Shown: one piece after another, positions 1 through 64,000 of the stretch
Layout of the letters: each line of letters begins with the position of its first letter
Numbering within the stretch: the first letter of the stretch is position 1
Assembly: GCF_009720675.1 (NCBI RefSeq)
Contig: NZ_WNJO01000003.1
Span: 62,001 to 126,000 of the forward strand
Source: Secundilactobacillus folii
Lineage (GTDB): Bacteria > Bacillota > Bacilli > Lactobacillales > Lactobacillaceae
Direction: 5' to 3'
Length of the DNA stretch: 64,000 bases
Program-made: the position numbers and the translations under genes
The notes under the pieces: model-generated
Database searches by the model: none
What the model was told of the DNA's origin: nothing
What the model saw: only the letters and a program-made list of their open reading frames with translations

Positions 1-198
1 GATGGTGTCCACGATTGCACGGCGTTTTTCATTGGTTGCTGTGATGTCTAGGAACACCAGCTCGTCAGCACCTTGCTGTTCGTAGGCAGCAGCGATTTCC
101 ACAGGGTCGCCTACGTCAGTTAAATTAACAAAATTAACGCCTTTTTTAACGCGGCCGTGATCCACATCTAGACAGGGAATAATCCGCTTAGCTAACAT
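1..198 (-). CDS. hisF: Imidazole glycerol phosphate synthase cyclase subunit HisF (5' part only)
   Basis: The first 66 codons of HisF, cut by the window edge. The N-terminus reads [20 protein letters not shown], the classic HisF start with the catalytic Asp in the IPCLDV strand. HisF uses ammonia delivered by HisH to close the imidazole ring, giving IGP and AICAR. The start overlaps the end of hisA by 11 bp, so it is translationally coupled and the last visible gene of the operon. hisI/hisE, and possibly hisC, are expected beyond the left edge. Confidence is high because the start motif and operon position agree. Confidence 0.95.
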
Positions 199-916
199 TT
201 TCGGCCACCTCCGCTAATGTTCTTAATGGTAAATCGCCAGTCGCCATTGCCCGGCCAACGATGGCAGCCTTCAAACCTGCATTTGCCAGGCCTTTCAAAT
301 CAGCTACCGTGGTTACACCACCAGAAGCAATCACTTCCGTTTCGGGAAAGGCCGCTTGTAAATCGCTCAGTAACTGGATATTTGGACCGCTTAACGTGCC
401 ATCTTTGCTGATGTCAGTGACGATAAAGTTCACCACACCAATGGCCACCATGGAGGCCATCAAAGTCTGCATGTCGACGTTACTCTCCTTTAGCCAGCCA
501 GCAATGGCAACCTTCCCCTCCTTACCATCAATGCCAACGACGATCTGATCATTACCAAACTGCTTGATGGCCGCTTGGACCAGCTTTGGGTCAGTCAACG
601 CCACCGAACCCAGAATCACCCGGTTAACGCCACTGGTGAGATAACTGTTGATCTGTGCTAAGGTTCGAATACCGCCGCCAACTTCCACTTTTAGATTAGT
701 GGCGGCACAAATTTGCTGAATCAGTTTTCGGTTGACTGGGCGGCCACTTTTAGCGCCGTCTAGATCAACTAAGTGCATCCGTTTCAATCCAGCCGCTTCA
801 ATGGCTTCTGCCTGTGCCACCGGATCAGCAGAAATCAGCGTTGTTTGCTGAAAATCGCCCTGATATAGCCGGACGCTTTGTTGATCTTTAAGATCGATTG
901 CGGGAATAATTTCCAT
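188..916 (-). CDS. hisA: ProFAR isomerase HisA
   Basis: 242 aa, normal family length. HisA is a (beta/alpha)8 isomerase converting ProFAR to PRFAR in histidine synthesis. The start [17 protein letters not shown] carries the catalytic Asp (AIDLK). GGGIRT and the second catalytic Asp region [14 protein letters not shown] follow, and ASGGV and AIVGRA near the C-terminus form the phosphate sites. It overlaps hisH by 29 bp upstream and hisF by 11 bp downstream. It is expressed from the His T-box-controlled operon promoter. Confidence 0.97.
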
Positions 917-1520
917 TTTCTACCAACTCCTTAAATGCCGCTAGACGGCTGAGCCCAACGCGACCGCTCTTTTCCGGGTGGAACTGCATGCCGATCACGT
1001 TGCGGTCACGGACAATGCTCGGAATTTTCACTTGGTAATCGGCCTGAGCCAAAATGTATTTTGCCGCCGTTTTCACGTAAAACGAATGAACAAAATAGGT
1101 GGACTGCTGATCAAAATCCTTGGTCATCGGGTCAGTCTGCGTAACCTGATTTTGATTCCATCCCATATGCGGTACTTTCACACCCAAGTTATCTGGAATC
1201 GCCACCACTTCACCTGGAATCAGGCCAAGACCAGGCGTTTCACCGAACTCAAAGCTGCGGTCAAACAGTAGCTGCATGCCCAAACAAATCCCTAATATCG
1301 GCGTTTGCTGCTGAGCAACTTGCTTGAGTACCGGCACCAACTGGCGTTCATTCAAAGCATCAACGGCTTTTTTGAACGCACCGACACCAGGCAGTACAAC
1401 GCCATCCGCGTGCAAGATCGCACTAGGATCTGCCGATAAGGTGTTTTGAATCTGCAGGTAATCCATCGCCTTTTTCACGTTCCGGGTATTCCCGGTATCA
1501 TAATCAACAATGACGATCAT
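888..1520 (-). CDS. hisH: Imidazole glycerol phosphate synthase glutaminase subunit HisH
   Basis: 210 aa class I glutamine amidotransferase that feeds ammonia to HisF. The triad is visible: Cys79 in GICLGMQLLF, and His181 and Glu183 in QFHPEKSG. The oxyanion strand PGVGAF lies near residues 44-49. It starts one base inside the end of hisB and overlaps hisA by 29 bp, so the operon is very compact here. Length and motifs are those of a functional protein. Confidence 0.97.
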   Translation of the reverse strand: MIVIVDYDTGNTRNVKKAMDYLQIQNTLSADPSAILHADGVVLPGVGAFKKAVDALNERQLVPVLKQVAQQQTPILGICLGMQLLFDRSFEFGETPGLGLIPGEVVAIPDNLGVKVPHMGWNQNQVTQTDPMTKDFDQQSTYFVHSFYVKTAAKYILAQADYQVKIPSIVRDRNVIGMQFHPEKSGRVGLSRLAAFKELVENGNYSRNRS

Positions 1521-2104
1521 TAAATCACTCCCTTGGTGGAAGGCACCCCTTTAATTTCTGGATTCAGTGTCACGGCAGCCCGGAGCGCACGACCCAGCGC
1601 CTTGAACAGGGTTTCGACCTTGTGGTGGGTATTGCGGCCGTACAAAACTTCCGCGTGTAAGTTCATTTCGGCGTTAAAAGCGAACGCCTGAAAAAAATCT
1701 TCAGTTACTTCCGTGTCGTAATCGCCCAGCTTTGGATTAGTGAGTTCAGCGTTAAAAACCAAGTAGCTGCGTCCTGATAAATCAATCACGACCCGGCTCA
1801 ACGTTTCGTCCAAAGGGATCAATGCTGACCCGAAACGTTCGATCCCAACTTTATCACCCAAAGCCTGCTTTAACGCCATCCCTAAAGCAATTCCCACATC
1901 TTCAGTGGTGTGGTGCGGATCAACGTTCAAGTCACCCTTTGCTCTGACGACTAGGCCAAAGCGACCGTGACGGGCAAAGGCATTCAGCATGTGGTCGAAA
2001 AAACCGATACCAGTATCAATGTCGATCGTTTCGTAATTATCTAAGTTCAGGCTCAACTTGATCTGGGTTTCATTGGTATTGCGCGTAATCGTTGCTTCTC
2101 TCAT
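1520..2104 (-). CDS. hisB: Imidazoleglycerol-phosphate dehydratase HisB
   Basis: 194 aa monofunctional dehydratase; it lacks the phosphatase domain fused to it in enterobacteria. It converts IGP to imidazole acetol phosphate. The Mn-binding motifs are present: [13 protein letters not shown] near residues 35-47, and [12 protein letters not shown] near residues 63-74. A second histidine pair [17 protein letters not shown] is near the C-terminus. It touches hisH (1 bp overlap) and lies 12 bp downstream of hisD. The missing phosphatase is supplied by the PHP-family gene at 9058-9894. Confidence 0.97.
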
Positions 2105-2116
2105 GCCATTGCCCCC

Positions 2117-3397
2117 TTAGTTGAACCGTGCTTCAACGGCACGGGCGTGTGCTTCCAAGCCTTCAACACGAGCCAGTGTCGTGATCGCTTTTTCTTCCTT
2201 CTTGAGTGCTGACTTAGAATACGAAACAAATTGAATTCGTTTAACGAAGTCGGAAACACCTAGTGGCGAGAAGAACCGAGCGGTACCGCCAGTTGGCAAG
2301 ATGTGGTTAGGACCAGCAACGTAGTCACCCACTGGTTCAGAAGCGTTGTAGCCGAGAAATACCGAGCCGGCATTTTTAATTTGATTGAGGTACTGAACAG
2401 CATCCGCCAGTTCGATCTCCAAGTGTTCTGGAGAAATTGCGTTCATCACGGTAAAGGCGTCATCAAGGTTGTCCACGACAGCGATGAAGCCCTTATTGGC
2501 AACTGAAGCACTGGCAATTTCACGCCGCGGCAAAGTTTTTACCTGACGGTCGATCTCATCACTGACGGCCTGCGCAAACTGCTCACTTGGTGTAACCATC
2601 ATCGGCCGAGCCAGCTTATCGTGTTCCGCCTGTGACAACAGGTCGGCAGCGACATTCTTAGCATCCGCACTATCATCAGCAATCACGCCGATTTCTGAAG
2701 GACCAGCAATCATATCAATATCGACCTGACCAAAGACCTGTTTCTTGGCAATCGCCACGAAGATGTTTCCAGGACCGGTGATCTTATCGACCCGTGGGAT
2801 GCTTTCAGTGCCGTATGCTAGGGCGGCAATGGCTTGTGCCCCACCGACTTGGTAGACTTCATCGATACCAGCAATCTTAGCAGTGGCTAAAACGGCTTGG
2901 CCAATGCCGTCCTTTTGCGGTGGTGTCACCATTACGATTTTGCCAACTCCCGCTAGTTTTGCCGGAATCACGTTCATTAAAATGGATGATGGGTAAGCAG
3001 CAGTCCCACCCGGAACGTACAGACCAACCGCTGCTAACGGCATAATCTTTTCACCCCTGACAACACCGGGCTGTTCGGCGTCGACAAAGCCGTTTTGAAT
3101 TTCCTTTTGGTGGTAACTAATGATGTTAGCTTTCGCTAGGTTCAACGCATCGATCAGATCATCATCCGCAGCTTCAAAAGCGGCATCAATATCAGCTTGT
3201 GGCACGCGTAGGTTATCCTGCTCCACCTTATCAAATTTACGGCTGTAGGCCTTCAAAGCTTCGTCACCGTTTTTAATGACGTTACTAATAATGTCAGAAA
3301 CGGTAGCTTCAACATCTGGCTGGTTAGCCTGCTGGTCAGTTTGACGGTCAACTTGTTCAAGTAATTGGTCTAAAGTCTGGTTTTTTAAAATTTTCAT
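2117..3397 (-). CDS. hisD: Histidinol dehydrogenase HisD
   Basis: 426 aa, typical length. A Zn-dependent enzyme carrying out the last two NAD-linked oxidations from histidinol to histidine. Family blocks are visible: [12 protein letters not shown], the PGNIFVA region, [14 protein letters not shown], and [18 protein letters not shown], with His residues expected for Zn and catalysis. It overlaps the hisG stop region by one base, as in other Firmicute his operons. Confidence 0.97.
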
Positions 3398-4035
3398 TAT
3401 GCATTCACTCCTAATTTGGTTTGTGCGTTCTTCAAGTTACTGATCAAGGTTCGAATTTCAGTTTGGTACTGTTTTACCGCTAGCCGGTTAACGACCAGCT
3501 TGGTACTGACTGGTTGCAGTTCGGCATATACGTGCAGGTTATTTTCACGAAGCGTCGTGCCGGTCTCAGTAATATCCACAATTGCATCAGCCAGGCCAAT
3601 TAACGGTGCCAGTTCAACGGATCCTTCAATGCGGATAATTTCAACGTCTTCACCGATACTTTGAAAATAACGCTTGGTGATGTTCGGGTACTTAGTCGCA
3701 ATGATCTTTCGGCGAACTTGCTGCGGATCGAACTGACTGGTGGAAGCTAGGACGAAACGGCATCTGCCAACCCCTAAGTCGAGCATCGCATACTGGGTAT
3801 TGTTCTGTTCTTCCAGGATGTCACTACCAACGATCCCCAGATGGACTGAACCGTTGTTGAGGTAGGTCAAAACGTCCGGCCCCTTCACGAGAATCGTTTC
3901 GTAAACCGGATCCTCATCGAAAATCAACCGGCGTCCCTTGTTACGAATACCGCTGCAGTCGATGCCGCTAGCTTCCAGCAACGGCACCACCTGCTCTTCC
4001 ACACGTCCCTTTGTCAACGCAATTTTAATGGCCAT
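3397..4035 (-). CDS. hisG: ATP phosphoribosyltransferase catalytic subunit HisG (short form)
   Basis: 212 aa, the short HisGS form that lacks the C-terminal regulatory domain and works only with HisZ. It condenses ATP and PRPP, the committed step of histidine synthesis. Motifs: IALTKGRVEEQVVPLL at the N-terminus, LGIVGSDILEE, and the PRPP-binding region DAIVDITETGTTLRENNL. The gene directly abuts hisZ, as expected for a subunit pair. Feedback inhibition by histidine normally works through HisZ. Confidence 0.97.
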   Translation of the reverse strand: MAIKIALTKGRVEEQVVPLLEASGIDCSGIRNKGRRLIFDEDPVYETILVKGPDVLTYLNNGSVHLGIVGSDILEEQNNTQYAMLDLGVGRCRFVLASTSQFDPQQVRRKIIATKYPNITKRYFQSIGEDVEIIRIEGSVELAPLIGLADAIVDITETGTTLRENNLHVYAELQPVSTKLVVNRLAVKQYQTEIRTLISNLKNAQTKLGVNA

Positions 4036-5181
4036 TTAAGCACCCGCTTTCGTTAAATCTAATAACTGTTTATTAGTACTGACCGCAATCCGTTGGGCCT
4101 CTCCCAAACTATCAGCCAGACACAGCGTACTGTTTGGCGTGGCAGCTAGTTTGGCTTCCGCAGCCTGCCACTGACTGGGCTGAAAATAGATCAGCGTCTG
4201 CGGCGGCGAACTTGGCGTCGGTGCCCGGTCAGCTAACGCGTCAACATCGAATGCTAAACCAACTGCCGGTTCCTTCACCTGCTGGAAACTCGTCAGCAGA
4301 TCATCGTAGCGACCGCCACTAAACAAGTAGTCCGAAGCGTTTTGGGTATATCCCCGAAAGGCCATCCCCGTGTAGTACTGCTGGGGTGAAGGAATGCTCA
4401 AGTCGAGAACGACTTTTTGGTTGGGAGCTAAACGATTGATAAATGCATTTGTGGCGATCAGATCATCAATCACTGGCTGCAATTTAGGAATCTTTGGCAA
4501 CCGCTGAACCACTGCCATCACGGTGTCAAAATCACCAAACAGCCATGGCCATTCCTCTAAGAAACTGCCGAAGTCTGTATCAGCCATCAACTGGGCAATG
4601 TGGTTATAAGTGGTGAGGTCCTTATCAAACAGCGCTTGTTTCAAAGCACTGTCGGTAGTCTCAGAGACTGGCAACGCTGCTAGCACAGTGTTCACAAACC
4701 GAGCGTCACTCAACTCCAACGTCATTTCATCAACGCCGGTCGCTGAACAGCCAGCAAGCGCAATCGTTAAGCACTCCCACTCGCCCTTCAAACTACCGTA
4801 GCCCACCAACTCGATGCCCGCTTGCGTCAGTTGATTGTAACTGCCGGAAAGCTGCTTCTTAACTCTAAATACATCGCCGCTGTAATACCATTTCGCCGGT
4901 AACTCAACGCCAGTGGTACTCATCATCCGCGCAACGGGCAACGTTAGGTCTGGTCGCAGCACCAGTGCCTCCCCCTGTTCGTCTAATAATTGGTAGGGTC
5001 GATAATTATCAAGATTCAGCGGCTTAAACACGTCCGCGTATTCAAGAATTGGCGTTGTTAATTTCGCAAAACCGCGCCGTTTAAAGATCGCCATCAGCTG
5101 TGCGGAAATGGTCTCCTTGACGGCGGCACGGGGGCCAAATTCATCCCGGGTGCCACTTGGCAAATTTCGATTTTTGATCAT
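4036..5181 (-). CDS. hisZ: ATP phosphoribosyltransferase regulatory subunit HisZ
   Basis: 381 aa histidyl-tRNA synthetase paralogue without aminoacylation function; it assembles with short HisG and carries the histidine site. It keeps class II synthetase blocks: LPSGTRDEFGP at the start, YADVFKPLNLDNYRPYQLLDEQGEALVLRPDLT (motif 2 type), and YYTGMAFRGYTQNASDYLFSGGRYDDL. First gene of the operon, with the His T-box terminator ending about 20 bp upstream. The SD is AAAGGAG. hisS itself is not in the window. Confidence 0.95.
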   Translation of the reverse strand: MIKNRNLPSGTRDEFGPRAAVKETISAQLMAIFKRRGFAKLTTPILEYADVFKPLNLDNYRPYQLLDEQGEALVLRPDLTLPVARMMSTTGVELPAKWYYSGDVFRVKKQLSGSYNQLTQAGIELVGYGSLKGEWECLTIALAGCSATGVDEMTLELSDARFVNTVLAALPVSETTDSALKQALFDKDLTTYNHIAQLMADTDFGSFLEEWPWLFGDFDTVMAVVQRLPKIPKLQPVIDDLIATNAFINRLAPNQKVVLDLSIPSPQQYYTGMAFRGYTQNASDYLFSGGRYDDLLTSFQQVKEPAVGLAFDVDALADRAPTPSSPPQTLIYFQPSQWQAAEAKLAATPNSTLCLADSLGEAQRIAVSTNKQLLDLTKAGA

Positions 5182-5199
5182 TAGCTGCTCCTTTCTAAC

Positions 5200-5500
5200 A
5201 AAAAAAGCCCTCGCAAACTAACTTGATAGTTTGCGAGGGCGATATGATCGCGGTTCCACCTCAAATGCATCGACACCTCACGATGCCGACCTTACGTTGC
5301 CAATAACTAGTCGTCAGTCCACACTGAGAACAGTTACGGTAACCCTGATAACGCTAAACATGCGGAGCGGCCTACTTAGTTCAGCCGATCAGTTCATAGA
5401 GGTGTTTCACTGGTCCAACCACCCGGTTTCCATCATCCCGAGCTCGCTTCACGTTAGATCCCAGTTACTTATTCTAATCACAACTTTTTGTCATTAAGTT
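5200..5500 (-). promoter_or_regulatory. Histidine T-box leader of the his operon
   Basis: On the minus strand the leader carries the T-box core AGGTGGAACCGCGA (5245-5262), followed by a terminator hairpin with GCCCTCGCAAACT arms and a T run (5201-5241). Stem I has the AAGTA side of the specifier loop and GAAACAC on the 3' side. The specifier codon CAC (5402-5404) is histidine. The antiterminator variable base gives UGGA. Uncharged tRNA-His should favour read-through into hisZ. A perfect -35 (TTGACA) lies at 5538-5543; I could not fix the -10. Confidence 0.93.
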
Positions 5501-5547
5501 TTAATGTATGCTTATAAGTTACCACCAAATTTTAATTTGTCAATACT

Positions 5548-6336
5548 TTATTTGGCCTTTTCTTTACTATCAGTTACTAATTGGTCGTGAGACCCAAAGT
5601 CCAGCAGGTCTTGAATCGTTTGCCGAAACTTTAAAAAATCATCTGAAGTTCGCTGACGTGGATAAGGCAGCGGATTAGTGACAATTTGCTTAATCTGACC
5701 TGGTCGCGGCGTCATCACAATGATCCGTTGCGACAAATAGACGGCTTCATCGATATCATGGGTGACTAAAATCATCGTCGTCTTGGTTTGTTGCCAAACC
5801 CGGTAGATCACATTTTGAATGTCTGCACGGGTAAAGGCATCTAAGGCACCCATTGGTTCATCCAGCAACAAGAGTTCTGGGTGCATGATGATCGACCGTG
5901 CTAGGGCCGCTCGTTGTGCCATCCCACCGGAAACCTGGTGCGGAAATGCCGATTCAAAGCCTTGCAGACCCATGAGCGCAATGTAGCGATCAACCAATTG
6001 TTTGTCAAAATGCCGGCCTTGCGTCACCCGTAGACCAGCCGCAATATTGTCGCGAATCGTCTCCCACGGAAATAGACTGCCGTGTTGAAAAACGTAGCCG
6101 CGTGATGCGTCTGGTTTTGTGACGAGCTCATCCTTGACTTTAACGGTGCCGCCTTCCGGACGATCCAAACCAGAAATCAGCCGTAGCAGCGTCGTTTTGC
6201 CGCAACCAGAAGGTCCAATCAGTGAAACAAATTCACTCTGTTGAACATCAAAATTAATGTTTTGTAAAACGTTGACCTGGGCACCATTATTATCGGTCAG
6301 CACTCGGTTGACGTTATTGACTTCAAGTAAACTCAT
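5548..6336 (-). CDS. ABC transporter ATPase, SsuB/TauB type
   Basis: 262 aa ATPase of the nitrate/sulfonate/taurine group. Walker A is GPSGCGKTTLL (about residues 42-52), the signature is VSGGMAQRAALARS, Walker B is LLLLDEPMGALD, and the H-loop is THD. It lies 10 bp after the permease, and the three genes form one transporter behind a Met T-box. Family members move sulfonates, taurine, nitrate or thiamine-pyrimidine precursors. The Met T-box makes a methionine-related or sulfur-containing substrate the best inference. The exact substrate is unknown. Confidence 0.9.
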   Translation of the reverse strand: MSLLEVNNVNRVLTDNNGAQVNVLQNINFDVQQSEFVSLIGPSGCGKTTLLRLISGLDRPEGGTVKVKDELVTKPDASRGYVFQHGSLFPWETIRDNIAAGLRVTQGRHFDKQLVDRYIALMGLQGFESAFPHQVSGGMAQRAALARSIIMHPELLLLDEPMGALDAFTRADIQNVIYRVWQQTKTTMILVTHDIDEAVYLSQRIIVMTPRPGQIKQIVTNPLPYPRQRTSDDFLKFRQTIQDLLDFGSHDQLVTDSKEKAK

Positions 6337-6346
6337 AATCTACCTC

Positions 6347-7354
6347 CTAATTGCCATTCTCGCGCCAGCGCAACAGCCGTGCTTGAACCTTGCTGAAAAT
6401 GGCAAAGATAATTGAGAACAGCAACGCCATGATCACGATGGCAGCGTAAACCTGCGTGTAGTTGCCGACCCCTTTGGCCCAGTTGATATACCAACCAAGC
6501 CCGACTTTGGCGCCAATCATTTCCGAAATCACCAGCATTGTAAACGAGAGACCCATCGCAGTGAAGATTCCGATAAAAATACTTGGTAAAGCACCAGGAA
6601 TCACAATTTTTCGAACAATTTGAGCCTCACTAAACCCAAGGGTCTTCGCTGATTCAAAGTAATCCTTGGAAATGCCTTGAACACCGCCAATTGTCATGAA
6701 GGCGACGGGAAACCAAACGGAAAAGGCAATTAGGAAGATCTCCGCCAAGTAACTAGTTGGAAAGATCACCATTGTCAATGGCATCCACGCAGCAGCTGGA
6801 ATAATACCAATGACCTTCAAATACGGGAAAGCCCAGTAATTAAACTGCCGGTAGCGACCCATCAAGAGACCTAAAACAACACCGATCAACGTCCCAACAA
6901 CAAAGCTGATCGCCCATAGCCCTAATGAGGACAAGGTCGACTCCCAGAGTAACTTGGCATCTTCGTGGATCTGCTGAAGAATCTGCGCAAAACTGACGAA
7001 AAATGGCAGTTCCATAATGGCAAATTTTTCGGTGATCAGATCCTGCACGATCAGCAGAATCCCAATCGAGCTATTCAGTTGCGCAAAGTGACCGCTGTAA
7101 CTTCGGACGCCACCATGCGTCACCTGACCAACCACGTACACAATGACTAGGTAGGCAATATAGGCGATCAAAAACCAGTGGTAATACGTATTATCCACGG
7201 TTTCTCGAGTAGCTAACAGTGCGTTTTCAAGGTAGGCCACAACGAGCGTTACCACACTGAAGACGTTCCAGCCGACCGACCATTTCTTCCAATACTTCCG
7301 CTCACGCTCATGTTGCTGGAGCAATTTTCGTTCCTGTTTACCTGACGCTTGCAT
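6347..7354 (-). CDS. ABC transporter permease, SsuC/TauC type, with N-terminal extension
   Basis: 335 aa, longer than the usual 250-270 aa SsuC-type permease. About 130 N-terminal residues hold a charged basic head (QERKLLQQHERERKYWKKW) and roughly three hydrophobic segments (WNVFSVVTLVVAYL, WFLIAYIAYLVIVYVV, SSIGILLIVQDLI). The canonical domain follows, with the EAA loop FESAKTLGFSEAQIVRKIVIPGALPSIFIG. The extension may change assembly or regulation. SD AAAGGGGAA lies upstream of the ATG at 7354. A 310-bp stretch separates it from the binding-protein gene. Confidence 0.88.
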   Translation of the reverse strand: MQASGKQERKLLQQHERERKYWKKWSVGWNVFSVVTLVVAYLENALLATRETVDNTYYHWFLIAYIAYLVIVYVVGQVTHGGVRSYSGHFAQLNSSIGILLIVQDLITEKFAIMELPFFVSFAQILQQIHEDAKLLWESTLSSLGLWAISFVVGTLIGVVLGLLMGRYRQFNYWAFPYLKVIGIIPAAAWMPLTMVIFPTSYLAEIFLIAFSVWFPVAFMTIGGVQGISKDYFESAKTLGFSEAQIVRKIVIPGALPSIFIGIFTAMGLSFTMLVISEMIGAKVGLGWYINWAKGVGNYTQVYAAIVIMALLFSIIFAIFSKVQARLLRWRENGN

Positions 7355-7442
7355 ACGCGTTCCCCTTTTTCTTTTAAATTTAATTCAAGCGTCTTCTAAC
7401 GCCTTGATCATTCACTCATCCGGCTGTCTCGCAGACTGGACC

Positions 7443-7634
7443 TTACTGCGTAAAACTGGTTAGACCGTTCTGATTAGTGGCGAGGCTAACTGCCCGATCA
7501 CTTGGGTCAAATTCCCACCAGCATAGACAGTGAGTACCTAATGCAAAGTGTGGCGCCCATTGCTGGTACAACAGTCTAACCAGTCTAAACGACGACAATT
7601 TTACAGATCCCAAATCAACAGCCGTAACCTCCAA
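7443..7634 (-). CDS. Possible small ORF inside the ABC operon, doubtful
   Basis: A 63-codon frame starting at TTG in the 310-bp gap between the binding protein and permease genes. It is not a shadow of a larger gene. It is rich in Trp and Cys (THCLCWWEFDPSD) and has no convincing SD. The gap also holds a short inverted repeat, ACTGGTTAGA near 7455 and TCTAACCAGT near 7572, and a direct repeat TTAGACTG on the minus strand. I do not recognise the product. It may be a remnant or spacer rather than a gene. Confidence 0.25.
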   Translation of the reverse strand: MEVTAVDLGSVKLSSFRLVRLLYQQWAPHFALGTHCLCWWEFDPSDRAVSLATNQNGLTSFTQ

Positions 7635-7664
7635 CCGGGATTTTCAATCATCTAACGCCAGCTC

Positions 7665-8705
7665 CTAATTCATCTTCGGATTCCAATAAGCCTGCTTCAA
7701 AAGTTGCTTGTTGTTGGTATTCTTCTTCAGATAACCAGCTTCTTTAAGCTGTTGAATGTAGTAACTCAAGTCCGACTTACCCTTCTTCAGATTCAAATGG
7801 AAGCGTTCAGTGCGTAAAATTTCTGAAACGTTTTTAACATTGATGAACTTCGTCTTAGAAACGTAGCCTTTGCTCAGTTCGATCTTAGCCGTTTGTTCTG
7901 GGTGCTTGTTGATCCATTCAGCCGCTTCTTGATAGGACTTAACAATGGCCTTAGCCTTCGGTGTGTCGTTATTGATCAACTTGTTTGAAATGTACAGATA
8001 GCAGCATGAGCCCTGTTTCTTCATGCCCATGGCAGCCTGTTTAGCATTTCCTGAAGCATTGTTATTATCAATAATGGTCTTAAAGCCATTTTGCTTTTGA
8101 GCCTGGTACGCGTATGGATCAACGGTCCCAATGGCGTCAACCTCACCCTTTTGAGCAGCTTTAGCTAACAGATCAGTACTGTAAACCTTCCAAGTCACGT
8201 CCTTTTTGGGGTCGATACCAGCATGCTGCAAAGCAATTGAAGTCACGTACTGCGGGGTTGAGCCTTGAGCTGGAATGCCGATGGTCTTACCCCTTAGATC
8301 CTTAACGTTATTGATCTTTGAATTCTTCGGTACGAGTAACTTAATGCAGCCTTGGTGAATACCACCGGCCGCTTTGATTTGAGCACCATTTTGAATTGCT
8401 GGCAGATATTGGAAATCACCGTTTTGGGCGTCGTACTTACCACTGGCAAATCCGGCCTCCAGATCACTGATATCACGTGGGTTAGCTACCAACTTAGCCT
8501 TGATACCGTTTTGCTTAAAAAAGCCCTTTTCGTACGCGATGTAGTTTGGTGCATTACATACGGAGCCATCTTTGGCAGGTACGGTGATCGAACCGTATTT
8601 ATAAGTGCTGGTCCCCTTATTTGCCGAATTACTGCCACAGCCCGCTAAAACACCAACTAAGGCGAAGACGCCGACCAAACTAAAAAATAACCTTCTAAAC
8701 TTCAT
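7665..8705 (-). CDS. ABC substrate-binding lipoprotein, NMT1/SsuA-like, cysteine-containing
   Basis: 346 aa with signal peptide and lipobox VLAGC (lipid Cys23). The body is of the NMT1/SsuA class (NYIAYEKGFFKQNGI, KDLRGKTIGIPAQGSTPQY, EVDAIGTVDPYAYQAQKQNG). Unusually for this fold it has four further Cys (50, 120, 234, 235), with His117 three residues before Cys120 (HQGC) and a CC pair. This suggests a disulfide, metal or thiol-compound site. First gene after the Met T-box. SD GGGAGG. A methionine-related or sulfur ligand is inferred, not shown. Confidence 0.88.
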   Translation of the reverse strand: MKFRRLFFSLVGVFALVGVLAGCGSNSANKGTSTYKYGSITVPAKDGSVCNAPNYIAYEKGFFKQNGIKAKLVANPRDISDLEAGFASGKYDAQNGDFQYLPAIQNGAQIKAAGGIHQGCIKLLVPKNSKINNVKDLRGKTIGIPAQGSTPQYVTSIALQHAGIDPKKDVTWKVYSTDLLAKAAQKGEVDAIGTVDPYAYQAQKQNGFKTIIDNNNASGNAKQAAMGMKKQGSCCYLYISNKLINNDTPKAKAIVKSYQEAAEWINKHPEQTAKIELSKGYVSKTKFINVKNVSEILRTERFHLNLKKGKSDLSYYIQQLKEAGYLKKNTNNKQLLKQAYWNPKMN

Positions 8706-8728
8706 AACCCAAAACCTCCCTCAATATA

Positions 8729-8990
8729 AAAGACCGTCCCGTATAAAAATACAAGGACGACCTAGTCGCGTTACCACCTTTAAATCGAGTAAACCTCACG
8801 ATTTACTCCTCAGAGAGTACTTCAATTATCATTAAAATACCCCTGCGCTATAACGGGCGAACCCGTCGCTGGCTAATCGTTCACCAGTGAATGACTCCAA
8901 GACCATCTTCAGCACAGCTTGCAGTCCAGCTTTCACCTAACCTGGCTCTCTTTGCAGCAATTTGTGCCTACTCATCTTGTCTTCGTCAAC
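8729..8990 (-). promoter_or_regulatory. Methionine T-box leader of the NMT1-type ABC transporter
   Basis: Minus strand: T-box core AAAGGTGGTAACGCG (about 8767-8781), terminator hairpin at 8729-8767 ending in TTTT, and Stem I with GATGAGTA and GAAGATG on the two sides of the specifier loop. The specifier ATG at 8904-8906 is methionine. UGGU in the T-box bulge fits an A73 discriminator, as tRNA-Met has. It is closely similar in layout to the metE T-box at 56.9-57.2 kb. Confidence 0.93.
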
Positions 8991-9010
8991 TAACTGTAAA
9001 TACACATTAA

Positions 9011-9038
9011 ATTATAATTAGAATAGTTGAGGTGTCAA
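9011..9038 (-). promoter_or_regulatory. Sigma-A promoter of the Met T-box ABC operon
   Basis: On the minus strand TTGACA (9033-9038) and TATAAT (9011-9016) are separated by 16 bp, both perfect hexamers. It lies just upstream of T-box Stem I. Confidence 0.85.
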
Positions 9039-9057
9039 TAGTTTTACTAACTTTTCC

Positions 9058-9894
9058 TCAATAAATCTGAGCCATTAAAGTGTGGTAGCCATGACCAACT
9101 TCCTTGATGCTATGGGCGTCGCTGCCATAAACCAGTGGAATTCCAAGCGCCTTGGCCTGCTGCAAAATATTAAAATCTGGATAGGTTTCGTTACAAAATT
9201 CTTTGTAAAGTCCGGCCGCGTTATAGTCCAATTCCTTTCCCTGAGTCTGAATCGTCTTTAGCAACGTTGAAATCACACTTTGGGTAGTGGCGCTATAGTC
9301 ATGAGGCAGTCCAAAGTAATCCTGAAACTTCTTGATCAGTGTGATATGCCCGATTCGCTTTGGTGTATAATCCCCAAGATCAGCCTTTGCCGCTGTGATT
9401 AAGGCCTCAAAATACTGCTGATAGAGTTGCTGTCCGCCTTGAGCGTGTGTCAGCAAGCCCTTCTTAAAGTCCTGTAAAGTATCATCCACGCACCAAAAAT
9501 GGTTATCTCGTCCCTGCATAAAATGAACGGAGAGGACATTATCAGTCGTTTGCGGCCCGTATTCGTTCATAAATTCTCGTGTCCATGCGACGTGATGGGG
9601 CAAAAAATCGAGCTCAAAGCCAACGTTGATTTGAATTTGTGAACTGTATTTCTGCTGCATTTGCCGACATTTCTTGAAGTAGGCTGGTAAGTCTGTCATC
9701 GACATGGAAGCGGTGGTAAGTCCCGTTTCCAGTCCCGCGTATTCCCGTTTAAAATCGGGTGGTAAAGGTGCGTGTTCCGTAATGCTGTAGGCTTGAAAGC
9801 CCATCCGAATTGCTTTTTGAATCATCAACTCCACGTCCTCACCACTACCATGGGGACAAAACTCCGTATGTGAATGCCCATCTTTTTTTAACAT
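9058..9894 (-). CDS. hisJ: Histidinol-phosphatase, PHP family (HisJ/HisK type)
   Basis: 278 aa. Removes phosphate from L-histidinol phosphate, the step missing from the monofunctional HisB. PHP metal motifs are present: DGHSHTEFCPHG at the N-terminus, SITEHAPLPPDF, GFELDFLP, SVHFMQG, GHITLIKKF and YGSDAHS. The family is the Gram-positive HisJ group. It stands alone, about 3.9 kb from hisZ on the same strand, with no T-box of its own that I can see. Its stop lies 20 bp from the Met T-box promoter of the next operon. Confidence 0.93.
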   Translation of the reverse strand: MLKKDGHSHTEFCPHGSGEDVELMIQKAIRMGFQAYSITEHAPLPPDFKREYAGLETGLTTASMSMTDLPAYFKKCRQMQQKYSSQIQINVGFELDFLPHHVAWTREFMNEYGPQTTDNVLSVHFMQGRDNHFWCVDDTLQDFKKGLLTHAQGGQQLYQQYFEALITAAKADLGDYTPKRIGHITLIKKFQDYFGLPHDYSATTQSVISTLLKTIQTQGKELDYNAAGLYKEFCNETYPDFNILQQAKALGIPLVYGSDAHSIKEVGHGYHTLMAQIY

Positions 9895-10009
9895 GACTAC
9901 CTCCTGAGGGACTAAATTGCCCTTTACTGACCAGTGACACCTCTGAACATCATTGCTATAATAAAGCTGATTATCTCATTATCTTATCATTCTTGGAAGG
10001 ACCGACGGC

Positions 10010-10165
10010 ATGCCAGAAAATACAAGCATGACAGTTGCTAACTCGATTCCAGCCAATGGTGGCATCATTAACCAGACAAAAGTTGCTGACAGGATTATTG
10101 TGGATCTAAGATACGCCACAACTGACAGCTTTACTGCCCAAAACATTCATGGACAACAACGCTGA
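10010..10165 (+). pseudogene. N-terminal remnant of a D-Ala-D-Ala dipeptidase (VanX/Aad type)
   Basis: A 51-codon frame starting ATGCCAGAAAATAC and ending TGA. Its C-terminal half, VDLRYATTDSFTAQNIHG, matches the conserved N-terminal block of VanX/DdpX/Aad dipeptidases (VDLRYATTDNFTG). Catalytic Zn residues lie further along in that family and are absent here. The following 84 bp to the P1 peptidase gene show no continuation. Best read as a gene truncated by deletion. Confidence 0.7.
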
Positions 10166-10249
10166 CCAGTATAGCTCCGCTCAGTTGATCCAAATAACTA
10201 TCGTTGAGTAGCTTACAAATACAGAACGTTATTTTTAGGAGGTATTATT

Positions 10250-11344
10250 TTGGGATTAAAACAGCCTTTCTTAGATCCTATCAGTGACGAAACCACCCGT
10301 GGCCCTCGTAACCTGATCACAGATGTTCCTGGTGTCACCGTGGGACAAAAAACGGTCAATAGCGGGTCTCACCACACGGGAATCACTGTGATCCAACCGA
10401 CTCAAGACAACCTTTTTCGCAGTAAGTTACCAGCAGCCGCTCACGTAATCAATGGTTTCGGTAAAAGTACCGGTCTCGTTCAGATCAATGAGTTAGGTAC
10501 GCTGGAAACACCGGTCGTCCTGACCAATACCTTTGCGGTAGGAATCGCTGAAACCGCCCTGGTAAAAGAAATGATGGCACAAAATTCTGACATTGGTGAT
10601 ACCACTGGCACGGTTAATCCGGTGGTCATGGAATGTAACGATGGTGATATCAATGACATCCGCGACGTGTTCCTCACTGAAAACGATTTCCGTCAAACTT
10701 TAAACGACACTCACACTGACTTTCAAGAGGGGACAGTGGGGGCCGGCGTCGGCATGAGCTGCTATGATTTGAAGGGTGGTATCGGTTCTGCTAGCCGAGT
10801 GATCACTATTGATGGCAAACCTTTTACCATGGGCGCTTTAGTCCTCTCAAACTACGGTTTCATGCGCGACCTCAACATTTATAACATCCCAGTCGGCAAA
10901 AAACTAGCTGCATTTAACGCCGAAAAAAAGGATCAAGAACACGGTAGCATCATTACGATCTTAGCAACTGATATTCCCTTTAATTCACGACAACTGACCC
11001 GGATAGCTAAGCGAGCAAGCGTTGGCATTACTCGAACCGGCGCCTTCATTGGCAATGGCAGTGGCGAAATTGTCCTGGCGTTTTCGACTGGCAATCGCAT
11101 TTCGCATTACCCAAAGTCGGAGCTGACGATGCAAGCAGCCATCAGCGATGACCAGATCGATCGTTATTTCAGAATGACGGTGGCCGTGGTCGAAGAAGCG
11201 GTACTCAGTGTGCTAACCCACGCTACCACTGTCACTGACCGCAAAGGAAAACCGCGTCAAAGCCTCGCTGACGCGCTGACAGCTTACCTGGCAGTTCATG
11301 ATGATAGCGACCTTAAAAAGCTTAAAGCGCAGCTCGGTCTTTAA
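10250..11344 (+). CDS. P1 family peptidase (DmpA/BapA-like aminopeptidase)
   Basis: 364 aa self-processing Ntn-type peptidase, family S58, which cleaves N-terminal residues or beta-peptides. Family blocks: RGPRNLITDVPGVTVGQ near the start, EGTVGAGVGMSCYDLKGGIGSASRV, and ARTG-type IGNGSGEIVLAFSTGN with the candidate nucleophile Ser. The start is TTG at 10250 behind a strong SD (TAGGAGG). It ends 4 bp inside the convergent C39-like gene. It lies just downstream of a decayed dipeptidase, but a link is only positional. Confidence 0.88.
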   Translation: MGLKQPFLDPISDETTRGPRNLITDVPGVTVGQKTVNSGSHHTGITVIQPTQDNLFRSKLPAAAHVINGFGKSTGLVQINELGTLETPVVLTNTFAVGIAETALVKEMMAQNSDIGDTTGTVNPVVMECNDGDINDIRDVFLTENDFRQTLNDTHTDFQEGTVGAGVGMSCYDLKGGIGSASRVITIDGKPFTMGALVLSNYGFMRDLNIYNIPVGKKLAAFNAEKKDQEHGSIITILATDIPFNSRQLTRIAKRASVGITRTGAFIGNGSGEIVLAFSTGNRISHYPKSELTMQAAISDDQIDRYFRMTVAVVEEAVLSVLTHATTVTDRKGKPRQSLADALTAYLAVHDDSDLKKLKAQLGL

Positions 11345-12147
11345 TTGATCTCAACCGCCCAACGACGGGCATCATAGGCCTGCTTAAACCTTGCCAGACT
11401 AAGCCAGTAGCGGCCGTCGATGGGATCTGAAACGTGCAGCAATTGACCAAAATAGCCATCAACAAGCACTGCATGGTTATTACTTAGAGCGGTACCAAAT
11501 GAATATTGGCCCCATTTGGGGGTCTCAAAGCCCACTGTGACGTATGCCAGCACGGGCTTTTTTTGTTGCAAAGACTGCTGCAGTGCCTCAGCTTTTGTGC
11601 CTGATAAGTCCCGTACAACAGCGTATTGACTGGCCCACTTAACTAGGGGAGCTGGAAAGATCGCTTCAAAGTGACCCGGAACGTCTTGATCTGGTTCGCC
11701 GCCAAAACCGTGGTAAGGATTGTAGTCGCTGGCCCGTGGCATTTGTTTGAGAAACGTCAAGTAGTCTAGGTCAAGTGCGTGACCTTGTAAATGCAGGCCG
11801 GTCAGTAATGCTGCCGGCTCACAGCCATTGGGCATCCCCCACCAAATTTGATTAATATTTTCAGCGTTTAAGCTGAACGGCTCATCGCCATTTTTCATAG
11901 CGTCTTGCCAAAGCAGTGGATCCAGCGTGACGCTATTCTTAAGAATAAAGGTGTCATTTCCGACCTGAAAATAGTGTTCTCCGTGCTCATCAACAAATTC
12001 GTGCTGAACCGTCACCAACGCCATTTTTGATTTTTGCTGCAGCTGATTCCCATTTGAATCAACCAACTCTGCGTTATTTTGAATGACCATTCCGTTAGCT
12101 GATTGGGGTTGATCAAGCGCTACTGTTGTCGTTATCCTTCCTGCCAT
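11341..12147 (-). CDS. C39-like (Peptidase_C39_2) protein
   Basis: 268 aa with a papain-like C39_2 domain in the second half: QIWWGMPNGCEPAALLTGLHLQG (candidate Cys) and LSNNHAVLVDGYFGQLLHVSDP (His, Asp). The first 90 residues are a different, polar region with a QVGNDTFILKN stretch resembling SH3-like or surface domains. No signal peptide is visible, which is odd for a cell-wall-type family. It overlaps the NUDIX gene by 16 bp and is probably co-transcribed with it. Substrate unknown. Confidence 0.75.
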   Translation of the reverse strand: MAGRITTTVALDQPQSANGMVIQNNAELVDSNGNQLQQKSKMALVTVQHEFVDEHGEHYFQVGNDTFILKNSVTLDPLLWQDAMKNGDEPFSLNAENINQIWWGMPNGCEPAALLTGLHLQGHALDLDYLTFLKQMPRASDYNPYHGFGGEPDQDVPGHFEAIFPAPLVKWASQYAVVRDLSGTKAEALQQSLQQKKPVLAYVTVGFETPKWGQYSFGTALSNNHAVLVDGYFGQLLHVSDPIDGRYWLSLARFKQAYDARRWAVEIN

Positions 12148-12599
12148 GAATTGACCTCATCCACCACTGCTTGCGCCATTTTTTTGGACTGGTCATTAAA
12201 TAACTTAGGCAAATGATCGAGATCGAAATACTGGACGCGAACCGTTTCATCCGTTTGGTGATCCAGCGGTTGTCCTCCCGTCTGCTTAACCAAGTACAAA
12301 GCCGTGATCAACTGCGTCTGGTCGCCGTTTGGATAGGTATAAAAATCCTTATCAAACAACTGAAGCAATTTCAGGGGTTCAACTTCAATGCCCGCGTCCT
12401 CCAGGTACTCTCGCTTACAAGTTTCTTCAAACGAAGCGCCAAATTCCATGTAACCACCGGGAAAACTCCAGTCACCAGTGTCAGCACGCTCCTGTAACAA
12501 CAGGCGGTTATCATCATCTAGTAACGCCCCCGCAGCCGTATTTAAAATCATCGGCCGGTGACCGACTAGTGCTCTCATTTCGTGAATATAATCTGCCAT
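12132..12599 (-). CDS. NUDIX hydrolase
   Basis: 155 aa. The Nudix box is GYMEFGASFEETCKREYLEDAG, matching the GX5EX7REUXEEXGU pattern with Asp replacing one Glu. It hydrolyses a nucleoside-diphosphate-linked compound; the substrate is not predictable. I chose the ATG at 12599, three codons inside the longest frame, because SD AAAGGA lies 8 bp upstream of it and overlaps the earlier ATG. Overlaps the downstream C39-like gene. Confidence 0.88.
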   Translation of the reverse strand: MADYIHEMRALVGHRPMILNTAAGALLDDDNRLLLQERADTGDWSFPGGYMEFGASFEETCKREYLEDAGIEVEPLKLLQLFDKDFYTYPNGDQTQLITALYLVKQTGGQPLDHQTDETVRVQYFDLDHLPKLFNDQSKKMAQAVVDEVNSWQEG

Positions 12600-12634
12600 T
12601 TGAACCATCCTTTCAGCTCTGAAATTTGGTTCTA

Positions 12635-13348
12635 TTATACCCCTTGTTTTTCCCCTTCAATGACCGTTGTAAAAATATATCCAAACCCGCGAACTGTTTG
12701 AAGGTACTGCGGTCGTTTGGCATCTGCTTCAATCAGTTTTCGTAACTTGCTGATGTGGGAGTCAATGGCCCGCAAAGTAGAATCCCTTCTATTCCGCCAG
12801 ACCCCTTCGGCAATTTGCACCCGGGTAAGGACCACGTTTTCGTGTTGCATAAAAAAGACGAGTAACCGAAAATCGACCGGTCCCATCGTGAGTTGGCGCC
12901 CAGCCACCGTCACCATGTAATGTTTGAAATCGACTTTAAGTTGACCGAGATTTAAGATTCCCTGACGCTCAGCTTGGGGTTGATAATACCGCCAAATTTT
13001 TTGCTGAATCCTGGCAAACAGTTCGCGGTTAGGCATTTCTAATGACAGTAGTTCATCGAAGTGGAAACGGTCGAAGATGTCGTAGACCATTGCCGACGTT
13101 AGTTTCTGGTGATGAATCGCTAGCAACGGCCCAGTGAATTGCTGGCGCATTAAGATCAGTGTGTCAGGCCGATTACCAAGGCCATTGAAATGATCTAAAT
13201 CTAAAATGATCAGTGTCTGGCCGTCGCGGTTTAATAAGAAGTCTGGCAGGTAGGTCGGACTGCTGATGACTTGCCAGTCCACCATGATCTGCTTGAGTCG
13301 CTTCAATAGATTAGCATTATCACTGATCAACAAGATGCTTCTTTCCAT
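12635..13348 (-). CDS. OmpR-type response regulator with degenerate receiver
   Basis: 237 aa from the ATG at 13348; SD AGAGGA lies inside a 6-codon longer frame. The N-terminal receiver is degenerate. D50 in LIILDLDHF is kept, but the acidic pair is reduced to one Asp (ISDN), and the conserved Thr and Lys (usual TAK and TKPF) are replaced (LAIHH, LSLEM). The C-terminal winged helix is normal (LTMGPVDFRLLVFFMQHENVVLTRVQI, SHISKLRKLIEAD, VRGFGYIF). No kinase is adjacent. It is divergent from pstS, so a role at the pst promoter is likely. Confidence 0.85.
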   Translation of the reverse strand: MERSILLISDNANLLKRLKQIMVDWQVISSPTYLPDFLLNRDGQTLIILDLDHFNGLGNRPDTLILMRQQFTGPLLAIHHQKLTSAMVYDIFDRFHFDELLSLEMPNRELFARIQQKIWRYYQPQAERQGILNLGQLKVDFKHYMVTVAGRQLTMGPVDFRLLVFFMQHENVVLTRVQIAEGVWRNRRDSTLRAIDSHISKLRKLIEADAKRPQYLQTVRGFGYIFTTVIEGEKQGV

Positions 13349-13416
13349 GGGGCTTCCTCTTTTCATTTTGGTTGTTACAATAGTTATCCCACGTTTGTTT
13401 AGCCAGCAAAACCCAT

Positions 13417-13470
13417 TTTACATAAACTTTACACGACCTATACATTAACTTTACTCGAGCGATTTATACT
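13417..13470 (+). promoter_or_regulatory. Four PhoP-box-like hexamers and -10 of the pst promoter
   Basis: TTTACA (13417-13422), TTTACA (13428-13433), TATACA (13439-13444) and TTTACT (13450-13455) repeat with an exact 11-bp period. TATACT at 13465-13470 fits the -10. Bacillus PhoP boxes are TT(A/T/C)ACA-type repeats at about 11-bp spacing. There is no good -35, as expected of an activator-dependent promoter. It should drive pstS and may also serve the divergent regulator gene. Confidence 0.8.
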
Positions 13471-13525
13471 GACCTTGTACTTAGAAATCAGACTTTCTGA
13501 GTCATAAAACTTTTAAAGGGGAAAT

Positions 13526-14431
13526 ATGCTCATGCACAAAAAAACATTACTTTCCACATTAGTTGCCTTTAGTCTTGCGGGTTTACTTTTAGGGGGCTGC
13601 AGCTCCAACTCAAGTAAGAAGTCAAGCAGTTCGAGCGAACCTAAGGCCGCTAAAGTCACCAAGATCACAGCCGTTGGTTCCACCGCTCTGCAACCTTTAG
13701 TTGAGCAAGCCGCTCAAGATTACCAAGCTTCAAACAAGAACGTTAACCTGACAGTTCAAGGTGGCGGTTCTGGTACTGGCCTGAGCCAAGTTCAACAGGG
13801 CGCCGTTCAAATTGGAAATTCTGATATTTTTGCTGAACAATCATCTGGTATCAAGGCTAGTCAATTAGTCGACCATAAAGTGGCCGTTGTTGGAATGACA
13901 CCAGTTGTTAATCCTCAAACTGGTGTAACGAACGTTTCGATGGCGCAATTACGAGACATCTTTACGGGAAAGATCACCAACTGGAAGCAAGTTGGTGGTA
14001 AAGACCAAAAGATCTCAGTTATCAACCGGGCTCAGGGTTCAGGAACCCGTGCAACTTTCGAAGCCGCTGTACTGGAAGGCAAGAAGGCCGTTACTTCACA
14101 GGAACAAGATTCAAACGGGACGGTACAAAAGCTAGTTTCCAGCACACCGGGTGCAATCAGTTACCTTGCCTTTTCATACGTCAACAATAAGGTCAAGGCC
14201 TTATCGATCAACAACGTTAAACCAACTGATAGCAACGTTACTGACAACAAATGGACGATCTGGTCATACGAACATATGTATACCAAAGGTCAACCAAACA
14301 AGGCAACCCAAGGTTTCTTAAAGTACATGAATTCTAATAAGGTTCAAGGCAGCTTAGTTAACAAGCTTGGCTACATCAGTATTCACGATATGAAGGTAAC
14401 CAAGAACGCTAAGAACGTCGTTTCCAAATAA
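13526..14431 (+). CDS. pstS: Phosphate ABC transporter substrate-binding lipoprotein PstS
   Basis: 301 aa (299 from the second ATG at 13532, which has better spacing from SD AAAGGGG). Lipobox LLLGGC, then a Ser-rich linker, then the phosphate-binding motifs ITAVGSTALQPLVEQA, GGGSGTGLSQVQ and RAQGSGTRATFEA. High-affinity phosphate capture at the cell surface. First gene of the pst operon behind PhoP-box-like sites. A long hairpin follows it and may hold its mRNA level above that of the permease genes. Confidence 0.96.
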   Translation: MLMHKKTLLSTLVAFSLAGLLLGGCSSNSSKKSSSSSEPKAAKVTKITAVGSTALQPLVEQAAQDYQASNKNVNLTVQGGGSGTGLSQVQQGAVQIGNSDIFAEQSSGIKASQLVDHKVAVVGMTPVVNPQTGVTNVSMAQLRDIFTGKITNWKQVGGKDQKISVINRAQGSGTRATFEAAVLEGKKAVTSQEQDSNGTVQKLVSSTPGAISYLAFSYVNNKVKALSINNVKPTDSNVTDNKWTIWSYEHMYTKGQPNKATQGFLKYMNSNKVQGSLVNKLGYISIHDMKVTKNAKNVVSK

Positions 14432-15038
14432 TGCATTTAACGAACTAAATCAAAGTTACAACTACCCCAGCAGATAAGCGGAAAATCAGGTCATCTTAAT
14501 GGTCATCTGGTTTTCCGTTTATCTATGCGGCCACCAGCAAGGACTTCAACATTCTTGTTGGCATTGAAATATTTAATTAACCAAATAAGGAGTTGGCTGA
14601 ACATTAACCTTTGAAGATGAAGCTTTTTAGAAAACTGATCAATTTGAATCGGGCTCAGCCCCGACCATCGCAACCAAAAACTGCACGTCACCAACTTGCC
14701 CTGAAAGCTCGTAAACCGAAAGAAGGCCGATCTTCTACTGGTCTAAAACTAGCCAAAACAGAGCTGACAGTGCAACGTTAACATTCACGACAAGTCCTAA
14801 TCATTAAGCCTAGTATCCATCCATGTCACACTAGACGACAACCGAGAATTTGAATTTCAAATGGATACTGAACTTTTGAATTAGGACCTGGCTAAGATGC
14901 CAAAAAGAACCGGTGGCTAGCCGGAAATTAAGGCTTCTGACCAATCCAAATAGCTCGAACCAAGGGCGAATAACATCATCGATAGTCAGAAGCGATACAA
15001 TCTGCAACTTTTTAAAGTTACCAGTAGCAGAATCTCTC
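14432..15038 (+). other. Long intergenic stretch between pstS and pstC
   Basis: About 600 bp with no convincing gene, unusual inside a pst operon. It contains a hairpin with roughly 19-bp arms at 14473-14523 (GATAAGCGGAAAA against TTTTCCGTTTATC) without a T-run, more like an mRNA stabiliser or processing site than a terminator. Further small inverted repeats are CTTCTGAC/GTCAGAAG (about 14932 and 14984) and GGGCTCAGCCCC. Minus-strand frames here have no SD. It may be the scar of an old insertion. Confidence 0.5.
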
Positions 15039-15962
15039 ATGGACGATATTCAATCTAAGCTCAAGTCACCATCCAAAGCTTCACGGGAAGATATCTTTGG
15101 TCGCGTCATTAGTTACACCTGCATCGCGGCCATTATCCTTCTGGTCGTTAGCATCTTATACTTCATTGCTTCACGTGGCTTAGCCACTTTTACCAGTAAC
15201 CACGTTAACCTCATCAGCTTTTTAACGGGTCAAGAATGGAATCCTGGTGCTCTTGACGCTCATGGACACCCGCAAGTTGGAGCACTACCAATGATCGTTA
15301 CTTCATTTAGTGTGACGGTTTTGTCGGCGCTAGTTGCGACGCCGTTTGCAATCGCTGTCGCCCTGTTTATGACTGATATTGCGCCTAAGAACGGTGCTAA
15401 GTTTCTCCAGCCCGTTATCGAGTTACTGGTCGGTATTCCTTCTGTGGTCTATGGTTTTATCGGTCTAACCGTTGTTGTACCAATCATCCGTCAAATCTTC
15501 GGTGGCACTGGCTCAGGAATCTTGGCGGGAACGATCGTCTTGTTTGTCATGGTGCTACCGACGATTACCTCCCTGTCAGTAGATGCCCTCCGTTCAATCC
15601 CATCTTATTTCCGTTCAGCGTCATTAGCACTGGGTGCCACGCGGTTTCAAACCATTTATAAAGTCCTATTAAGGGCGGCGATGCCCCGGTTACTAACGGC
15701 CGTCATCTTTGGAATGGCACGGGCGTTCGGCGAAGCTTTAGCCGTTCAAATGGTCATTGGTAACGCCGTTTTAATGCCTCACAACCTCATTACCCCCACC
15801 TCAACCTTAACCAGTCAATTAACCACTAATATTGGCAATACGATCATGGGCACGTTACCAAATAATGCACTCTGGTCATTAGCACTGATCTTGCTGTTAA
15901 TGTCCCTAGTCTTTAACCTCTTGATTCGCTACATCGGAAAGCGAGGTGCAATTAAATCATGA
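15039..15962 (+). CDS. pstC: Phosphate ABC transporter permease PstC
   Basis: 307 aa from ATG 15039, which opens MDDIQSKLKSPSKASRED; a longer frame to 14913 looks non-coding. Six membrane segments. BPD signature: ALGATRFQTIYKVLLRAAMPRLLTAVIFGMARAFGEALAV. Typical PstC features include ELLVGIPSVVYGFIGL. No SD is visible upstream (CAGTAGCAGAATCTCTC), so the start is less certain. It overlaps pstA by 4 bp. It forms the phosphate channel with PstA. Confidence 0.92.
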   Translation: MDDIQSKLKSPSKASREDIFGRVISYTCIAAIILLVVSILYFIASRGLATFTSNHVNLISFLTGQEWNPGALDAHGHPQVGALPMIVTSFSVTVLSALVATPFAIAVALFMTDIAPKNGAKFLQPVIELLVGIPSVVYGFIGLTVVVPIIRQIFGGTGSGILAGTIVLFVMVLPTITSLSVDALRSIPSYFRSASLALGATRFQTIYKVLLRAAMPRLLTAVIFGMARAFGEALAVQMVIGNAVLMPHNLITPTSTLTSQLTTNIGNTIMGTLPNNALWSLALILLLMSLVFNLLIRYIGKRGAIKS

Positions 15963-16846
15963 CCCCCAATCAAACCGATAAATTGGCAACCCAACTGATC
16001 AACTTTTTGGTTGCGGTTGTCGTCTTGATCCTCCTATTTTTACTGGGTGATATCATCCTTAGTGGCTTCCCACACATCAGCTGGCATTTCTTAACCTCAC
16101 CATCCAGCTCCTTTAGCGCCGGTGGCGGTATTCGCGACCAGCTGTTCAATTCCCTCTACCTGTTGATTCTCACCCTGATTATTTCATTTCCATTAGCCCT
16201 TGGTTCGGCAATTTATCTTTCCGAATACGCCGGCGACAATTGGTTCACTGGTTTGATTCGGACCGCCATCGAAGTCTTAAGTTCGCTGCCCTCAGTGGTT
16301 GTTGGACTCTTCGGTTACCTATTATTCGTGATTGAATTTCACTTAGGCTTTTCGATTCTATCCGGTGCGATTGCCCTGACTTTTTTTAATCTACCCCTGC
16401 TGGTTCGAAGTATTGAAGGTTCACTTCACGCTGTACCGGACAGTCAGCGAGAAGCAGGCATCGCACTTGGACTCTCTAATTGGCGCACAATACGTGGCGT
16501 GATCTTACCCGCCGCCCTTCCCGGTATTTTGACCGGGATCATCCTGAGCGCTGGTCGGGTATTTGGTGAAGCAGCGGCTTTAATTTACACCGCGGGCCAA
16601 AGCGCTCCAATCTTAGATTATACAAATTGGAATCCAATGGCTACCGACAGTTTCTTAAACCCAATGCGCCCAGCTGAAACGCTTGCCGTTCACATTTGGA
16701 AGGTCAATACGGAGGGGGTCACCCCCGATGCCGTCAGCATTTCCGCTGGTGCCTCCGCAGTGCTCATTATCGTGATTCTCATCTTTAACTTTGGCGCCCG
16801 TGCGATTGGTAACCACATGTTTAAAAAAATGACGGGAGGAAAGTGA
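15959..16846 (+). CDS. pstA: Phosphate ABC transporter permease PstA
   Basis: 295 aa, six predicted membrane helices. PstA motifs: GGGIRDQLFNSLYLL, LPSVVVGLFGYLLFV and the EAA loop EAGIALGLSNWRTIRGVILPAALPGILTGIILSAGRVFGEAAAL. The start overlaps the pstC stop (ATGA), indicating coupling. Partner of PstC in the inner channel. Ends with GTGA/TGA overlap at the start of the first pstB. Confidence 0.95.
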   Translation: MTPNQTDKLATQLINFLVAVVVLILLFLLGDIILSGFPHISWHFLTSPSSSFSAGGGIRDQLFNSLYLLILTLIISFPLALGSAIYLSEYAGDNWFTGLIRTAIEVLSSLPSVVVGLFGYLLFVIEFHLGFSILSGAIALTFFNLPLLVRSIEGSLHAVPDSQREAGIALGLSNWRTIRGVILPAALPGILTGIILSAGRVFGEAAALIYTAGQSAPILDYTNWNPMATDSFLNPMRPAETLAVHIWKVNTEGVTPDAVSISAGASAVLIIVILIFNFGARAIGNHMFKKMTGGK

Positions 16847-17652
16847 TCCGCATGCAAGCTTACGATTTAAGTCAAAACCACATTGTTATGCCACCAGAGG
16901 AAATTGCGCTGTCGACCAATCAACTCCAAGTTTTTTACGGCAGTAATCAAACCCAATCGATGACTGACGCAAGCCTTAGTTTCCCCCGCTTTCAAATTAC
17001 GGCTCTAATTGGTGCTTCTGGATCGGGCAAATCCACTTACCTGCGCTCTTTGAATCGAATGAACGATCGCATCGCCAGGGTCGAAGGCGAAATTATGTAC
17101 CGCAACACCAACATCAATAGTCGTCAAGTGAACGTCTACGAAGTCCGCAAGCACATCGGCATGGTCTTCCAAAAGCCTAATCCTTTCGCTAAATCAATAA
17201 CTGATAATATCACGTTTGCTTTAAAGGCAGCAGGCATCACAGATAAAAAGGAACTTCGCGAACGGGTCGAGACGAGTCTTAAGGAGGCCGCCCTTTGGGA
17301 TGAGGTCAAAGACGATCTCAATACCAGTGCGCTGTCTCTATCAGGCGGTCAACAGCAACGTTTGTGCATTGCAAGAGCAATCGCAATGAAGCCAGATATT
17401 TTATTGTTGGATGAACCCGCCAGCGCCTTGGACCCCATTTCAACTGCAAAATTAGAAATGACGTTGAAAGAACTCGTCAAAAACTACACGATTATTATCG
17501 TCACGCACAACATGCAACAGGCATCTCGAATTAGCACTTACACGGCCTTTTTCCACTTAGGTCACGTGATTGAGTATGATAAAACGACCGCTATTTTCCA
17601 AACACCAACCATGCAGGCAACCCGAGATTACGTCACTGGACACTTTGGCTAA
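16843..17652 (+). CDS. pstB: Phosphate ABC transporter ATPase PstB (first copy)
   Basis: 269 aa from GTG 16843; ATG 16852 (266 aa) is better placed, 11 bp after SD GGGAGGA. Walker [12 protein letters not shown], signature [17 protein letters not shown], Walker [14 protein letters not shown]-loop THN. The Q-loop [14 protein letters not shown] is typical of PstB. One of two tandem pstB genes, a common arrangement in Firmicutes; the pair may act as a heterodimer. The N-terminal 15 residues are extra relative to the second copy. Confidence 0.93.
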
Positions 17653-17666
17653 AAGGAAGTGAAATC

Positions 17667-18422
17667 ATGACCGCAATTCTACTAACGAAAAACGTTCATT
17701 TGTCATACGGTAAGAAAGAAGCCCTTCACGGCATTGATCTTGATTTTGATGAACATGGCATTACCGCGTTAATCGGACCATCCGGCTGCGGCAAATCAAC
17801 CTTTTTACGCTGCCTGAACCGCATGAACGATTTAATCCCACGAACAACGGTGACTGGCACCTTTAACTTTAAGGGGCAAGACATCTACGCACCGACGACC
17901 AACCTAGTTGAATTACGAAAACAAATCGGAATGGTCTTTCAGCAACCCAACCCCTTCCCGTTCTCCGTTTATGAAAACGTCACTTATGGTCTTCGTTTGA
18001 CCGGCCATAAAGATCGTCAATTTCTTGATGAACAAGTTGAGCGATCATTAAAGCAGGCTGCCGTGTGGGATGAGGTCAAAGATGATCTTAATAAGAGCGC
18101 CCTATCATTTTCCGGTGGCCAGCAACAACGAATCTGCATCGCTCGTTTACTGGCGGTTCAGCCAGATATTATTCTACTAGATGAACCAACTAGCGCCTTA
18201 GATCCAATTTCAAGTGCCCAAATTGAAACCACGCTATTAGCATTGAAAAATGAATATACCATCATCATCGTCACACATAATTTACAGCAGGCCTCTCGGA
18301 TTGCTGATAAAACAGCCTTTATGCTGAATGGTAATCTCGTTGAATTTGACCTGACCAGCAAAATGTTTACCCAGCCCGAGCAGCAAGACACCAGCGATTA
18401 TCTCAATGGCAAATTTGGTTAG
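17667..18422 (+). CDS. pstB: Phosphate ABC transporter ATPase PstB (second copy)
   Basis: 251 aa. Walker [13 protein letters not shown]-loop [15 protein letters not shown], signature [17 protein letters not shown], Walker [12 protein letters not shown]. Close paralogue of the preceding gene, 14 bp downstream with SD AAAGGAAG. Length equals the usual PstB. It supplies ATP hydrolysis for PstCA and interacts with PhoU in the family. Confidence 0.95.
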
Positions 18423-18435
18423 GAGCGATACCCTC

Positions 18436-19116
18436 ATGAAAAATATCTTTACTGCTGAACTTAAAAAACTCTACGAAACATTTACCCAGATGGGAACCGA
18501 AGTCAGTGAACAAATTGAACGGGCTACCCAGTCTTACATCGACCATGATAAGGCGGCGGCTCAATCGTTGATCGACCGCGATAATACGATCAACAGCAAC
18601 GAAGTTAACCTAGAAAAACAAGCCCTGACTCTCATGACTTTACAGCAACCTGTGGCCGACGAATTCCGCAATGTGATCACGATTTTAAAAGCCAGTTCTG
18701 ATCTGGAACGCATTGCTGATCATGCTACCGGTATCGCGCTAGAGACAATTCGGGTTAAGGGATCCCACCGTAATCAAGACGTTGAGGCTAAGATTGCTGA
18801 CTTAACCGTTGTTATTCGGCAAATGTTGGCGGAGGCGTTGAAGGCTTTCCATAATATCGATATGTCAAAAGCACAGAGCGTTTCGGAACAAGATCAACAA
18901 GTTGATGCTAAGTTTGACGAGATTCGTCAGACAATCACCGCCACGATTCAGGAGGATCCCAACGTCGCTGAAGCTGGTACCAGTTACTTAATGGTGACAA
19001 AACTGCTGGAAAGGATTGGCGATCGAATCGTCAATCTAGTCGAAGAAATGGTCTATAACCAAACTGGTGAGATTGTTGAATTAAATCAGGGACGGTTACA
19101 TCCGGGTGAAAGCTAA
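18436..19116 (+). CDS. phoU: Phosphate signalling/transport regulator PhoU
   Basis: 226 aa from ATG 18436 with SD AGGAG at 18421-18425; a longer frame back to 18406 is read-through of the pstB end. Two PhoU helical repeats with the E/DxxxD-type metal motifs (ASSDLERIADHATGIA and TKLLERIGDRIVNLVEEM). It damps phosphate uptake and signals sufficiency to the PhoR-type kinase in other bacteria. Here no kinase gene is adjacent. Last gene of the pst operon. Confidence 0.95.
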   Translation: MKNIFTAELKKLYETFTQMGTEVSEQIERATQSYIDHDKAAAQSLIDRDNTINSNEVNLEKQALTLMTLQQPVADEFRNVITILKASSDLERIADHATGIALETIRVKGSHRNQDVEAKIADLTVVIRQMLAEALKAFHNIDMSKAQSVSEQDQQVDAKFDEIRQTITATIQEDPNVAEAGTSYLMVTKLLERIGDRIVNLVEEMVYNQTGEIVELNQGRLHPGES

Positions 19117-19211
19117 ATCTTAAAGTTTAATTTATTAGTGAACAATCTTTGCAACCATGCATGATTCAGGTTAATCAACGCTGGAATTTAAAAAGTATTT
19201 CAATAAAGTCC

Positions 19212-19240
19212 TTGCTATTTGAAGGATTACCCTGTATAGT
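19212..19240 (+). promoter_or_regulatory. Promoter of the cold-shock gene
   Basis: TTGCTA (19212-19217) and TATAGT (19235-19240) are spaced 17 bp, with TG just before the -10 (extended -10). It leaves a 5' UTR of about 115 nt before the csp start, typical of cold-shock mRNAs whose leader folds differently with temperature. Confidence 0.7.
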
Positions 19241-19361
19241 ATCAACTAATGTATTTAATACTTCGAAATTTTGGTACGACGTTCGTGAGAATGACTTCCC
19301 CGATTTCAAAAGTTTCAGATACACAAATATATTGCGCTATGCGCTCGGAGGTTTCATTCTT

Positions 19362-19562
19362 ATGGAACAAGGTACTGTTAAATGGTTCAACGGCGACAAA
19401 GGTTACGGTTTTATTACTCTTGAAAACGGCTCAGACGTTTTCGTACACTTCTCAGCTATCAATGCTGATGGTTACAAGACCCTTGAAGAAGGCCAACACG
19501 TAACCTTAGACGTTGAACAAGGCGACCGCGGCCCACAAGCAGCCAACGTTACTGTTGCTTAA
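19362..19562 (+). CDS. csp: Cold-shock protein, CspA family
   Basis: 66 aa OB-fold nucleic-acid chaperone. RNP1 is KGYGFITLE and RNP2 is VFVHFSAI. Start ATG 19362 behind SD CGGAGG; the longer frame back to 19149 is not coding. Binds single-stranded RNA/DNA and melts secondary structure. Monocistronic, with a promoter at 19212-19240 and a strong terminator after it. Confidence 0.97.
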
Positions 19563-19579
19563 TTAACTCTAAGCAATTT

Positions 19580-19615
19580 AAAAAGCTCACCAACTTTTGT
19601 TGGTGAGCTTTTTTG
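19580..19615 (+). terminator. Rho-independent terminator of csp
   Basis: Perfect hairpin AAGCTCACCAAC / GTTGGTGAGCTT followed by six T. It also lies just past the end of the convergent M20 gene. Confidence 0.92.
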
Positions 19616-19630
19616 TGCTGCCATTTCAAC

Positions 19631-20740
19631 TTAAGTTAACCGAATTGCATCAATCATGATCCGAGCACCATTCAGCATTGCTCGTTTATCAAACGTCATG
19701 CCTGGAACGTGCAGCCCTGGTGTCAAATCACAACCGAGACCCAGCATGGTGGTTTCTTTAGCGACACCATCGTAAGTGTAAAAGTGAAAATCATCGCCGC
19801 CCTGAGTAGGAACGGGATCAACTAACCCATCCGTGCCTAGGACATTCGTGATCGCCTGGCTCATGTTTTTCATCGCTACTTTACTTGGAATGGCTGCTGG
19901 TGATAAGTCGTTTTCGTCCATTGTGATCTTAATATCACCACCTTGAACCGCATCAATAGCGGCAAAGGCTTTAGCTTGCATCTGGTCCATTAAGTCGTTC
20001 GTCTTCGTGCGTAAATCAACCGCCAAGGTCCCCTTATCCGGCACGATGTTAGATGATTCACCGGCTTGAAACATGGTCGTGATGATCGAGTATGGCGTGT
20101 CGGTATCCAGCTTGATTTGCTTAAAGCGCTCGTTGAGATCGGTGAAAGCGTCGATGACGTTAGCACCTAACCAAGGCCGACCAGCGTGAGCAGTTTTCCC
20201 GGTAATAGTCATGAAGTACGTTCGTGTTGCAATATCTGGAATAATGGCCTCAGCCTGATCCATGCTGAGTTCGTCCTTAGCGCAGACGTGCAACCCATAC
20301 AGGTAGTCCAACTTCGGCAGCTTACCGGTCTTGATAACAGCTTCAGCGCCAGTCACCGTTTCTTCCGCCGGCTGGAAGATAATCTTCAGCGTTCCCCTGA
20401 AAGCATCCGGATTGGCCGCAAAGTATTTCGCAACCTGGAGCACGATTGACATGTGCGAATCGTGGCCGCAAGAGTGGTGAACACCAACCTTGCCCTGATA
20501 CTCCTGCTTCAAGGCGTCAATATCACTGCGAACGCCGATCAACGGCCGTGAACCATCGCCAATCGTTGCAATCAGTCCCGGAAAATCATCGAAACGTTCG
20601 TACGAAACTCCCATTTCATCAAGCCGTTTAGCTAGGTAATTGGTGGTGACAGTTTCTTTAAATGCCGTTTCACCGTGAGCATGAAGGTAATTGTAATCTT
20701 GATAAATTTCTTCGGTATTTAACTCAATTGTCTCTTGCAT
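19631..20740 (-). CDS. M20 family amidohydrolase (peptidase/deacylase)
   Basis: 369 aa, M20D type. Metal-binding and catalytic blocks: IGVRSDIDAL, HHSCGHDSHMS, FQPAEETVTGAE, YGLHVCA, and GKTAHAGRPWLGAN in the dimerisation domain. M20D members cleave N-acyl amino acids or short peptides. It lies 15 bp downstream of an OppA-type lipoprotein gene behind a His T-box, so a histidine-releasing substrate (a His peptide or N-acyl-His) is an inference worth testing. It resembles N-acetyldiaminopimelate deacetylases and hippurate hydrolases too. Convergent with csp. Confidence 0.88.
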   Translation of the reverse strand: MQETIELNTEEIYQDYNYLHAHGETAFKETVTTNYLAKRLDEMGVSYERFDDFPGLIATIGDGSRPLIGVRSDIDALKQEYQGKVGVHHSCGHDSHMSIVLQVAKYFAANPDAFRGTLKIIFQPAEETVTGAEAVIKTGKLPKLDYLYGLHVCAKDELSMDQAEAIIPDIATRTYFMTITGKTAHAGRPWLGANVIDAFTDLNERFKQIKLDTDTPYSIITTMFQAGESSNIVPDKGTLAVDLRTKTNDLMDQMQAKAFAAIDAVQGGDIKITMDENDLSPAAIPSKVAMKNMSQAITNVLGTDGLVDPVPTQGGDDFHFYTYDGVAKETTMLGLGCDLTPGLHVPGMTFDKRAMLNGARIMIDAIRLT

Positions 20741-20755
20741 CAGCTACTCTTCCCT

Positions 20756-22387
20756 TCATTTATTTGACATGTACGCATTTTTAAGCGAGATCCCTTGTGA
20801 GGCCGCATAATTAACGCCCTTCAGCTGCGGATTGTTTAACCGCACCGTTTGGCCTTGATTAAGTGGTGCCACCGCCTGGTCATTCATTAACGTCTGGTTG
20901 GCTTGCTTAAAATCGTTGTAGCGCGCCATCGCGGCGTTTGAATCACGTCCGTTGGCGAGTTTATAATCCGTATCATACTGTGAACTCGAATAGTTACCCG
21001 CATTGTTAACGTTGTTGGTGGTCGAAAGCTGATAAAATTCACTCAGGTCAGGGTAACTAGCAATCCAGTTAGTAAAGCCGAGGTCATAGCCCTTCTTCTT
21101 TTGCATGGTCGTAATCGCTTGTACCTTTGGCTGAGCTTCAATATTAACCTTTAATCCCTTTAGGTACTTCTGGGTCGAAGCCTGAATGAATTCCGCTGAA
21201 TTCTTAAACGTATCAACATCGTAACAAACTAGATTTAAGGTCATTTTCGATATTTTCAATTGTCGCATGCCTTTTTGCCAGTATTTGGCCGCTAATTTCG
21301 GGTTATAGGCTACTGACTGTTTCACGCTGGAATCCTTGGCGAAATCAACACCAGTCCTAGGATTTTTTGTGATGCCCTGTGGCGCCATTCCATAAGGCGC
21401 CTTTGCACCATTCTTCAACACGTTGTTAACCAGTTGCTGACGGTTGATGCTGAGCGAAATGGCCTTACGGATATTTGGATTACGTAGTACCCTAGTTTGG
21501 TAGTTAAACGCTAGATAATCGGTCTCACCACTTGGGTAACTCTGATAACCTTTATTGTCCTTTTCCTGTGACGCTTGTTGCCCCGAAAGTGTAATGTTAT
21601 CTAACTTACCCGATTGATAAAGTGACAAAGCTGTTTGGGGCGACTTAGTCACCTGAAAATTAATCGTCTTTAATTTAACGTTCTTGCTGTCCCAATAATT
21701 AGGATTCTTTTTCAACGTCCACGAACCAGAACTTGTGGTCCAGTTTTTAACGACGAACGGTCCGTCATAAACAACTCTTGTGGACGAGGTTCCATAGGCT
21801 TTGCCATACTTTTGAACGATTTTTTGATCCTGAGGTAAAAAGGGAATGCCGGCACAAAGGTATTTAAAGTACGGCGTTGCCTGTGCTAGATCAACTTGGA
21901 AGGTAGTCTTATTGATGGCTTTAACTCCCAGCTGGTTCACTGCTAACTTGCCCTTTTCAATCTGGGAAGCATTCTTAATTGGTAGAAACTGGTAAGCATT
22001 CGCAGCTTTAGTGGCCGGGTTGACTGCCTGACGCCAGGCGAAGACAAAATCTTGCGCAGTGATCGGATCACCATTACTCCACTTGAGATTTTGGCGCAGC
22101 TTGAATGTGTACCGCTTGCCGTTATTCGTTGGCTTGACTAGCTTTTTTGCAATTCCGGGTTCCACGACCGTGCTGTTCTTCAGTCGATACAAACCTTCCT
22201 GAGTGTTATTAACAGTTTCCAGTGCCCCCACATCCGTAATCATGGTGGAGTTAAGTGACTCAATATCGGCGGGCTCCATGAGGTTAACGTCCTGCTTAAC
22301 TGCGGTATTCTTTGACCCGCACCCCGTTAAGACCAGTGCCAATGATAATCCGACAACGCCAGTCACGTACACGCTTAATTTTTTCAT
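20756..22387 (-). CDS. Peptide ABC transporter substrate-binding lipoprotein (OppA family)
   Basis: 543 aa SBP_bac_5 protein with signal peptide and lipobox VLTGC (Cys23). Family blocks: NMDPADIESLN-like start (EPADIESLNSTMITD), QNLKWSNGDPITAQDFVFAWRQA, LAFNYQTRVLRNPNIRKAISLSINRQQLVNNV. SD AAGGGGAA. It is behind a His T-box and a 40-codon small ORF. No permease or ATPase follows, so it probably feeds a shared Opp system. The His T-box suggests capture of His-containing peptides. Confidence 0.93.
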   Translation of the reverse strand: MKKLSVYVTGVVGLSLALVLTGCGSKNTAVKQDVNLMEPADIESLNSTMITDVGALETVNNTQEGLYRLKNSTVVEPGIAKKLVKPTNNGKRYTFKLRQNLKWSNGDPITAQDFVFAWRQAVNPATKAANAYQFLPIKNASQIEKGKLAVNQLGVKAINKTTFQVDLAQATPYFKYLCAGIPFLPQDQKIVQKYGKAYGTSSTRVVYDGPFVVKNWTTSSGSWTLKKNPNYWDSKNVKLKTINFQVTKSPQTALSLYQSGKLDNITLSGQQASQEKDNKGYQSYPSGETDYLAFNYQTRVLRNPNIRKAISLSINRQQLVNNVLKNGAKAPYGMAPQGITKNPRTGVDFAKDSSVKQSVAYNPKLAAKYWQKGMRQLKISKMTLNLVCYDVDTFKNSAEFIQASTQKYLKGLKVNIEAQPKVQAITTMQKKKGYDLGFTNWIASYPDLSEFYQLSTTNNVNNAGNYSSSQYDTDYKLANGRDSNAAMARYNDFKQANQTLMNDQAVAPLNQGQTVRLNNPQLKGVNYAASQGISLKNAYMSNK

Positions 22388-22426
22388 TTTTAATTTCCCC
22401 TTCTAAGTCCAAGTGTCAGTCGTCGT

Positions 22427-22549
22427 TTAGAACCGATGATGCAGACTATGGACCTGATGGGGTGTGCTGACTGTCTCTTGTGCAATGACGGTTTGGTTAA
22501 ATACAGTTAGTGTTGTACGTTGTTGATTACCTTGAAAACTCTGCATCAT
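22427..22549 (-). CDS. 40-aa small ORF in the His T-box leader, His-rich end
   Basis: Starts ATGATG, 7 bp after a near-perfect SD (GAGGAGGG), immediately after the T-box terminator. 40 codons ending in TAA, 38 bp before the oppA start. The C-terminal ten residues are HQVHSLHHRF, with four His. No signal peptide or known domain. It could be a translated leader peptide sensing charged tRNA-His (a second attenuation layer), a small stand-alone peptide, or chance. The SD makes translation likely. Confidence 0.55.
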   Translation of the reverse strand: MMQSFQGNQQRTTLTVFNQTVIAQETVSTPHQVHSLHHRF

Positions 22550-22571
22550 CGTGAATCCCTCCTCAAAATTA

Positions 22572-22820
22572 AAAAGCCCTCTCAAAGAATTTCATCTTTG
22601 AGAGGGCGACTAAGTATCGCTGTTCCACCTCTGATTCGCAATAATCTCACGATCATTGCCTCAGTCAGTTTGTAACAAACTGACCTGATAACGGGAAGCC
22701 CCGGGGAATCTGCCCTGTGCGACAAATTCCAGCTCATAGGTGTGGTTCGACTCGTTTACATTCTTTCAGCCGTGCGAATGTTCTCTTATTTATGAGAGCC
22801 TACTTAATCTAATCATTGCT
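22572..22820 (-). promoter_or_regulatory. Histidine T-box leader of the oppA-M20 operon
   Basis: Minus strand: T-box core CAGAGGTGGAACAGCGA, terminator hairpin with CCCTCTCAAAGA arms and TTTTT (about 22572-22607), and Stem I with TTAAGTA and GAACCAC on the two sides of the specifier loop. Helix GGCTC/GAGTC flanks the loop, so the register gives specifier CAC (22742-22744), histidine, the same codon as the his operon T-box. The bulge base gives UGGA, again as in the his leader. Confidence 0.88.
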
Positions 22821-22837
22821 TTTTAATTTATGGTTCT

Positions 22838-22866
22838 AAATTACACTGTCTGAAAATGTTTGTCAA
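22838..22866 (-). promoter_or_regulatory. Sigma-A promoter of the oppA-M20 operon
   Basis: On the minus strand TTGACA (22861-22866) and TAATTT (22838-22843) are separated by 17 bp, just upstream of T-box Stem I. From here to luxS (22867-23159) I see no gene. Confidence 0.8.
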
Positions 22867-23159
22867 CCGAGGATTTCAAAATTAGATAAGTTAGCAGGAG
22901 GCTTTCCATTTTCTGTGGGGTTAAAGACGACTCCAAACGAATCGCCTCAGAACAGTTGCTATGACCTTTTACTGTTTAACAAAAAATAACCTTTTATCAG
23001 CTGCACAATGCAATAAATTAAATTTTAATCTTTTCAGCTGTTCTTCGAAGAACTGAGAAATCTCTGTGTATTTCGCATTGATTCACCTGGTAAAATCTTG
23101 AGTGGCTGGATAATAAAAAATGAAGAGCCATCGCCCTGCATCCGTTAACCATGATTAAA

Positions 23160-23633
23160 CTAAATCACGTTGCGTTCAAATGGATCATCACTGATACCCT
23201 TTGCCAAGATATCACGTGACCATTGCTTTGCCGAGAATAATGAGTGGTCGCGGTAGTTACCGCAACTGGTAATGTCCGTTCCTGGAACGTCTTTCCACTC
23301 AATGTCGTTGGCAATTTCATCCAGTGAACTCTTGAGCGCCTTAGCGACTTCAGTGGTCGTTGGCGTGCCCCAGGTGATCAAATGGAAGCCAGTCCGGCAT
23401 CCAAATGGTGAGCAGTCGATGACGCCATCAAGGCGGTCACGCAGTAAACCTGCTAATAGGTGTTCAATCGTGTGCAGCCCTGCAGTTGGGATGGCATTTT
23501 CATTTGGTTGAACCAAACGAAGGTCGAAATTGGAAATTTCATCACCCTTACCGCCCTTTTCAACGGTAATTAAACGAACGTATGGTGCTTTAACTTTAGT
23601 ATGATCAAGTTGAAAACTTTCTACTTTAGCCAT
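23160..23633 (-). CDS. luxS: S-ribosylhomocysteine lyase LuxS
   Basis: 157 aa. Splits S-ribosylhomocysteine to homocysteine and DPD, the AI-2 precursor, in the activated methyl cycle. Metal and catalytic motifs: [13 protein letters not shown] (HxxEH), [14 protein letters not shown] (catalytic Cys) and [12 protein letters not shown] (third metal ligand region). Length normal. Monocistronic. It links to methionine recycling with metE/metF and metY in the same window. SD AGGAGG. Confidence 0.97.
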
Positions 23634-23694
23634 GAAAATCCTCCTTGTAATCAGTTAGTACATCGGTTATTATAACTCAAAATCATCTGAGACG

Positions 23695-24480
23695 TCATTG
23701 ATATAATTCTGGACGGCGGTCAGCAAACACTGGCATGAAACCGCGGGCCTTATCGGTGGCAGCAATATCAATCGTTGTGGTCTGCAACCCCTCCTGATCA
23801 TCGAGACGCAAAACTTCATTTCCAAGTGGATCAATCACAACTGAGTTACCGCCAAAATGATTATCAGGGTCGGAGCCAACCCGGTTGACCGCCACAACAT
23901 AGCTCTGGTTCTCAATCGCTCGCGCAGCTAATAGTTTTCGCCACTGCGCGATCCGCGGAGTCGGCCACTCTGCTGGGACAAAAATCACCCGGCTGTCCGT
24001 CAAGCTCAAAGTCCGCAGCCATTCTGGGAAGCGAATGTCATAGCAAATAACACTGGTGGCAGGAACTGATTTGACTTCAAAGCGGTCCTTGGCGTTCCCC
24101 GAAGTTAAGTAATCATCCTCGTGCATCAAGCCAAACAGGTGCACTTTATCGTAACTAGCAATAATCTGACCGTCAGCGTTAGCCACATAGGTCGTGTTAT
24201 AAAAGTGCCCATGTCGTTCAGTAGCTACCGAACCGCCATGGATCATCAGGTGGTACTTTTCAGCCAAGCTCGACAGGACGTGTTGAGTCTGAGCACCATT
24301 GACATCAGCAATATCTGCCAGTCGTGTCAAGTCGTAGCCGGTGTTCCACATTTCTGGAAAGACAACAATATCAGCGTGCTCATCCGCAGCTTGGGCCACA
24401 AACGGTTCAAGACGTGAGAAATTCTCTGCAGGCTGACCAAAGGCAACGTTCATTTGTGCAAGCGAAATCGTTAGTTTCAT
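23695..24480 (-). CDS. Carbon-nitrogen hydrolase, omega-amidase-like (nitrilase family)
   Basis: 261 aa from ATG 24480, behind SD GGAGGGG. A 30-codon longer frame to 24570 has no SD. Glu-Lys-Cys triad: FPEMWNTGYD, YDKVHLFG, VICYDIRFPEWLRTL. Family members of this size act as omega-amidases on 2-oxoglutaramate or 2-oxosuccinamate, including the one in methionine salvage. Neighbouring luxS fits sulfur-amino-acid recycling but does not prove it. Confidence 0.85.
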   Translation of the reverse strand: MKLTISLAQMNVAFGQPAENFSRLEPFVAQAADEHADIVVFPEMWNTGYDLTRLADIADVNGAQTQHVLSSLAEKYHLMIHGGSVATERHGHFYNTTYVANADGQIIASYDKVHLFGLMHEDDYLTSGNAKDRFEVKSVPATSVICYDIRFPEWLRTLSLTDSRVIFVPAEWPTPRIAQWRKLLAARAIENQSYVVAVNRVGSDPDNHFGGNSVVIDPLGNEVLRLDDQEGLQTTTIDIAATDKARGFMPVFADRRPELYQ

Positions 24481-24579
24481 AGAGTCCCCTCCGTTTATGC
24501 ACAAGTATAATTTCTGGTTTTTAGAATGTAAAGGATATTTATTTTCGGATCTTGAAAGGAATGTGAACAACTATCTTAA

Positions 24580-24687
24580 ACTGGCACAGTCAGCCAGCAG
24601 CGTGCATTTGCCAACCAACAGGTGAATCTTAGTGATGTGACACCCGTCTATAAATGCACAGAATTAGTCGATAAGCTTGCGAAATAA
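24580..24687 (+). pseudogene. Possible 3' gene fragment
   Basis: A frame open for 35 codons with coding-like composition, ending ELVDKLAK and TAA, and containing SDVTPVYK. There is no start codon or SD; a stop precedes it. It could be the tail of a deleted gene, for example a small oxidoreductase, or chance. I cannot name the family. Confidence 0.25.
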
Positions 24688-24741
24688 CTCGAATTCAGCC
24701 ACAATATAACCATTATTAAAAACGAAAGAGGTTAATTCAAT

Positions 24742-25383
24742 ATGAATTCGTTCACCGTCTACCTAGTCCGTCATGGCAGTACCATGCTCAATGCGTTTAA
24801 TCGCATGCAGGGATGGATCGATTCAGATCTGTCTGATGAGGGCATTAAGCAAGCTAAAACCGCTGCCGAAAAGCTTCAGGGTATCAACTTTGACCGCGCT
24901 TTTTCATCCGATTTAGGCCGAGCCGTCAAGACGCGAAATATTATCTTGGAGGAGCTCCACCAAAACCCCATGGAGCTCGGTTCGTTCCCCGAATTTCGAG
25001 AAGTTAACTTTGGCTTCTTTGAGGGCTTAAACTCTGATGACATCTGGGCTGGGATCGCAGCACCGTATGGAAAACACAGTCAAGGAGACCTGCTGGCCAT
25101 CAATGGCATGCAAACGGTTCGTGATGCAATGAAGGAAAGCGACCCCTCCCACACTGCTGAAAGTTACGAAGAGGTCTTAGTGCGCCTGAGGGAGGGGTTC
25201 CAAGCGCTGCGTGAGGACTGTCAACCAGGCGAAAAGGTGCTGGTAGTGAGCCATGGCACCTTGATTCGGACGTTAGCCGACTATTTGGGCGTTGATACGA
25301 CCAATAATTATCCTGCCAACGGTGGCGTGAGTGAGCTCAACGTTGAAGCTGATCAGGTCACGTTTGAAGCCTATAACCAATAG
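24742..25383 (+). CDS. Histidine phosphatase family protein (phosphoglycerate mutase-like)
   Basis: 213 aa. Catalytic RHG motif in LVRHGSTMLNAFNRMQGWIDSDLS, second His in VVSHGTLIRTLADYL, Glu in the FREVNFGFFEG block. Family members are phosphatases or cofactor-dependent mutases. Lactobacilli have several paralogues, so the substrate is not clear. SD AAAGAGG. Followed by its own terminator; not obviously co-transcribed with ackA. Confidence 0.88.
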   Translation: MNSFTVYLVRHGSTMLNAFNRMQGWIDSDLSDEGIKQAKTAAEKLQGINFDRAFSSDLGRAVKTRNIILEELHQNPMELGSFPEFREVNFGFFEGLNSDDIWAGIAAPYGKHSQGDLLAINGMQTVRDAMKESDPSHTAESYEEVLVRLREGFQALREDCQPGEKVLVVSHGTLIRTLADYLGVDTTNNYPANGGVSELNVEADQVTFEAYNQ

Positions 25384-25403
25384 CATTTTTATGAACATTT
25401 AAC

Positions 25404-25433
25404 GGATTCTGTCACGATGACAGGATTCTTTTC
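25404..25433 (+). terminator. Terminator of the phosphatase gene
   Basis: Hairpin GGATTCTGTCA / TGACAGGATTC with a CGA loop and TTTT. Confidence 0.8.
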
Positions 25434-25442
25434 CCTTTCACT

Positions 25443-25456
25443 TGTAAACGGTTACA
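25443..25456. promoter_or_regulatory. cre (CcpA-binding) site upstream of ackA
   Basis: TGTAAACGGTTACA matches the palindromic catabolite-responsive element consensus. A -10-like TATACA at 25470-25475 puts this site over the -35 position. In Bacillus the ackA cre lies further upstream and activates. Whether this site activates or represses cannot be read from sequence alone. Confidence 0.82.
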
Positions 25457-25511
25457 CTCTTCGTTAGACTATACATAGCGTTCCAGAAAATAATGAGGTG
25501 GGGAAAAAGCC

Positions 25512-26714
25512 ATGACAAAAATTTTAGCAATCAACGCAGGAAGTTCAACTCTTAAGTGGAAACTATTTTCAATGCCTGATGAGACCGTTATCGCATCAGG
25601 CTTGGTCGATCGCTTAAATCTACCTGGGTCGATTTTTACGGTCAAACAGCCAGGCGCTGAGGAATTTCAGGAGACAAAGGATAATATTGATTATCACTTG
25701 GCGGCTGCCATGGTTCTTTCACATCTAAAAGAAGCCGGCATCGTCCATCACCTGCACGAAATTACGGGGATTGGTCACCGAATCGTGGCTGGTGGCGAAA
25801 CGTTCACGGATTCAACAGTGGTGACTGATCAGGTATTGCAACAAATTCGCGATTTGGCGCAGTATGCACCGTTGCATAATCCGATTGAAGCTGAATACAT
25901 TCACATTTTCCAGGAATTATTACCTGATGCGCATCAGGTCGCGGTCTTTGATACGTCGCTTTACACCAAGATGCCAAAGATCAACGCTCTCTACCCAATT
26001 CCTTACGAATACTATCAACAATACGGTGCTCGTAAGTATGGGGCACATGGTACCAGTCACCGTTACGTTGCTAATCGGGCTGCAGAAATCTTAGGCAAAC
26101 CGCTGTCTGAATTAAAGATGATCACCCTGCATCTAGGCTCGGGTTCATCCGTTTCCGCCTTTAACCACGGCAAGGTCATCGATACTTCAATGGGCTTTAC
26201 CCCGTTAGCGGGCGTGATGATGGGCACCCGGTCTGGCGACATCGACCCGTCGCTAGTAGCCTTCTTAGCTGAAAAAATGAGTGTCAATATGGACGAAATG
26301 ATCACCATTTTAAACAATAAATCTGGTTTGCTGGGGGTTTCTCAACTCTCCCCAGACCAACGCGATTTGGAAGAAGCTGAAGCTAAAAATCCGCAGGCTA
26401 AATTAGCCCTGGACATGTTTGCGAACCGAGTTGTCCGCTACATTGGTACCTACGTCGCGGAACTGAACGGCCTAGACGCCTTGGTATTCACAGCTGGTTC
26501 CGGTGAGAACGGAATTGGGATGCGGCAGCGAATTGCTGATCAGCTCAGCTACTTTGGCGTTAGGATCGATCAAGACCGCAATAACGTTCGGGGTAAGGAA
26601 CGCATTATCAGTCCTGATGACGCCCCCGTCACCGTCATGGTGGTACCAACAAACGAAGAATTAATGATTGCGCGTGATGTCCAGCGTTTAACCCAGCATC
26701 ACAATGTACTTTAA
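25512..26714 (+). CDS. ackA: Acetate kinase
   Basis: 400 aa. Converts acetyl phosphate plus ADP to acetate plus ATP, in the phosphoketolase branch or pyruvate overflow. Signature AINAGSSTLKWKLF at the start, GHRIVAGGETF, HGTSHRYVANRAAEILG, HLGSGSSVSAF, GVMMGTRSGDIDPSLV, FTAGSGENG. SD GAGGTGGGG. Monocistronic, with a cre site in its promoter and a terminator after it. Pentose flux from xylAB would feed acetyl phosphate to it. Confidence 0.97.
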   Translation: MTKILAINAGSSTLKWKLFSMPDETVIASGLVDRLNLPGSIFTVKQPGAEEFQETKDNIDYHLAAAMVLSHLKEAGIVHHLHEITGIGHRIVAGGETFTDSTVVTDQVLQQIRDLAQYAPLHNPIEAEYIHIFQELLPDAHQVAVFDTSLYTKMPKINALYPIPYEYYQQYGARKYGAHGTSHRYVANRAAEILGKPLSELKMITLHLGSGSSVSAFNHGKVIDTSMGFTPLAGVMMGTRSGDIDPSLVAFLAEKMSVNMDEMITILNNKSGLLGVSQLSPDQRDLEEAEAKNPQAKLALDMFANRVVRYIGTYVAELNGLDALVFTAGSGENGIGMRQRIADQLSYFGVRIDQDRNNVRGKERIISPDDAPVTVMVVPTNEELMIARDVQRLTQHHNVL

Positions 26715-26756
26715 CGGATAAATTAGAAAAATTTAAACCAATAACCTAAAAGAACT

Positions 26757-26781
26757 GTTCGCCGTTTTCTGGCGGACTTTT
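26757..26781 (+). terminator. Terminator of ackA
   Basis: GTTCGCC / GGCGGAC hairpin followed by a T-rich run. Confidence 0.75.
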
Positions 26782-26864
26782 CTGTTTTTACAGGGTTTGG
26801 GGGGGTTGAAATTAGGATGAAAAGTTGGCATACTTGATTTCCAGACTTTCTTGGAGGAATACGC

Positions 26865-27830
26865 ATGCGAAAACGTCATATTCAGCTGCTGGTTGGCATA
26901 GTTATGCTGGCTGCGGTATTTTTAATGGGCTTTGGGGTCCATCAACTCAACGTAAAATCGAGTGATGATAAAGCCGTGGCCATGAAAACGATGTCATCTA
27001 GTTCCAGCACACAGATTCATTCAACCAATCAAAAACAAAACATTCCCACCATCTTTATTCACGGAGTTGGCGGTAAATTAATTTCTGAACGACCCATGGT
27101 GGCGGAAGCCGTGAAAGCTAAAAAAGCCAGTTGGGGATTAACGGTCTACGTCCGTGCTAACGGCCAAATTAATATTCATGGCACTCTAAAAAATAAAAAC
27201 AATCCAATTATTCTAGTTCAATTTAACAATAACGTTGCCGGAGAAGAACAGGATGCTAAGTGGCTCAAGGCGGTTTTGGCTGAGCTCAAAACTAAGTATG
27301 AGGTTGAAAACTATAATCTAGTTGGTCACTCAATGGGTGCCTACGCGGCCGTTTACTACGCGGAGTATTTCAGCCAAGCAGGCAATCAGCCCCAAATGAA
27401 CAAACTGATCACAATTGCTGGACCGTTCGATGGTATCCTAGCTCGGCGACGTTATCATTGGGAACACCGGGTGCCCAGGTGGGAACTGAAACTTTGGGAT
27501 GACTCGGAAAATTTGAACCATGTCGGCACCAATGGCAAACCTGCCATTATTCATCCTGAATATCGAACGCTACTTCAGAAGCGTAACCAGTTTCCGCAGC
27601 AGGTAGCCGTTCTTAACTTATTTGGCAACGTTGGCAGCGGCCATAACTCTGATGGGACGGTTTCAACAGCATCTGCTCGGTCGTTAAGATACTTGGTGAC
27701 TGGGCGGGCAAAATCCTATCAGGAAGAAGAAATAACCGGCCAGAATGCATCTCATTTTGCGCTACATCAAGATAACAAAGCAGTCCGCCAATGGATCTTA
27801 AGGTTCTTGTGGCAGGACAAAACACCTTAA
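26865..27830 (+). CDS. Membrane-anchored alpha/beta hydrolase, DUF915 family
   Basis: 321 aa. One N-terminal membrane segment (LLVGIVMLAAVFLMGFGV), a Ser-rich linker, then an alpha/beta hydrolase domain. Oxyanion motif IFIHGVGG, nucleophile elbow GHSMGAYAAVYY, C-terminal HFALH with the candidate catalytic His. DUF915 proteins are exported cell-surface hydrolases of lactobacilli; substrate unknown. SD TGGAGG. Stands alone, with a hairpin at 27904-27940. Confidence 0.85.
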   Translation: MRKRHIQLLVGIVMLAAVFLMGFGVHQLNVKSSDDKAVAMKTMSSSSSTQIHSTNQKQNIPTIFIHGVGGKLISERPMVAEAVKAKKASWGLTVYVRANGQINIHGTLKNKNNPIILVQFNNNVAGEEQDAKWLKAVLAELKTKYEVENYNLVGHSMGAYAAVYYAEYFSQAGNQPQMNKLITIAGPFDGILARRRYHWEHRVPRWELKLWDDSENLNHVGTNGKPAIIHPEYRTLLQKRNQFPQQVAVLNLFGNVGSGHNSDGTVSTASARSLRYLVTGRAKSYQEEEITGQNASHFALHQDNKAVRQWILRFLWQDKTP

Positions 27831-27903
27831 ATTGAAATCTGACCGGCAAGACGTACTTAGATCAAAGACGAAGCTGAAACAAAAGTAAATGATTTGTGAC
27901 AAA

Positions 27904-27940
27904 GCACCCTATTTTGACAACAAACTAGGGTGTTATTTTG
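27904..27940 (+). terminator. Terminator after the DUF915 hydrolase
   Basis: GCACCCTA / TAGGGTGT hairpin followed by TATTTTG. Confidence 0.7.
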
Positions 27941-28097
27941 TTTGCTCAACACCTAGAATAAGAATCAATTCATACAGATACCCAGATTTGAAATGAACTG
28001 CTCACCAGCAAATAAGACGTATCTGGTATGAAAATCTTTTATAGGATTACCAATGAATCGGGCAATCAGGTAATCACCCTTTAAGGAGAAAATGAAA

Positions 28098-28730
28098 ATG
28101 ACTGATAAAAAATTTTACGACATCGCTTTAGATCAAAGCGATAAACAAGCAATTGCTGACCGCGCCGAAATTCGTGAACTACTGGAATACGAACGCTGGG
28201 CACGTGACAACAACCACTATGACCTTGAAGCTGCCTGCTACAGTGATGATGCTATAATTCATGTCTCCTGGTATGACGGGCCTGCTAAAGGTTATTTCGA
28301 ATCTGTTGCAAAAGCTAATGGTGGCGGTGCCAAGCACAAGATTTTCTACACAACTGTCTGGCTCAATGGCGACAAAGCAATTGCTGAAATGTCGGTCATG
28401 ATGCTTTCCCCACGAATCGAAGTGGACGGACAGAAACTGGATTTGCATTCATACGCCCGAATCTTCACCCGCTTGGAAAAACAAAACGGCGTGTGGAAGA
28501 TTCTGAGCGGTGACTGCATCTACGAACGCGACGAACTGGTACCGGTCGTTCCTGGCCTGCCAATCAACATTGACACCAAAGAACTGGCTTCCTATCGTGA
28601 GAGCTATCAAGGACTGTGCTACGTACTTGCGCGAACTGGAATGGAAGGTAGTAATGACGAGGCTGGTGACGACAAACCAGAAACTGTTGAAAAATTATAC
28701 AACGATGCCAGCGAATGGATCTTCTCGTAA
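28098..28730 (+). CDS. NTF2/SnoaL-like family protein
   Basis: 210 aa from ATG 28098, 9 bp after SD AAGGAG (an ATG 6 bp earlier is too close). The first 150 residues have the SnoaL-like cone fold pattern: ADRAEIRELLEYERWARDNNHYDLEAACYSDDAIIHVSW and KILSGDCIYERDELVPV. The last 60 residues are specific (LASYRESYQGLCYVLARTGM). Such proteins may be isomerases, dehydratases or ligand binders. Reaction not predictable. No operon partner. Confidence 0.72.
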   Translation: MTDKKFYDIALDQSDKQAIADRAEIRELLEYERWARDNNHYDLEAACYSDDAIIHVSWYDGPAKGYFESVAKANGGGAKHKIFYTTVWLNGDKAIAEMSVMMLSPRIEVDGQKLDLHSYARIFTRLEKQNGVWKILSGDCIYERDELVPVVPGLPINIDTKELASYRESYQGLCYVLARTGMEGSNDEAGDDKPETVEKLYNDASEWIFS

Positions 28731-28829
28731 CCGATGACTCTGGACAGCTGGCAGCTGGCATGTAACACTTAAGTTAGAAGAAAGACTTTGAAGCTGAACC
28801 ATTCTAATATTTATTTGAGGAGTTTCCAA

Positions 28830-29315
28830 ATGCCAAAACTAAATGTGCCACTCATTGCTCAACGACCGGAGTTACCCACTGGCTGCGAAATTACAGCGGT
28901 GACCATGATGCTGCAGTACCTGGGCGCTAGAGTGTCGAAAGTCCAATTAGCACGTGAAATGCCCCACAGTGATCAAGACCCAGAAGCAGGCTTCGTGGGT
29001 GATCCTTTCACTGATGACGGCAACACCGTTTATCCACCTGCACTGGTTGGTCTAATCACTAAGTATGCTGGTAGCGCTACTGATTTAACTGGCGCTGACT
29101 TGGTCACGTTGAAACGACAAATCGATCAGGGTCACCCCGTGGTCATCTGGGTGGGAGAATTCGATGGCTTTCACACCCACGCACTGACGTTGATTGGCTA
29201 CGATGAGACTCACGTTCTGGTGAATGACTGCTGGACAGAAAAAATGGAAAGATTAAGTAATGAGCGCTTTGCGAGGATTCGTCAACGCCTTGGTAACCGC
29301 GCAATTACCGTATAA
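28830..29315 (+). CDS. Peptidase_C39_2 domain protein
   Basis: 161 aa from ATG 28830 behind SD GAGGAG; a longer frame starts at 28788 but lacks an SD. Candidate Cys19 in ELPTGCEITAVTMMLQYLG, His in GFHTHALTLIGYDETHVLVND, and a terminal Asn/Asp. The fold is C39/papain-like and it consists of that domain alone, with no signal peptide visible. It may process peptides, or be an inactive binder. Distinct from the C39-like gene at 11.3 kb. Confidence 0.78.
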   Translation: MPKLNVPLIAQRPELPTGCEITAVTMMLQYLGARVSKVQLAREMPHSDQDPEAGFVGDPFTDDGNTVYPPALVGLITKYAGSATDLTGADLVTLKRQIDQGHPVVIWVGEFDGFHTHALTLIGYDETHVLVNDCWTEKMERLSNERFARIRQRLGNRAITV

Positions 29316-29374
29316 AAAAAGGACCTTTGGGACCTGCCTGACTAGGCTCAGGTAAGTGCCTTAGGTTCTTTTTA
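29316..29374. terminator. Terminator between convergent genes
   Basis: AAAAAAAGGACCTTTGG against CCTTAGGTTCTTTTT, with a second small hairpin in the loop. Works in both directions. Confidence 0.7.
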
Positions 29375-29746
29375 CACCTTAATTGGATCAGCATTGGGAT
29401 CGGCTAAGTAAGCACGACCGGTATTTTTCACAACCACTAAAGTTGCTAGATCCTGATTTAATTTCTGTCTAAATTGACTCATTATATCAGCGTTTGACCG
29501 CTCCTTTTGGCCGCTTTGATACAAATTTTGAACAAAATCATCATAAGCATCTTCAATGACTTCTCTGACACTGCGCACATTGGAGTAACTTGGCGGATTA
29601 TTGCCTTTTTTGTGGAAATCCTTTTGACTCGCGACGTCCCGCTCCAAAGTGGCTGGAGGAAATGCCAATGCGTCAAGTACTTGGTCGAAACTCGGCAAAT
29701 CATACTTGTCGATAATTTCGTCAGATTCCAGTTCAGGTAGAGACAT
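29372..29746 (-). CDS. Hypothetical protein
   Basis: 124 aa from ATG 29746, 10 bp after SD AGAGGAAG; a longer frame to 29800 has no SD. Acidic N-terminus (MSLPELESDEIIDKYDLPSF), helix-rich middle, C-terminal LATLVVVKNTGRAYLADPN. No signal peptide or membrane segment. I do not recognise the family. It lies 65 bp downstream of another unknown gene on the same strand, so the two may be an operon. Confidence 0.6.
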   Translation of the reverse strand: MSLPELESDEIIDKYDLPSFDQVLDALAFPPATLERDVASQKDFHKKGNNPPSYSNVRSVREVIEDAYDDFVQNLYQSGQKERSNADIMSQFRQKLNQDLATLVVVKNTGRAYLADPNADPIKV

Positions 29747-29810
29747 GTAACGATCACTTCCTCTGATCAGATTAAATTGATAGTTAATGTTGAGTCTCAC
29801 AGAATCTCAT

Positions 29811-30089
29811 TTACGCAATCCGAACCGCAAGCCGAGCATCCTCAATTCCAAAAACCGTCCGCTGACAGAAGCGATTCATGACCGTTTTGAGAAATACAGC
29901 GACGATTTCGGCCAACTGTCCCTTGTCACGACCACTCATCACCGGTTGTCGATAACGAATCGTTAAAATGGCACGGTGATGTTGGTGGTCCGCACGAACG
30001 GCAGCCAACTTCGCCACACCTTTCTGTCGACTTGAAGTATAGGGTACGTCAGTTAGCCACTCATCCGTCCAAGGACTCTGTGAAAGCAA
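29811..30089 (-). CDS. Hypothetical protein, start unclear
   Basis: The frame gives 92 aa from TTG at 30089 (LSQSPWTDEWLTD). In the same frame coding-like sequence continues upstream to a stop at 30210-30212 (QLPVYIDWLDRHNQ and so on), with SD-like GTAGGGGA near 30206, but no ATG, GTG or TTG follows that SD. Either a non-AUG start (ATC at 30198-30200 or 30183-30185) is used, or the start has been lost. The protein is basic with many His and Arg. Family not recognised. Confidence 0.5.
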   Translation of the reverse strand: MLSQSPWTDEWLTDVPYTSSRQKGVAKLAAVRADHQHHRAILTIRYRQPVMSGRDKGQLAEIVAVFLKTVMNRFCQRTVFGIEDARLAVRIA

Positions 30090-30386
30090 CAGTTCGTTGA
30101 TTGCAGACTCCAGCTGATGGCCAGATGTGGTATGACGCTGATTATGACGGTCGAGCCAATCAATGTAGACTGGCAGCTGAAAGATAAGTGTTGTTGCGAT
30201 AAGATTCCCCTACTTTCTAAAAACTCACATTGGTTGACAGTATACTTCAGTATTTTAGTAAAATTCAACCTTATCAGTAGAAAATACACATCTTTAACTT
30301 AAAATTAATTTGACTGTAAAATAAATGAATTTATAAATTCTAAATTTAAGTGGTCGTGACAAATCTTGGCTTGAAAAACGCCTTAA

Positions 30387-30424
30387 ATTTAAAGGGGAAG
30401 GTGCTGAAATCGCCTTCCCCTTTG
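30387..30424 (-). terminator. Hairpin after xylB
   Basis: Arms AAAGGGGAAGG / CCTTCCCCTTT around a short loop, followed on the minus strand by TTTAAATTTAAGG. It lies just past the xylB stop. Confidence 0.65.
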
Positions 30425-30450
30425 AGTGCTATTTACATTTTCGCCACCGG

Positions 30451-31959
30451 TTAATCGTTCGCACGGCGATAGGCCAAGAGCTGCTGACTGATCGACTTTG
30501 TTTGTTCATAAACTTGACTGTAAATTTGATGAAGCTGCGCGTACTTTTCCGCGTTCTCTGGATTTGGAACGTATGATTTACCAAAGTGAACAAACTTCTC
30601 CGCACACTCTTGGAAATCTTTAAACCAGCCGAGACCGACAGCAGCAATCATCGCGGCACCCATTCCAGGCCCCTGTTCGTTAGTTAGGCTGACCACTTTT
30701 TTATTGAAAATATCAGCCTGAATTTGCAACCATAGCGGGCTCTTAGCCCCGCCCCCGATCGCAACGACGGTATCAAATTCCTTGTGGTTTTGATCATAGA
30801 TATCCATGATATCTCTAAACGAAAAGATAATGCCTTCCATGACGGCACGGACAAAATCATGCTTCTTGTGGGTGCCGTCAACGCCAGTAAAGCTCCCGCG
30901 AATGTCCGCATCAGCATACGGCGCCCGTTCGCCAACGATGTAGGGCGTATAAAGTAACCCGTTAGCGCCAACTGGTGAATCACCGGCACTGGCAACCATC
31001 TCGTCAAACGATTGCTCCTGAGCAAATGTTCGTTTGAACCAGTTTAAAGAATAACCAGCAGCCAGCGTCACGCCCATTGAATAATAGGAAGCTGGAATCG
31101 CGTGATCTTCGAATTGCAACACGCCGTGGTAGTCCACGTTAGGATCTTCCTCGTATTTCAAAACGACCCCCGACGTGCCGATACTTGACAACACCATGTT
31201 AGGCGAAAGAATGCCGGCACCAACAGCTCCAGCCGCGTTATCCGCAGCACCACCAAAGACTTCAGTGTGGGTGTCTAGGCCAGAAAAGATCGCATAACTA
31301 TCAGAAATGTGCCCGGCAGAATCCACTGACTGCATGAGTGGTGGGCACATGGAAATCGGAATATCAAATGCATTACAGATTTCTTGACTCCACTGCCCAT
31401 TTTTCACGTCGAGTAAAACGGTCCCAGTTGCATCCGAGTAATCCATCGCGAGCTGACCAGTCATGCGATAACGGACATAATCTTTTGGCAATAAAAAGGT
31501 CTTGGCCTTTGACCAGATATTTGGCTCATTTTCTTTGACCCAGAGCATCTTGGGCAGGGTAAAGCCCTCTAGTGGCCGGTTTTTTGTGATGTCGATAAAC
31601 TTATTACCGAGTTTAGCTTCAATTTCTTTACGCTGCTTGGTCGTCCGCGTGTCATTCCACAAGATAGCAGGGCGTAAAACTTGGTTGTTTTCGTCGAGCA
31701 GAACCAGCCCATGCATTTGCCCGGAAAAACTGATCCCTGAAATTTCAGCGGGCTTGATATGATCATCCAAAATCAGCCGCACAATGGCAACCGTTGTGCC
31801 AGAGATCCAGTCTTCGGGATTTTGTTCACTGTATTCCGGACGTGACTGGATCAGTGGGTAATCAAAGCTTTGCTGAGCGACGATCTCGCCACTGCGATCC
31901 ATTGCGGAGACCTTAACAGCACTGGTACCTAAGTCCACGCCTAGTACGTATTCACTCAT
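30451..31959 (-). CDS. xylB: Xylulokinase
   Basis: 502 aa FGGY-family kinase; phosphorylates D-xylulose to D-xylulose 5-phosphate for the phosphoketolase route. N-terminal ATP motif [39 protein letters not shown] and the FGGY signature region [30 protein letters not shown]. It follows xylA after a terminator-like hairpin at 31994-32036, so it is probably expressed at a lower level by read-through. Confidence 0.96.
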
Positions 31960-31993
31960 AACTTTATCTCCTTTTTGCCTATTATATCAGCAA

Positions 31994-32036
31994 AAAAGCA
32001 GTCAGCAGACAAACGGTCCACTGGCTGCTTCTTTAA
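31994..32036 (-). terminator. Hairpin between xylA and xylB
   Basis: AAGCAGCCAG / CTGACTGCTT followed by TTTT on the minus strand. It may partially terminate, setting the xylA:xylB ratio. Confidence 0.7.
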
Positions 32037-32042
32037 ACGACA

Positions 32043-33389
32043 TTATTTACCTAAAACGTTTACGATGTAGTGGTTGATAATATCTTTGATTTGCTCCAAG
32101 TGATCTGAGGATGTTGCAGCACGCAGATCTGCTTGGGTCTTGTCTAATGTGTAATCTTCAAGCGTCTTGAAGGTTGCTTTGCCAGACTCTATGTCGGCTC
32201 CGATACCTGACTTGTATGAACTGTAACGGTCGGCAACGATCTTGTCCAAAACGCCGTCTTCCTTCATCTTCAAGGCAACGCGCAGGCCTGCAGCAAAGCT
32301 ATCCATTCCAACGATGTGGCCATAGAATAAATCGTTAGCTTCAAATGATGAACGACGAGGCTTAGCATCGAAGTTTAAGCCACCACGAGGGCCAATGCCG
32401 CCTTCTTGAACCACTTCATACATTGCAGCAGTGGTTTCGTACAAGTTTGAAGGATATTCATCAATATCCCAGCCAATCAGCTTGTCACCTTGGTTAGCAT
32501 CCAATGAACCTAACAGACCAGCTTCACGAGCTACACGGATCTCATGTTGATAAGTGTGGCCAGCTAAGTTAGCGTGGTTGCCTTCCAGGTTCAGCTTGAA
32601 GTCTTTATCCAAACCATACGTCTTCATGAAGGCAATGGTTGTAGCTGCATCAAAGTCATATTGATGAGTTGTTGGTTCCTTAGGCTTTGGCTCGAGTAAC
32701 ATTTGAGCATCGAAACCAATTTCGTTCGCGTAATCCTTAGCCATGTGGAACAGTTTTGCAGCGTGTTCTTGTTCCAGCTTCATGTTGGTGTTCCAGAGTG
32801 ATTCGTAACCTTCACGGCCACCCCAGAAGACGTAGTTCTCTGAGCCGACCCGCTTACCAATTTCAAGACTGTGCTTTAATTGGGCAGCTGAGTAAGCAAA
32901 GATATCAGCGTATGGAGAAGTCCCAGCACCGGCAACGAAACGAGGGTTCGTAAACAGATTCGAAGTGTTCCAAAGAACTTTCATTCCAGAAGTCTTTTGG
33001 TATTCAACAATCTTGTCAACGACCTTGTCCAAGTTCTTGTTGGTTTCACGAAGGGTGTCACCTTCAGGAGCTAAGTCACGATCATGAAAGGCTAAGAAGT
33101 CAACACCAAGCTTACGATAGAATTCAAAGGCGTAGTCAACCTTGGCTAACGCATTATCCATTGGATCGGTGTACTTGTCATATGGACGCATGGCAGTCCC
33201 GTCACCGAATGGGTCAACCAAACGTTGGTCAAAGGTGTGCCAGTAAGCAACTGAGAAACGAAGCCAGTCGCGCATCTTTTTGCCGCCAATCACTTCGTCT
33301 GGGTTATAGTAGTGGAATTGCGCACCTGAACCTAAATCTTTATTCCCAGCATATTCAATATTTTTCATGTTCCATAAATCTTCAGCCAT
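32043..33389 (-). CDS. xylA: Xylose isomerase
   Basis: 448 aa, class II length. Converts D-xylose to D-xylulose. Motifs: [15 protein letters not shown] (catalytic His), [22 protein letters not shown] (metal Glu/Lys), [13 protein letters not shown] and [17 protein letters not shown]. Start MAEDLWN 9 bp after SD AGGAGG is preferred over the internal MKNIEYAGN. First gene of the operon, with xylO and cre in its promoter. No xylose transporter gene is visible beside it. Confidence 0.97.
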
Positions 33390-33426
33390 TAAAACAGCCT
33401 CCTAAAATTTATTTAATTGGTTTTAA

Positions 33427-33451
33427 TTAGTTTGTTCAAACAACCAACTCA
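33427..33451. promoter_or_regulatory. xylO operator for XylR
   Basis: AGTTTGTTCAAACAACCAACT is an imperfect palindrome of the GTTTGTT-AACAAAC type known for XylR operators. It lies just downstream of the xylA -10 (33460-33465), ideal for repression in the absence of xylose. Confidence 0.8.
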
Positions 33452-33459
33452 CAAAATAT

Positions 33460-33487
33460 AGTATAGCGCTTACATTTTAAAATTCAA
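33460..33487 (-). promoter_or_regulatory. xylA promoter with overlapping cre-like site
   Basis: On the minus strand TTGAAT (33482-33487) and TATACT (33460-33465) are separated by 16 bp. TGTAAGCGCTAT (33463-33474) matches 12 of 14 cre positions and overlaps the -10. Carbon catabolite repression by CcpA is inferred. Confidence 0.78.
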
Positions 33488-33724
33488 GTGGTTGATAGTA
33501 AATACTTCGCAGGATTTTCCTAAATCACTGTTATATCAGGTCCTAAAGAAGCTGAAATAATTTCACCGGAAAGCGAGAACTTTTAGAGTTTGCTTAAAAA
33601 TCAACACTTTGTGAAACTATCATGATAGCAACCCTGTTTCGTATGCTGTATCAGCGAACAGTTAGCATAACAATCGCGTCTTTTAAAATAAAATATCAGG
33701 CTATGGCTGCTACATAGTGATACT

Positions 33725-33755
33725 AAAAATGAGCTCCCTGAAATTCAGAGAACCC
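33725..33755 (-). terminator. Terminator of xylR
   Basis: Minus strand GGGTTCTCTGAA / TTTCAGGGAGCTC hairpin, all positions pairable with G-U allowed, followed by ATTTTT. The stretch from here to the xylA promoter (33488-33724) holds no gene that I can see. Confidence 0.78.
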
Positions 33756-33821
33756 ACTTTTAAGTTGCTAGACTATGTGATTTAAACGAAATTTGGACAC
33801 GCTCATTTTTTCCTAAAGTCA

Positions 33822-35003
33822 TTAAACGTTAGCCTGAGCCGCAAAATTCAGCTTAAAGTCCTCCATATCAAGAACCTGACGCGTGACTAGAGCACAGCCA
33901 CCTAGTAGAGTCGCATAGTGCGAATTCTTGGTCAATTTAATGGGAATCGAAATCGACGGCACCATTGCCTGATAAGCGGTTTCAATTCTGCTAGTTAATT
34001 CTGGCAAGGATTCAATCAGGGGCGAATTTAGGAAGACCGCATCTGGATCAAAACTATTAGTGGTATTAACAATGATTTTGGCCATGTTTTCTACGAAGGT
34101 TGCTATCGCTCGCGAAGTCACTTCATCACCTTGCTGATAGAGTTCCACGACGTCTTGTCGATTCAACGGAATGTTGTCCTTAGCTTCACTGATCTGATTG
34201 ATTATGGCATCTTCGGAACAGTAGTCCTCAACTTTCTTTGTATTATTGTCCGCACCCGCGCCAACTTGCAGAGAACGGCCAATTTCTCCAGCTTCGCCGT
34301 GGGTCCCGCGATAGAGACTCTGATTAATAATCAGTCCAGCACCGATCCCACGGTGAACACTGATGGTCAATATATTGTTGAGGTGTTCATTGCTGGCGTT
34401 GAAATCACGTTCATAAACCACGGCCGCATTAGCTTCATTTTCCAGCAATACCGGCACTTGATACTTTTCGGTAAATCGTTTTGCCAAGTCAACATCGTCC
34501 ATAATCAAAAACGGTGAATAAGTGACCTGATTGCGATCAACAGTCCCGTGAATCGCAAAACTAATGCCTAGTAGGCCGTGACTGGTGTTCCCCATTTTAG
34601 CTGCTTTTTCGATCTGTTCATCAATCAAGGGCAAGATCTGGTTTAAGGTGAGGTTTTTAACGTTGACCTGACTATACGAAAGAATATCACCCGACAAATT
34701 ATTTTGCATAATGTGCAAATGGCGATAACCAAAATCAAAGTTTAAGGTGTAACCGTAACGGCGATTGATTGCCAACAGAACCGGCTTACGGCCACCAACG
34801 TTTGAAGCCTCCCCTTCCCCTAATTCCTCGACGTAGCCTAATTCCTTTAAATCCTTGTAAAGAGATGAAACCGTCGATTTATTGAGGGCCAGGTTACGTG
34901 AAATTTCGATCCGTGAGATTGGCTGATGATTAAAGACCTGTGCCAGCACAGATTGAATATTTTGTTGGTGTAGCTGCATTCGATTCCGTATTGCATTTGC
35001 CAA
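33822..35003 (-). CDS. xylR: Xylose repressor XylR, ROK family
   Basis: 393 aa from TTG 35003, 7 bp after SD ACGGAGGGG; the ATG of the longer frame has no SD. N-terminal winged helix (ISRIEISRNLALNKSTVSSLYKDLKELGYVEELG), then a ROK sugar-binding domain (ENEANAAVVYERD, GIGAGLIINQSLYRGTHGEAGEIG). The Cys cluster usual in ROK zinc sites is largely replaced by DYCSED. It represses xylAB through the operator at 33427-33451. Same strand, with its own terminator. Confidence 0.94.
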   Translation of the reverse strand: MANAIRNRMQLHQQNIQSVLAQVFNHQPISRIEISRNLALNKSTVSSLYKDLKELGYVEELGEGEASNVGGRKPVLLAINRRYGYTLNFDFGYRHLHIMQNNLSGDILSYSQVNVKNLTLNQILPLIDEQIEKAAKMGNTSHGLLGISFAIHGTVDRNQVTYSPFLIMDDVDLAKRFTEKYQVPVLLENEANAAVVYERDFNASNEHLNNILTISVHRGIGAGLIINQSLYRGTHGEAGEIGRSLQVGAGADNNTKKVEDYCSEDAIINQISEAKDNIPLNRQDVVELYQQGDEVTSRAIATFVENMAKIIVNTTNSFDPDAVFLNSPLIESLPELTSRIETAYQAMVPSISIPIKLTKNSHYATLLGGCALVTRQVLDMEDFKLNFAAQANV

Positions 35004-35406
35004 CTTAACGCCCCTCCGTTCCAATATTATTCATAAAATCATTGTACACTAATCCTCCACAAGCTACCAAGTATAATTCTGATAATTGTTCGCTTTCAGC
35101 CCTGACATCATTAAGCTGCGAAAAACCAGTCTGAGGTGGACATCCGATAGGAAAAGCCAAGTTCATTTTAAGCGACTAGATACCGTTCAAGAATAAGGAA
35201 TTACCCGAACAATCAGGTTTCTTACCACGACAGAATTTAATAACTCACATAAGATTTTGGGCGATTCCTCTAAAACTTTTTATTTTGTGGCAGATTCGCC
35301 CACTCTTTTACGCTAGCTATTGCACGACACACGTGCTTTCGGGTATGCTGAAGAGAAACAAACCAATTCAGTTTTAACAGTTTAGAAAATAAGGAGTTTC
35401 ACAAGC
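35004..35406 (+). other. Intergenic stretch between xylR and the aminotransferase gene
   Basis: About 400 bp without a gene I can support. It carries an inverted repeat TGGGCGA (35258-35264) / TCGCCCA (35296-35302) of operator-like size. A likely promoter for the next gene is TTGCAC ... TATGCT with 18-bp spacing near 35324-35353. Confidence 0.45.
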
Positions 35407-36525
35407 ATGAAAATCGCAGAATTTGGGATCGAAAACTGGCTTAACCAGTGGGAGAAGTCAGCAAAATATGATATTTCACAAAGCACCATTAAATCAATGA
35501 GTGTGGCGGAGTTACTGAAAGTTAACGGTGATAATGAACAGGCGTTAACGGAACAACTGCTGAACACACAAATGAACTACGGCTGGATTGAGGGTTCGCC
35601 CGAATTCAAACAGCTTGTTAGTCAGATGTATCACCACGTCAAACCGAATCAAGTCTTACAGACCAACGGCGCCACGGGTGCGAACTACTTAGCGCTCTAC
35701 TCAATGATTGAACCCGGCGACCACGTGATCAGTGAATACCCAAGTTATCAGCAGCTTTACGACATTCCCCGATCTCTGGGGGCTGACGTTGACCTTTGGC
35801 GGATCCACGAGAGTGACCACTGGCGACCTGACATTGACGAGCTTAAAAAATTGATTCGGCCAAACACCAAAATGATCTGCCTGAATAACGCGAACAATCC
35901 GACTGGTACTTTACTGGACTACGAGTTCATGCAACAGGTCGTTGATATCGCTGCCTCAGTTGGTGCTTACGTGCTCGTCGATGAAGTTTACCTACCTCTG
36001 GATCATCCTGAGGCCTTCACTTCCATCATCGACATGTACGACCGCGGCATCGTTACCAATTCTCTGTCCAAAAGTTTCTCCTTCCCCGGCGTCCGCATTG
36101 GCTGGGTAATCGCCAACGATGAAGTAACTGACATCTTTCGTAAATACCGCGATTACACCATGATCTGTGGTGGTGTCTGGAACGATATCCTAGCCGTCTA
36201 CATTCTTCAGCATCAAGATCAAGTCCTCGCACACAACCAAAAACTGGTGCTCCATGATCTGGAAATCTTTAAAAACTGGGTCGACCAAGAGCCACGGGTC
36301 AGTGTCATTTTGCCCCAAGCAGTTTCAACCTCTTGTATCAAATTGGACATTCCGGAAAGCACTGAAAGCTTTTGCTTACGCTTACTAAAAGAGACCGGTG
36401 TTTTACTCGTCCCTGGCGAACGTTTTGACTTGCCAGGATACGCCCGCTTAGGGTATTGTACAGATGAAACAACTTTAAAAACTGGACTCAAGAAATTATC
36501 TGCATTTTTACGTCAATTCGATTAA
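35407..36525 (+). CDS. PLP-dependent aminotransferase class I/II
   Basis: 372 aa fold-type I aminotransferase. PLP Lys in SLSKSFSFPGVRIGW, NNANNPTGTLLD (cofactor-contact Asn), DEVYLPLD (Asp/Tyr pair), TNGATGANYLAL. The C-terminus has the small-domain Arg region RLGYC. The substrate is not obvious; it resembles members annotated as capreomycidine-synthase-like or generic aminotransferases. It is 19 bp upstream of a nicotinamidase-like gene, likely the same operon. Confidence 0.85.
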   Translation: MKIAEFGIENWLNQWEKSAKYDISQSTIKSMSVAELLKVNGDNEQALTEQLLNTQMNYGWIEGSPEFKQLVSQMYHHVKPNQVLQTNGATGANYLALYSMIEPGDHVISEYPSYQQLYDIPRSLGADVDLWRIHESDHWRPDIDELKKLIRPNTKMICLNNANNPTGTLLDYEFMQQVVDIAASVGAYVLVDEVYLPLDHPEAFTSIIDMYDRGIVTNSLSKSFSFPGVRIGWVIANDEVTDIFRKYRDYTMICGGVWNDILAVYILQHQDQVLAHNQKLVLHDLEIFKNWVDQEPRVSVILPQAVSTSCIKLDIPESTESFCLRLLKETGVLLVPGERFDLPGYARLGYCTDETTLKTGLKKLSAFLRQFD

Positions 36526-36544
36526 TAACACGGAGGCTAAGAAA

Positions 36545-37099
36545 ATGGCAGCAAATGAAGCGCTATTGATTATTGATTATACAAATGATTTTGTTCATGA
36601 TAAGGGTGCCCTGACCTGTGGCGGACCTGGACAGGCGTTGGAGTCAACCATTATTGACCTTGCCAACCAGTTTGTTGCAAACGGTAGCTGGGTCATTTTA
36701 CCGACCGACGTTCACACACCAAATGATCCCTACCACCCCGAAACCAAGCTGTTTCCGCCGCATAATGTGCGTGGCACTTGGGGACGTGAGTTCTACGGTG
36801 AACTGAAGCCTTGGTTTGAAGCCCACCAAAAAGATGATAAAGTATATATGTATGACAAGACCCGCTACAGTGCATTTGCCGGGACTGACCTTGACCTTCG
36901 TTTACGCGAACGCCACGTCGACACTCTGCACTTGGTGGGGGTCTGCACCGACATTTGCGTGCTGCATACCGCAGTCGATGCGTATAATTTAAACTATAAC
37001 GTGATCGTCCATAAAGATGGCGTTGCGGCCTTAACGCCTGCCGGTCAAACTTGGGCACTAGACCATTTTGAACACGTTTTGGGCGACCAAGTTGTTTAG
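36545..37099 (+). CDS. pncA: Nicotinamidase / isochorismatase-like hydrolase
   Basis: 184 aa. Deamidates nicotinamide to nicotinate for NAD salvage. Asp in LIIDYTNDFVHDKGAL, metal region LPTDVHTPNDPYHPE, Lys in MYDKTRYSAFAGTDL, and nucleophile Cys in VGVCTDICVLHTAVDA: the PncA pattern. SD ACGGAGG. It lies between the aminotransferase and greA-like genes on the same strand. Confidence 0.88.
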   Translation: MAANEALLIIDYTNDFVHDKGALTCGGPGQALESTIIDLANQFVANGSWVILPTDVHTPNDPYHPETKLFPPHNVRGTWGREFYGELKPWFEAHQKDDKVYMYDKTRYSAFAGTDLDLRLRERHVDTLHLVGVCTDICVLHTAVDAYNLNYNVIVHKDGVAALTPAGQTWALDHFEHVLGDQVV

Positions 37100-37114
37100 A
37101 AAAGAGTCGGTGAT

Positions 37115-37591
37115 ATGCAACCGTATTTTAACAAAGTCACACAGGCTGGTTACGACCGTATCGTAGCTGAAATTGAGGCGTTGAAGAAGGATCGACCGGC
37201 GAAAATCGAGGCTTTATCCGCTGCTCGCGCACTTGGTGATCTATCCGAAAATGCTGAATATTCTTCAGCTAAACGCGATTTACGCCATCTGGAAAGTCGC
37301 TTACGCTACCTCGACAAACAACTTCGTTACGCCAAAGTTTACGAGCCCAGCGACAACGGTATCATTGAAATTGGAAAGTTTGTGTCCCTGCAGTTTCTCG
37401 ATGATCGATCCGAGGAGACCTTTGAGTTAGTGGGTAATCCGGAAGCCGATATTGGTACCAATAAAATCTCGTTATCGTCACCGATCGGCAAAGCTTTAAT
37501 TGACCACACTGCTGGTGATACGGTCACCATCCAATCGCCAAACGGTAGTTATCAGGTTAAAATTATGAACGTCAAAAAATCGGATCAGTAG
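37115..37591 (+). CDS. greA: Transcript-cleavage factor GreA family
   Basis: 158 aa. N-terminal coiled coil with the paired acidic tip region (SAARALGDLSENAEYSSAKRDLRHLESRLRYLDKQL) and a C-terminal FKBP-like domain (SLSSPIGKALIDHTAGDTVTIQSPNGSYQVKI). It rescues backtracked RNA polymerase. Lactobacilli often have two Gre proteins; I cannot tell which this is. 15 bp after pncA, followed by a strong terminator. Confidence 0.88.
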   Translation: MQPYFNKVTQAGYDRIVAEIEALKKDRPAKIEALSAARALGDLSENAEYSSAKRDLRHLESRLRYLDKQLRYAKVYEPSDNGIIEIGKFVSLQFLDDRSEETFELVGNPEADIGTNKISLSSPIGKALIDHTAGDTVTIQSPNGSYQVKIMNVKKSDQ

Positions 37592-37604
37592 TTTCATCCG
37601 ACTT

Positions 37605-37646
37605 AAAAAGCAGCGACAAGTTTCTTCAACTTATCGCTGCTTTTTG
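37605..37646. terminator. Terminator after the greA-like gene
   Basis: AAAAAGCAGCGA(C)AAGTT / AACTTATCGCTGCTTTTT, symmetrical with T-runs on both sides, between convergent genes. Confidence 0.9.
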
Positions 37647-37714
37647 TGTCCACCAAGATTGGTCGAGTTGCACTTCCGACCACTCTATAATTGAGAAATC
37701 GTCTTCATCAACGC

Positions 37715-38998
37715 TTAAATCTTTGCTAAGGCCTGGGCTAAATCCGCAATCAAGTCATCAGCATTTTCAATACCAACGGATATCCGAATCAAATCTGGCG
37801 TGATCCCCGTTTGCTTCAACTGCTCCTCGTTTAACTGGGCGTGTGTGGTTGAGGCTGGATGAATGATTAAGGAATGCGCGTCGCCAACGTTTGCTAATAA
37901 TGAGAAAAGATCAAGGTTTTCAATCAACTGCTTACCCGCTGCCTCACCACCTTTCAAACCAAGTGTGAAGATTGAACCGGTGCCCTTTGGAAAGTACTTT
38001 TGAGCCAGTTCATGATAGGGACTGTCTGGAAGACTAGGATAGTTGACCCAGGCAACTTTGGGATTTTTCACGAGGTAGTCCACAATTTTTTCGGTATTTG
38101 CTACGTGTCGCTCTACCCGCAGCGAAAGTGATTCCAAGCCTTGAATGAGCAGGAACGAATTAAACGGACTGATGGCCGCACCTGTGTCCCGTAACGTCTG
38201 GGCACGAACCTTAGTTGTAAATGCAGCTGGTTTTAAATCATTCCAGACGATACCGTTATAAGTTGGGTCAGGCTTTGTGAAATCAGGGTATTTCCCACTG
38301 GCTGCATAATCGAATTGACCGTTTTCAACGATCACACCACCCATAGTTGTGCCGTGACCGCCAATGAATTTAGTTGCGGAATGAACAACAACGTCAACCC
38401 CAAAATCTAAGGGCTGGATCAAGTACGGTGTCCCAAAAGTGTTGTCGGCAATCAGAATAATCCCATTGTCGTGGGCAATTTTAGCGACCGCTTCAATATC
38501 GATAATGTTAATGCCTGGGTTACCGATCGTTTCGATGTATAGCGCCTTCGTATGCTCATCAATCGCATCGGCAAAATTCTGCGGGTCATCTGGGTCAACA
38601 AAGGTCGTTGTGATTCCCAATTTGGGCAGCGTCACGCTAAATAGATCATAGGTACCACCGTACAAGGTGCTGGCTGACACAATGTTGTCGCCAACACTGG
38701 CGACGTTTTGAACGGCTGCCGTCACCGCTGCTGCACCGGTGGCCAAGGCAACACCAGCCGTCCCGTTTTCTAGGGCAGCCACCCGTTTTTCAACCACTGC
38801 CGTTGTGGGATTAGTCAGTCGAGTGTAAATATTGCCAGGATCGGTCAAGGCAAACCGACCGGCAGCTTGAGCAGCATCCTTAAACACGTACGAAGTCGTT
38901 TGGTAAATTGGGACTGCTCGTGCACCCGTTTCATCAACGACTTGTCCTGCGTGAACCTGTTTCGTTTCAAAATGCAACTGATTATTTTCCGTCATCAT
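37715..38998 (-). CDS. metY: O-acetylhomoserine sulfhydrylase
   Basis: 427 aa Cys/Met-metabolism PLP enzyme. Converts O-acetylhomoserine plus sulfide (or methanethiol) to homocysteine (or methionine). Motifs: [66 protein letters not shown] Lys in [17 protein letters not shown]. Length and the TTSYVF start match the MetY rather than MetC/B group. SD AAGGAG. Behind a T-box. Confidence 0.94.
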
Positions 38999-39044
38999 TC
39001 AAGATCTCCTTCATCCAATTAGTGAGTTATAGTCTCCGAAATCC

Positions 39045-39310
39045 AAAAAAAGAGTTCGCCCCACACCAGCTTACTAGCTAGTATGGGACGAACGCTTCGT
39101 GTTACCACCCATTTTCACAGCGAATTCTCACTCACTGCCTCAACGACACCGATTGATGTCTGGGATCGTAACGCATCCTTGCGAGTCAGTTGCGTGAACA
39201 GCTAACCTTCAATCTGGGCTCATTCACCGTCTCTGGTCCTTCCTGTCTCTCACCAAGTACAGGTCGCTTTGTAAGACTTCAACAGCTACTATTCCCATCC
39301 GAATTTCGTT
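39045..39310 (-). promoter_or_regulatory. T-box leader of metY, specifier register unusual
   Basis: Minus strand: T-box core GGGTGGTAACACG, terminator hairpin GTTCGTCCCATAC / GTGTGGGGCGAAC ending in TTTTTTT, and Stem I with AATAGTA and, on the 3' side, GAATGAG before CCCA. By the register of the other leaders the last triplet would be GAG (39219-39221, Glu). ATG sits one or two bases earlier (39221-39223). UGGU in the T-box bulge matches the Met leaders and fits A73, so Met is the likely reading. Confidence 0.82.
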
Positions 39311-39325
39311 TTCTAATTGTCTTTT

Positions 39326-39354
39326 AATATATTCCGTTAAACGGCATCTGTCAA
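39326..39354 (-). promoter_or_regulatory. Sigma-A promoter of metY
   Basis: TTGACA (39349-39354) and TATATT (39326-39331) on the minus strand, spacer 17 bp. Confidence 0.85.
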
Positions 39355-39388
39355 CCACTATTTTAATGTTTGCAGCTACCAAACAAAA

Positions 39389-40753
39389 TTACTTGATCTG
39401 CAAATGTTTTAATAGTTCATAAGAAATCTTCATGCCATCCTTGAAAGCCGAAACCGTTATGTTCTCATTGGGGGCATGATTATTCTGATCAAAATTGGCG
39501 TATGGAATTGTAAAAGCTGGGACTTTTAAAATATCTGACCAGATATAATTCGGGACGGTTCCGGGCATTGAAGGTTCAATTAAAGCTGAACCAGTGGCTG
39601 CTTTAATCGCGGCAGCTATGGCGGGAATCTTCGAATCAGAGCTAGCCGTCTTAGATGGCGGGGTGACCACCGGATAACTGATGGATAACGACTTTTCAGC
39701 GATCTCAGGTGCCAGTAGCTGATTGATCTCTCTGATTATCGTTTGAGGATCCTGATCAGCAACCAAGCGACAGTCACCCTTAATGGTCACGGTATGGGGA
39801 ATAATGGTCTTAAGACCATCACCAGTATAACCACTTTCAATTCCCGAAATGTTGAACGTTGGTTCAAACATCAGTTTACGATAAAAGACCCGTTTTTCTT
39901 TTGGCAATGTAAAAGTCCCGGTTTGCTGCTGAAATGCCATTGGATCATAGGGTAACTGATCGATCCACTGAACTTCTTGTGCCGTTGGCTCGAGAATGCC
40001 ATCGTAGAAATGCGGTATTTTAACCCTGTTGGTGTTGGCATCATACAGTCGATTCAGTACCGCCATTAACTTTAACACAGGATTTTCCATAATATTTCCT
40101 AAATTCCCAGAATGATTATCCTTCGAGCCAGTCTGGACAGTGATTTCAAATCCTAATGCACCGCGGTTACCAAGCCGCAACACGTGATCTCCAGACTGGT
40201 TGATCGAACCATCGACAATAATCGCACAGCAAACATCCGCCAGGTCAGTATTTGCCAATTGTTTAACGATCACTGGTAAGTTCTGACTGCCCTGCTCTTC
40301 TTCGCCATCAATCAGCAGTTTAATCGTAAACGGGAAACGACCATGCAACTGCTTATAAGTGTAAAGGCCAAAGATCTGTGCCAGTAATTGACCCTTATTG
40401 TCACCCGTACCACGGCCGAACAAACGGCCGTCTCTTTCCGTCAGCACATAGGGATCAGTGTGCCACAGCTTTCGATCGCCTGGCATCATCGCATCATAAT
40501 GGCCATAGAGCAGTACTGATTGCGCCGTTTGAAATCCCATCGTTGCCACAATAATGGGCGATCCCTTTGTGGTATGAACTTCGACCTTCGCATCCAACAA
40601 AGTTTTGAGTAGCTCAGTTAAATAACTGACCGTCTCAGGAATTCCTTCGTTCGTTGCACTGATTGACTTAAACGCAACCATTTTTCTTAGGTGATTCTGG
40701 AATTCAATTAAGTGTTCATCAATAAACTGGTCTTCCTTCGACACTTTAATCAT
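39389..40753 (-). CDS. M20 family metallopeptidase (dipeptidase/ArgE-DapE type)
   Basis: 454 aa. Metal ligands and catalysis: LLYGHYDAM, GRGTGDNKGQL, LIDGEEEQGS, dimerisation-domain DNHSGNLGNI, NNHAPNEN at the C-terminal metal site. Longer than the M20D protein at 19.6 kb and of the peptidase/deacylase subgroup acting on short peptides. SD is weak. It stands alone between the metY leader and the opuC operon. Substrate not known. Confidence 0.88.
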   Translation of the reverse strand: MIKVSKEDQFIDEHLIEFQNHLRKMVAFKSISATNEGIPETVSYLTELLKTLLDAKVEVHTTKGSPIIVATMGFQTAQSVLLYGHYDAMMPGDRKLWHTDPYVLTERDGRLFGRGTGDNKGQLLAQIFGLYTYKQLHGRFPFTIKLLIDGEEEQGSQNLPVIVKQLANTDLADVCCAIIVDGSINQSGDHVLRLGNRGALGFEITVQTGSKDNHSGNLGNIMENPVLKLMAVLNRLYDANTNRVKIPHFYDGILEPTAQEVQWIDQLPYDPMAFQQQTGTFTLPKEKRVFYRKLMFEPTFNISGIESGYTGDGLKTIIPHTVTIKGDCRLVADQDPQTIIREINQLLAPEIAEKSLSISYPVVTPPSKTASSDSKIPAIAAAIKAATGSALIEPSMPGTVPNYIWSDILKVPAFTIPYANFDQNNHAPNENITVSAFKDGMKISYELLKHLQIK

Positions 40754-40832
40754 CTCGATTTAGTTAATTGTTTAACTTAAAATGTTAGTTCATTCTTATT
40801 GAGTTGTACAGCTTGCAATCAAGTTTTATATC

Positions 40833-40875
40833 AAAAAAACGAGACCCACTTAACTGTCATCACGTAGGTCTCGCC
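40833..40875 (-). terminator. Terminator of the opuC operon
   Basis: Minus strand GCGAGACCTAC / GTGGGTCTCG followed by seven T. Confidence 0.85.
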
Positions 40876-40939
40876 TTTGTATTTAACACCTTTTTAAAAT
40901 TAAGTCAGCCAATTTTTCCAAGTAACCTGGCTTAAATAT

Positions 40940-41590
40940 TCACGCCGTTGGATCGACCTTTTTCTCAACCCAACCCAATACGGCATCGAGAATAATCGCC
41001 ATTAAAGCTGTCGGCAGGGCACCGGCTAAGATGATGGCACTCCCATTGGTTGCGTTTGTTCCTCGGATAATGATATCCCCAAGGCCACCCGCGCCCACGA
41101 AGGTACCAATGGCTGTAATTCCAATCGCTAAGACGACGGCATTTCGTAAACCTGCCATAATCACGGACAGGGATAACGGAATTTCTACCAGCCGCAGTAA
41201 CTGCGTCTTGGTCATTCCCATACCGGTACCAGCGTCCAACAAACTTGGATCCACATTCCGCATCCCAGTATCCGTATTTTTAATGATGGGTAACAGCGAA
41301 TATAAGAACACCGTTACGATCACCGTGTTCACGCCAAGTCCGAGGCCAATCATAATGATCGACAGCATCGCTAGTGAGGGAATCGTTTGGATCACGTTGG
41401 CAATGCCGATAACCACGCCGCTCAGCTTACTATGATGAGCGATGTAGATGCCAATTGGGATCCCCACAATAGCGGCAATGAGCACGCCATACACAGAGAT
41501 CAAGAAATGACGGTTAAATTGTGCCAGCACATAACTACCATTATGAGCATAGTAATAAATCAATTGTTCCCAAAGATTCATGTGGGCCAT
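40940..41590 (-). CDS. opuCD: Osmoprotectant ABC transporter permease OpuCD
   Basis: 216 aa, six membrane segments. Permease EAA-type loop: DAGTGMGMTKTQLLRLVEIPLSLSVIMAGLRNA. ProW/OpuC block TIPSLAMLSIIMIGLGLGVN. It shares one base with the upstream binding-protein gene. Imports glycine betaine, carnitine or choline with OpuCB, energised by OpuCA. Confidence 0.92.
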   Translation of the reverse strand: MAHMNLWEQLIYYYAHNGSYVLAQFNRHFLISVYGVLIAAIVGIPIGIYIAHHSKLSGVVIGIANVIQTIPSLAMLSIIMIGLGLGVNTVIVTVFLYSLLPIIKNTDTGMRNVDPSLLDAGTGMGMTKTQLLRLVEIPLSLSVIMAGLRNAVVLAIGITAIGTFVGAGGLGDIIIRGTNATNGSAIILAGALPTALMAIILDAVLGWVEKKVDPTA

Positions 41591-42522
41591 TAATCGTCAC
41601 TCCCTTCAAAATAATGGTGCTGTTCAAGAAATTGTTTGGCAACGACTTCCGGTTCCATTAGATCATTATCGACTTTGTAATTCAGTTGTTGCATCGTCTT
41701 CAAACTGATCTTGCCGTTCAACTTATTAATAACCGGTCTCAATTCCGGATGTTTTTTAAGTACTTTGTCCGTCGCGACAGCACTGGCATCATACGGTGGG
41801 AAGAAATGCTTATTGTCCTTTAGCATCTTTAAATGATAACTGTTGACCCGGCCGTCAGTTGAATAACCAAGAATGGCATCCATTTTATCGGCTGCAACAG
41901 CGTCGTATACCAGCCCAATTTGCATTGGATGAACTTGTCCAAACTTATACCCGTAAACCTTTTGAAAGCCATCGTAGCCATCACCTTTTCGGTTTAGCCA
42001 AATTTGATCAATCCCAACATTCATATTCTTGGCAATTGGCTTCATATCACTGACAGTATTAAGATGATCTTTCTTAGCCGTTTTTTGGGTCACCATCCAC
42101 ACGTAGGTGTCGGAGAATCCATAACTTGGGAAATAGGTCATATGGTATTTCTTAGCAAAGGCTGTTTTAACTGTTCGAGTCGCCCGAGCTGAATTTCGAT
42201 CCGCGGTTTTACCCAAAATCGTGGTTAAATCCGTTCCAACGTAACGAATCGCTGAAATATCAGCTTGATCATTTTTGAGGGCGTTAAATGAAACGGTACC
42301 AGAACCTAAATTATTAATAATCGTCGTGTGTAACTTGGTATCATGTTCAATCATATCTTGAAGCATATAAGACATAATCTGCTGCTCAGTTGTATTTTGC
42401 GACGCGATCCTAATCGTATCGCTGCCAGATCCTGCTAGACCTGGAAATCCACAGCCGGCTAATCCAATGACGCACAATAAGGAGAAGCCCAACATGATCA
42501 GCCATCTTTTGATGTTTTTCAC
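41590..42522 (-). CDS. opuCC: Osmoprotectant-binding lipoprotein OpuCC
   Basis: 310 aa with lipobox VIGLAGC and an OpuAC/OsmX-type binding domain: IRIASQNTTEQQIMSYMLQDMIEH, YRTD-type DISAIRYVGTDLTTIL, PSYGFSDTYVWMV. Binds the quaternary-ammonium solute outside the cell. 11 bp after opuCB with SD GGGGAGAGGA. Confidence 0.93.
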   Translation of the reverse strand: MKNIKRWLIMLGFSLLCVIGLAGCGFPGLAGSGSDTIRIASQNTTEQQIMSYMLQDMIEHDTKLHTTIINNLGSGTVSFNALKNDQADISAIRYVGTDLTTILGKTADRNSARATRTVKTAFAKKYHMTYFPSYGFSDTYVWMVTQKTAKKDHLNTVSDMKPIAKNMNVGIDQIWLNRKGDGYDGFQKVYGYKFGQVHPMQIGLVYDAVAADKMDAILGYSTDGRVNSYHLKMLKDNKHFFPPYDASAVATDKVLKKHPELRPVINKLNGKISLKTMQQLNYKVDNDLMEPEVVAKQFLEQHHYFEGSDD

Positions 42523-42533
42523 GTCCTCTCCCC

Positions 42534-43166
42534 CTATCCCTGTGACGTTTTCGGCGTGATGGCAACTTCCAGTTTGCCAAGCAGCCAGTCAACGATCAGC
42601 GCTAGTATAATAACCGGAATCGACCCACCGAGAATCAAATCGGTTCGATACAAATTCAGTCCATTAAAGATAAAGTCACCCAGGCCTCCAGCACCAATGT
42701 ACGATGCCAGCGCGGCCCATGCAATGACGTAGGTCGCTGACAAACGAATGCCGGACATAATCACCGGGCCAGCCAGCGGCACTTCAACTTTAATGATCGA
42801 CTGCCAATTGGTCATACCCATTCCCTTAGCGGCATCTTTTAAGGATGGATCAACATCGTTCATTCCAATGTAGGTATTCCGCAATATCGGCAGCAGCGAA
42901 TAAATGAACAAGGCAACAATCGCTGGCTTCACTCCAATACCAAATATCGGAATCATGAACGCTAGGAGCGCTAATGCCGGAATGGTCTGTAGCATACTGG
43001 CGATAGAAACCACCACGCTGGCCACTCTGTTCTTGACTCGCGTTAGTAACACGCCAACCGGGACGGCAACCAGAACCCCCAACCCTAACGAGATTCCTGA
43101 GATGTAAATATGTTGCCAGGTCTTACCCAGTAATGACCAGCCATAAACGGCCAAAAAGTGCATCAT
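42534..43166 (-). CDS. opuCB: Osmoprotectant ABC transporter permease OpuCB
   Basis: 210 aa. EAA-type loop [38 protein letters not shown] and [19 protein letters not shown]. Overlaps opuCA by 4 bp (ATGA), indicating translational coupling. Paired with OpuCD as a heterodimer. Confidence 0.92.
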
Positions 43167-44347
43167 TGGGCAGCACCTCCTTGTTGCGAGCTATCGGCCT
43201 TACTCTCACTCTTATCATCATCGCCCCATAACGCATCATAGACAATGTCAACTAGGGCAGCACGGGTAACGATACCCACCAGCCGGTGTTCAGAATCAAC
43301 AACTGGCACGTTCTTAAAGCCCCGTTTCAAAATCCGTTCGACGGTATCTCGAACCAGTGAATCAGACTGCACGTAAAAAACATCGTCGTGCATGACGTCG
43401 CCAACACTAGTCGCTGTCTGGAAGTTATAGTCGATATCTTCAATGTCGATGTAACCCTTCAAATAATTAGCATCATCGGTGACCAGCAGTGAATCGACTC
43501 GCCGATCATGCATCGTTTTCAAAGCTTCCTTAAGCAGCTTGTCTGGGGTGATCGATGCTGCATTTGTCAGCATCACTTGACCAACGGTGGTGATACTTGG
43601 CCGAGCCTGAATCAGACGATCTTTCCCAATTAAGTTTTCTACGAATTCATTGGCGGGGTGGCGTAAAATCTCATCAGGCGAAGCAACCTGCATGATCTTA
43701 CCATCGTCCATCACGACAATTTTAGTGGCCAGGCTCAGCGCCTCATCCATATCATGGGTCACGAAAACCACCGTTTTACCTAACCTGGTCTGAAGATCCT
43801 TGATAAGATCTTGCAGGGATTCACGGGTGATTGGGTCAAGCGCGCCATAAGGTTCATCCATTAAAATCAGGTCTTGATCAGCGGCTAGGGCACGCACCAC
43901 ACCAATCCGTTGTTGCTGCCCACCGGAAAGCTCTGATGGGTAACGGTCAAGAAATTCTTCTGGCAGTTCAACAAGCTTAATCATTTCCTTTGCTCGTTCA
44001 TCCATTTTCTTTTGCGGCCATTTAAGTAATTTTGGCACGATCGTGATATTTTGACGGATCGTCATGTGTGGCATCAAGCCAATGTTTTGAATCACGTAGC
44101 CGATTTTTCGGCGCAGTTTAACGGGATCCAATTCTGAAATATCTTTACCATTTAATTTAATTGTTCCGGAGGTTTGTTGCAGCATACGGTTGATCATCCG
44201 CATGGTCGTCGTCTTACCTGAACCAGACGTCCCGATAAGGCACACAAACTCCCCCTTTTCGATTTCAAGGCTAAAATCATCAACGGCTACTTTACCGCCG
44301 CTATATGTCTTGTTGAGATGTTCCATTGATAAAAAAGCGATCTTCAT
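43163..44347 (-). CDS. opuCA: Osmoprotectant ABC transporter ATPase OpuCA with CBS domains
   Basis: 394 aa. Walker [15 protein letters not shown], signature [15 protein letters not shown], Walker [14 protein letters not shown], then a tandem CBS pair (about residues 255-375, [16 protein letters not shown] and [23 protein letters not shown]). In OpuA/OpuC the CBS module senses ionic strength or c-di-AMP. It ends in an acidic, Ser/Gln-rich tail. SD GAGGATGGG. First gene of the operon. Confidence 0.95.
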
Positions 44348-44900
44348 CCCATCCTCTCTATATCTATCTTGAACAAGTGTCTATCAAGTTATATTTTCAT
44401 TGTAACACGTTTGTTTTGGCAACTTAATTGACAAACCCACACTGTTTGTTTTGATTTAGGTGTCCACTCAAGCAATGTCAACAAGGGCAAGCAAGTGGAA
44501 TCTGTATTTTAAATGGTTGGTATTGATTAAAGCGAAAATTACCAAAATCGATGATACTAAGTTTAGCTTGAGCGCAAAGTAACTTCAAATCGCACAAGGT
44601 CGGGGTCAATCACATTCACCCACTATCTAGCAAATCAGCAATCATTGACAATAAAGGGCACCAATTACAATGTTCGCTGCCTTTTATTTCCCAACATTTC
44701 TCAGTTAACTACTAAATAAATTCTATAAACAATGGCCCTAAACCCTTATTTCACAAGGCTAATAGCTTCTATGCTACGTTTCAAAATATTACATGCAGCA
44801 GATTTATTTAATGGCATAGTAATTACCGCTTAACATAACTGAAACATTCGGCGTGTATTCTATTCACCAGTTAGTAACAAACAAGGGGATTATAAATTAA
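44348..44900 (+). other. Intergenic stretch between opuCA and the APF-like gene
   Basis: About 550 bp, AT-rich, with no ORF I can support on either strand. It must hold the opuC promoter (minus strand) and that of the APF-like gene (plus strand). Osmotic or c-di-AMP-type elements may be here, but I recognise none. Confidence 0.5.
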
Positions 44901-45311
44901 ATGTCAAAAGGAAAAATAAAAATTAAAATAGCTTCATTTTTGTTAATCTTTGGTTTTGCCTTTGGAATGGCGACCGATGTCACTGCCAATTTTAGCGCTC
45001 AATCTCAAGTAACGACTGCTCAAGCTTCTTCAAAAGTTTCTGCCAGCCAAGCAAAGAAAATTGCTAAGATCAACGCCAACCTTTCAAAGAATCAGAAGGC
45101 TGCTAAAAAGTGGATCGCTAAACATGAATCGGGTTACAGTTACACGGCTCGCAACGGAAACTGTTATGGTCGTTATCAATTATTGAAATCATATTTACAC
45201 GGTGATCTTAGTCCGGTTAACCAAGAAAAGACTGCTAACAAGTACGTCAGTGGTCGTTATGGTACTTGGACTAAAGCTAAGAAGTTCTGGCAGAATCACC
45301 ACTGGTACTAA
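44901..45311 (+). CDS. APF-like secreted cell-wall protein
   Basis: 136 aa. N-terminal signal peptide (KIASFLLIFGFAFGMATDVTA), an Ala/Ser/Lys-rich linker, then the C-terminal aggregation-promoting-factor domain: KKWIAKHESGYSYTARNG, YGRYQLLKSYLHGD, TANKYVSGRYGTWTKAKKFW. APF proteins of lactobacilli bind the cell wall non-covalently and affect shape and aggregation; the domain resembles lysozyme/transglycosylase folds. This one is short and lacks a LysM domain. SD AAGGGGAT, then a terminator. Confidence 0.88.
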   Translation: MSKGKIKIKIASFLLIFGFAFGMATDVTANFSAQSQVTTAQASSKVSASQAKKIAKINANLSKNQKAAKKWIAKHESGYSYTARNGNCYGRYQLLKSYLHGDLSPVNQEKTANKYVSGRYGTWTKAKKFWQNHHWY

Positions 45312-45331
45312 AATAACAGTCTATAATTAGT

Positions 45332-45364
45332 AAAAGCTCAGGCGGTTGGCCTGGGCTTTTTTAT
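45332..45364 (+). terminator. Terminator of the APF-like gene
   Basis: AAGCTCAGGC / GCCTGGGCTT hairpin followed by a T-run; it also serves the convergent K+ channel gene. Confidence 0.85.
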
Positions 45365-46113
45365 TTGGTCTTATTAAGTTTATCAACTTTTTTTGATAAC
45401 TTGGAAACCTCTCTGGAAAGCTGCTTGATTTGTTTTGTTAAGGCTTCGTTTTGCTGGGCTTGAAGTGACTCCTGACCTGTCCGATCGGTGAAGAAGTCGG
45501 TGATCGTACTGGTTAACAAACCAATAAAACCAACACCACCAAGCATTAAAACAGTTGCAATTACTTTCCCCCACGCGGTATGCGGGGAATCATCACCATA
45601 ACCGACTGTCGTTGCGGTCGTAATGGCCCACCACATTGATTCCGATAGCGACTGATGTTCTACGATTGAAAAAAATAGGGCACTAAAACAAATGATAACC
45701 ACACTGATTGTAAACAAATAAATGAAGCCGGTATCGTAAGTAAAACGATGAAAGTCCCGGGTCCATTTACCCGAGATACCTAACCGCCAGAAAATGTGGT
45801 GAACCCGGACCATTGTTACAAGTCGACTCAGCCGAAACAGCGAAAATGCCGGGTGCATGGGCAAAATACCGATGAGATCAAAGGCATTTTCAATCAAAAA
45901 CCACTTTCGGTTCTTCGCGGTCGCAAAGCGCACTAGATAGTCTAACAAAAAAATGATCCAGAGAGCTTGAAATATGAAGTTGCCAACTGAACCGATATTG
46001 ACGTTCAGCATTAATAAGATAGCTAGTGTAGCGGAGGCAACTGCCAGTATAGCCACAATGATATGGTAAATAACCAGCCATTTTGCCTGCTGTGTCTTCG
46101 TCATTTGCATCAT
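45361..46113 (-). CDS. Voltage-gated-type potassium channel
   Basis: 250 aa, six membrane segments. S4-like FRLSRLVTMVRVHHIFWRLG, selectivity filter TVGYGDDSP, then a C-terminal coiled coil (QNEALTKQIKQLSREVSKLSKKVDKLNK). Kv-like bacterial ion channel family (Ion_trans_2). It overlaps the matrixin gene by 4 bp and is translated with it. Function in potential or osmotic balance is inferred. Confidence 0.88.
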   Translation of the reverse strand: MMQMTKTQQAKWLVIYHIIVAILAVASATLAILLMLNVNIGSVGNFIFQALWIIFLLDYLVRFATAKNRKWFLIENAFDLIGILPMHPAFSLFRLSRLVTMVRVHHIFWRLGISGKWTRDFHRFTYDTGFIYLFTISVVIICFSALFFSIVEHQSLSESMWWAITTATTVGYGDDSPHTAWGKVIATVLMLGGVGFIGLLTSTITDFFTDRTGQESLQAQQNEALTKQIKQLSREVSKLSKKVDKLNKTK

Positions 46114-46823
46114 GAATTACTCTTTTCCCCAGAACCGTAAATTGCTTTCAACGCTTCAATATCGCCCTGAGACAATTTGGTGACCCCTTGATCAACCGGA
46201 TACATGACAGACTGGCGTGATGTACTGTGGTCCAGTCCAAGCGCATGCCCTAGTTCATGAATGGCTACGGATTGTTTGATTGCCAGACGCGGATAGTAAA
46301 CGTTAAGTCCGGCGCGGGCATGGTTGGCAGTGTACGCTCCCCAACCGGTCTGCTGCGTAATTTGCGGTCCCCCGTGCCCGGATTCGATCATCACGGATGA
46401 ATTATTACTTCCAGAAGTCTTTTTTGAGTAAACGAAAAATGTAACTGAATTTTGTTTGGAAGTGCCCTCACCTGCAATCAGCTTCACCAGGCCAGTCTGA
46501 TTGTAAACGTTAACGGCGTTTTCAAATACAGCTTGTGCACTGGCAGGGACATTACTATCAAAATGGTAATAGTACGTGCGTGATAGATTCTGTCCCTGAA
46601 CGATTGATTCAATGGGCGTCTCATCAGCAGAGGTTTCGCTTTTAACTGTCCGGTGGGTAGTCGTTTTTAACATTGGATCGACCGTCTTAACAACGTTAGA
46701 AACAGCGGCACGCAAATCAACCGGCGACGGCTTGTTGTCAACTGACATGGGAATAAAAATAATGGCAAGGGCAAGGGTCCCCCAACCAATTAAACCACGA
46801 AATCGCAAAAGTACACCTCCCAT
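46110..46823 (-). CDS. Matrixin-type zinc metalloprotease (M10 family)
   Basis: 237 aa. N-terminal membrane segment (LIGWGTLALAIIFIPMSV), linker, then a metzincin core: HELGHALGLDH (His189, His193, His199) and Met-turn VMYP (Met207). The protein is short, has no hemopexin or propeptide Cys switch, and presumably acts at the cell surface. Coupled to the K+ channel gene by a 4-bp overlap. One of three matrixins in this window, the most divergent of them. Confidence 0.88.
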   Translation of the reverse strand: MGGVLLRFRGLIGWGTLALAIIFIPMSVDNKPSPVDLRAAVSNVVKTVDPMLKTTTHRTVKSETSADETPIESIVQGQNLSRTYYYHFDSNVPASAQAVFENAVNVYNQTGLVKLIAGEGTSKQNSVTFFVYSKKTSGSNNSSVMIESGHGGPQITQQTGWGAYTANHARAGLNVYYPRLAIKQSVAIHELGHALGLDHSTSRQSVMYPVDQGVTKLSQGDIEALKAIYGSGEKSNS

Positions 46824-46906
46824 TCAAAGATAATCATTAAACATAGATTAATGAGTTTGATGGGAAAGGTCAATTGTTAAGGTTGTGATGATAGAAAAAT
46901 TTAAAA

Positions 46907-47015
46907 AAGGTGTGGAAAAACGCGGTTAAAGGCCGGCGTATAAGGCTACTTCGGCGGAATTTACGGTGGGCCGTAACGTGAATTATGCCGAAGTGGCCTT
47001 ATACGTTGCGGAGCC
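46907..47015 (-). repeat. Palindromic repeat element, copy C (inverted)
   Basis: Read on the minus strand it aligns with the tandem repeats at 53.2-53.5 kb: GGCTCCGCAACG, a stem CACTTCGGCA / TGCCGAAGT-like, AATTCACG, ACGCCGG and TAACCGCGTT. Stem arms CGTATAAGGC / GCCTTATACG frame the inner ACTTCGGC / GCCGAAGT. It lies in the 760-bp gap upstream of the matrixin gene, as the tandem copies lie after the second matrixin gene. Confidence 0.8.
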
Positions 47016-47104
47016 TGATTATGCTACATAACAGTCAAGACCACCTCAGTCAATCCCAAATTCAATCCTAAAATTTCCGAGTCAAACCACTTGTAAAACA
47101 ATGT

Positions 47105-47225
47105 AAAACTGGGTAGACTACGGCTACTTAATAAGGGAAGGCAAATGTTCCACTACTTCGATTGGGCCGTAGCTTCACCCATTGCCTGCCTCCCAAAACT
47201 GGGTAGCTTGCGGCCCACTATTGGT
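47105..47225 (-). repeat. Short direct/inverted repeats
   Basis: AAAACTGGGTAG occurs near 47105 and again near 47203, each followed by CGGC-like sequence. Between them GGGCCGTAG is the inverse of CTACGGC. A structured region of unknown role in a non-coding gap. Confidence 0.5.
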
Positions 47226-47246
47226 TGTCGGAAACTTGTTTAACAT
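47175..47246 (-). CDS. Possible 23-aa small ORF
   Basis: ATG at 47246 follows SD GGAGGG by 7 bp and reads MLNKFPTTNSGPQATQFWE, ending in TGA. A hairpin lies just upstream on its strand (the terminator at 47271-47311 read in the other direction). No homology recognised. It could be a peptide gene or chance. Confidence 0.3.
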   Translation of the reverse strand: MLNKFPTTNSGPQATQFWEAGNG

Positions 47247-47270
47247 TTGATTCCCTCCTCGTAATAAATA

Positions 47271-47311
47271 GCGTTCACACCAGATGGCATACTGATGTGG
47301 ACGTTTTTTTA
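47271..47311 (+). terminator. Terminator facing the two-component system
   Basis: GCGTTCACA / TGTGGACGT hairpin and seven T. It shields the two-component operon from upstream transcription. No plus-strand gene precedes it, so a non-coding transcript from about 47.0-47.27 kb is possible. Confidence 0.75.
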
Positions 47312-47474
47312 TGTGACGAATTATCACTCGAGCGCAACTTTTGACCTTTTATTTGTGAGACAAGAACTAAAGATATCAAATTTTACCAAAAGAAGTTTCT
47401 TTGGTTACAGAATACCTAAAATGATTGACCATTGTTTACATGAACGATTATTATAGAGTTTACTGAGAATATAA

Positions 47475-47504
47475 TTGACAGGACTAATTAAAAAAACATA
47501 AAAG
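47475..47504 (+). promoter_or_regulatory. Candidate promoter of the two-component operon
   Basis: TTGACA (47475-47480) and TAAAAG (47499-47504), spacer 18 bp; the -10 is weak. Confidence 0.5.
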
Positions 47505-47584
47505 ACGGGGAAATGACCTGAATTCTAATTTCAAATCACCTACACTTAAACAACGTCACCCTGCTACGGAGGCTATAAATTATA

Positions 47585-48274
47585 ATGAGTAAAGATTTAA
47601 AAATATTAATTGTTGAAGATGACGAGGCACTTGCTCAAAGCCTCGAGCGGTTCTTATCAGAAATTGCTGAAACAACTGTCAGTAACGATGGTTTGGAAGG
47701 TCAAATGCTGGGTAAAGAGGGCATCTTTGACCTTACTGTTCTCGATCTCATGCTGCCACAGGTCGGTGGTTATGACATCTTAAAATACTGGCGAACCGAG
47801 TGTAAGTTAGACATGCCTGTACTGATTTTAACCGCCAAAGATACCCTAGATGATAAGGTTCGCGGCTTCGAACTGGGCGCAGACGATTACCTAACCAAGC
47901 CGTTCCACCGTGAGGAATTATTGATGCGGGTGAAGGCCTTGCTGCGTCGTGCTGGCAGTCTCGGTTCCGATAACCAGTTGACCGTGGCTGGTTTTACCGC
48001 CAATCTCAACAACCGAACCGTTTCTTTAAACGATAAAAATCTGTCATTGAATGGGAAGGAATACGACCTTTTGATCTACTTTCTGCAAAATCCTGACACG
48101 ATTATTACTAAGGACCAAATTTTCGACCGTCTATGGGGCTTTGATTCTGATACCGCCCTTTCAGTGGTTGAAGTCTACATGAGTAATTTGCGTAAAAAAA
48201 TTAAAACGGCTGACGCTCAGCAGCCAATTCGAACGTTAAGAAACGTTGGTTATATGCTCGAAACGGAGGCTTAA
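47585..48274 (+). CDS. OmpR-family response regulator
   Basis: 229 aa. Intact receiver: EDDEAL, phospho-Asp in LTVLDLMLPQ, LTAK, LTKPFHREEL. The C-terminal winged helix is standard (LSLNGKEYDLLIYFLQNPD, SVVEVYMSNLRKKI, IRTLRNVGYML). Partner of the kinase gene, which follows with a GTG start 1 bp after the stop. SD GGAGG is 12 bp from the ATG, longer than usual. The regulon is unknown; a GtrB-like gene follows. Confidence 0.93.
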   Translation: MSKDLKILIVEDDEALAQSLERFLSEIAETTVSNDGLEGQMLGKEGIFDLTVLDLMLPQVGGYDILKYWRTECKLDMPVLILTAKDTLDDKVRGFELGADDYLTKPFHREELLMRVKALLRRAGSLGSDNQLTVAGFTANLNNRTVSLNDKNLSLNGKEYDLLIYFLQNPDTIITKDQIFDRLWGFDSDTALSVVEVYMSNLRKKIKTADAQQPIRTLRNVGYMLETEA

Positions 48275-48275
48275 T

Positions 48276-49586
48276 GTGAAACCTAAAACTCCTGAGAAAC
48301 GGCAGCAACGACAGCTTTTTTGGAAGGAACTGGTCACCTTTGCGCTGTTGTTTGCCGCCCTTGGTCTAGTCGTTTACTTCCTTTTTGCTAAATCCGTTTA
48401 CCGCGATATTAACGAAGGCTTTGAGGGTCAGAAAATTCGGATTCTTCAAAATGCCCCCCAACCGCAAATCAATCATCTAACTGGTCGCGCAGCACAGGAT
48501 GCTAAAAATAAAAATCCCTCCAGAGGCGGCCCCTTCCGCACTAACATTGTCGTCTTTAATAAAAAGGGCAAAGTCGTTAACGATGCTATGTTGGGTGAGG
48601 ATAACTTTAATCTATTAAAGAAAACCAAACTGGTCAAAAGCCACTTAAACCGGATCACAGAAACCACACTCACAGTGGACGGTGTTACCAGCCATTTCAA
48701 AACCTTGCTGATCAAGGTCCCAGCGACGAATCCAAACCCGATGTACTCTGGCCGCTACGTTTTGATCATGGAAAACGTTGACGCCGACTTATTAGCACTG
48801 TCAAGCTTCAGGAGAGCTCTGATTACAACTCTGATCATCTTCTGGGCGCTGGCAATTGCGATTGCTTACCTCTTGTCCAAGTCGAGTATGAAACCAATCA
48901 TCAATTCGTGGCGTAAACAACGGGACTTCTCAGCCAATGCGGCTCATGAACTGCGCACCCCGTTAACCGTCATTCAAAACCAATTAGAATATCTGCTGAC
49001 TAAGCCAAAAGCCCGGGTCATGGACGAAATCGACGAGGTTTCAACTGCGCTAGATGAAGTTCGTCATATGCAGACGTTGACTAACCGTCTCTTAATGCTA
49101 GCGCGTTCGGATTCAAACGTGATCCAACTGAACAAAACTGACGTTGACCTAGCTCCTTGGCTAACAAACATCTTAAAACCCTATTCTGATATTGCTATGA
49201 GCCAGCACAAATCTTTCCAGTCCACCATCGACTTAAAGGGCCATGGCACGCTAGACCCCGATTTAATTCATCAAGTGCTGACAATTTTGTTGGATAATGC
49301 GATCAAATACACGCCGGAACACGGAACCGTCAGTGTGAAAGCAACGAAGGTCCGTGATAATCTGCAGCTTGAAGTGGCAGATACGGGGGCGGGCGTCCCC
49401 GATGATGAAAAGGGCAAGATTTTCGACCGTTTTTATCGTACCGACAAATCACGCAATTCAAAGACTGGCGGTAACGGTCTAGGACTTGCCATTGCCCAAT
49501 GGATCGTCAGCCAACACCACGGTAAAATTCTCGTTCGTGATCATCATCCTCACGGAGCTGTATTTGTCGTCAGCTTACCACTTTAA
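48276..49586 (+). CDS. Sensor histidine kinase
   Basis: 436 aa from GTG 48276, 6 bp after SD GGAGG; the longer frame begins inside the regulator gene. Two membrane segments (ELVTFALLFAALGLVVYFLF and FRRALITTLIIFWALAIAIAYLL) around an extracytoplasmic domain of about 130 aa. H-box FSANAAHELRTPLTVIQNQLEYLL, N-box LDNAIKYTPEHG, G1 DTGAGVP, F/G2 RTDKSRNSKTGGNGLGLAIA. No clear HAMP. Signal unknown. Confidence 0.94.
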   Translation: MKPKTPEKRQQRQLFWKELVTFALLFAALGLVVYFLFAKSVYRDINEGFEGQKIRILQNAPQPQINHLTGRAAQDAKNKNPSRGGPFRTNIVVFNKKGKVVNDAMLGEDNFNLLKKTKLVKSHLNRITETTLTVDGVTSHFKTLLIKVPATNPNPMYSGRYVLIMENVDADLLALSSFRRALITTLIIFWALAIAIAYLLSKSSMKPIINSWRKQRDFSANAAHELRTPLTVIQNQLEYLLTKPKARVMDEIDEVSTALDEVRHMQTLTNRLLMLARSDSNVIQLNKTDVDLAPWLTNILKPYSDIAMSQHKSFQSTIDLKGHGTLDPDLIHQVLTILLDNAIKYTPEHGTVSVKATKVRDNLQLEVADTGAGVPDDEKGKIFDRFYRTDKSRNSKTGGNGLGLAIAQWIVSQHHGKILVRDHHPHGAVFVVSLPL

Positions 49587-49646
49587 GGTCAATCTAAGTT
49601 TTATCCGATATAGTGGGCTCAAATTACGAGTAGAGGAAGACGAACC

Positions 49647-50633
49647 ATGATGGATAAAACCACTGACTATTTGTCGATCGTGGTGCCGGTTTACAATGAA
49701 GCAGCCGGGATCACTGAAACCATTGACGTCCTAGAAAATTACATTGCTAATCGTTTAGAAGACTATGAGATCCTTTTTGTAGATGACGGCTCAACGGATA
49801 ACAGCGTCCGATTGATTCAACAGGCAATGGATCGAAACGAAAACATTAAGCTCATTGAACTCTCCCGCAACTTCGGTCACCAAGTTGCGATTACAGCAGG
49901 ACTGCGGTACGCATCCGGTGATGCAGTCGTGATCATGGCAGCAGACCTTCAAGATCCTCCTGCTGTGATCCCCGACATGATTGAAAAATGGCACGCTGGC
50001 AACCAGGTGGTTTATGGGCAGCGCGTTTCACGGGACGGCGAAAACCTATTTCACCGCTTCTTTTCGGCTCTTTTCTACCGCGTTTTTCGGGCGATCACCC
50101 ACATTCACGTGCCGCTGGATGCAGGTGATTTTCGGTTGCTGGATCAACGAGTCGTGAGAATTCTCAGACAAATGAATGAACCTGATCCGTTTTTACGCGG
50201 CATGGTTAGCTGGGTTGGCTTCAAACAAACTAGTGTCCGATATGAGCGCCAGGCGAGAACCGCGAAAAATTCAAACCGTCGTGGACATCTGTTGCATTTA
50301 GCAATGGATGGCATCACAGCTTTTTCAGCAGTGCCGTTAAAAATTGCTACTTGGATAGGTAGCCTAGCAATGATTTTTGGTTTGGTTTATCTGGGTATCG
50401 AAGCCTTCATTGGCCTAACAACTTTAAAGGTACTTGTTTTTAGCTTGTATTTTCTAGTTAGCGCCGTACTGGTTAGCCTTGGCATCATTGGCAGTTATTT
50501 ATTCCGAGTTCTTAACGCTACTAAACATCGACCACTTTACATCGTGGCGAGTACCCACGGCTTTTCAAATCCTGAACGACGCTCAATTGTTAGATTCCAA
50601 ACAAATCACGTTCAGTCGCGTGAACAGTCATAA
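49647..50633 (+). CDS. Family 2 glycosyltransferase, GtrB/DPM1-like
   Basis: 328 aa. GT-A domain with FVDDGSTDNSVRLIQQ and ADLQDPP metal motifs, GQRVSRDGE loop, then two C-terminal membrane segments (ATWIGSLAMIFGLVYLGIEAF and LVFSLYFLVSAVLVSLGIIGSYLF). It transfers a sugar to undecaprenyl phosphate in the GtrB group. No GtrA flippase is adjacent. It follows the two-component genes after 60 bp and probably belongs to the same operon. Cell-wall or teichoic acid decoration is inferred. Confidence 0.88.
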   Translation: MMDKTTDYLSIVVPVYNEAAGITETIDVLENYIANRLEDYEILFVDDGSTDNSVRLIQQAMDRNENIKLIELSRNFGHQVAITAGLRYASGDAVVIMAADLQDPPAVIPDMIEKWHAGNQVVYGQRVSRDGENLFHRFFSALFYRVFRAITHIHVPLDAGDFRLLDQRVVRILRQMNEPDPFLRGMVSWVGFKQTSVRYERQARTAKNSNRRGHLLHLAMDGITAFSAVPLKIATWIGSLAMIFGLVYLGIEAFIGLTTLKVLVFSLYFLVSAVLVSLGIIGSYLFRVLNATKHRPLYIVASTHGFSNPERRSIVRFQTNHVQSREQS

Positions 50634-50712
50634 TCGGCAATACCAAACTTTTAGTTGACGACGCTTGAGATATAGCGAAGTAGCGATTAACGAATCGACT
50701 TCTTCATACGCA

Positions 50713-50761
50713 AAAGAATCGAGAAGTAATCCTTTAGGGGATGGCTTCTCGATTCTTTGTT
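50713..50761 (+). terminator. Terminator after the glycosyltransferase gene
   Basis: AAAGAATCGAGAAG / CTTCTCGATTCTTT perfect 14-bp stem and T-rich tail. Confidence 0.9.
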
Positions 50762-50807
50762 GTGTATAAATCATTAATATTTTAGCGCCAATTAAAGCCA
50801 AATAGCA

Positions 50808-51368
50808 TTAGTCCCGTAACTGATTCACTGTGCATTTAGCCAAATGGTCGTTTAAAATTCCAACTGCTTCAAGTAGTGATTGGATAATCGTTGGGCCAAC
50901 AAACTTGAACCCTGCTTTTTTGAGGGCTTTACTAACTTTTTGAGACAGCGGCGTCTGGGCTGGTAGATCTGTTTGGTGCTCATAACGATTAACAATTGGT
51001 TGACCATCGACGAAAGCCCACAAGAAGTCATTCAGTGTTTGACCCTTAGCGTGCCACTCATTTAACACCTGCGCGTTATGAATCGTATCAGCGATTTTGA
51101 GCCGGTTTCGAATGATACCCTGGTCGTGTAACAAACGAGCCACATCAGCGGCATCATAGTGTGCCACCCTTTCAACATCAAAGTTATCAAAAGCCTGCTT
51201 AAAGTTCTGACGTTTACGTAGCACGGTTTGCCAGCTTAGCCCAGCCTGCATCATTTCCAGTGTCATCAGTTCAAACGTTTCGCGTTCATCATAAGTGGGG
51301 GTCCCCCACTCGTAATCGTGGTAATGCTGCATCAACTCGTCGGCATCCGTAGCCCAATCACACCGCAT
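50808..51368 (-). CDS. tag: DNA-3-methyladenine glycosylase I (Tag)
   Basis: 186 aa. Excises 3-methyladenine from alkylated DNA. Zn ligands and conserved blocks: Cys3 (MRCDWA), YHDYEWGTP, QAGLSWQTVLRKRQNF, FLWAFVDGQPIVN, KALKKAGFKFVGPTII, and NDHLAKC. Homologous along its full length to E. coli Tag. 20 bp downstream of the TIM-barrel gene on the same strand. Confidence 0.95.
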   Translation of the reverse strand: MRCDWATDADELMQHYHDYEWGTPTYDERETFELMTLEMMQAGLSWQTVLRKRQNFKQAFDNFDVERVAHYDAADVARLLHDQGIIRNRLKIADTIHNAQVLNEWHAKGQTLNDFLWAFVDGQPIVNRYEHQTDLPAQTPLSQKVSKALKKAGFKFVGPTIIQSLLEAVGILNDHLAKCTVNQLRD

Positions 51369-51387
51369 TTCTCCATCTCCTGTTAGT

Positions 51388-52212
51388 TTATGAAACTTGT
51401 TTAGTCCGTAAAAGTTGGTTCAAATACTCATGGCTGGCCAGCATTTCGGCACAGTCATTTTGGTTAGCCAGATCAATTTCATAAATGTTAGTTGCCTTTC
51501 GGTTCACGACCTGCATGACTCGATACCAGTCGACACGACCCTTACCAAGTTGCAAACTGTCGTGGTGATCACCCATCGAATCAACCAGGTGGTAATGGAC
51601 AGTCTGTAGTGCTAACCGCTTAACGCTATCGACTAATTTGTCGTTATTACCGTGCAGGACAATGAAGCCGTGGCTAATATCATAGCATAGACGGTAGTGA
51701 TGTGCCATGACCGCTTGTTCAACCTCGGGATTACCAAAGTCGAAGATGGGTGAGGTTGAATTTTCAATCATCACGTGATCACCGCCACGTTTTTGGAAGT
51801 AATCCAACCGGTCAAGGACGACTTGGCGTGCGGTCTCCAAATTGCCAAAGGCAGCAACTACTTCGCGGGCATCGGAATAGGCGCCGTGAATCAGAACCTG
51901 AACGTCCAGCTTAATCGCTAATTCAATCAAAGCATCAGCGGTGCCCATCATGAACTGATAGCCATCGGGATCCTTCAACGCTGAAACCCCAACCTCATTA
52001 TGATGGTGATCATAAGCCATCGGGTGATGAATCACAATATTATGCACACCAGCACCTCGGACGTACTTGATCATCTCTTCTAAATGAGCCAGCCCATTTT
52101 TCGTCATGTCATGGGCGTCTGTGTAAAATTCAAAAACGTTTGGTTGATACTGCAGCCGGTCGTTGATCTGTTCCAGCGACGTACTTGCTTTCAAACCTAA
52201 ACTTGGCATCAT
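51388..52212 (-). CDS. Sugar phosphate isomerase/epimerase-like TIM-barrel protein
   Basis: 274 aa (273 if the second ATG is used). AP endonuclease 2/xylose-isomerase-like fold: NIVIHHPMAY, QVLIHGAYSDA, MIENSTSPIFDF, CYDISHGFIVLHG, VHYHLVDSMGDHHD, YEIDLANQND with His/Asp/Glu metal sites. Function unassigned in this subgroup. Probably co-transcribed with tag. No link to DNA repair is shown. Confidence 0.8.
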   Translation of the reverse strand: MMPSLGLKASTSLEQINDRLQYQPNVFEFYTDAHDMTKNGLAHLEEMIKYVRGAGVHNIVIHHPMAYDHHHNEVGVSALKDPDGYQFMMGTADALIELAIKLDVQVLIHGAYSDAREVVAAFGNLETARQVVLDRLDYFQKRGGDHVMIENSTSPIFDFGNPEVEQAVMAHHYRLCYDISHGFIVLHGNNDKLVDSVKRLALQTVHYHLVDSMGDHHDSLQLGKGRVDWYRVMQVVNRKATNIYEIDLANQNDCAEMLASHEYLNQLLRTKQVS

Positions 52213-52437
52213 CCTATCACCTCATTTCGTTAACCAGTTATAACACCAAACAGCTAATTTAACGATAAATTCAGCTTGGGTTCTCATAATCATAAGAAAG
52301 AATTAACACTTCTACTAAAATTAAGCTATTTTACCCGACCCACATAAAACTTGACAATTTGAAGTTAAAGTAGTGGACTTCACTTTACATAGATGAAATA
52401 ATGTTGCCGAATATAACAACTAAAAGAAGGTGTCATC

Positions 52438-53094
52438 ATGATTCGAAACCTGTTGCTACATTTGTTTTTGGCCACATTAAATGCAATAATTTTCTGCTTG
52501 CCATTTGGTTTCACCACTGCCAAGGCTGTTCAAGAGACGCCCTTTGGCCCTTACCGTTTCCCGACACCCACGGCAACTGTCCATATCACCGGCACCACTT
52601 ATTACCAGACTGTCTGGCGGAAAGCCATCACCGCTTGGAATCGGACTGGAGCGTTCACGTTTAAGATTGCAACCCAACCAAAAGTCCAGGCTAAGACTTG
52701 GAGTAACACGACAACTCAGCTGAGCGTGGCTGGCCAGACGCAGCTTTTTAATAGCGGCGATGAGATCACGTCAGCCATTACCCAGCTGAATTCCGGCGTC
52801 TTTAAGTACTACCACTATAGTGAAGCCTCCCGGGTCATCGTGGCTGAACATGAATTAGGCCATGTGATCGGTCTTGAACACAACCCGTCGCCTCACAGTG
52901 TGATGTACTTTCAAAACCGCTACGTCCCGATTCAAGACGTCGATATTCAAAGCGTTCGCGACCATTATGCATTACCATTACTGCCAATTAGCGGCAACAA
53001 CATTTCAAAATTAAACAATTCGTCCATTCACATCATTTGCAATATGAACGGCAAGCGCAATTTAAACGATCAGATAACAACGATTTTGAACTAA
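52438..53094 (+). CDS. Matrixin-type zinc metalloprotease (M10 family), secreted
   Basis: 218 aa. Signal peptide to about residue 30 (LFLATLNAIIFCLPFGFTTAKA). Metzincin motif HELGHVIGLEH (His138, 142, 148) and Met-turn SVMYF (Met156). It shares PYRF, ATV, YYQ, VWR-A and WN landmarks with the third matrixin at 60.2 kb. No propeptide or additional domain. Followed by a strong terminator and two tandem palindromic repeats. Confidence 0.88.
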   Translation: MIRNLLLHLFLATLNAIIFCLPFGFTTAKAVQETPFGPYRFPTPTATVHITGTTYYQTVWRKAITAWNRTGAFTFKIATQPKVQAKTWSNTTTQLSVAGQTQLFNSGDEITSAITQLNSGVFKYYHYSEASRVIVAEHELGHVIGLEHNPSPHSVMYFQNRYVPIQDVDIQSVRDHYALPLLPISGNNISKLNNSSIHIICNMNGKRNLNDQITTILN

Positions 53095-53160
53095 CCAAAC
53101 CTTCATATATTTTATGGCTGAGGTTTTCTAAATATCATTCTACTGAATATTATCAATCAG

Positions 53161-53205
53161 TAAAACCGACAATTGCGCCCGTTGGCGAATTGTCGGTTTT
53201 CTTTG
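53161..53205 (+). terminator. Terminator of the second matrixin gene
   Basis: AAAACCGACAATT / AATTGTCGGTTTT perfect stem, then CTTT. Confidence 0.88.
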
Positions 53206-53244
53206 GTATTTCTGATTTGAAGGCCAGTGGGAGTTTTGGACTGT

Positions 53245-53374
53245 GCTGAACTGGGCTGCTCAACGCAACGACCTATGTGTAAAGGCACTTCGGCACAATT
53301 CACGGCCAAGTGCGCCGCAAATTCTGCCGAAGTCCCCTTACACGCCGGTCGCTAACCGCGTTGCTCCGCACCTT
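53245..53374 (+). repeat. Palindromic repeat element, copy A
   Basis: About 130 bp with stem CTTCGGCA / TGCCGAAG flanked by GTGTAAAGG / CCTTACAC-type arms. It is the first of two tandem copies with a 131-bp period. Confidence 0.85.
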
Positions 53375-53375
53375 A

Positions 53376-53505
53376 GCTGAATCGGGCTCCCCAACGCAGC
53401 GACCTATGTGTAAAGGCACTTCAGCACAATTCACGGCCAAGTGCGCCGCAAATTCTGCTGAAGTGCCCTTACACGCCGGTCGCTAACCGCGTTGCTCCGC
53501 ACCTT
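53376..53505 (+). repeat. Palindromic repeat element, copy B
   Basis: Nearly identical to copy A. The stem reads CTTCAGCA / TGCTGAAG: both arms changed together, so pairing is kept. It ends 4 bp before the metF stop. Confidence 0.85.
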
Positions 53506-53508
53506 GAC

Positions 53509-54375
53509 TTAAATCAACGTCTCAATCGCACTACAAATTCTCTGCGTCACTACCGGATTATCCATCGTATACAGATGCACCCCATCAACACCCTCCGACA
53601 GCAGATCCACAATCTGATCCACCGCGTACGCTGTGCCTGCATCCCTCATCGCTACCGGATTATCCTGATAATGCGCCATCATCTTTAAGAACTTCTGCGG
53701 TAAACCGACCCCATTCATCGTGGCCATCCGCTTGATCTGCCGTTCATTAATCACCGGCATAATACCCGCTTGAATAGGAATCTTAATATTTGCCAGATCA
53801 CAACGGTCTAAGAACTGATAAAAATGTTCATTTTCGAAGAATAACTGCGTAATAAGTTGCGAAACGCCTGCATCCACCTTAATCTTCAAATTTTGAATAT
53901 CCGTTAGACTATCTTTGGCCTCCGGATGTACATCTGGATAACACGCCCCGATAATATTGAAGTCGCCCAACTGCTTGATCTCGGTCACCAGATCACTCGC
54001 GTACTTAAAATCACCCTTAATTACGCCATCTTTTGGTAAGTCCCCTCTTAACGCCAAGATGTTATCGACATGAGCCGCTTGAAGTTGATCCAAGTACTGC
54101 TTAACTGATTCATGGGTGAAATTAATACCCGGAATGTGTGCAACTGCTTCAATATCGTATTTTTCCTTAATATATCTGCACAAGTCAAGCGTGCCAGACT
54201 TGTTGTCACCACCACCAGCGCCATAGGTGACACTGATATAGGCCGGCTGCAATTTTGCCAGCGTTTCTAGACAGTTGTAAAACCGATCCAAAGCCTTTTC
54301 CGAGGCATTCGCCCTTGGTGGAAAGATTTCGAACGAGAGCACGGGTCGTTCTTCGAAACAATCAACGACTTTCAT
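53509..54375 (-). CDS. metF: Methylenetetrahydrofolate reductase
   Basis: 288 aa. FAD-dependent (beta/alpha)8 enzyme that makes 5-methyl-THF, the methyl donor for MetE. Motifs: [83 protein letters not shown]. Overlaps metE by 14 bp, so the two are translated together behind the Met T-box. Confidence 0.96.
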
Positions 54376-56632
54376 GAGCTAATTCCTTACGTACCTGTTT
54401 AGTTGCTGCGACAACGTTTTCCAGACTAGCTGTGGTTTCCTTCGTGCCCCGTGTCTTCAAACCACAATCTGGGTTGATCCAAACATTGTTCAACGGCACT
54501 TTCTTCAAAATCTTATGGATCGTGCCGGCAACTTCGCTTTCACTTGGGATCCGTGGAGAGTGAATATCGTATACCCCAGGTCCAACGTGGGTCTTAAAAT
54601 GATCCTCTTGTAAGGTATCAAGTAAAGTCAGATCGGCCCGTGAAGCTTCAAACGAAATAACGTCCGCATCCATATCATCAATCGCATCAATAATATCGCC
54701 AAATTCACTGTAGCACATATGCGTATGAATCTGCGTCGTTGGCTTAACCTTACTGCCGACTAACCGGAAAGCTGGAATCGCCCAGTCAAGATAACGGCTG
54801 TACCAGTCCGACTTGCGTAATGGCAGTTTTTCCCGTAAGGCTGCTTCGTCGATTTGAATGATCTTGATACCGTGCTTTTCAAGATCCAGAGCTTCAGCCT
54901 GAATGGCTAAAGCAATCTGGAGTGTGGTTTCTTTTTTGGAGATATCTTCACGCGGAAACGACCAGTTTAGAATGGTCACTGGGCCGGTCAGCATCCCCTT
55001 CATCGGCTTATCAGTCAGGCTTTGAGCGTAAACTGATTCAGCCACGGTGATCGGCTGGTTTCGGCTGACGTCACCCCAGATAATTGGTGGTTTCACGCAA
55101 CGGGTACCATATGATTGAACCCAAGCATTGCTGGTAAACAGAAACCCATCCAGTTTCTCGCCAAAGTATTCCACCATGTCATTACGTTCGTATTCACCGT
55201 GAACGAGGACATCAAGGCCAATTTTCTCTTGAAATTCAACGCATTGTTTGATCATATCACGATTAAATTGATCGTACTGTTTCTTGGTGATCTCACCACG
55301 CTTGTATTTAGCACGGTTGCGCCTTACCTCACGAGTTTGCGGGAACGAGCCAATCGTCGTAGTTGGCAATTCTGGTAAATCGAACTCCTTTTTTTGAATC
55401 TCAGCCCGTTCCTTGAAGGATGGTTCGCGGTGAAAGTCACTTTCCTTTAACGAAGCCACTTTATCAATGATGGCTTGATTTTCCTGGTAACGTGGCTTAG
55501 CAAATAGGGCTTCGTTAGCCTTTAAAGCATCCTCGCCGCTACCTCCCAAGATGTGATCCAAATCAGTCAGTTCAGTCAATTTTTCCTTCGCAAATGCCAG
55601 GTACTTCTTGTATTTTTCATCTAGCTGCGGCTCATTTTCCAGCGTATACGGTACGTGTAATAGTGAACAGGATGTTGACAGTACAATATTGGTCTTAGGC
55701 AACTTGTGAATCAAATTAAGTTTCTCGTCATAGTTTGCCTTCCAGACGTTTTTACCATTGATAACGCCGGCATACAGCACCTCATCATCGGGGAAGCCCT
55801 GCTTTTGAATCAGGTCAAGGCTTTCATCGCCTTCATGGAAATCCAGTCCAAGACCGTCAAAATCTAATGAGGTCAACAGGTCATAGCTGTCGCGAACATC
55901 GCCAAAGTAGGTCTGTGCCAGGACTTTCAACCCGTGCTTATTACTAAGCAGTGGTTTATAGAGGTCGGTAAACAATTCCAAATCAGCTTCGGATTGATCC
56001 TTCACTAATGACGGTTCGTCAAGCTGGATCCATTCAGCACCTAAACCAGCCAGTTTTGAAAAGACTTCCTCATAGGCACTGACAACGGCCTGCGTAAAGT
56101 CTGGCGCTTTTTTATTGTCCTCATACGCGCCTAGTTGCAGCAGTGTGTAGGGTCCAAGCAAAACCGGACGGGTCTGGTAACCTTGATCCTTTGCTTCTTG
56201 ATACTCGTCAAAAATTTTGGTTCCAACCAGCTTAACATCCGTATCGTCCTCAAATTCTGGGACTAAGTAGTGATAATTAGTGTTGAACCACTTCTTCATA
56301 CTGAGCGCAGTGGTATCGCCCTTTTCACCTTGATAACCACGTGCTTGAGCAAAGTATTCGTCAAGCGGTGATAAGTGAAGCGCTTTATAACGTTTAGGAA
56401 CGATATTGAAAAGCGTTGCGGCGTCTAGAGTCGTGTCATAATACGAAAAGTCATTTGAAACCAACTGGTCAATACCAGCATCACTAATCGTTTGCCAATT
56501 TTGATGGCGGAGCTCCGCTGCAGTTTGTCCTAATTCGTCAGCAGTAATCTCATGCTTAAAGTATTTTTGCACGGCGAATTTTAATTCCCGATGTGTTCCA
56601 ATCCGTGGATAACCAATGATAGTAGTTGTCAT
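54362..56632 (-). CDS. metE: Cobalamin-independent methionine synthase
   Basis: 756 aa from ATG 56632 with SD AAAGGGGA; a 14-codon longer frame is unlikely. Transfers methyl from 5-methyl-THF-polyglutamate to homocysteine. N-terminal [18 protein letters not shown]-terminal catalytic domain with [26 protein letters not shown], Zn ligands in [10 protein letters not shown] (His, Cys), and [10 protein letters not shown] (Cys). Full length. Operon with metF. Confidence 0.97.
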
Positions 56633-56694
56633 AATCTGTGTCCCCTTTATCTGATTCATGATTGTGTTCAACAATTAAACGTACTGATCGACAG

Positions 56695-56781
56695 TCACAT
56701 GACTTGACCATCAATGCCGTCACCAAGTAGGAAACTGGCAGTTGCGATCTTATTACGATGTAAATAACTAATTTTGGTCAC
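56695..56781 (-). CDS. Possible 28-aa small ORF in the metE leader
   Basis: GTG start 8 bp after AAGGGAG; reads MTKISYLHRNKIATASFLLG and ends GDGIDGQVM. It overlaps the start of the other leader ORF's end. No family recognised. It may be a leader peptide or chance. Confidence 0.35.
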   Translation of the reverse strand: MTKISYLHRNKIATASFLLGDGIDGQVM

Positions 56782-56875
56782 TGTAGTTTCTCCCTTCGTT
56801 CTTCATTGATGTTTGAGACGATTGTGGTTTAAAGGTGGCAAAAATGATTAGTGGTTTGAACCCATCAAATCTCAT
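56768..56875 (-). CDS. Possible 35-aa small ORF in the metE leader
   Basis: ATG at 56875, 9 bp after AGAGG, directly behind the T-box terminator; reads MRFDGFKPLIIFATFK and ends in TAG. The SD is moderate. A positional counterpart of the 40-aa ORF after the oppA T-box, but unrelated in sequence. Confidence 0.3.
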   Translation of the reverse strand: MRFDGFKPLIIFATFKPQSSQTSMKNEGRNYSDQN

Positions 56876-56892
56876 CCGCTTAGACCTCTTAA

Positions 56893-57165
56893 TAAAAAAA
56901 CGTCCTCACCCTCGCACTGCTGCGAAAGTAAGGACGATTACTCGCGTTACCACCTTAGTTCAAAGCCAGTTCACACTGACTTCCTCGATGGGTACCTGAT
57001 GATACCCTTGTGCGATAATGGGCACTCCCATGGTATTCTAACTCACGCTCGAATACCCCACTTAGTTGAAGACCATCTTCACACTCGCCCTTTACCGCTT
57101 CCCATCGATCACGGCTCTCTAACAAAAGTTAAAAGTGCTACTCATCTTCTAATCTCTTTTTCATA
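56893..57165 (-). promoter_or_regulatory. Methionine T-box leader of metE-metF
   Basis: Minus strand: core AAGGTGGTAACGCGA, terminator with CGTCCT / AGGACG arms and seven T, and Stem I GATGAGTA and GAAGATG with specifier ATG (57074-57076). UGGU in the bulge. Layout equals that of the Met T-box at 8.7-9.0 kb. Confidence 0.94.
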
Positions 57166-57176
57166 TCGTGGTTCTG

Positions 57177-57205
57177 ATGATAAACTGATTAGAGAAAAAT
57201 GTCAA
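57177..57205 (-). promoter_or_regulatory. Sigma-A promoter of metE-metF
   Basis: TTGACA (57200-57205) and TATCAT (57177-57182) on the minus strand, spacer 17 bp. Confidence 0.82.
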
Positions 57206-57378
57206 CCTTCGACTTTAATTCGGTTTAAATTCCTTCTCCACTTAAATATTAAGCTGCGTTTCGGTTCTTGCTGGATTATCAATGAAGAGACAATGATTAA
57301 AAAATACAGTCTAAATTGAACTTTCTGAGTAAAGTGTCTTATAATCAACATTAACTGATTTGAAATGAGGTCTAATCA

Positions 57379-57867
57379 ATGAGAAGAACTGATCGAGAAA
57401 TTACCGACGAGGCGACTAAACAAGCCATTTTGGCAAACGCTAAAGTCATCAACTTAGGTATACTAGATTTTCCAGCACCCTACGTTGTCCCTACCAATTA
57501 CGGCTACGAAATGGTGGCTGGCAAACTGCGGCTTTACATTCATGGGGCATCCGAGGGCCGTAAACGGGGGCTGATTGCTGCCAACCCCAACGTTTCATTC
57601 AGCATTATTGACCAGACTGGGCTGTATACGCCAGCTGACGGTGAACCCGTCAGCCACTACAGTTATTTTTATCGCAGTCTGCTGGGATCTGGTGTGGCGA
57701 CGCTGGTGGACGATTTAACAGAAAAGGAGCATGCTTTGCGCTTAGTGCTTAAACATGAAGTCGGCCATGAAGTGCCTGGTGAAATTAGCCAGCATGACTT
57801 GGAGCACGTGGGCGTGATTCGAGTAGACGTGGAACAGTATACAGGCAAACAGCATTTGGCCAACTGA
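57379..57867 (+). CDS. Pyridoxamine 5'-phosphate oxidase-family protein (Nim-like)
   Basis: 162 aa split-barrel flavoprotein: MRRTDREITDEATKQAILANAKVINLGI start, PYVVPTNYGYEMVAGKLRLYIHGASEGRK (FMN-contact region), YFYRSLLGSGVATLVDD. Typical of NimA-type/heme-degrading-like small flavoproteins. The true substrate is unknown. Ends just before a bidirectional terminator shared with the AraC-type gene. Confidence 0.85.
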   Translation: MRRTDREITDEATKQAILANAKVINLGILDFPAPYVVPTNYGYEMVAGKLRLYIHGASEGRKRGLIAANPNVSFSIIDQTGLYTPADGEPVSHYSYFYRSLLGSGVATLVDDLTEKEHALRLVLKHEVGHEVPGEISQHDLEHVGVIRVDVEQYTGKQHLAN

Positions 57868-57886
57868 GGATGCAACTAATAATCCA

Positions 57887-57926
57887 GGCGTGATTTACTG
57901 AGCAACAGTAATCACGCCCTTTTTGT
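57887..57926. terminator. Terminator between PNPOx-like and AraC genes
   Basis: GGCGTGATTTACTG / CAGTAATCACGCC and a TTTTT tail; it overlaps the end of the AraC-type gene. Confidence 0.85.
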
Positions 57927-59105
57927 GTATTTTTGTCTATCAGCGGTTGGCGTGAGCAGCCAAACCTTTTGATAGTTTCGAACGAAGCTAGCAGCATCAT
58001 GATAACCAGCCTTCACGGCGATTTGCTCAATCGTTAATGAGGAGGCTAAAACCAACGGCCGGGCTAACTTGCAACGAAATAGATTAAGCAACGGGTTAAA
58101 GGTCAGACCAAATTGTTTTTGTAGACGATCACTAACGGTATCAATGGAGAAGTTAAAATGCTCAGCAATTTGAGCTACGGTCAGTGGCTCAGAACAATGT
58201 TCCAGTAGATACACGCCAATCACCCAGCCATCACTAACACCAATCAACTGATGATTGACCTTTAACTGAGCTCGGTACGCACCTGGCAGCAACCGATGAG
58301 TTCGCTGAAACTGATAGTAAAAAGTACCAATGCTATGAAAACCACAAACGTTGGCAATTTGTCGAACTGTTAATTCAGAGAATTGCAATAACGCTGTGGC
58401 GTTACGGATTCGAACTTGATTAAGTAATTGGTCAAAAGTGAAGCCGCTAATTGCTTTAAGCCCTCGTTGAATTTGTTCCTCACTGGCACCAAAAAGTGCT
58501 GCCAGTTTACTCAAAGAGATATTCGATTGGTGATGAAAAGTGAGATACTTGAGCCACTGCCATGCTGGGTCAACGTCTTCGTGAGGTGAAGGGAGTTTGA
58601 CCCCTGTTTGGAATAGATGCAACAGATAAGAAGCTACTGCCAGATTCAAGCTTGGCGTTCCATTATTAGATAATTGCTTCTGCCGAATAACTTCCTGGCA
58701 GAACTGCGCGAGAAAGTTCAGTTCACTTGCGGTAACTCTGATGATTGGATAGTATTGCTCTGTCCTTTTTAAAGCTTCCGCATAGTTATTTTCGTCTGTT
58801 GATGATAACAATGGCAGCCCCATGCCCATTCGAACGCGAAATAAGTCAACCGTTTGATTGGTTTGCAATGTTAGCTGCTGCATCTGGTAAGGCATTAGTT
58901 CAATAATTTCACCCGCGACTAATGAAATTGACTGACGATTAATTTCAAGTCTCGCACTCCCAGCAGTAATGATGAGAAATTCCGCTTCATCCGAGAAATA
59001 AGCTGGTTGAGAAGAGCTAATTTTTTGACTCACAATAGTCAGTGCCTGTGGTTGATACTCCCCGGACAAATAATTGGCACTAACGTAGGGCATCGTATCA
59101 CTCAT
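57912..59105 (-). CDS. AraC-family regulator with two HTH DNA-binding domains
   Basis: 397 aa from ATG 59105, 7 bp after SD AAAGGAG. N-terminal cupin-like domain (SARLEINRQSISLVAGEIIELMPYQMQQL), then two separate AraC-type DNA-binding units. The first is SLSKLAALFGASEEQIQRGLKAISG with LTVRQIANVCGFHSIGTFYYQFQRTH. The second is LTVAQIAEHFNFSIDTVSDRLQKQFG with LTIEQIAVKAGYHDAASFVRNYQK. Ordinary AraC proteins have one. It is divergent from an SDR gene, a likely target. Confidence 0.9.
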   Translation of the reverse strand: MSDTMPYVSANYLSGEYQPQALTIVSQKISSSQPAYFSDEAEFLIITAGSARLEINRQSISLVAGEIIELMPYQMQQLTLQTNQTVDLFRVRMGMGLPLLSSTDENNYAEALKRTEQYYPIIRVTASELNFLAQFCQEVIRQKQLSNNGTPSLNLAVASYLLHLFQTGVKLPSPHEDVDPAWQWLKYLTFHHQSNISLSKLAALFGASEEQIQRGLKAISGFTFDQLLNQVRIRNATALLQFSELTVRQIANVCGFHSIGTFYYQFQRTHRLLPGAYRAQLKVNHQLIGVSDGWVIGVYLLEHCSEPLTVAQIAEHFNFSIDTVSDRLQKQFGLTFNPLLNLFRCKLARPLVLASSLTIEQIAVKAGYHDAASFVRNYQKVWLLTPTADRQKYTKRA

Positions 59106-59207
59106 TGTCATTCTCCTTTTGAACAATTAACCGATTTTTATTAATTAAGCGTTTTCATATTCTATTATACTAATAATGGCAAATAACCAGTAAAGGAAGT
59201 TTTAAAA

Positions 59208-59942
59208 ATGGCTAGATTAACGGGTAAAGTAGCAATTATAACTGGTGGTTCACAAGGAATGGGCGCGTCACACGTAAAACTGTTTGTTGCTGAAGGTGCT
59301 AAAGTGGTTTTCACCGATATTAACGCGGAGGCTGGTGAGAAATTAGCTGACTCACTGGGTGATAACGCTTTATTCGTGAAACAGGATGTTAGCAATGAAG
59401 AGGATTGGCAACACGTGATTGAAACGACGATCGCTCACTTTGGTCAATTGGATATTCTTGTTAATAACGCTGGAATCACCTATGCAAAGTCGCTATTTGA
59501 CGTTTCAACTGACGATTACTTAAAGATTGTCAAAATTAATCAATTAAGTGTCTTTTTAGGTATGAAATACGCGGCAGCCGAAATGAAAAAGACCGGTCAC
59601 GGTAGCATCGTCAATATTTCATCAATGAATGGTCTGGTGGGTGGTGCAATCGGGTACACTGATACTAAGTTTGCTGTGCGCGGAATGACTAAGGCCGCCT
59701 CCTTAGAGCTGTCTCACTATGGAATCCGGGTCAACTCCGTTCATCCAGGCGTCATTTCAACGCCAATGATTCACCAAGGAGATACAGATGACGCCGTGAA
59801 ACAGTTTGCTAAGGCGATTCCATTACAACGCATCGCAGAGCCTGAAGAGGTATCCAAGATGGTGCTGTTTCTAGCTTCAGATGACGCCAGTTATTCCACT
59901 GGTTCAGAATTCGTGGTTGATGGCGGGTTAACGGCTCAGTAA
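59208..59942 (+). CDS. Short-chain dehydrogenase/reductase (LbADH-like)
   Basis: 244 aa. Rossmann motif GGSQGMGASH, NNAG, catalytic Ser in NISSMNG, and YTDTK (YxxxK). The C-terminal TGSEFVVDGGLTAQ and the TPMI substrate loop resemble the R-specific alcohol dehydrogenases of lactobacilli. NADP(H) preference is not decided by the sequence: GSQGMG with VFTDINAEAG favours NAD(H). SD AAGGAAG. Divergent from the AraC-type gene. Confidence 0.9.
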   Translation: MARLTGKVAIITGGSQGMGASHVKLFVAEGAKVVFTDINAEAGEKLADSLGDNALFVKQDVSNEEDWQHVIETTIAHFGQLDILVNNAGITYAKSLFDVSTDDYLKIVKINQLSVFLGMKYAAAEMKKTGHGSIVNISSMNGLVGGAIGYTDTKFAVRGMTKAASLELSHYGIRVNSVHPGVISTPMIHQGDTDDAVKQFAKAIPLQRIAEPEEVSKMVLFLASDDASYSTGSEFVVDGGLTAQ

Positions 59943-60066
59943 AACGTTAGTACATTGTTTGAAAGCTGATTCAGAACCGCTGAATTTTTGGTGGGAAGGT
60001 CCACCTAAGTTCAACTGAATTTAACATCCCGAAACGACTGTGGCAAAGATTCGATAACACGGTCAC

Positions 60067-60125
60067 TAAAAAACGACTTATCGCTAAAGTCCAAAAATCA
60101 GATTTTGCGATAAGCCGTTTTTCTC
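60067..60125. terminator. Terminator between the SDR and third matrixin genes
   Basis: AAAAACGACTTATCGC / GCGATAAGCCGTTTTT, bidirectional. The surrounding gap (59943-60225) holds no gene I can support. Confidence 0.85.
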
Positions 60126-60225
60126 TGTGGAATTAAAGCAGGAATAATCGTTATTTACACCACAAATGTACTGCCAATAAAAGAGCCGTTTCCCCGAATA
60201 ACAGCTCTCTTTTGAAGCCCTTTGA

Positions 60226-60912
60226 TCAATTTTTTCGCCAACTGATGGCTGTAGTTTCCCGATCTCGTTTAACTAACTTATTCAACTGGTTAAACAGCGG
60301 TCGTTGCTGCACGCCGTCCTGAGCGTACGTCTCGGCACTTTTAGTGTCAGTCACCGAGCGAGGAAATTGAGCCCGATAATCCAGGTTGACCGCCTCTTCA
60401 TCTACCTTTTGAATCGAATAGTACCGGTTAGCAAAGTACATGACACTTTTCATCTGCGGATTGTGTGCCAGACCCATGGTATGACCTAGCTCGTGTTCTG
60501 CCACATCGATCCGTTGCTGATGGGTGTACTTGTAAGTCTTCAGTGTTGTACTGTTAAGATAAGTGTCGACTTTGGTGATCAAGTCGTCATTGTTGTAGGT
60601 GACATACGTCAAACCCGCGATACTGGCCTTTCTTTCGTTTAGTGGCATCGGAGCAATCGTGATCTGCGCTTGGGCAGCCGTGGTCAATCTGAACTGAAAG
60701 ACGTGTTCGTGATTCCAGTTAGTCAGCGCTTGACGCCAGATCTGCTGATAATAGGGACTCGTGACAGTCATGCGAACGGTGGCTTCATCAGTGGCAAAAC
60801 GGTAAGGCTTAACCGGCGTGATCTCGGCCTGCGCAGTGATCGCGGCGCCACAGGCTAAACCAACCAACCCAACAAACAGACATAATAATAGCTTACCTGC
60901 ACTAATGAACAT
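60226..60912 (-). CDS. Matrixin-type zinc metalloprotease (M10 family), secreted
   Basis: 228 aa from ATG 60912 behind SD AAAGGAGG; the longer frame is unlikely. Signal peptide (LLLCLFVGLVGLACGAAITAQA). Motif HELGHTMGLAH (His140, 144, 150) and Met-turn SVMYF (Met158). It shares PYRFATDEATV, YYQQIWRQA and WNHEH with the matrixin at 52.4 kb, so these two are paralogues. C-terminal tail of about 60 aa is polar. Confidence 0.88.
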   Translation of the reverse strand: MFISAGKLLLCLFVGLVGLACGAAITAQAEITPVKPYRFATDEATVRMTVTSPYYQQIWRQALTNWNHEHVFQFRLTTAAQAQITIAPMPLNERKASIAGLTYVTYNNDDLITKVDTYLNSTTLKTYKYTHQQRIDVAEHELGHTMGLAHNPQMKSVMYFANRYYSIQKVDEEAVNLDYRAQFPRSVTDTKSAETYAQDGVQQRPLFNQLNKLVKRDRETTAISWRKN

Positions 60913-61065
60913 AGTACTGCCTCCTTTATCATTGGTTAAAACTGTCAAATAAATCAACGGATAAAGTTGGATGTACCCCAATGAGATAATATCATAGAAT
61001 GTCTTAAAACCAGTTTATGATGCTTGTGAAATTGAATCGTTTAACAACCTTGCAGATAGCAGCTT

Positions 61066-62409
61066 TCAAAGGCTTTTTTCGTGATTTTTCGGTGACCCCA
61101 ATAACCAATAAACTAACCCACCCACGAAAAAACCAACGAACCATGACACATTCACGGTGAAGGCTGCTGCAACTGCTCCCAATATTAGTGCCAAGGGTGC
61201 CCGCCAAGTATAGAGTGGCACTTGCGGTGCATAGAGATCGGCCATGGAAACTTTTTGACGTCGATGCACGTAATACTCAATCAAAATAATTGCCGTCATT
61301 GGACCCAAAAAGATGGCGTAAATATGAATAAACAGGGCTAAACCAGTAGCTGAACTATTTTGCACGAGCAACCACGGACACGTTAGTACTGCCAAGACGC
61401 CAATAATTGCGGTGGCGCCTTTTTGCGGCATCTTCAAGATCCCCGTTAGCATGTAAGTCGGCGGCATGATGTTGGCAACGGTATTGGTCGTGATCGTTCC
61501 CAGCACAATGAAAACTGAAACGATAACAGTCACGGCTTGATTGTGAAAGAGTACGGCCATGGCATTGACCGGGCTGGCGATCCCCGTAACTACCGCAATC
61601 ATGGCGCCAGTTAGGATCGTTAACCCATACGCTATGCCAATGGGTAATAAATACAATAGTGCTCGTCGTCCGCTGCTAACGCCCGTTTTCAGCTCCCGTG
61701 AATAATCGGCGGCCGACTCAAAGATGGCGGTGTAATTACCAAGAAAGGCTACGATTAAACTCCAAAATGGCAGTCCCCACGTGCCTTTAGCGTGCACAAA
61801 TCGTTGTTGAATCGCCAACTGGTGCTGAGTAATCAAAAGAATGAAAACACCCACCATGGCAAGCATCACCAGCGTTGCAATGAGACTATTCACAACCTTG
61901 ATGGATTTAAATCCACCTAGCGCAAGTAGCACTTGCATCAGTTGAAAAATCAAAAAGGCCTGAAAAGTGTAATCCTGTCGATAACCAAAAAGAATCCGTC
62001 TAATCTGATTCAGTGCCAGCGCACCCGTCCAGCTTTGAAAACCAAACCAAACGATGGCTGGCACCCCGCGCAGAAGACTGGCAAGCTTGGCACCTTGCTG
62101 CCCGAACGATAATCTCAGTTGAATCACGTACGGTGCTCCCGTTTGATAACCGAAACGATCATTGAAGGTAAAAATCAACGAAATCAACGAAATGGCAATT
62201 ATTGCAGCAGTCATCGTCTGCATCAGGTTCAACGTTGCAGCACCAGCCACGACAATCGAAGAGCCTAAGGTAATGTTGCCAATGTTGAAGCCATCACCCA
62301 GCCACATCGCCGCGTAAGCAAGCGTACCAACATGCCGTGTGTCAGTGGTCAACGGCCGTAAATCAGCGGCAACGTTATCCCACCTATCATTGCTGATGGA
62401 TGGTGTCAT
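61066..62409 (-). CDS. NCS1-family permease, allantoin/hydantoin-type
   Basis: 447 aa, about 12 membrane segments. NCS1 blocks: NVAADLRPLTTDTRHVGTLAYAAMWLGDGFNIGN and WFGFQSWTGALALN, GNYTAIFESAADYSRELKTG. This resembles PucI and Mhp1. Start overlaps the amidohydrolase stop by 4 bp, so the two are coupled. Controlled by a TPP riboswitch. Substrate: a cyclic amide, or a thiamine-related pyrimidine, by inference. Confidence 0.9.
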   Translation of the reverse strand: MTPSISNDRWDNVAADLRPLTTDTRHVGTLAYAAMWLGDGFNIGNITLGSSIVVAGAATLNLMQTMTAAIIAISLISLIFTFNDRFGYQTGAPYVIQLRLSFGQQGAKLASLLRGVPAIVWFGFQSWTGALALNQIRRILFGYRQDYTFQAFLIFQLMQVLLALGGFKSIKVVNSLIATLVMLAMVGVFILLITQHQLAIQQRFVHAKGTWGLPFWSLIVAFLGNYTAIFESAADYSRELKTGVSSGRRALLYLLPIGIAYGLTILTGAMIAVVTGIASPVNAMAVLFHNQAVTVIVSVFIVLGTITTNTVANIMPPTYMLTGILKMPQKGATAIIGVLAVLTCPWLLVQNSSATGLALFIHIYAIFLGPMTAIILIEYYVHRRQKVSMADLYAPQVPLYTWRAPLALILGAVAAAFTVNVSWFVGFFVGGLVYWLLGSPKNHEKSL

Positions 62410-63797
62410 AACGTTGCCTCCGTTCGCAGGTCGTTCGTTAAGAATTTACCAGTTGGCTCTTTACTGAACGGTCGTCCCAGTTCAAAAATCGTTTGGCCAC
62501 GTAAGAGGGTTCGCGTTACTCGACTGTGAATCGTCCGGCCAACGTAAGCAGACAGTTTATTTTTATAGAATAGATCCTCATTACGTAACGTATAACTAGC
62601 GTTAGGGTCCAGCAAAACAAAGTCCGCATCTTTACCAACCGTGAGTTGCCCCTTCTGTGTCAGGCCGAATAGTTCCGCAGGACGTTGGGCTGTCAAATGC
62701 ACAAACTGGGTGACGGATAACTTGCCGGATTTTACCCCCACATCGTAAAACAAGTCCACGTTATTCTGTGCCCCACTGATACCACCCCAGACTTCGAAAA
62801 TATTATTGTGAGGGTCAGCCTTCATTGCTGCTGGTGCAGGTGAGTGGTCAGAGGTCACAATATCCACGTGACCAGCTTGGACTTCGTGCCAGAGGTCGGC
62901 CTGGATCTCAGGTGACCTCAGTACAGGCGCACACTTAGCTAGCGGCCCAATGCGCTTAAAATCAGCTGTCGTCAGGGTCAAATAGTGGACACAGGTTTCA
63001 CAGGTCACGTCCTGTCCTGCCTGGCGCGCTCTTTGAACCTCTCGGACTGCTGCCCCAGTTGATAGGTGAACAAAGTGCAGTTTGCAGCCGGTCTGTTTAG
63101 CAATATACAGAGCTCTTCTTACTGCTTCGACCTCCACCATTGGCGGTCGAGAATCAATGTAGGCTTGAATGTCAGTATGACCCTGTGCAATTTCTGCTTC
63201 GGCTAGTCGATCCGTTAACACCGCATTCTCTGCATGCAAGGATAGTCGCAGCCCAGTCTTAGCAGTGGCTTGCATCCCCCAGTAGAGATCATAATCGTCC
63301 ACGTTATGAAAATCACCAGGCGTGTCCGTCCCAGCCGTTGCCATAAAAGCTTTAAATCCCGCTGCCCCAGTAGCTGCCATCGCTTCTATTTCAGCCTGAT
63401 TCCCCGGTACCAAGCCACCATACAGTGCGAAATCAACATACGATTTACCCGAGGCAATTTGGCGATGACGGTTGAATTCAGCAGCTGTCGTGCGCGCTGG
63501 CAGGGCATTTAACGGCATCACCACCATACTTGTGGTGCCACCGGCCGCCAGTGCTTGGCTGCCAGTTTGGTAATCTTCCCAGTCGCTGCGCCCCGGCTCG
63601 TTGATGTGGACGTGGGCATCCACCATACCAGGCAGTACCAGTTGCCCCTTGGCATCAATCGTTGTTACCGCAGTTAAGCCGTGATTTAACAGGTTCCCGA
63701 TGGCAGCAATTCTGCCATTCTCAATTGCCAGCTCACCTTTAACGACGCTTGTCGGGGTGACAATTGCAGCATTTTTAATAACGGTCGCTACTTGCAT
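62406..63797 (-). CDS. Allantoinase-like cyclic amidohydrolase
   Basis: 463 aa from ATG 63797, 8 bp after SD GGAGG; the frame continues to 63851 but runs into the riboswitch terminator. Dihydroorotase/allantoinase superfamily: metal ligands DAHVHINEPG, GFKAFMA (carboxylated Lys), SLHAEN, HFVHLST, and SDHSP. Blocks such as EPGRSDWEDYQTGSQ, CETCVHYLTL and RPAELFGLTQKGQLTVGKDADF are close to allantoinase AllB. It hydrolyses a cyclic amide; the substrate under TPP control is not established. Operon with the NCS1 permease. Confidence 0.9.
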   Translation of the reverse strand: MQVATVIKNAAIVTPTSVVKGELAIENGRIAAIGNLLNHGLTAVTTIDAKGQLVLPGMVDAHVHINEPGRSDWEDYQTGSQALAAGGTTSMVVMPLNALPARTTAAEFNRHRQIASGKSYVDFALYGGLVPGNQAEIEAMAATGAAGFKAFMATAGTDTPGDFHNVDDYDLYWGMQATAKTGLRLSLHAENAVLTDRLAEAEIAQGHTDIQAYIDSRPPMVEVEAVRRALYIAKQTGCKLHFVHLSTGAAVREVQRARQAGQDVTCETCVHYLTLTTADFKRIGPLAKCAPVLRSPEIQADLWHEVQAGHVDIVTSDHSPAPAAMKADPHNNIFEVWGGISGAQNNVDLFYDVGVKSGKLSVTQFVHLTAQRPAELFGLTQKGQLTVGKDADFVLLDPNASYTLRNEDLFYKNKLSAYVGRTIHSRVTRTLLRGQTIFELGRPFSKEPTGKFLTNDLRTEATL

Positions 63798-63836
63798 TTG
63801 ATTTCCTCCAGACACATTGGGGGCTGGAAATTGCGC

Positions 63837-63871
63837 AAATAAAAAGTCCATCTGAATAACTCAAATGGACT
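63837..63871 (-). terminator. Riboswitch expression-platform terminator
   Basis: AGTCCATTTGA / TCAGATGGACT with T5 tail on the minus strand, directly after the TPP aptamer. A small hairpin TAGTC-GAGA-GACTA lies between them. Confidence 0.85.
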
Positions 63872-63883
63872 GGTAGTCTCTCG

Positions 63884-63963
63884 ACTAATGGCGCTCCCTA
63901 CGGCAGTACGAACTGCATCAGGTTATTTGGGTATCTCTCAGCTATCGCTAGCACCCCAGACCA
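63884..63963 (-). promoter_or_regulatory. TPP (THI-box) riboswitch aptamer
   Basis: Minus strand shows the conserved TPP aptamer order: GGGGTGCTAGCGATAGCTGAGA, then ATACCC, AACCTGATGCAGTTCGTACTGC, and CGTAGGGAGCG. These are the THI-box landmarks (CTGAGA, ACCTGAT and CGTAGGGA). High TPP would favour the downstream terminator and shut off the operon. It controls the allantoinase-like gene and NCS1 permease. Confidence 0.94.
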
Positions 63964-64000
63964 CAATGTTTTATTGTCTATTATTAAATACAATTTGGTA

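Follow-up and report, generated by a model that had tools for sequence, protein, structure and literature searches.

A TPP riboswitch placed before an allantoinase-like gene and a permease gene raises the question of what such a pair could contribute to thiamine metabolism. The arrangement lies in a 64-kb stretch of Secundilactobacillus folii DNA (the window). On sequence evidence, we consider it probable (about 0.7) that the two genes supply the first steps of a route from allantoin to thiazole in which AllC replaces ThiO or ThiH.

Results

The locus comprises the following features:

63877..63968, minus strand: TPP riboswitch aptamer (Rfam RF00059, 59.5 bits against a gathering score of 54.3)
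63845..63871, minus strand: putative intrinsic terminator, a stem-loop and T run 3' of the aptamer, the predicted expression platform
62406-63797, minus strand: allB, predicted allantoinase of 463 aa (TIGR03178, 539.6 bits, cut-off 357.85)
61066-62409, minus strand: NCS1 permease of 447 aa, proposed allantoin importer (PF02133, 167.5 bits, cut-off 23.5)

The earlier note, made from the sequence of this locus, had placed an aptamer at 63884-63963 with a terminator behind it, and both were borne out, the RF00059 match extending slightly beyond these limits. The terminator has a 12-pair stem (63871-63845) followed by TTTTATTTGC. In the region, the terminator scan detected three such sites where shuffles gave an expectation of 3.4; by itself the pattern is therefore non-significant. 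The RNA of 63825-63880 folds with −14.5 kcal/mol (shuffle mean −6.16; z −3.59), and only one of 200 shuffles was equally stable. A similar hairpin and T run was present in the seven other loci of genus g1 and in G209. The allB gene is read from the ATG after GGAGGAAATCAA; a longer frame from 63851 would begin within the terminator stem.

The family assignments and the 4-bp gene overlap given in the earlier note agree with the scores and coordinates listed above. AllB misses two narrower PRK models, and E. coli allantoinase gives its best matches among solved structures. Aligned by eye to this enzyme, AllB contains the cyclic-amidohydrolase set HxH, Lys, His, His and Asp, which we take to be the metal-binding residues. 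The permease scores 175.9 bits with TIGR00800, under the cut-off of 353.1, and its only PDB relatives found were two sequences of the hydantoin permease Mhp1. A CytX-type HMP transporter was ruled out (TIGR02358, 31 bits against 309.85); the CytX of this genome (397.7 bits) sits under a different TPP riboswitch.

The window's own genome, labelled G000 in our comparison of 397 Lactobacillaceae genomes, has a second TPP-controlled operon, thiS-thiF-thiG, whose last gene is of the allC type and overlaps thiG by 4 bp. ThiS and ThiF were identified by NCBIfam and ThiG by Pfam PF05690. The earlier reader missed this operon because it lies outside the window. ThiG occurs in 45 of the 397 genomes, and AllC is encoded inside the thiG operon at 44 of these 45 loci; at the 45th (G113), the slot is held by the glycine oxidase ThiO. 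The position of AllC in a thiazole operon, in a slot occupied by ThiO in one relative, points to thiazole built from allantoin.

The same pair was sought behind TPP riboswitches in other lactobacilli, as the earlier note had proposed. The order TPP riboswitch, AllB, NCS1 was found in 15 of the 397 genomes including G000, the permease gene standing 3' of allB in all 15 riboswitch-AllB loci, and a recurrence of this kind is more than chance. All 15 genomes have ThiG, compared with 2 of the 10 that have AllB without the riboswitch (Fisher 4.2e-5, a value that takes no account of kinship among genomes).

These data bear on the possibility that the pair serves ordinary allantoin catabolism for nitrogen, with incidental TPP control and no role in thiazole synthesis. 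AllB and the permease do resemble the pair of allantoin-type clusters, the AllB proteins of G032, G122, G108 and G081 being 66-73% identical to ours. In G335, G345 and G371, moreover, a PucG-like enzyme occurs along with an additional AllB, which counts against the thiazole route. Nevertheless, AllE is absent from 14 and the PucG-like enzyme from 12 of the 15 riboswitch-AllB genomes; both are missing in 12, and neither was found in G000. Riboswitch control also appears at two places in the AllB tree and, together with the presence of AllC in nearly all thiSFG operons, makes a purely catabolic role quite unlikely. The earlier note would have regarded the thiamine link as accidental if the enzyme hydrolysed allantoin efficiently and the pair stood elsewhere under purine or nitrogen control only. 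By its score the enzyme does look like an allantoinase, but the pair is repeatedly under TPP control.

The earlier note itself favoured salvage, in which the permease would import, and AllB would open, a cyclic thiamine precursor or breakdown product. A connection to thiamine metabolism was upheld by the co-occurrence with ThiG, whereas the opening of a thiamine-derived ring is not favoured, because AllB scores as an allantoinase. Salvage would account for the TPP control of the pair, and a TPP-controlled YkoE-like gene lies just 5' of allB in the Lentilactobacillus-type loci of G304, G335, G345 and G371. G000 also has further TPP-controlled salvage genes, those for CytX, ThiW, TenA and an ArgE/DapE-type hydrolase, the last of which lies with a YkoE-like gene behind a separate TPP riboswitch. 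However, the high identity of AllB to its counterparts in allantoin-type clusters, the location of the partner AllC in a thiazole operon without pyrimidine genes and the restriction of riboswitch-AllB to genomes with ThiG all argue against salvage, which we regard as very unlikely.

The thi-operon AllC of G000 scores 344.3 bits with the TIGR03176 equivalog, under the cut-off of 597.75, as does the AllC of an allantoin-type cluster in G081 (338.3). The hydantoinase/carbamoylase family is broad, and most thi operons contain, instead of allB, a gene for an SDF symporter, whose family carries dicarboxylates and amino acids; MFS carriers are found in others. The enzyme could thus act on a substrate other than allantoate, for instance ureidoglycolate or an N-carbamoyl amino acid, with glyoxylate, ammonia or glycine as the product for ThiG or for a different step. 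We consider this unlikely. Among solved structures, allantoate amidohydrolase comes closest (256 bits; others 205 or less, ureidoglycolate hydrolase 168), and the thi-operon AllC proteins fall into a 36-row clade with E. coli AllC, apart from other M20 relatives (support 100/99). They stand at two separate points of the tree. The main thi clade retains 11 of the 14 diagnostic columns.

The genomes without a transporter gene in the thiG operon also argue against another substrate, since they have riboswitch-AllB, the predicted maker of allantoate. Riboswitch-AllB with NCS1 was present in all 11 such genomes and in 3 of the 31 with a transporter (Fisher 8.5e-8, kinship again disregarded). This pattern rests on two lineages and is non-significant by independent pairs, a test which falls short because the lineages are too few. 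The joint occurrence of a thi-operon transporter and riboswitch-AllB in G109, G180 and G209 counts against the route.

Genome-wide searches for ThiO and ThiH covered 15 of the 45 ThiG genomes. ThiO exceeded the cut-off in one of them only, G113, where it is the operon protein. No ThiO over the cut-off was found in G000 (best 136.5 bits against 250.8); its best match, the FAD oxidoreductase L017, was rejected as ThiO since scores of 132-140 bits were obtained in 6 of the 13 genomes without ThiG that were searched. ThiH did not exceed its cut-off of 380 in any of the 15 ThiG genomes (G000 best 24.4 bits). Two findings count against the route: G081 and G108 have a ThiH-like protein of 282 bits, below that cut-off, and Dxs, the synthase of DXP, ThiG's other substrate, was over its cut-off in just 1 of 29 ThiG genomes tested. 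G000 had no Dxs match at E <= 1e-30, and the ThiO-bearing G113 is likewise without Dxs over the cut-off. DXP might instead come from ribulose 5-phosphate by a YajO- or RibB-like conversion (PMC8791446) or from some different bypass of Dxs (PMC10663253).

Discussion

According to the proposed route, scarce TPP would leave the terminator unformed, so that allB and the permease gene are expressed. The permease would bring allantoin in and AllB would open its ring to allantoate, which AllC from the TPP-controlled thi operon would convert to (S)-ureidoglycine, CO2 and NH3. Loss of urea from ureidoglycine could then yield 2-iminoacetate (dehydroglycine), the alternative being decay to glyoxylate and ammonia. 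The imine, perhaps passed on by AllC, would be used by ThiG for thiazole. In other thi operons, allantoate may be taken up by the SDF and MFS carriers; for all these proteins we infer the substrates. One paper gives dehydroglycine as the substrate of ThiG and describes its hydrolysis to glyoxylate (PMC9046217). Another report calls ureidoglycine labile and names glyoxylate, ammonia and urea as the products to which it is ultimately converted at 60 C (PMC4016543). In the literature covered, with most subscription journals outside it, we found no published link of allantoin or allantoate to the thiamine thiazole or to a TPP riboswitch.

More broadly, we think it fairly likely, though with somewhat less confidence than for the allB operon itself, that allantoin or imported allantoate constitutes a third supply of dehydroglycine to ThiG, which requires neither oxygen nor a radical SAM enzyme, and that thi operons acquired AllC instead of ThiO on two or more occasions. 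The organization resembles that of the ThiO type of Bacillus subtilis, in which a TPP-controlled thiS-thiF-thiG operon has the gene of the dehydroglycine-supplying enzyme beside thiG. In 44 of the 45 thiG operons of the lactobacilli, AllC is encoded there instead of ThiO, and the route would use hydrolysis instead of oxygen-dependent oxidation and allantoin or allantoate instead of glycine. With the tyrosine lyase ThiH of E. coli, the route would share the oxygen-independent delivery of dehydroglycine to ThiG, but it would lack the radical SAM step.

The first enzymes and the permease are those of allantoin catabolism (AllB, NCS1 and AllC, then AllE or a PucG-like enzyme); the differences are the TPP riboswitch, the move of AllC into the thi operon and the frequent absence of the last enzymes. 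YlmB, the TPP-controlled amide hydrolase of formylaminopyrimidine salvage, offers another parallel, and the ArgE/DapE-type hydrolase of G000 is controlled in the same manner. AllB belongs to a different hydrolase family and would act in the thiazole, not the pyrimidine, branch.

For the part of thiazole that derives from glycine, two sources are established, ThiO with oxygen and the radical SAM iron-sulfur enzyme ThiH (PMC9046217). To these, a ureide route by hydrolysis would add a third that suits fermenting bacteria. If true, it would show how thiazole synthesis is possible in lactobacilli that have ThiG yet neither ThiO nor ThiH, and it would assign a role in thiamine metabolism to a gene that annotation would otherwise leave as a generic hydantoinase or carbamoylase. 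Our results suggest that some lactobacilli make part of vitamin B1 from allantoin, and this purine-derived ureide, which is common in plants, would thereby become a vitamin precursor.

Results

The earlier note had described a TPP riboswitch followed by an allantoinase-type gene (allB) and an NCS1 permease gene, and this arrangement was borne out in the 2.68-Mb genome of Secundilactobacillus folii (the window spans positions 62001-126000 of contig C23).

Features of the locus (window coordinates)
63877-63968 (-): TPP riboswitch, Rfam 59.5 bits, gathering score 54.3
63871-63845 (-): terminator-type element behind the riboswitch, 12-pair stem and T run, fold z -3.59
62406-63797 (-): AllB-type amidohydrolase gene
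61066-62409 (-): NCS1 permease gene, 4-bp overlap with the AllB gene

AllB scored 539.6 bits with the allantoinase model TIGR03178 (cut-off 357.85) and lower with the dihydropyrimidinase (304 bits) and dihydroorotase models (at most 264 bits); the solved structures that match it best are those of E. coli allantoinase, and it lies below the cut-offs of two narrower allantoinase models. The permease was assigned to NCS1 with Mhp1 as the only PDB relative found. Its identity with CytX was ruled out (31 bits, cut-off 309.85).

An apparently secreted matrixin-like protein (Pfam PF00413; window 60226-60912, -) is encoded behind the permease gene. Outside the window, immediately upstream of the riboswitch, lies a gene (6086-7594, -, of the surrounding stretch L014) whose 502-aa product resembles, by eye, an Mga-type regulator; a similar-looking gene occupies this position in genomes G139 and G115. 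The window also contains two T-box leaders (5232-5490 and 8750-8992, both -) and a match to the cspA thermoregulator (19177-19613, +; 99.8 bits, gathering score 78).

Seven TPP riboswitches were found in the genome; gene names not scanned against models were assigned by eye or by resemblance.

TPP-controlled gene sets in S. folii
YkoE-like protein and ABC-type transporter
CytX and ThiW
ThiM, ThiD and ThiE
ArgE/DapE-type M20 hydrolase and YkoE-like protein (contig C57; 2522-4554, +, of the surrounding stretch L012)
TenA
AllB and NCS1 permease of the window
thiS, thiF, thiG and an allantoate amidohydrolase/carbamoylase-family gene, allC (contig C1)

The hydrolase and YkoE-like protein of C57 possibly act together in pyrimidine salvage of the YlmB kind. 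The allC gene overlaps the 3' end of thiG by 4 bp; the thiazole operon, likewise preceded by a TPP riboswitch, thus contains the enzyme expected to act after AllB in allantoin breakdown.

This AllC passed the subfamily model TIGR01879 (354.5, cut-off 204). Its two top model scores were with allantoate models, but it reached neither their cut-offs nor that of TIGR03176 (344.3 against 597.75); AllC from an allantoin-type cluster (genome G081) is likewise below the TIGR03176 cut-off (338.3). Among relatives of solved structure, E. coli allantoate amidohydrolase comes closest (256 bits), the others reaching at most 205 bits (178 for a named N-carbamoyl-amino-acid hydrolase, 168 for ureidoglycolate hydrolase). 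In a 57-row tree it falls with E. coli AllC in a 36-row clade (support 100/99). Fourteen diagnostic columns separate 19 non-thi rows of this clade, 17 of which have AllB nearby, from 21 outgroup rows. Eleven of these columns are conserved at 90% or more across the 15 main thi-operon AllC rows, and 10 are retained by the two divergent thi-operon rows alike. The allC gene of the thi operon is broken across two reading frames in G126 (L035), G295 (L195) and G291 (L206), by sequencing error or decay.

ThiG was found in 45 of 397 Lactobacillaceae genomes (10 of 40 genera), and each of the 45 loci was examined for gene order. AllC is inside the operon at 44 of them, directly behind thiG in 37 and behind an MFS transporter gene in 7. 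At the remaining locus (G113) no AllC was seen and ThiO fills its slot (271.2 bits, cut-off 250.8). Among 28 genomes searched (15 with ThiG, 13 without), ThiO exceeded its cut-off in G113 alone. Weaker FAD oxidoreductases occur in 7 other genomes with ThiG and in 6 without it. ThiH exceeded its cut-off in none of the 15 ThiG genomes searched. A 477-aa ThiH-like protein below that cut-off (282 bits) occurs in G081 and G108; it is perhaps HydG-like and another possible dehydroglycine maker. Of the 45 ThiG genomes, 15 were checked for a TPP riboswitch ahead of the thi operon, and all 15 have one. Among the 80 top-ranking AllC relatives listed from named GTDB contigs, eight have ThiG in nearby DNA, all from Lactobacillaceae: Secundilactobacillus pentosiphilus and S. 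kimchicus; Lentilactobacillus sunkii, L. farraginis and L. fungorum; Weissella paramesenteroides, Fructobacillus sp. EFB-N1 and a MAG of a Lactobacillus sp.

AllB exceeded its cut-off in 25 of the 397 genomes. The recurrence of the pair behind TPP riboswitches in other lactobacilli, which the earlier note had proposed as a check, was found: 15 genomes including S. folii (8, 6 and 1 in genera g1, g14 and g33) have the riboswitch directly upstream of AllB, and in all 15 NCS1 follows AllB and ThiG shares an operon with AllC. The remaining 10 yielded no TPP riboswitch next to AllB, and two of them have ThiG (Fisher's test, 4.2e-5). The wider context was read in five of these: in G032, G081, G108 and G122 the neighbours of AllB include AllC, a class-V aminotransferase and a PucR-type regulator (families scanned in G081, assigned by resemblance in the others), and G053 has an E. 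coli-like cluster containing AllE.

Of the 44 AllC-bearing thi operons, 24 contain an SDF symporter, 7 an MFS transporter and 11 no transporter; the other two (G221, G253) reach a contig end. Riboswitch-controlled AllB and NCS1 occur in all 11 genomes with transporter-less operons versus 3 of 31 with a transporter (G109, G180, G209; Fisher's test, 8.5e-8). Transporter loss is restricted to two lineages, and an independent-pairs test was too small to reach significance. On a simple reading, the SDF and MFS carriers import allantoate, and NCS1 and AllB import and open allantoin.

Thi-operon AllC occurs at two places of its tree (single clade rejected, p 2.2e-6), as does riboswitch-controlled AllB in a tree with long branches (p 0.0135); for the latter, one gain and one loss may replace two gains. 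Each of the eight g1 leaders has a hairpin and T run, as does the G209 leader. In G180, G304, G335 and G345 the hairpin covers purine-rich sequence ahead of the start codon, and control may therefore be translational. The G371 leader has a weak hairpin and that of G109 a terminator-like one. Tandem riboswitches (riboswitch, YkoE-like gene, riboswitch, allB, NCS1) were found in G304 (L169), G335 (L162), G345 (L163) and G371 (L182); G335, G345 and G371 also carry extra AllB copies without a riboswitch.

Discussion

The thiamine link of the AllB-NCS1 pair, proposed in the earlier note, is real; its suggestion that the pair salvages a cyclic thiamine precursor or breakdown product is not favoured. 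The expected AllC product is ureidoglycine. A search with the PucG-like aminotransferase of G081 gave a counterpart in G335, G345 and G371 and none in the other 12 riboswitch-AllB genomes; AllE is missing from 14 of these 15 genomes, G371 being the exception. S. folii yielded neither. Ureidoglycine is labile, with glyoxylate, ammonia and urea as expected end products at 60 C (PMC4016543). The ThiG precursor is dehydroglycine, which is handed over from ThiH to ThiG and hydrolysed by water to glyoxylate (PMC9046217). On chemical grounds, loss of urea from ureidoglycine would yield this imine, and AllC would thus functionally replace ThiO and ThiH.

Dxs was sought in 29 genomes with ThiG and 16 without, and in each group a single genome exceeded the cut-off (G209 in the ThiG group); S. 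folii and 27 of the 28 other ThiG genomes gave no Dxs above it. The gap is not specific to AllC-bearing genomes, since G113, with ThiO, likewise lacks Dxs over the cut-off. ThiG lactobacilli without Dxs must obtain DXP by other means or employ ThiG differently; E. coli YajO and a RibB variant can produce DXP from ribulose 5-phosphate, according to PMC8791446.

Two points slightly lower the probability of the allantoin-to-ThiG reading: AllC stays below every one of its equivalog cut-offs, and only two lineages underlie the transporter pattern. The gene content and distribution behind this reading are directly observed; we infer the substrates and the imine step. With a probability of roughly two in three, a TPP-controlled allantoin route feeds ThiG in these lactobacilli and would constitute a new variant of thiazole synthesis.
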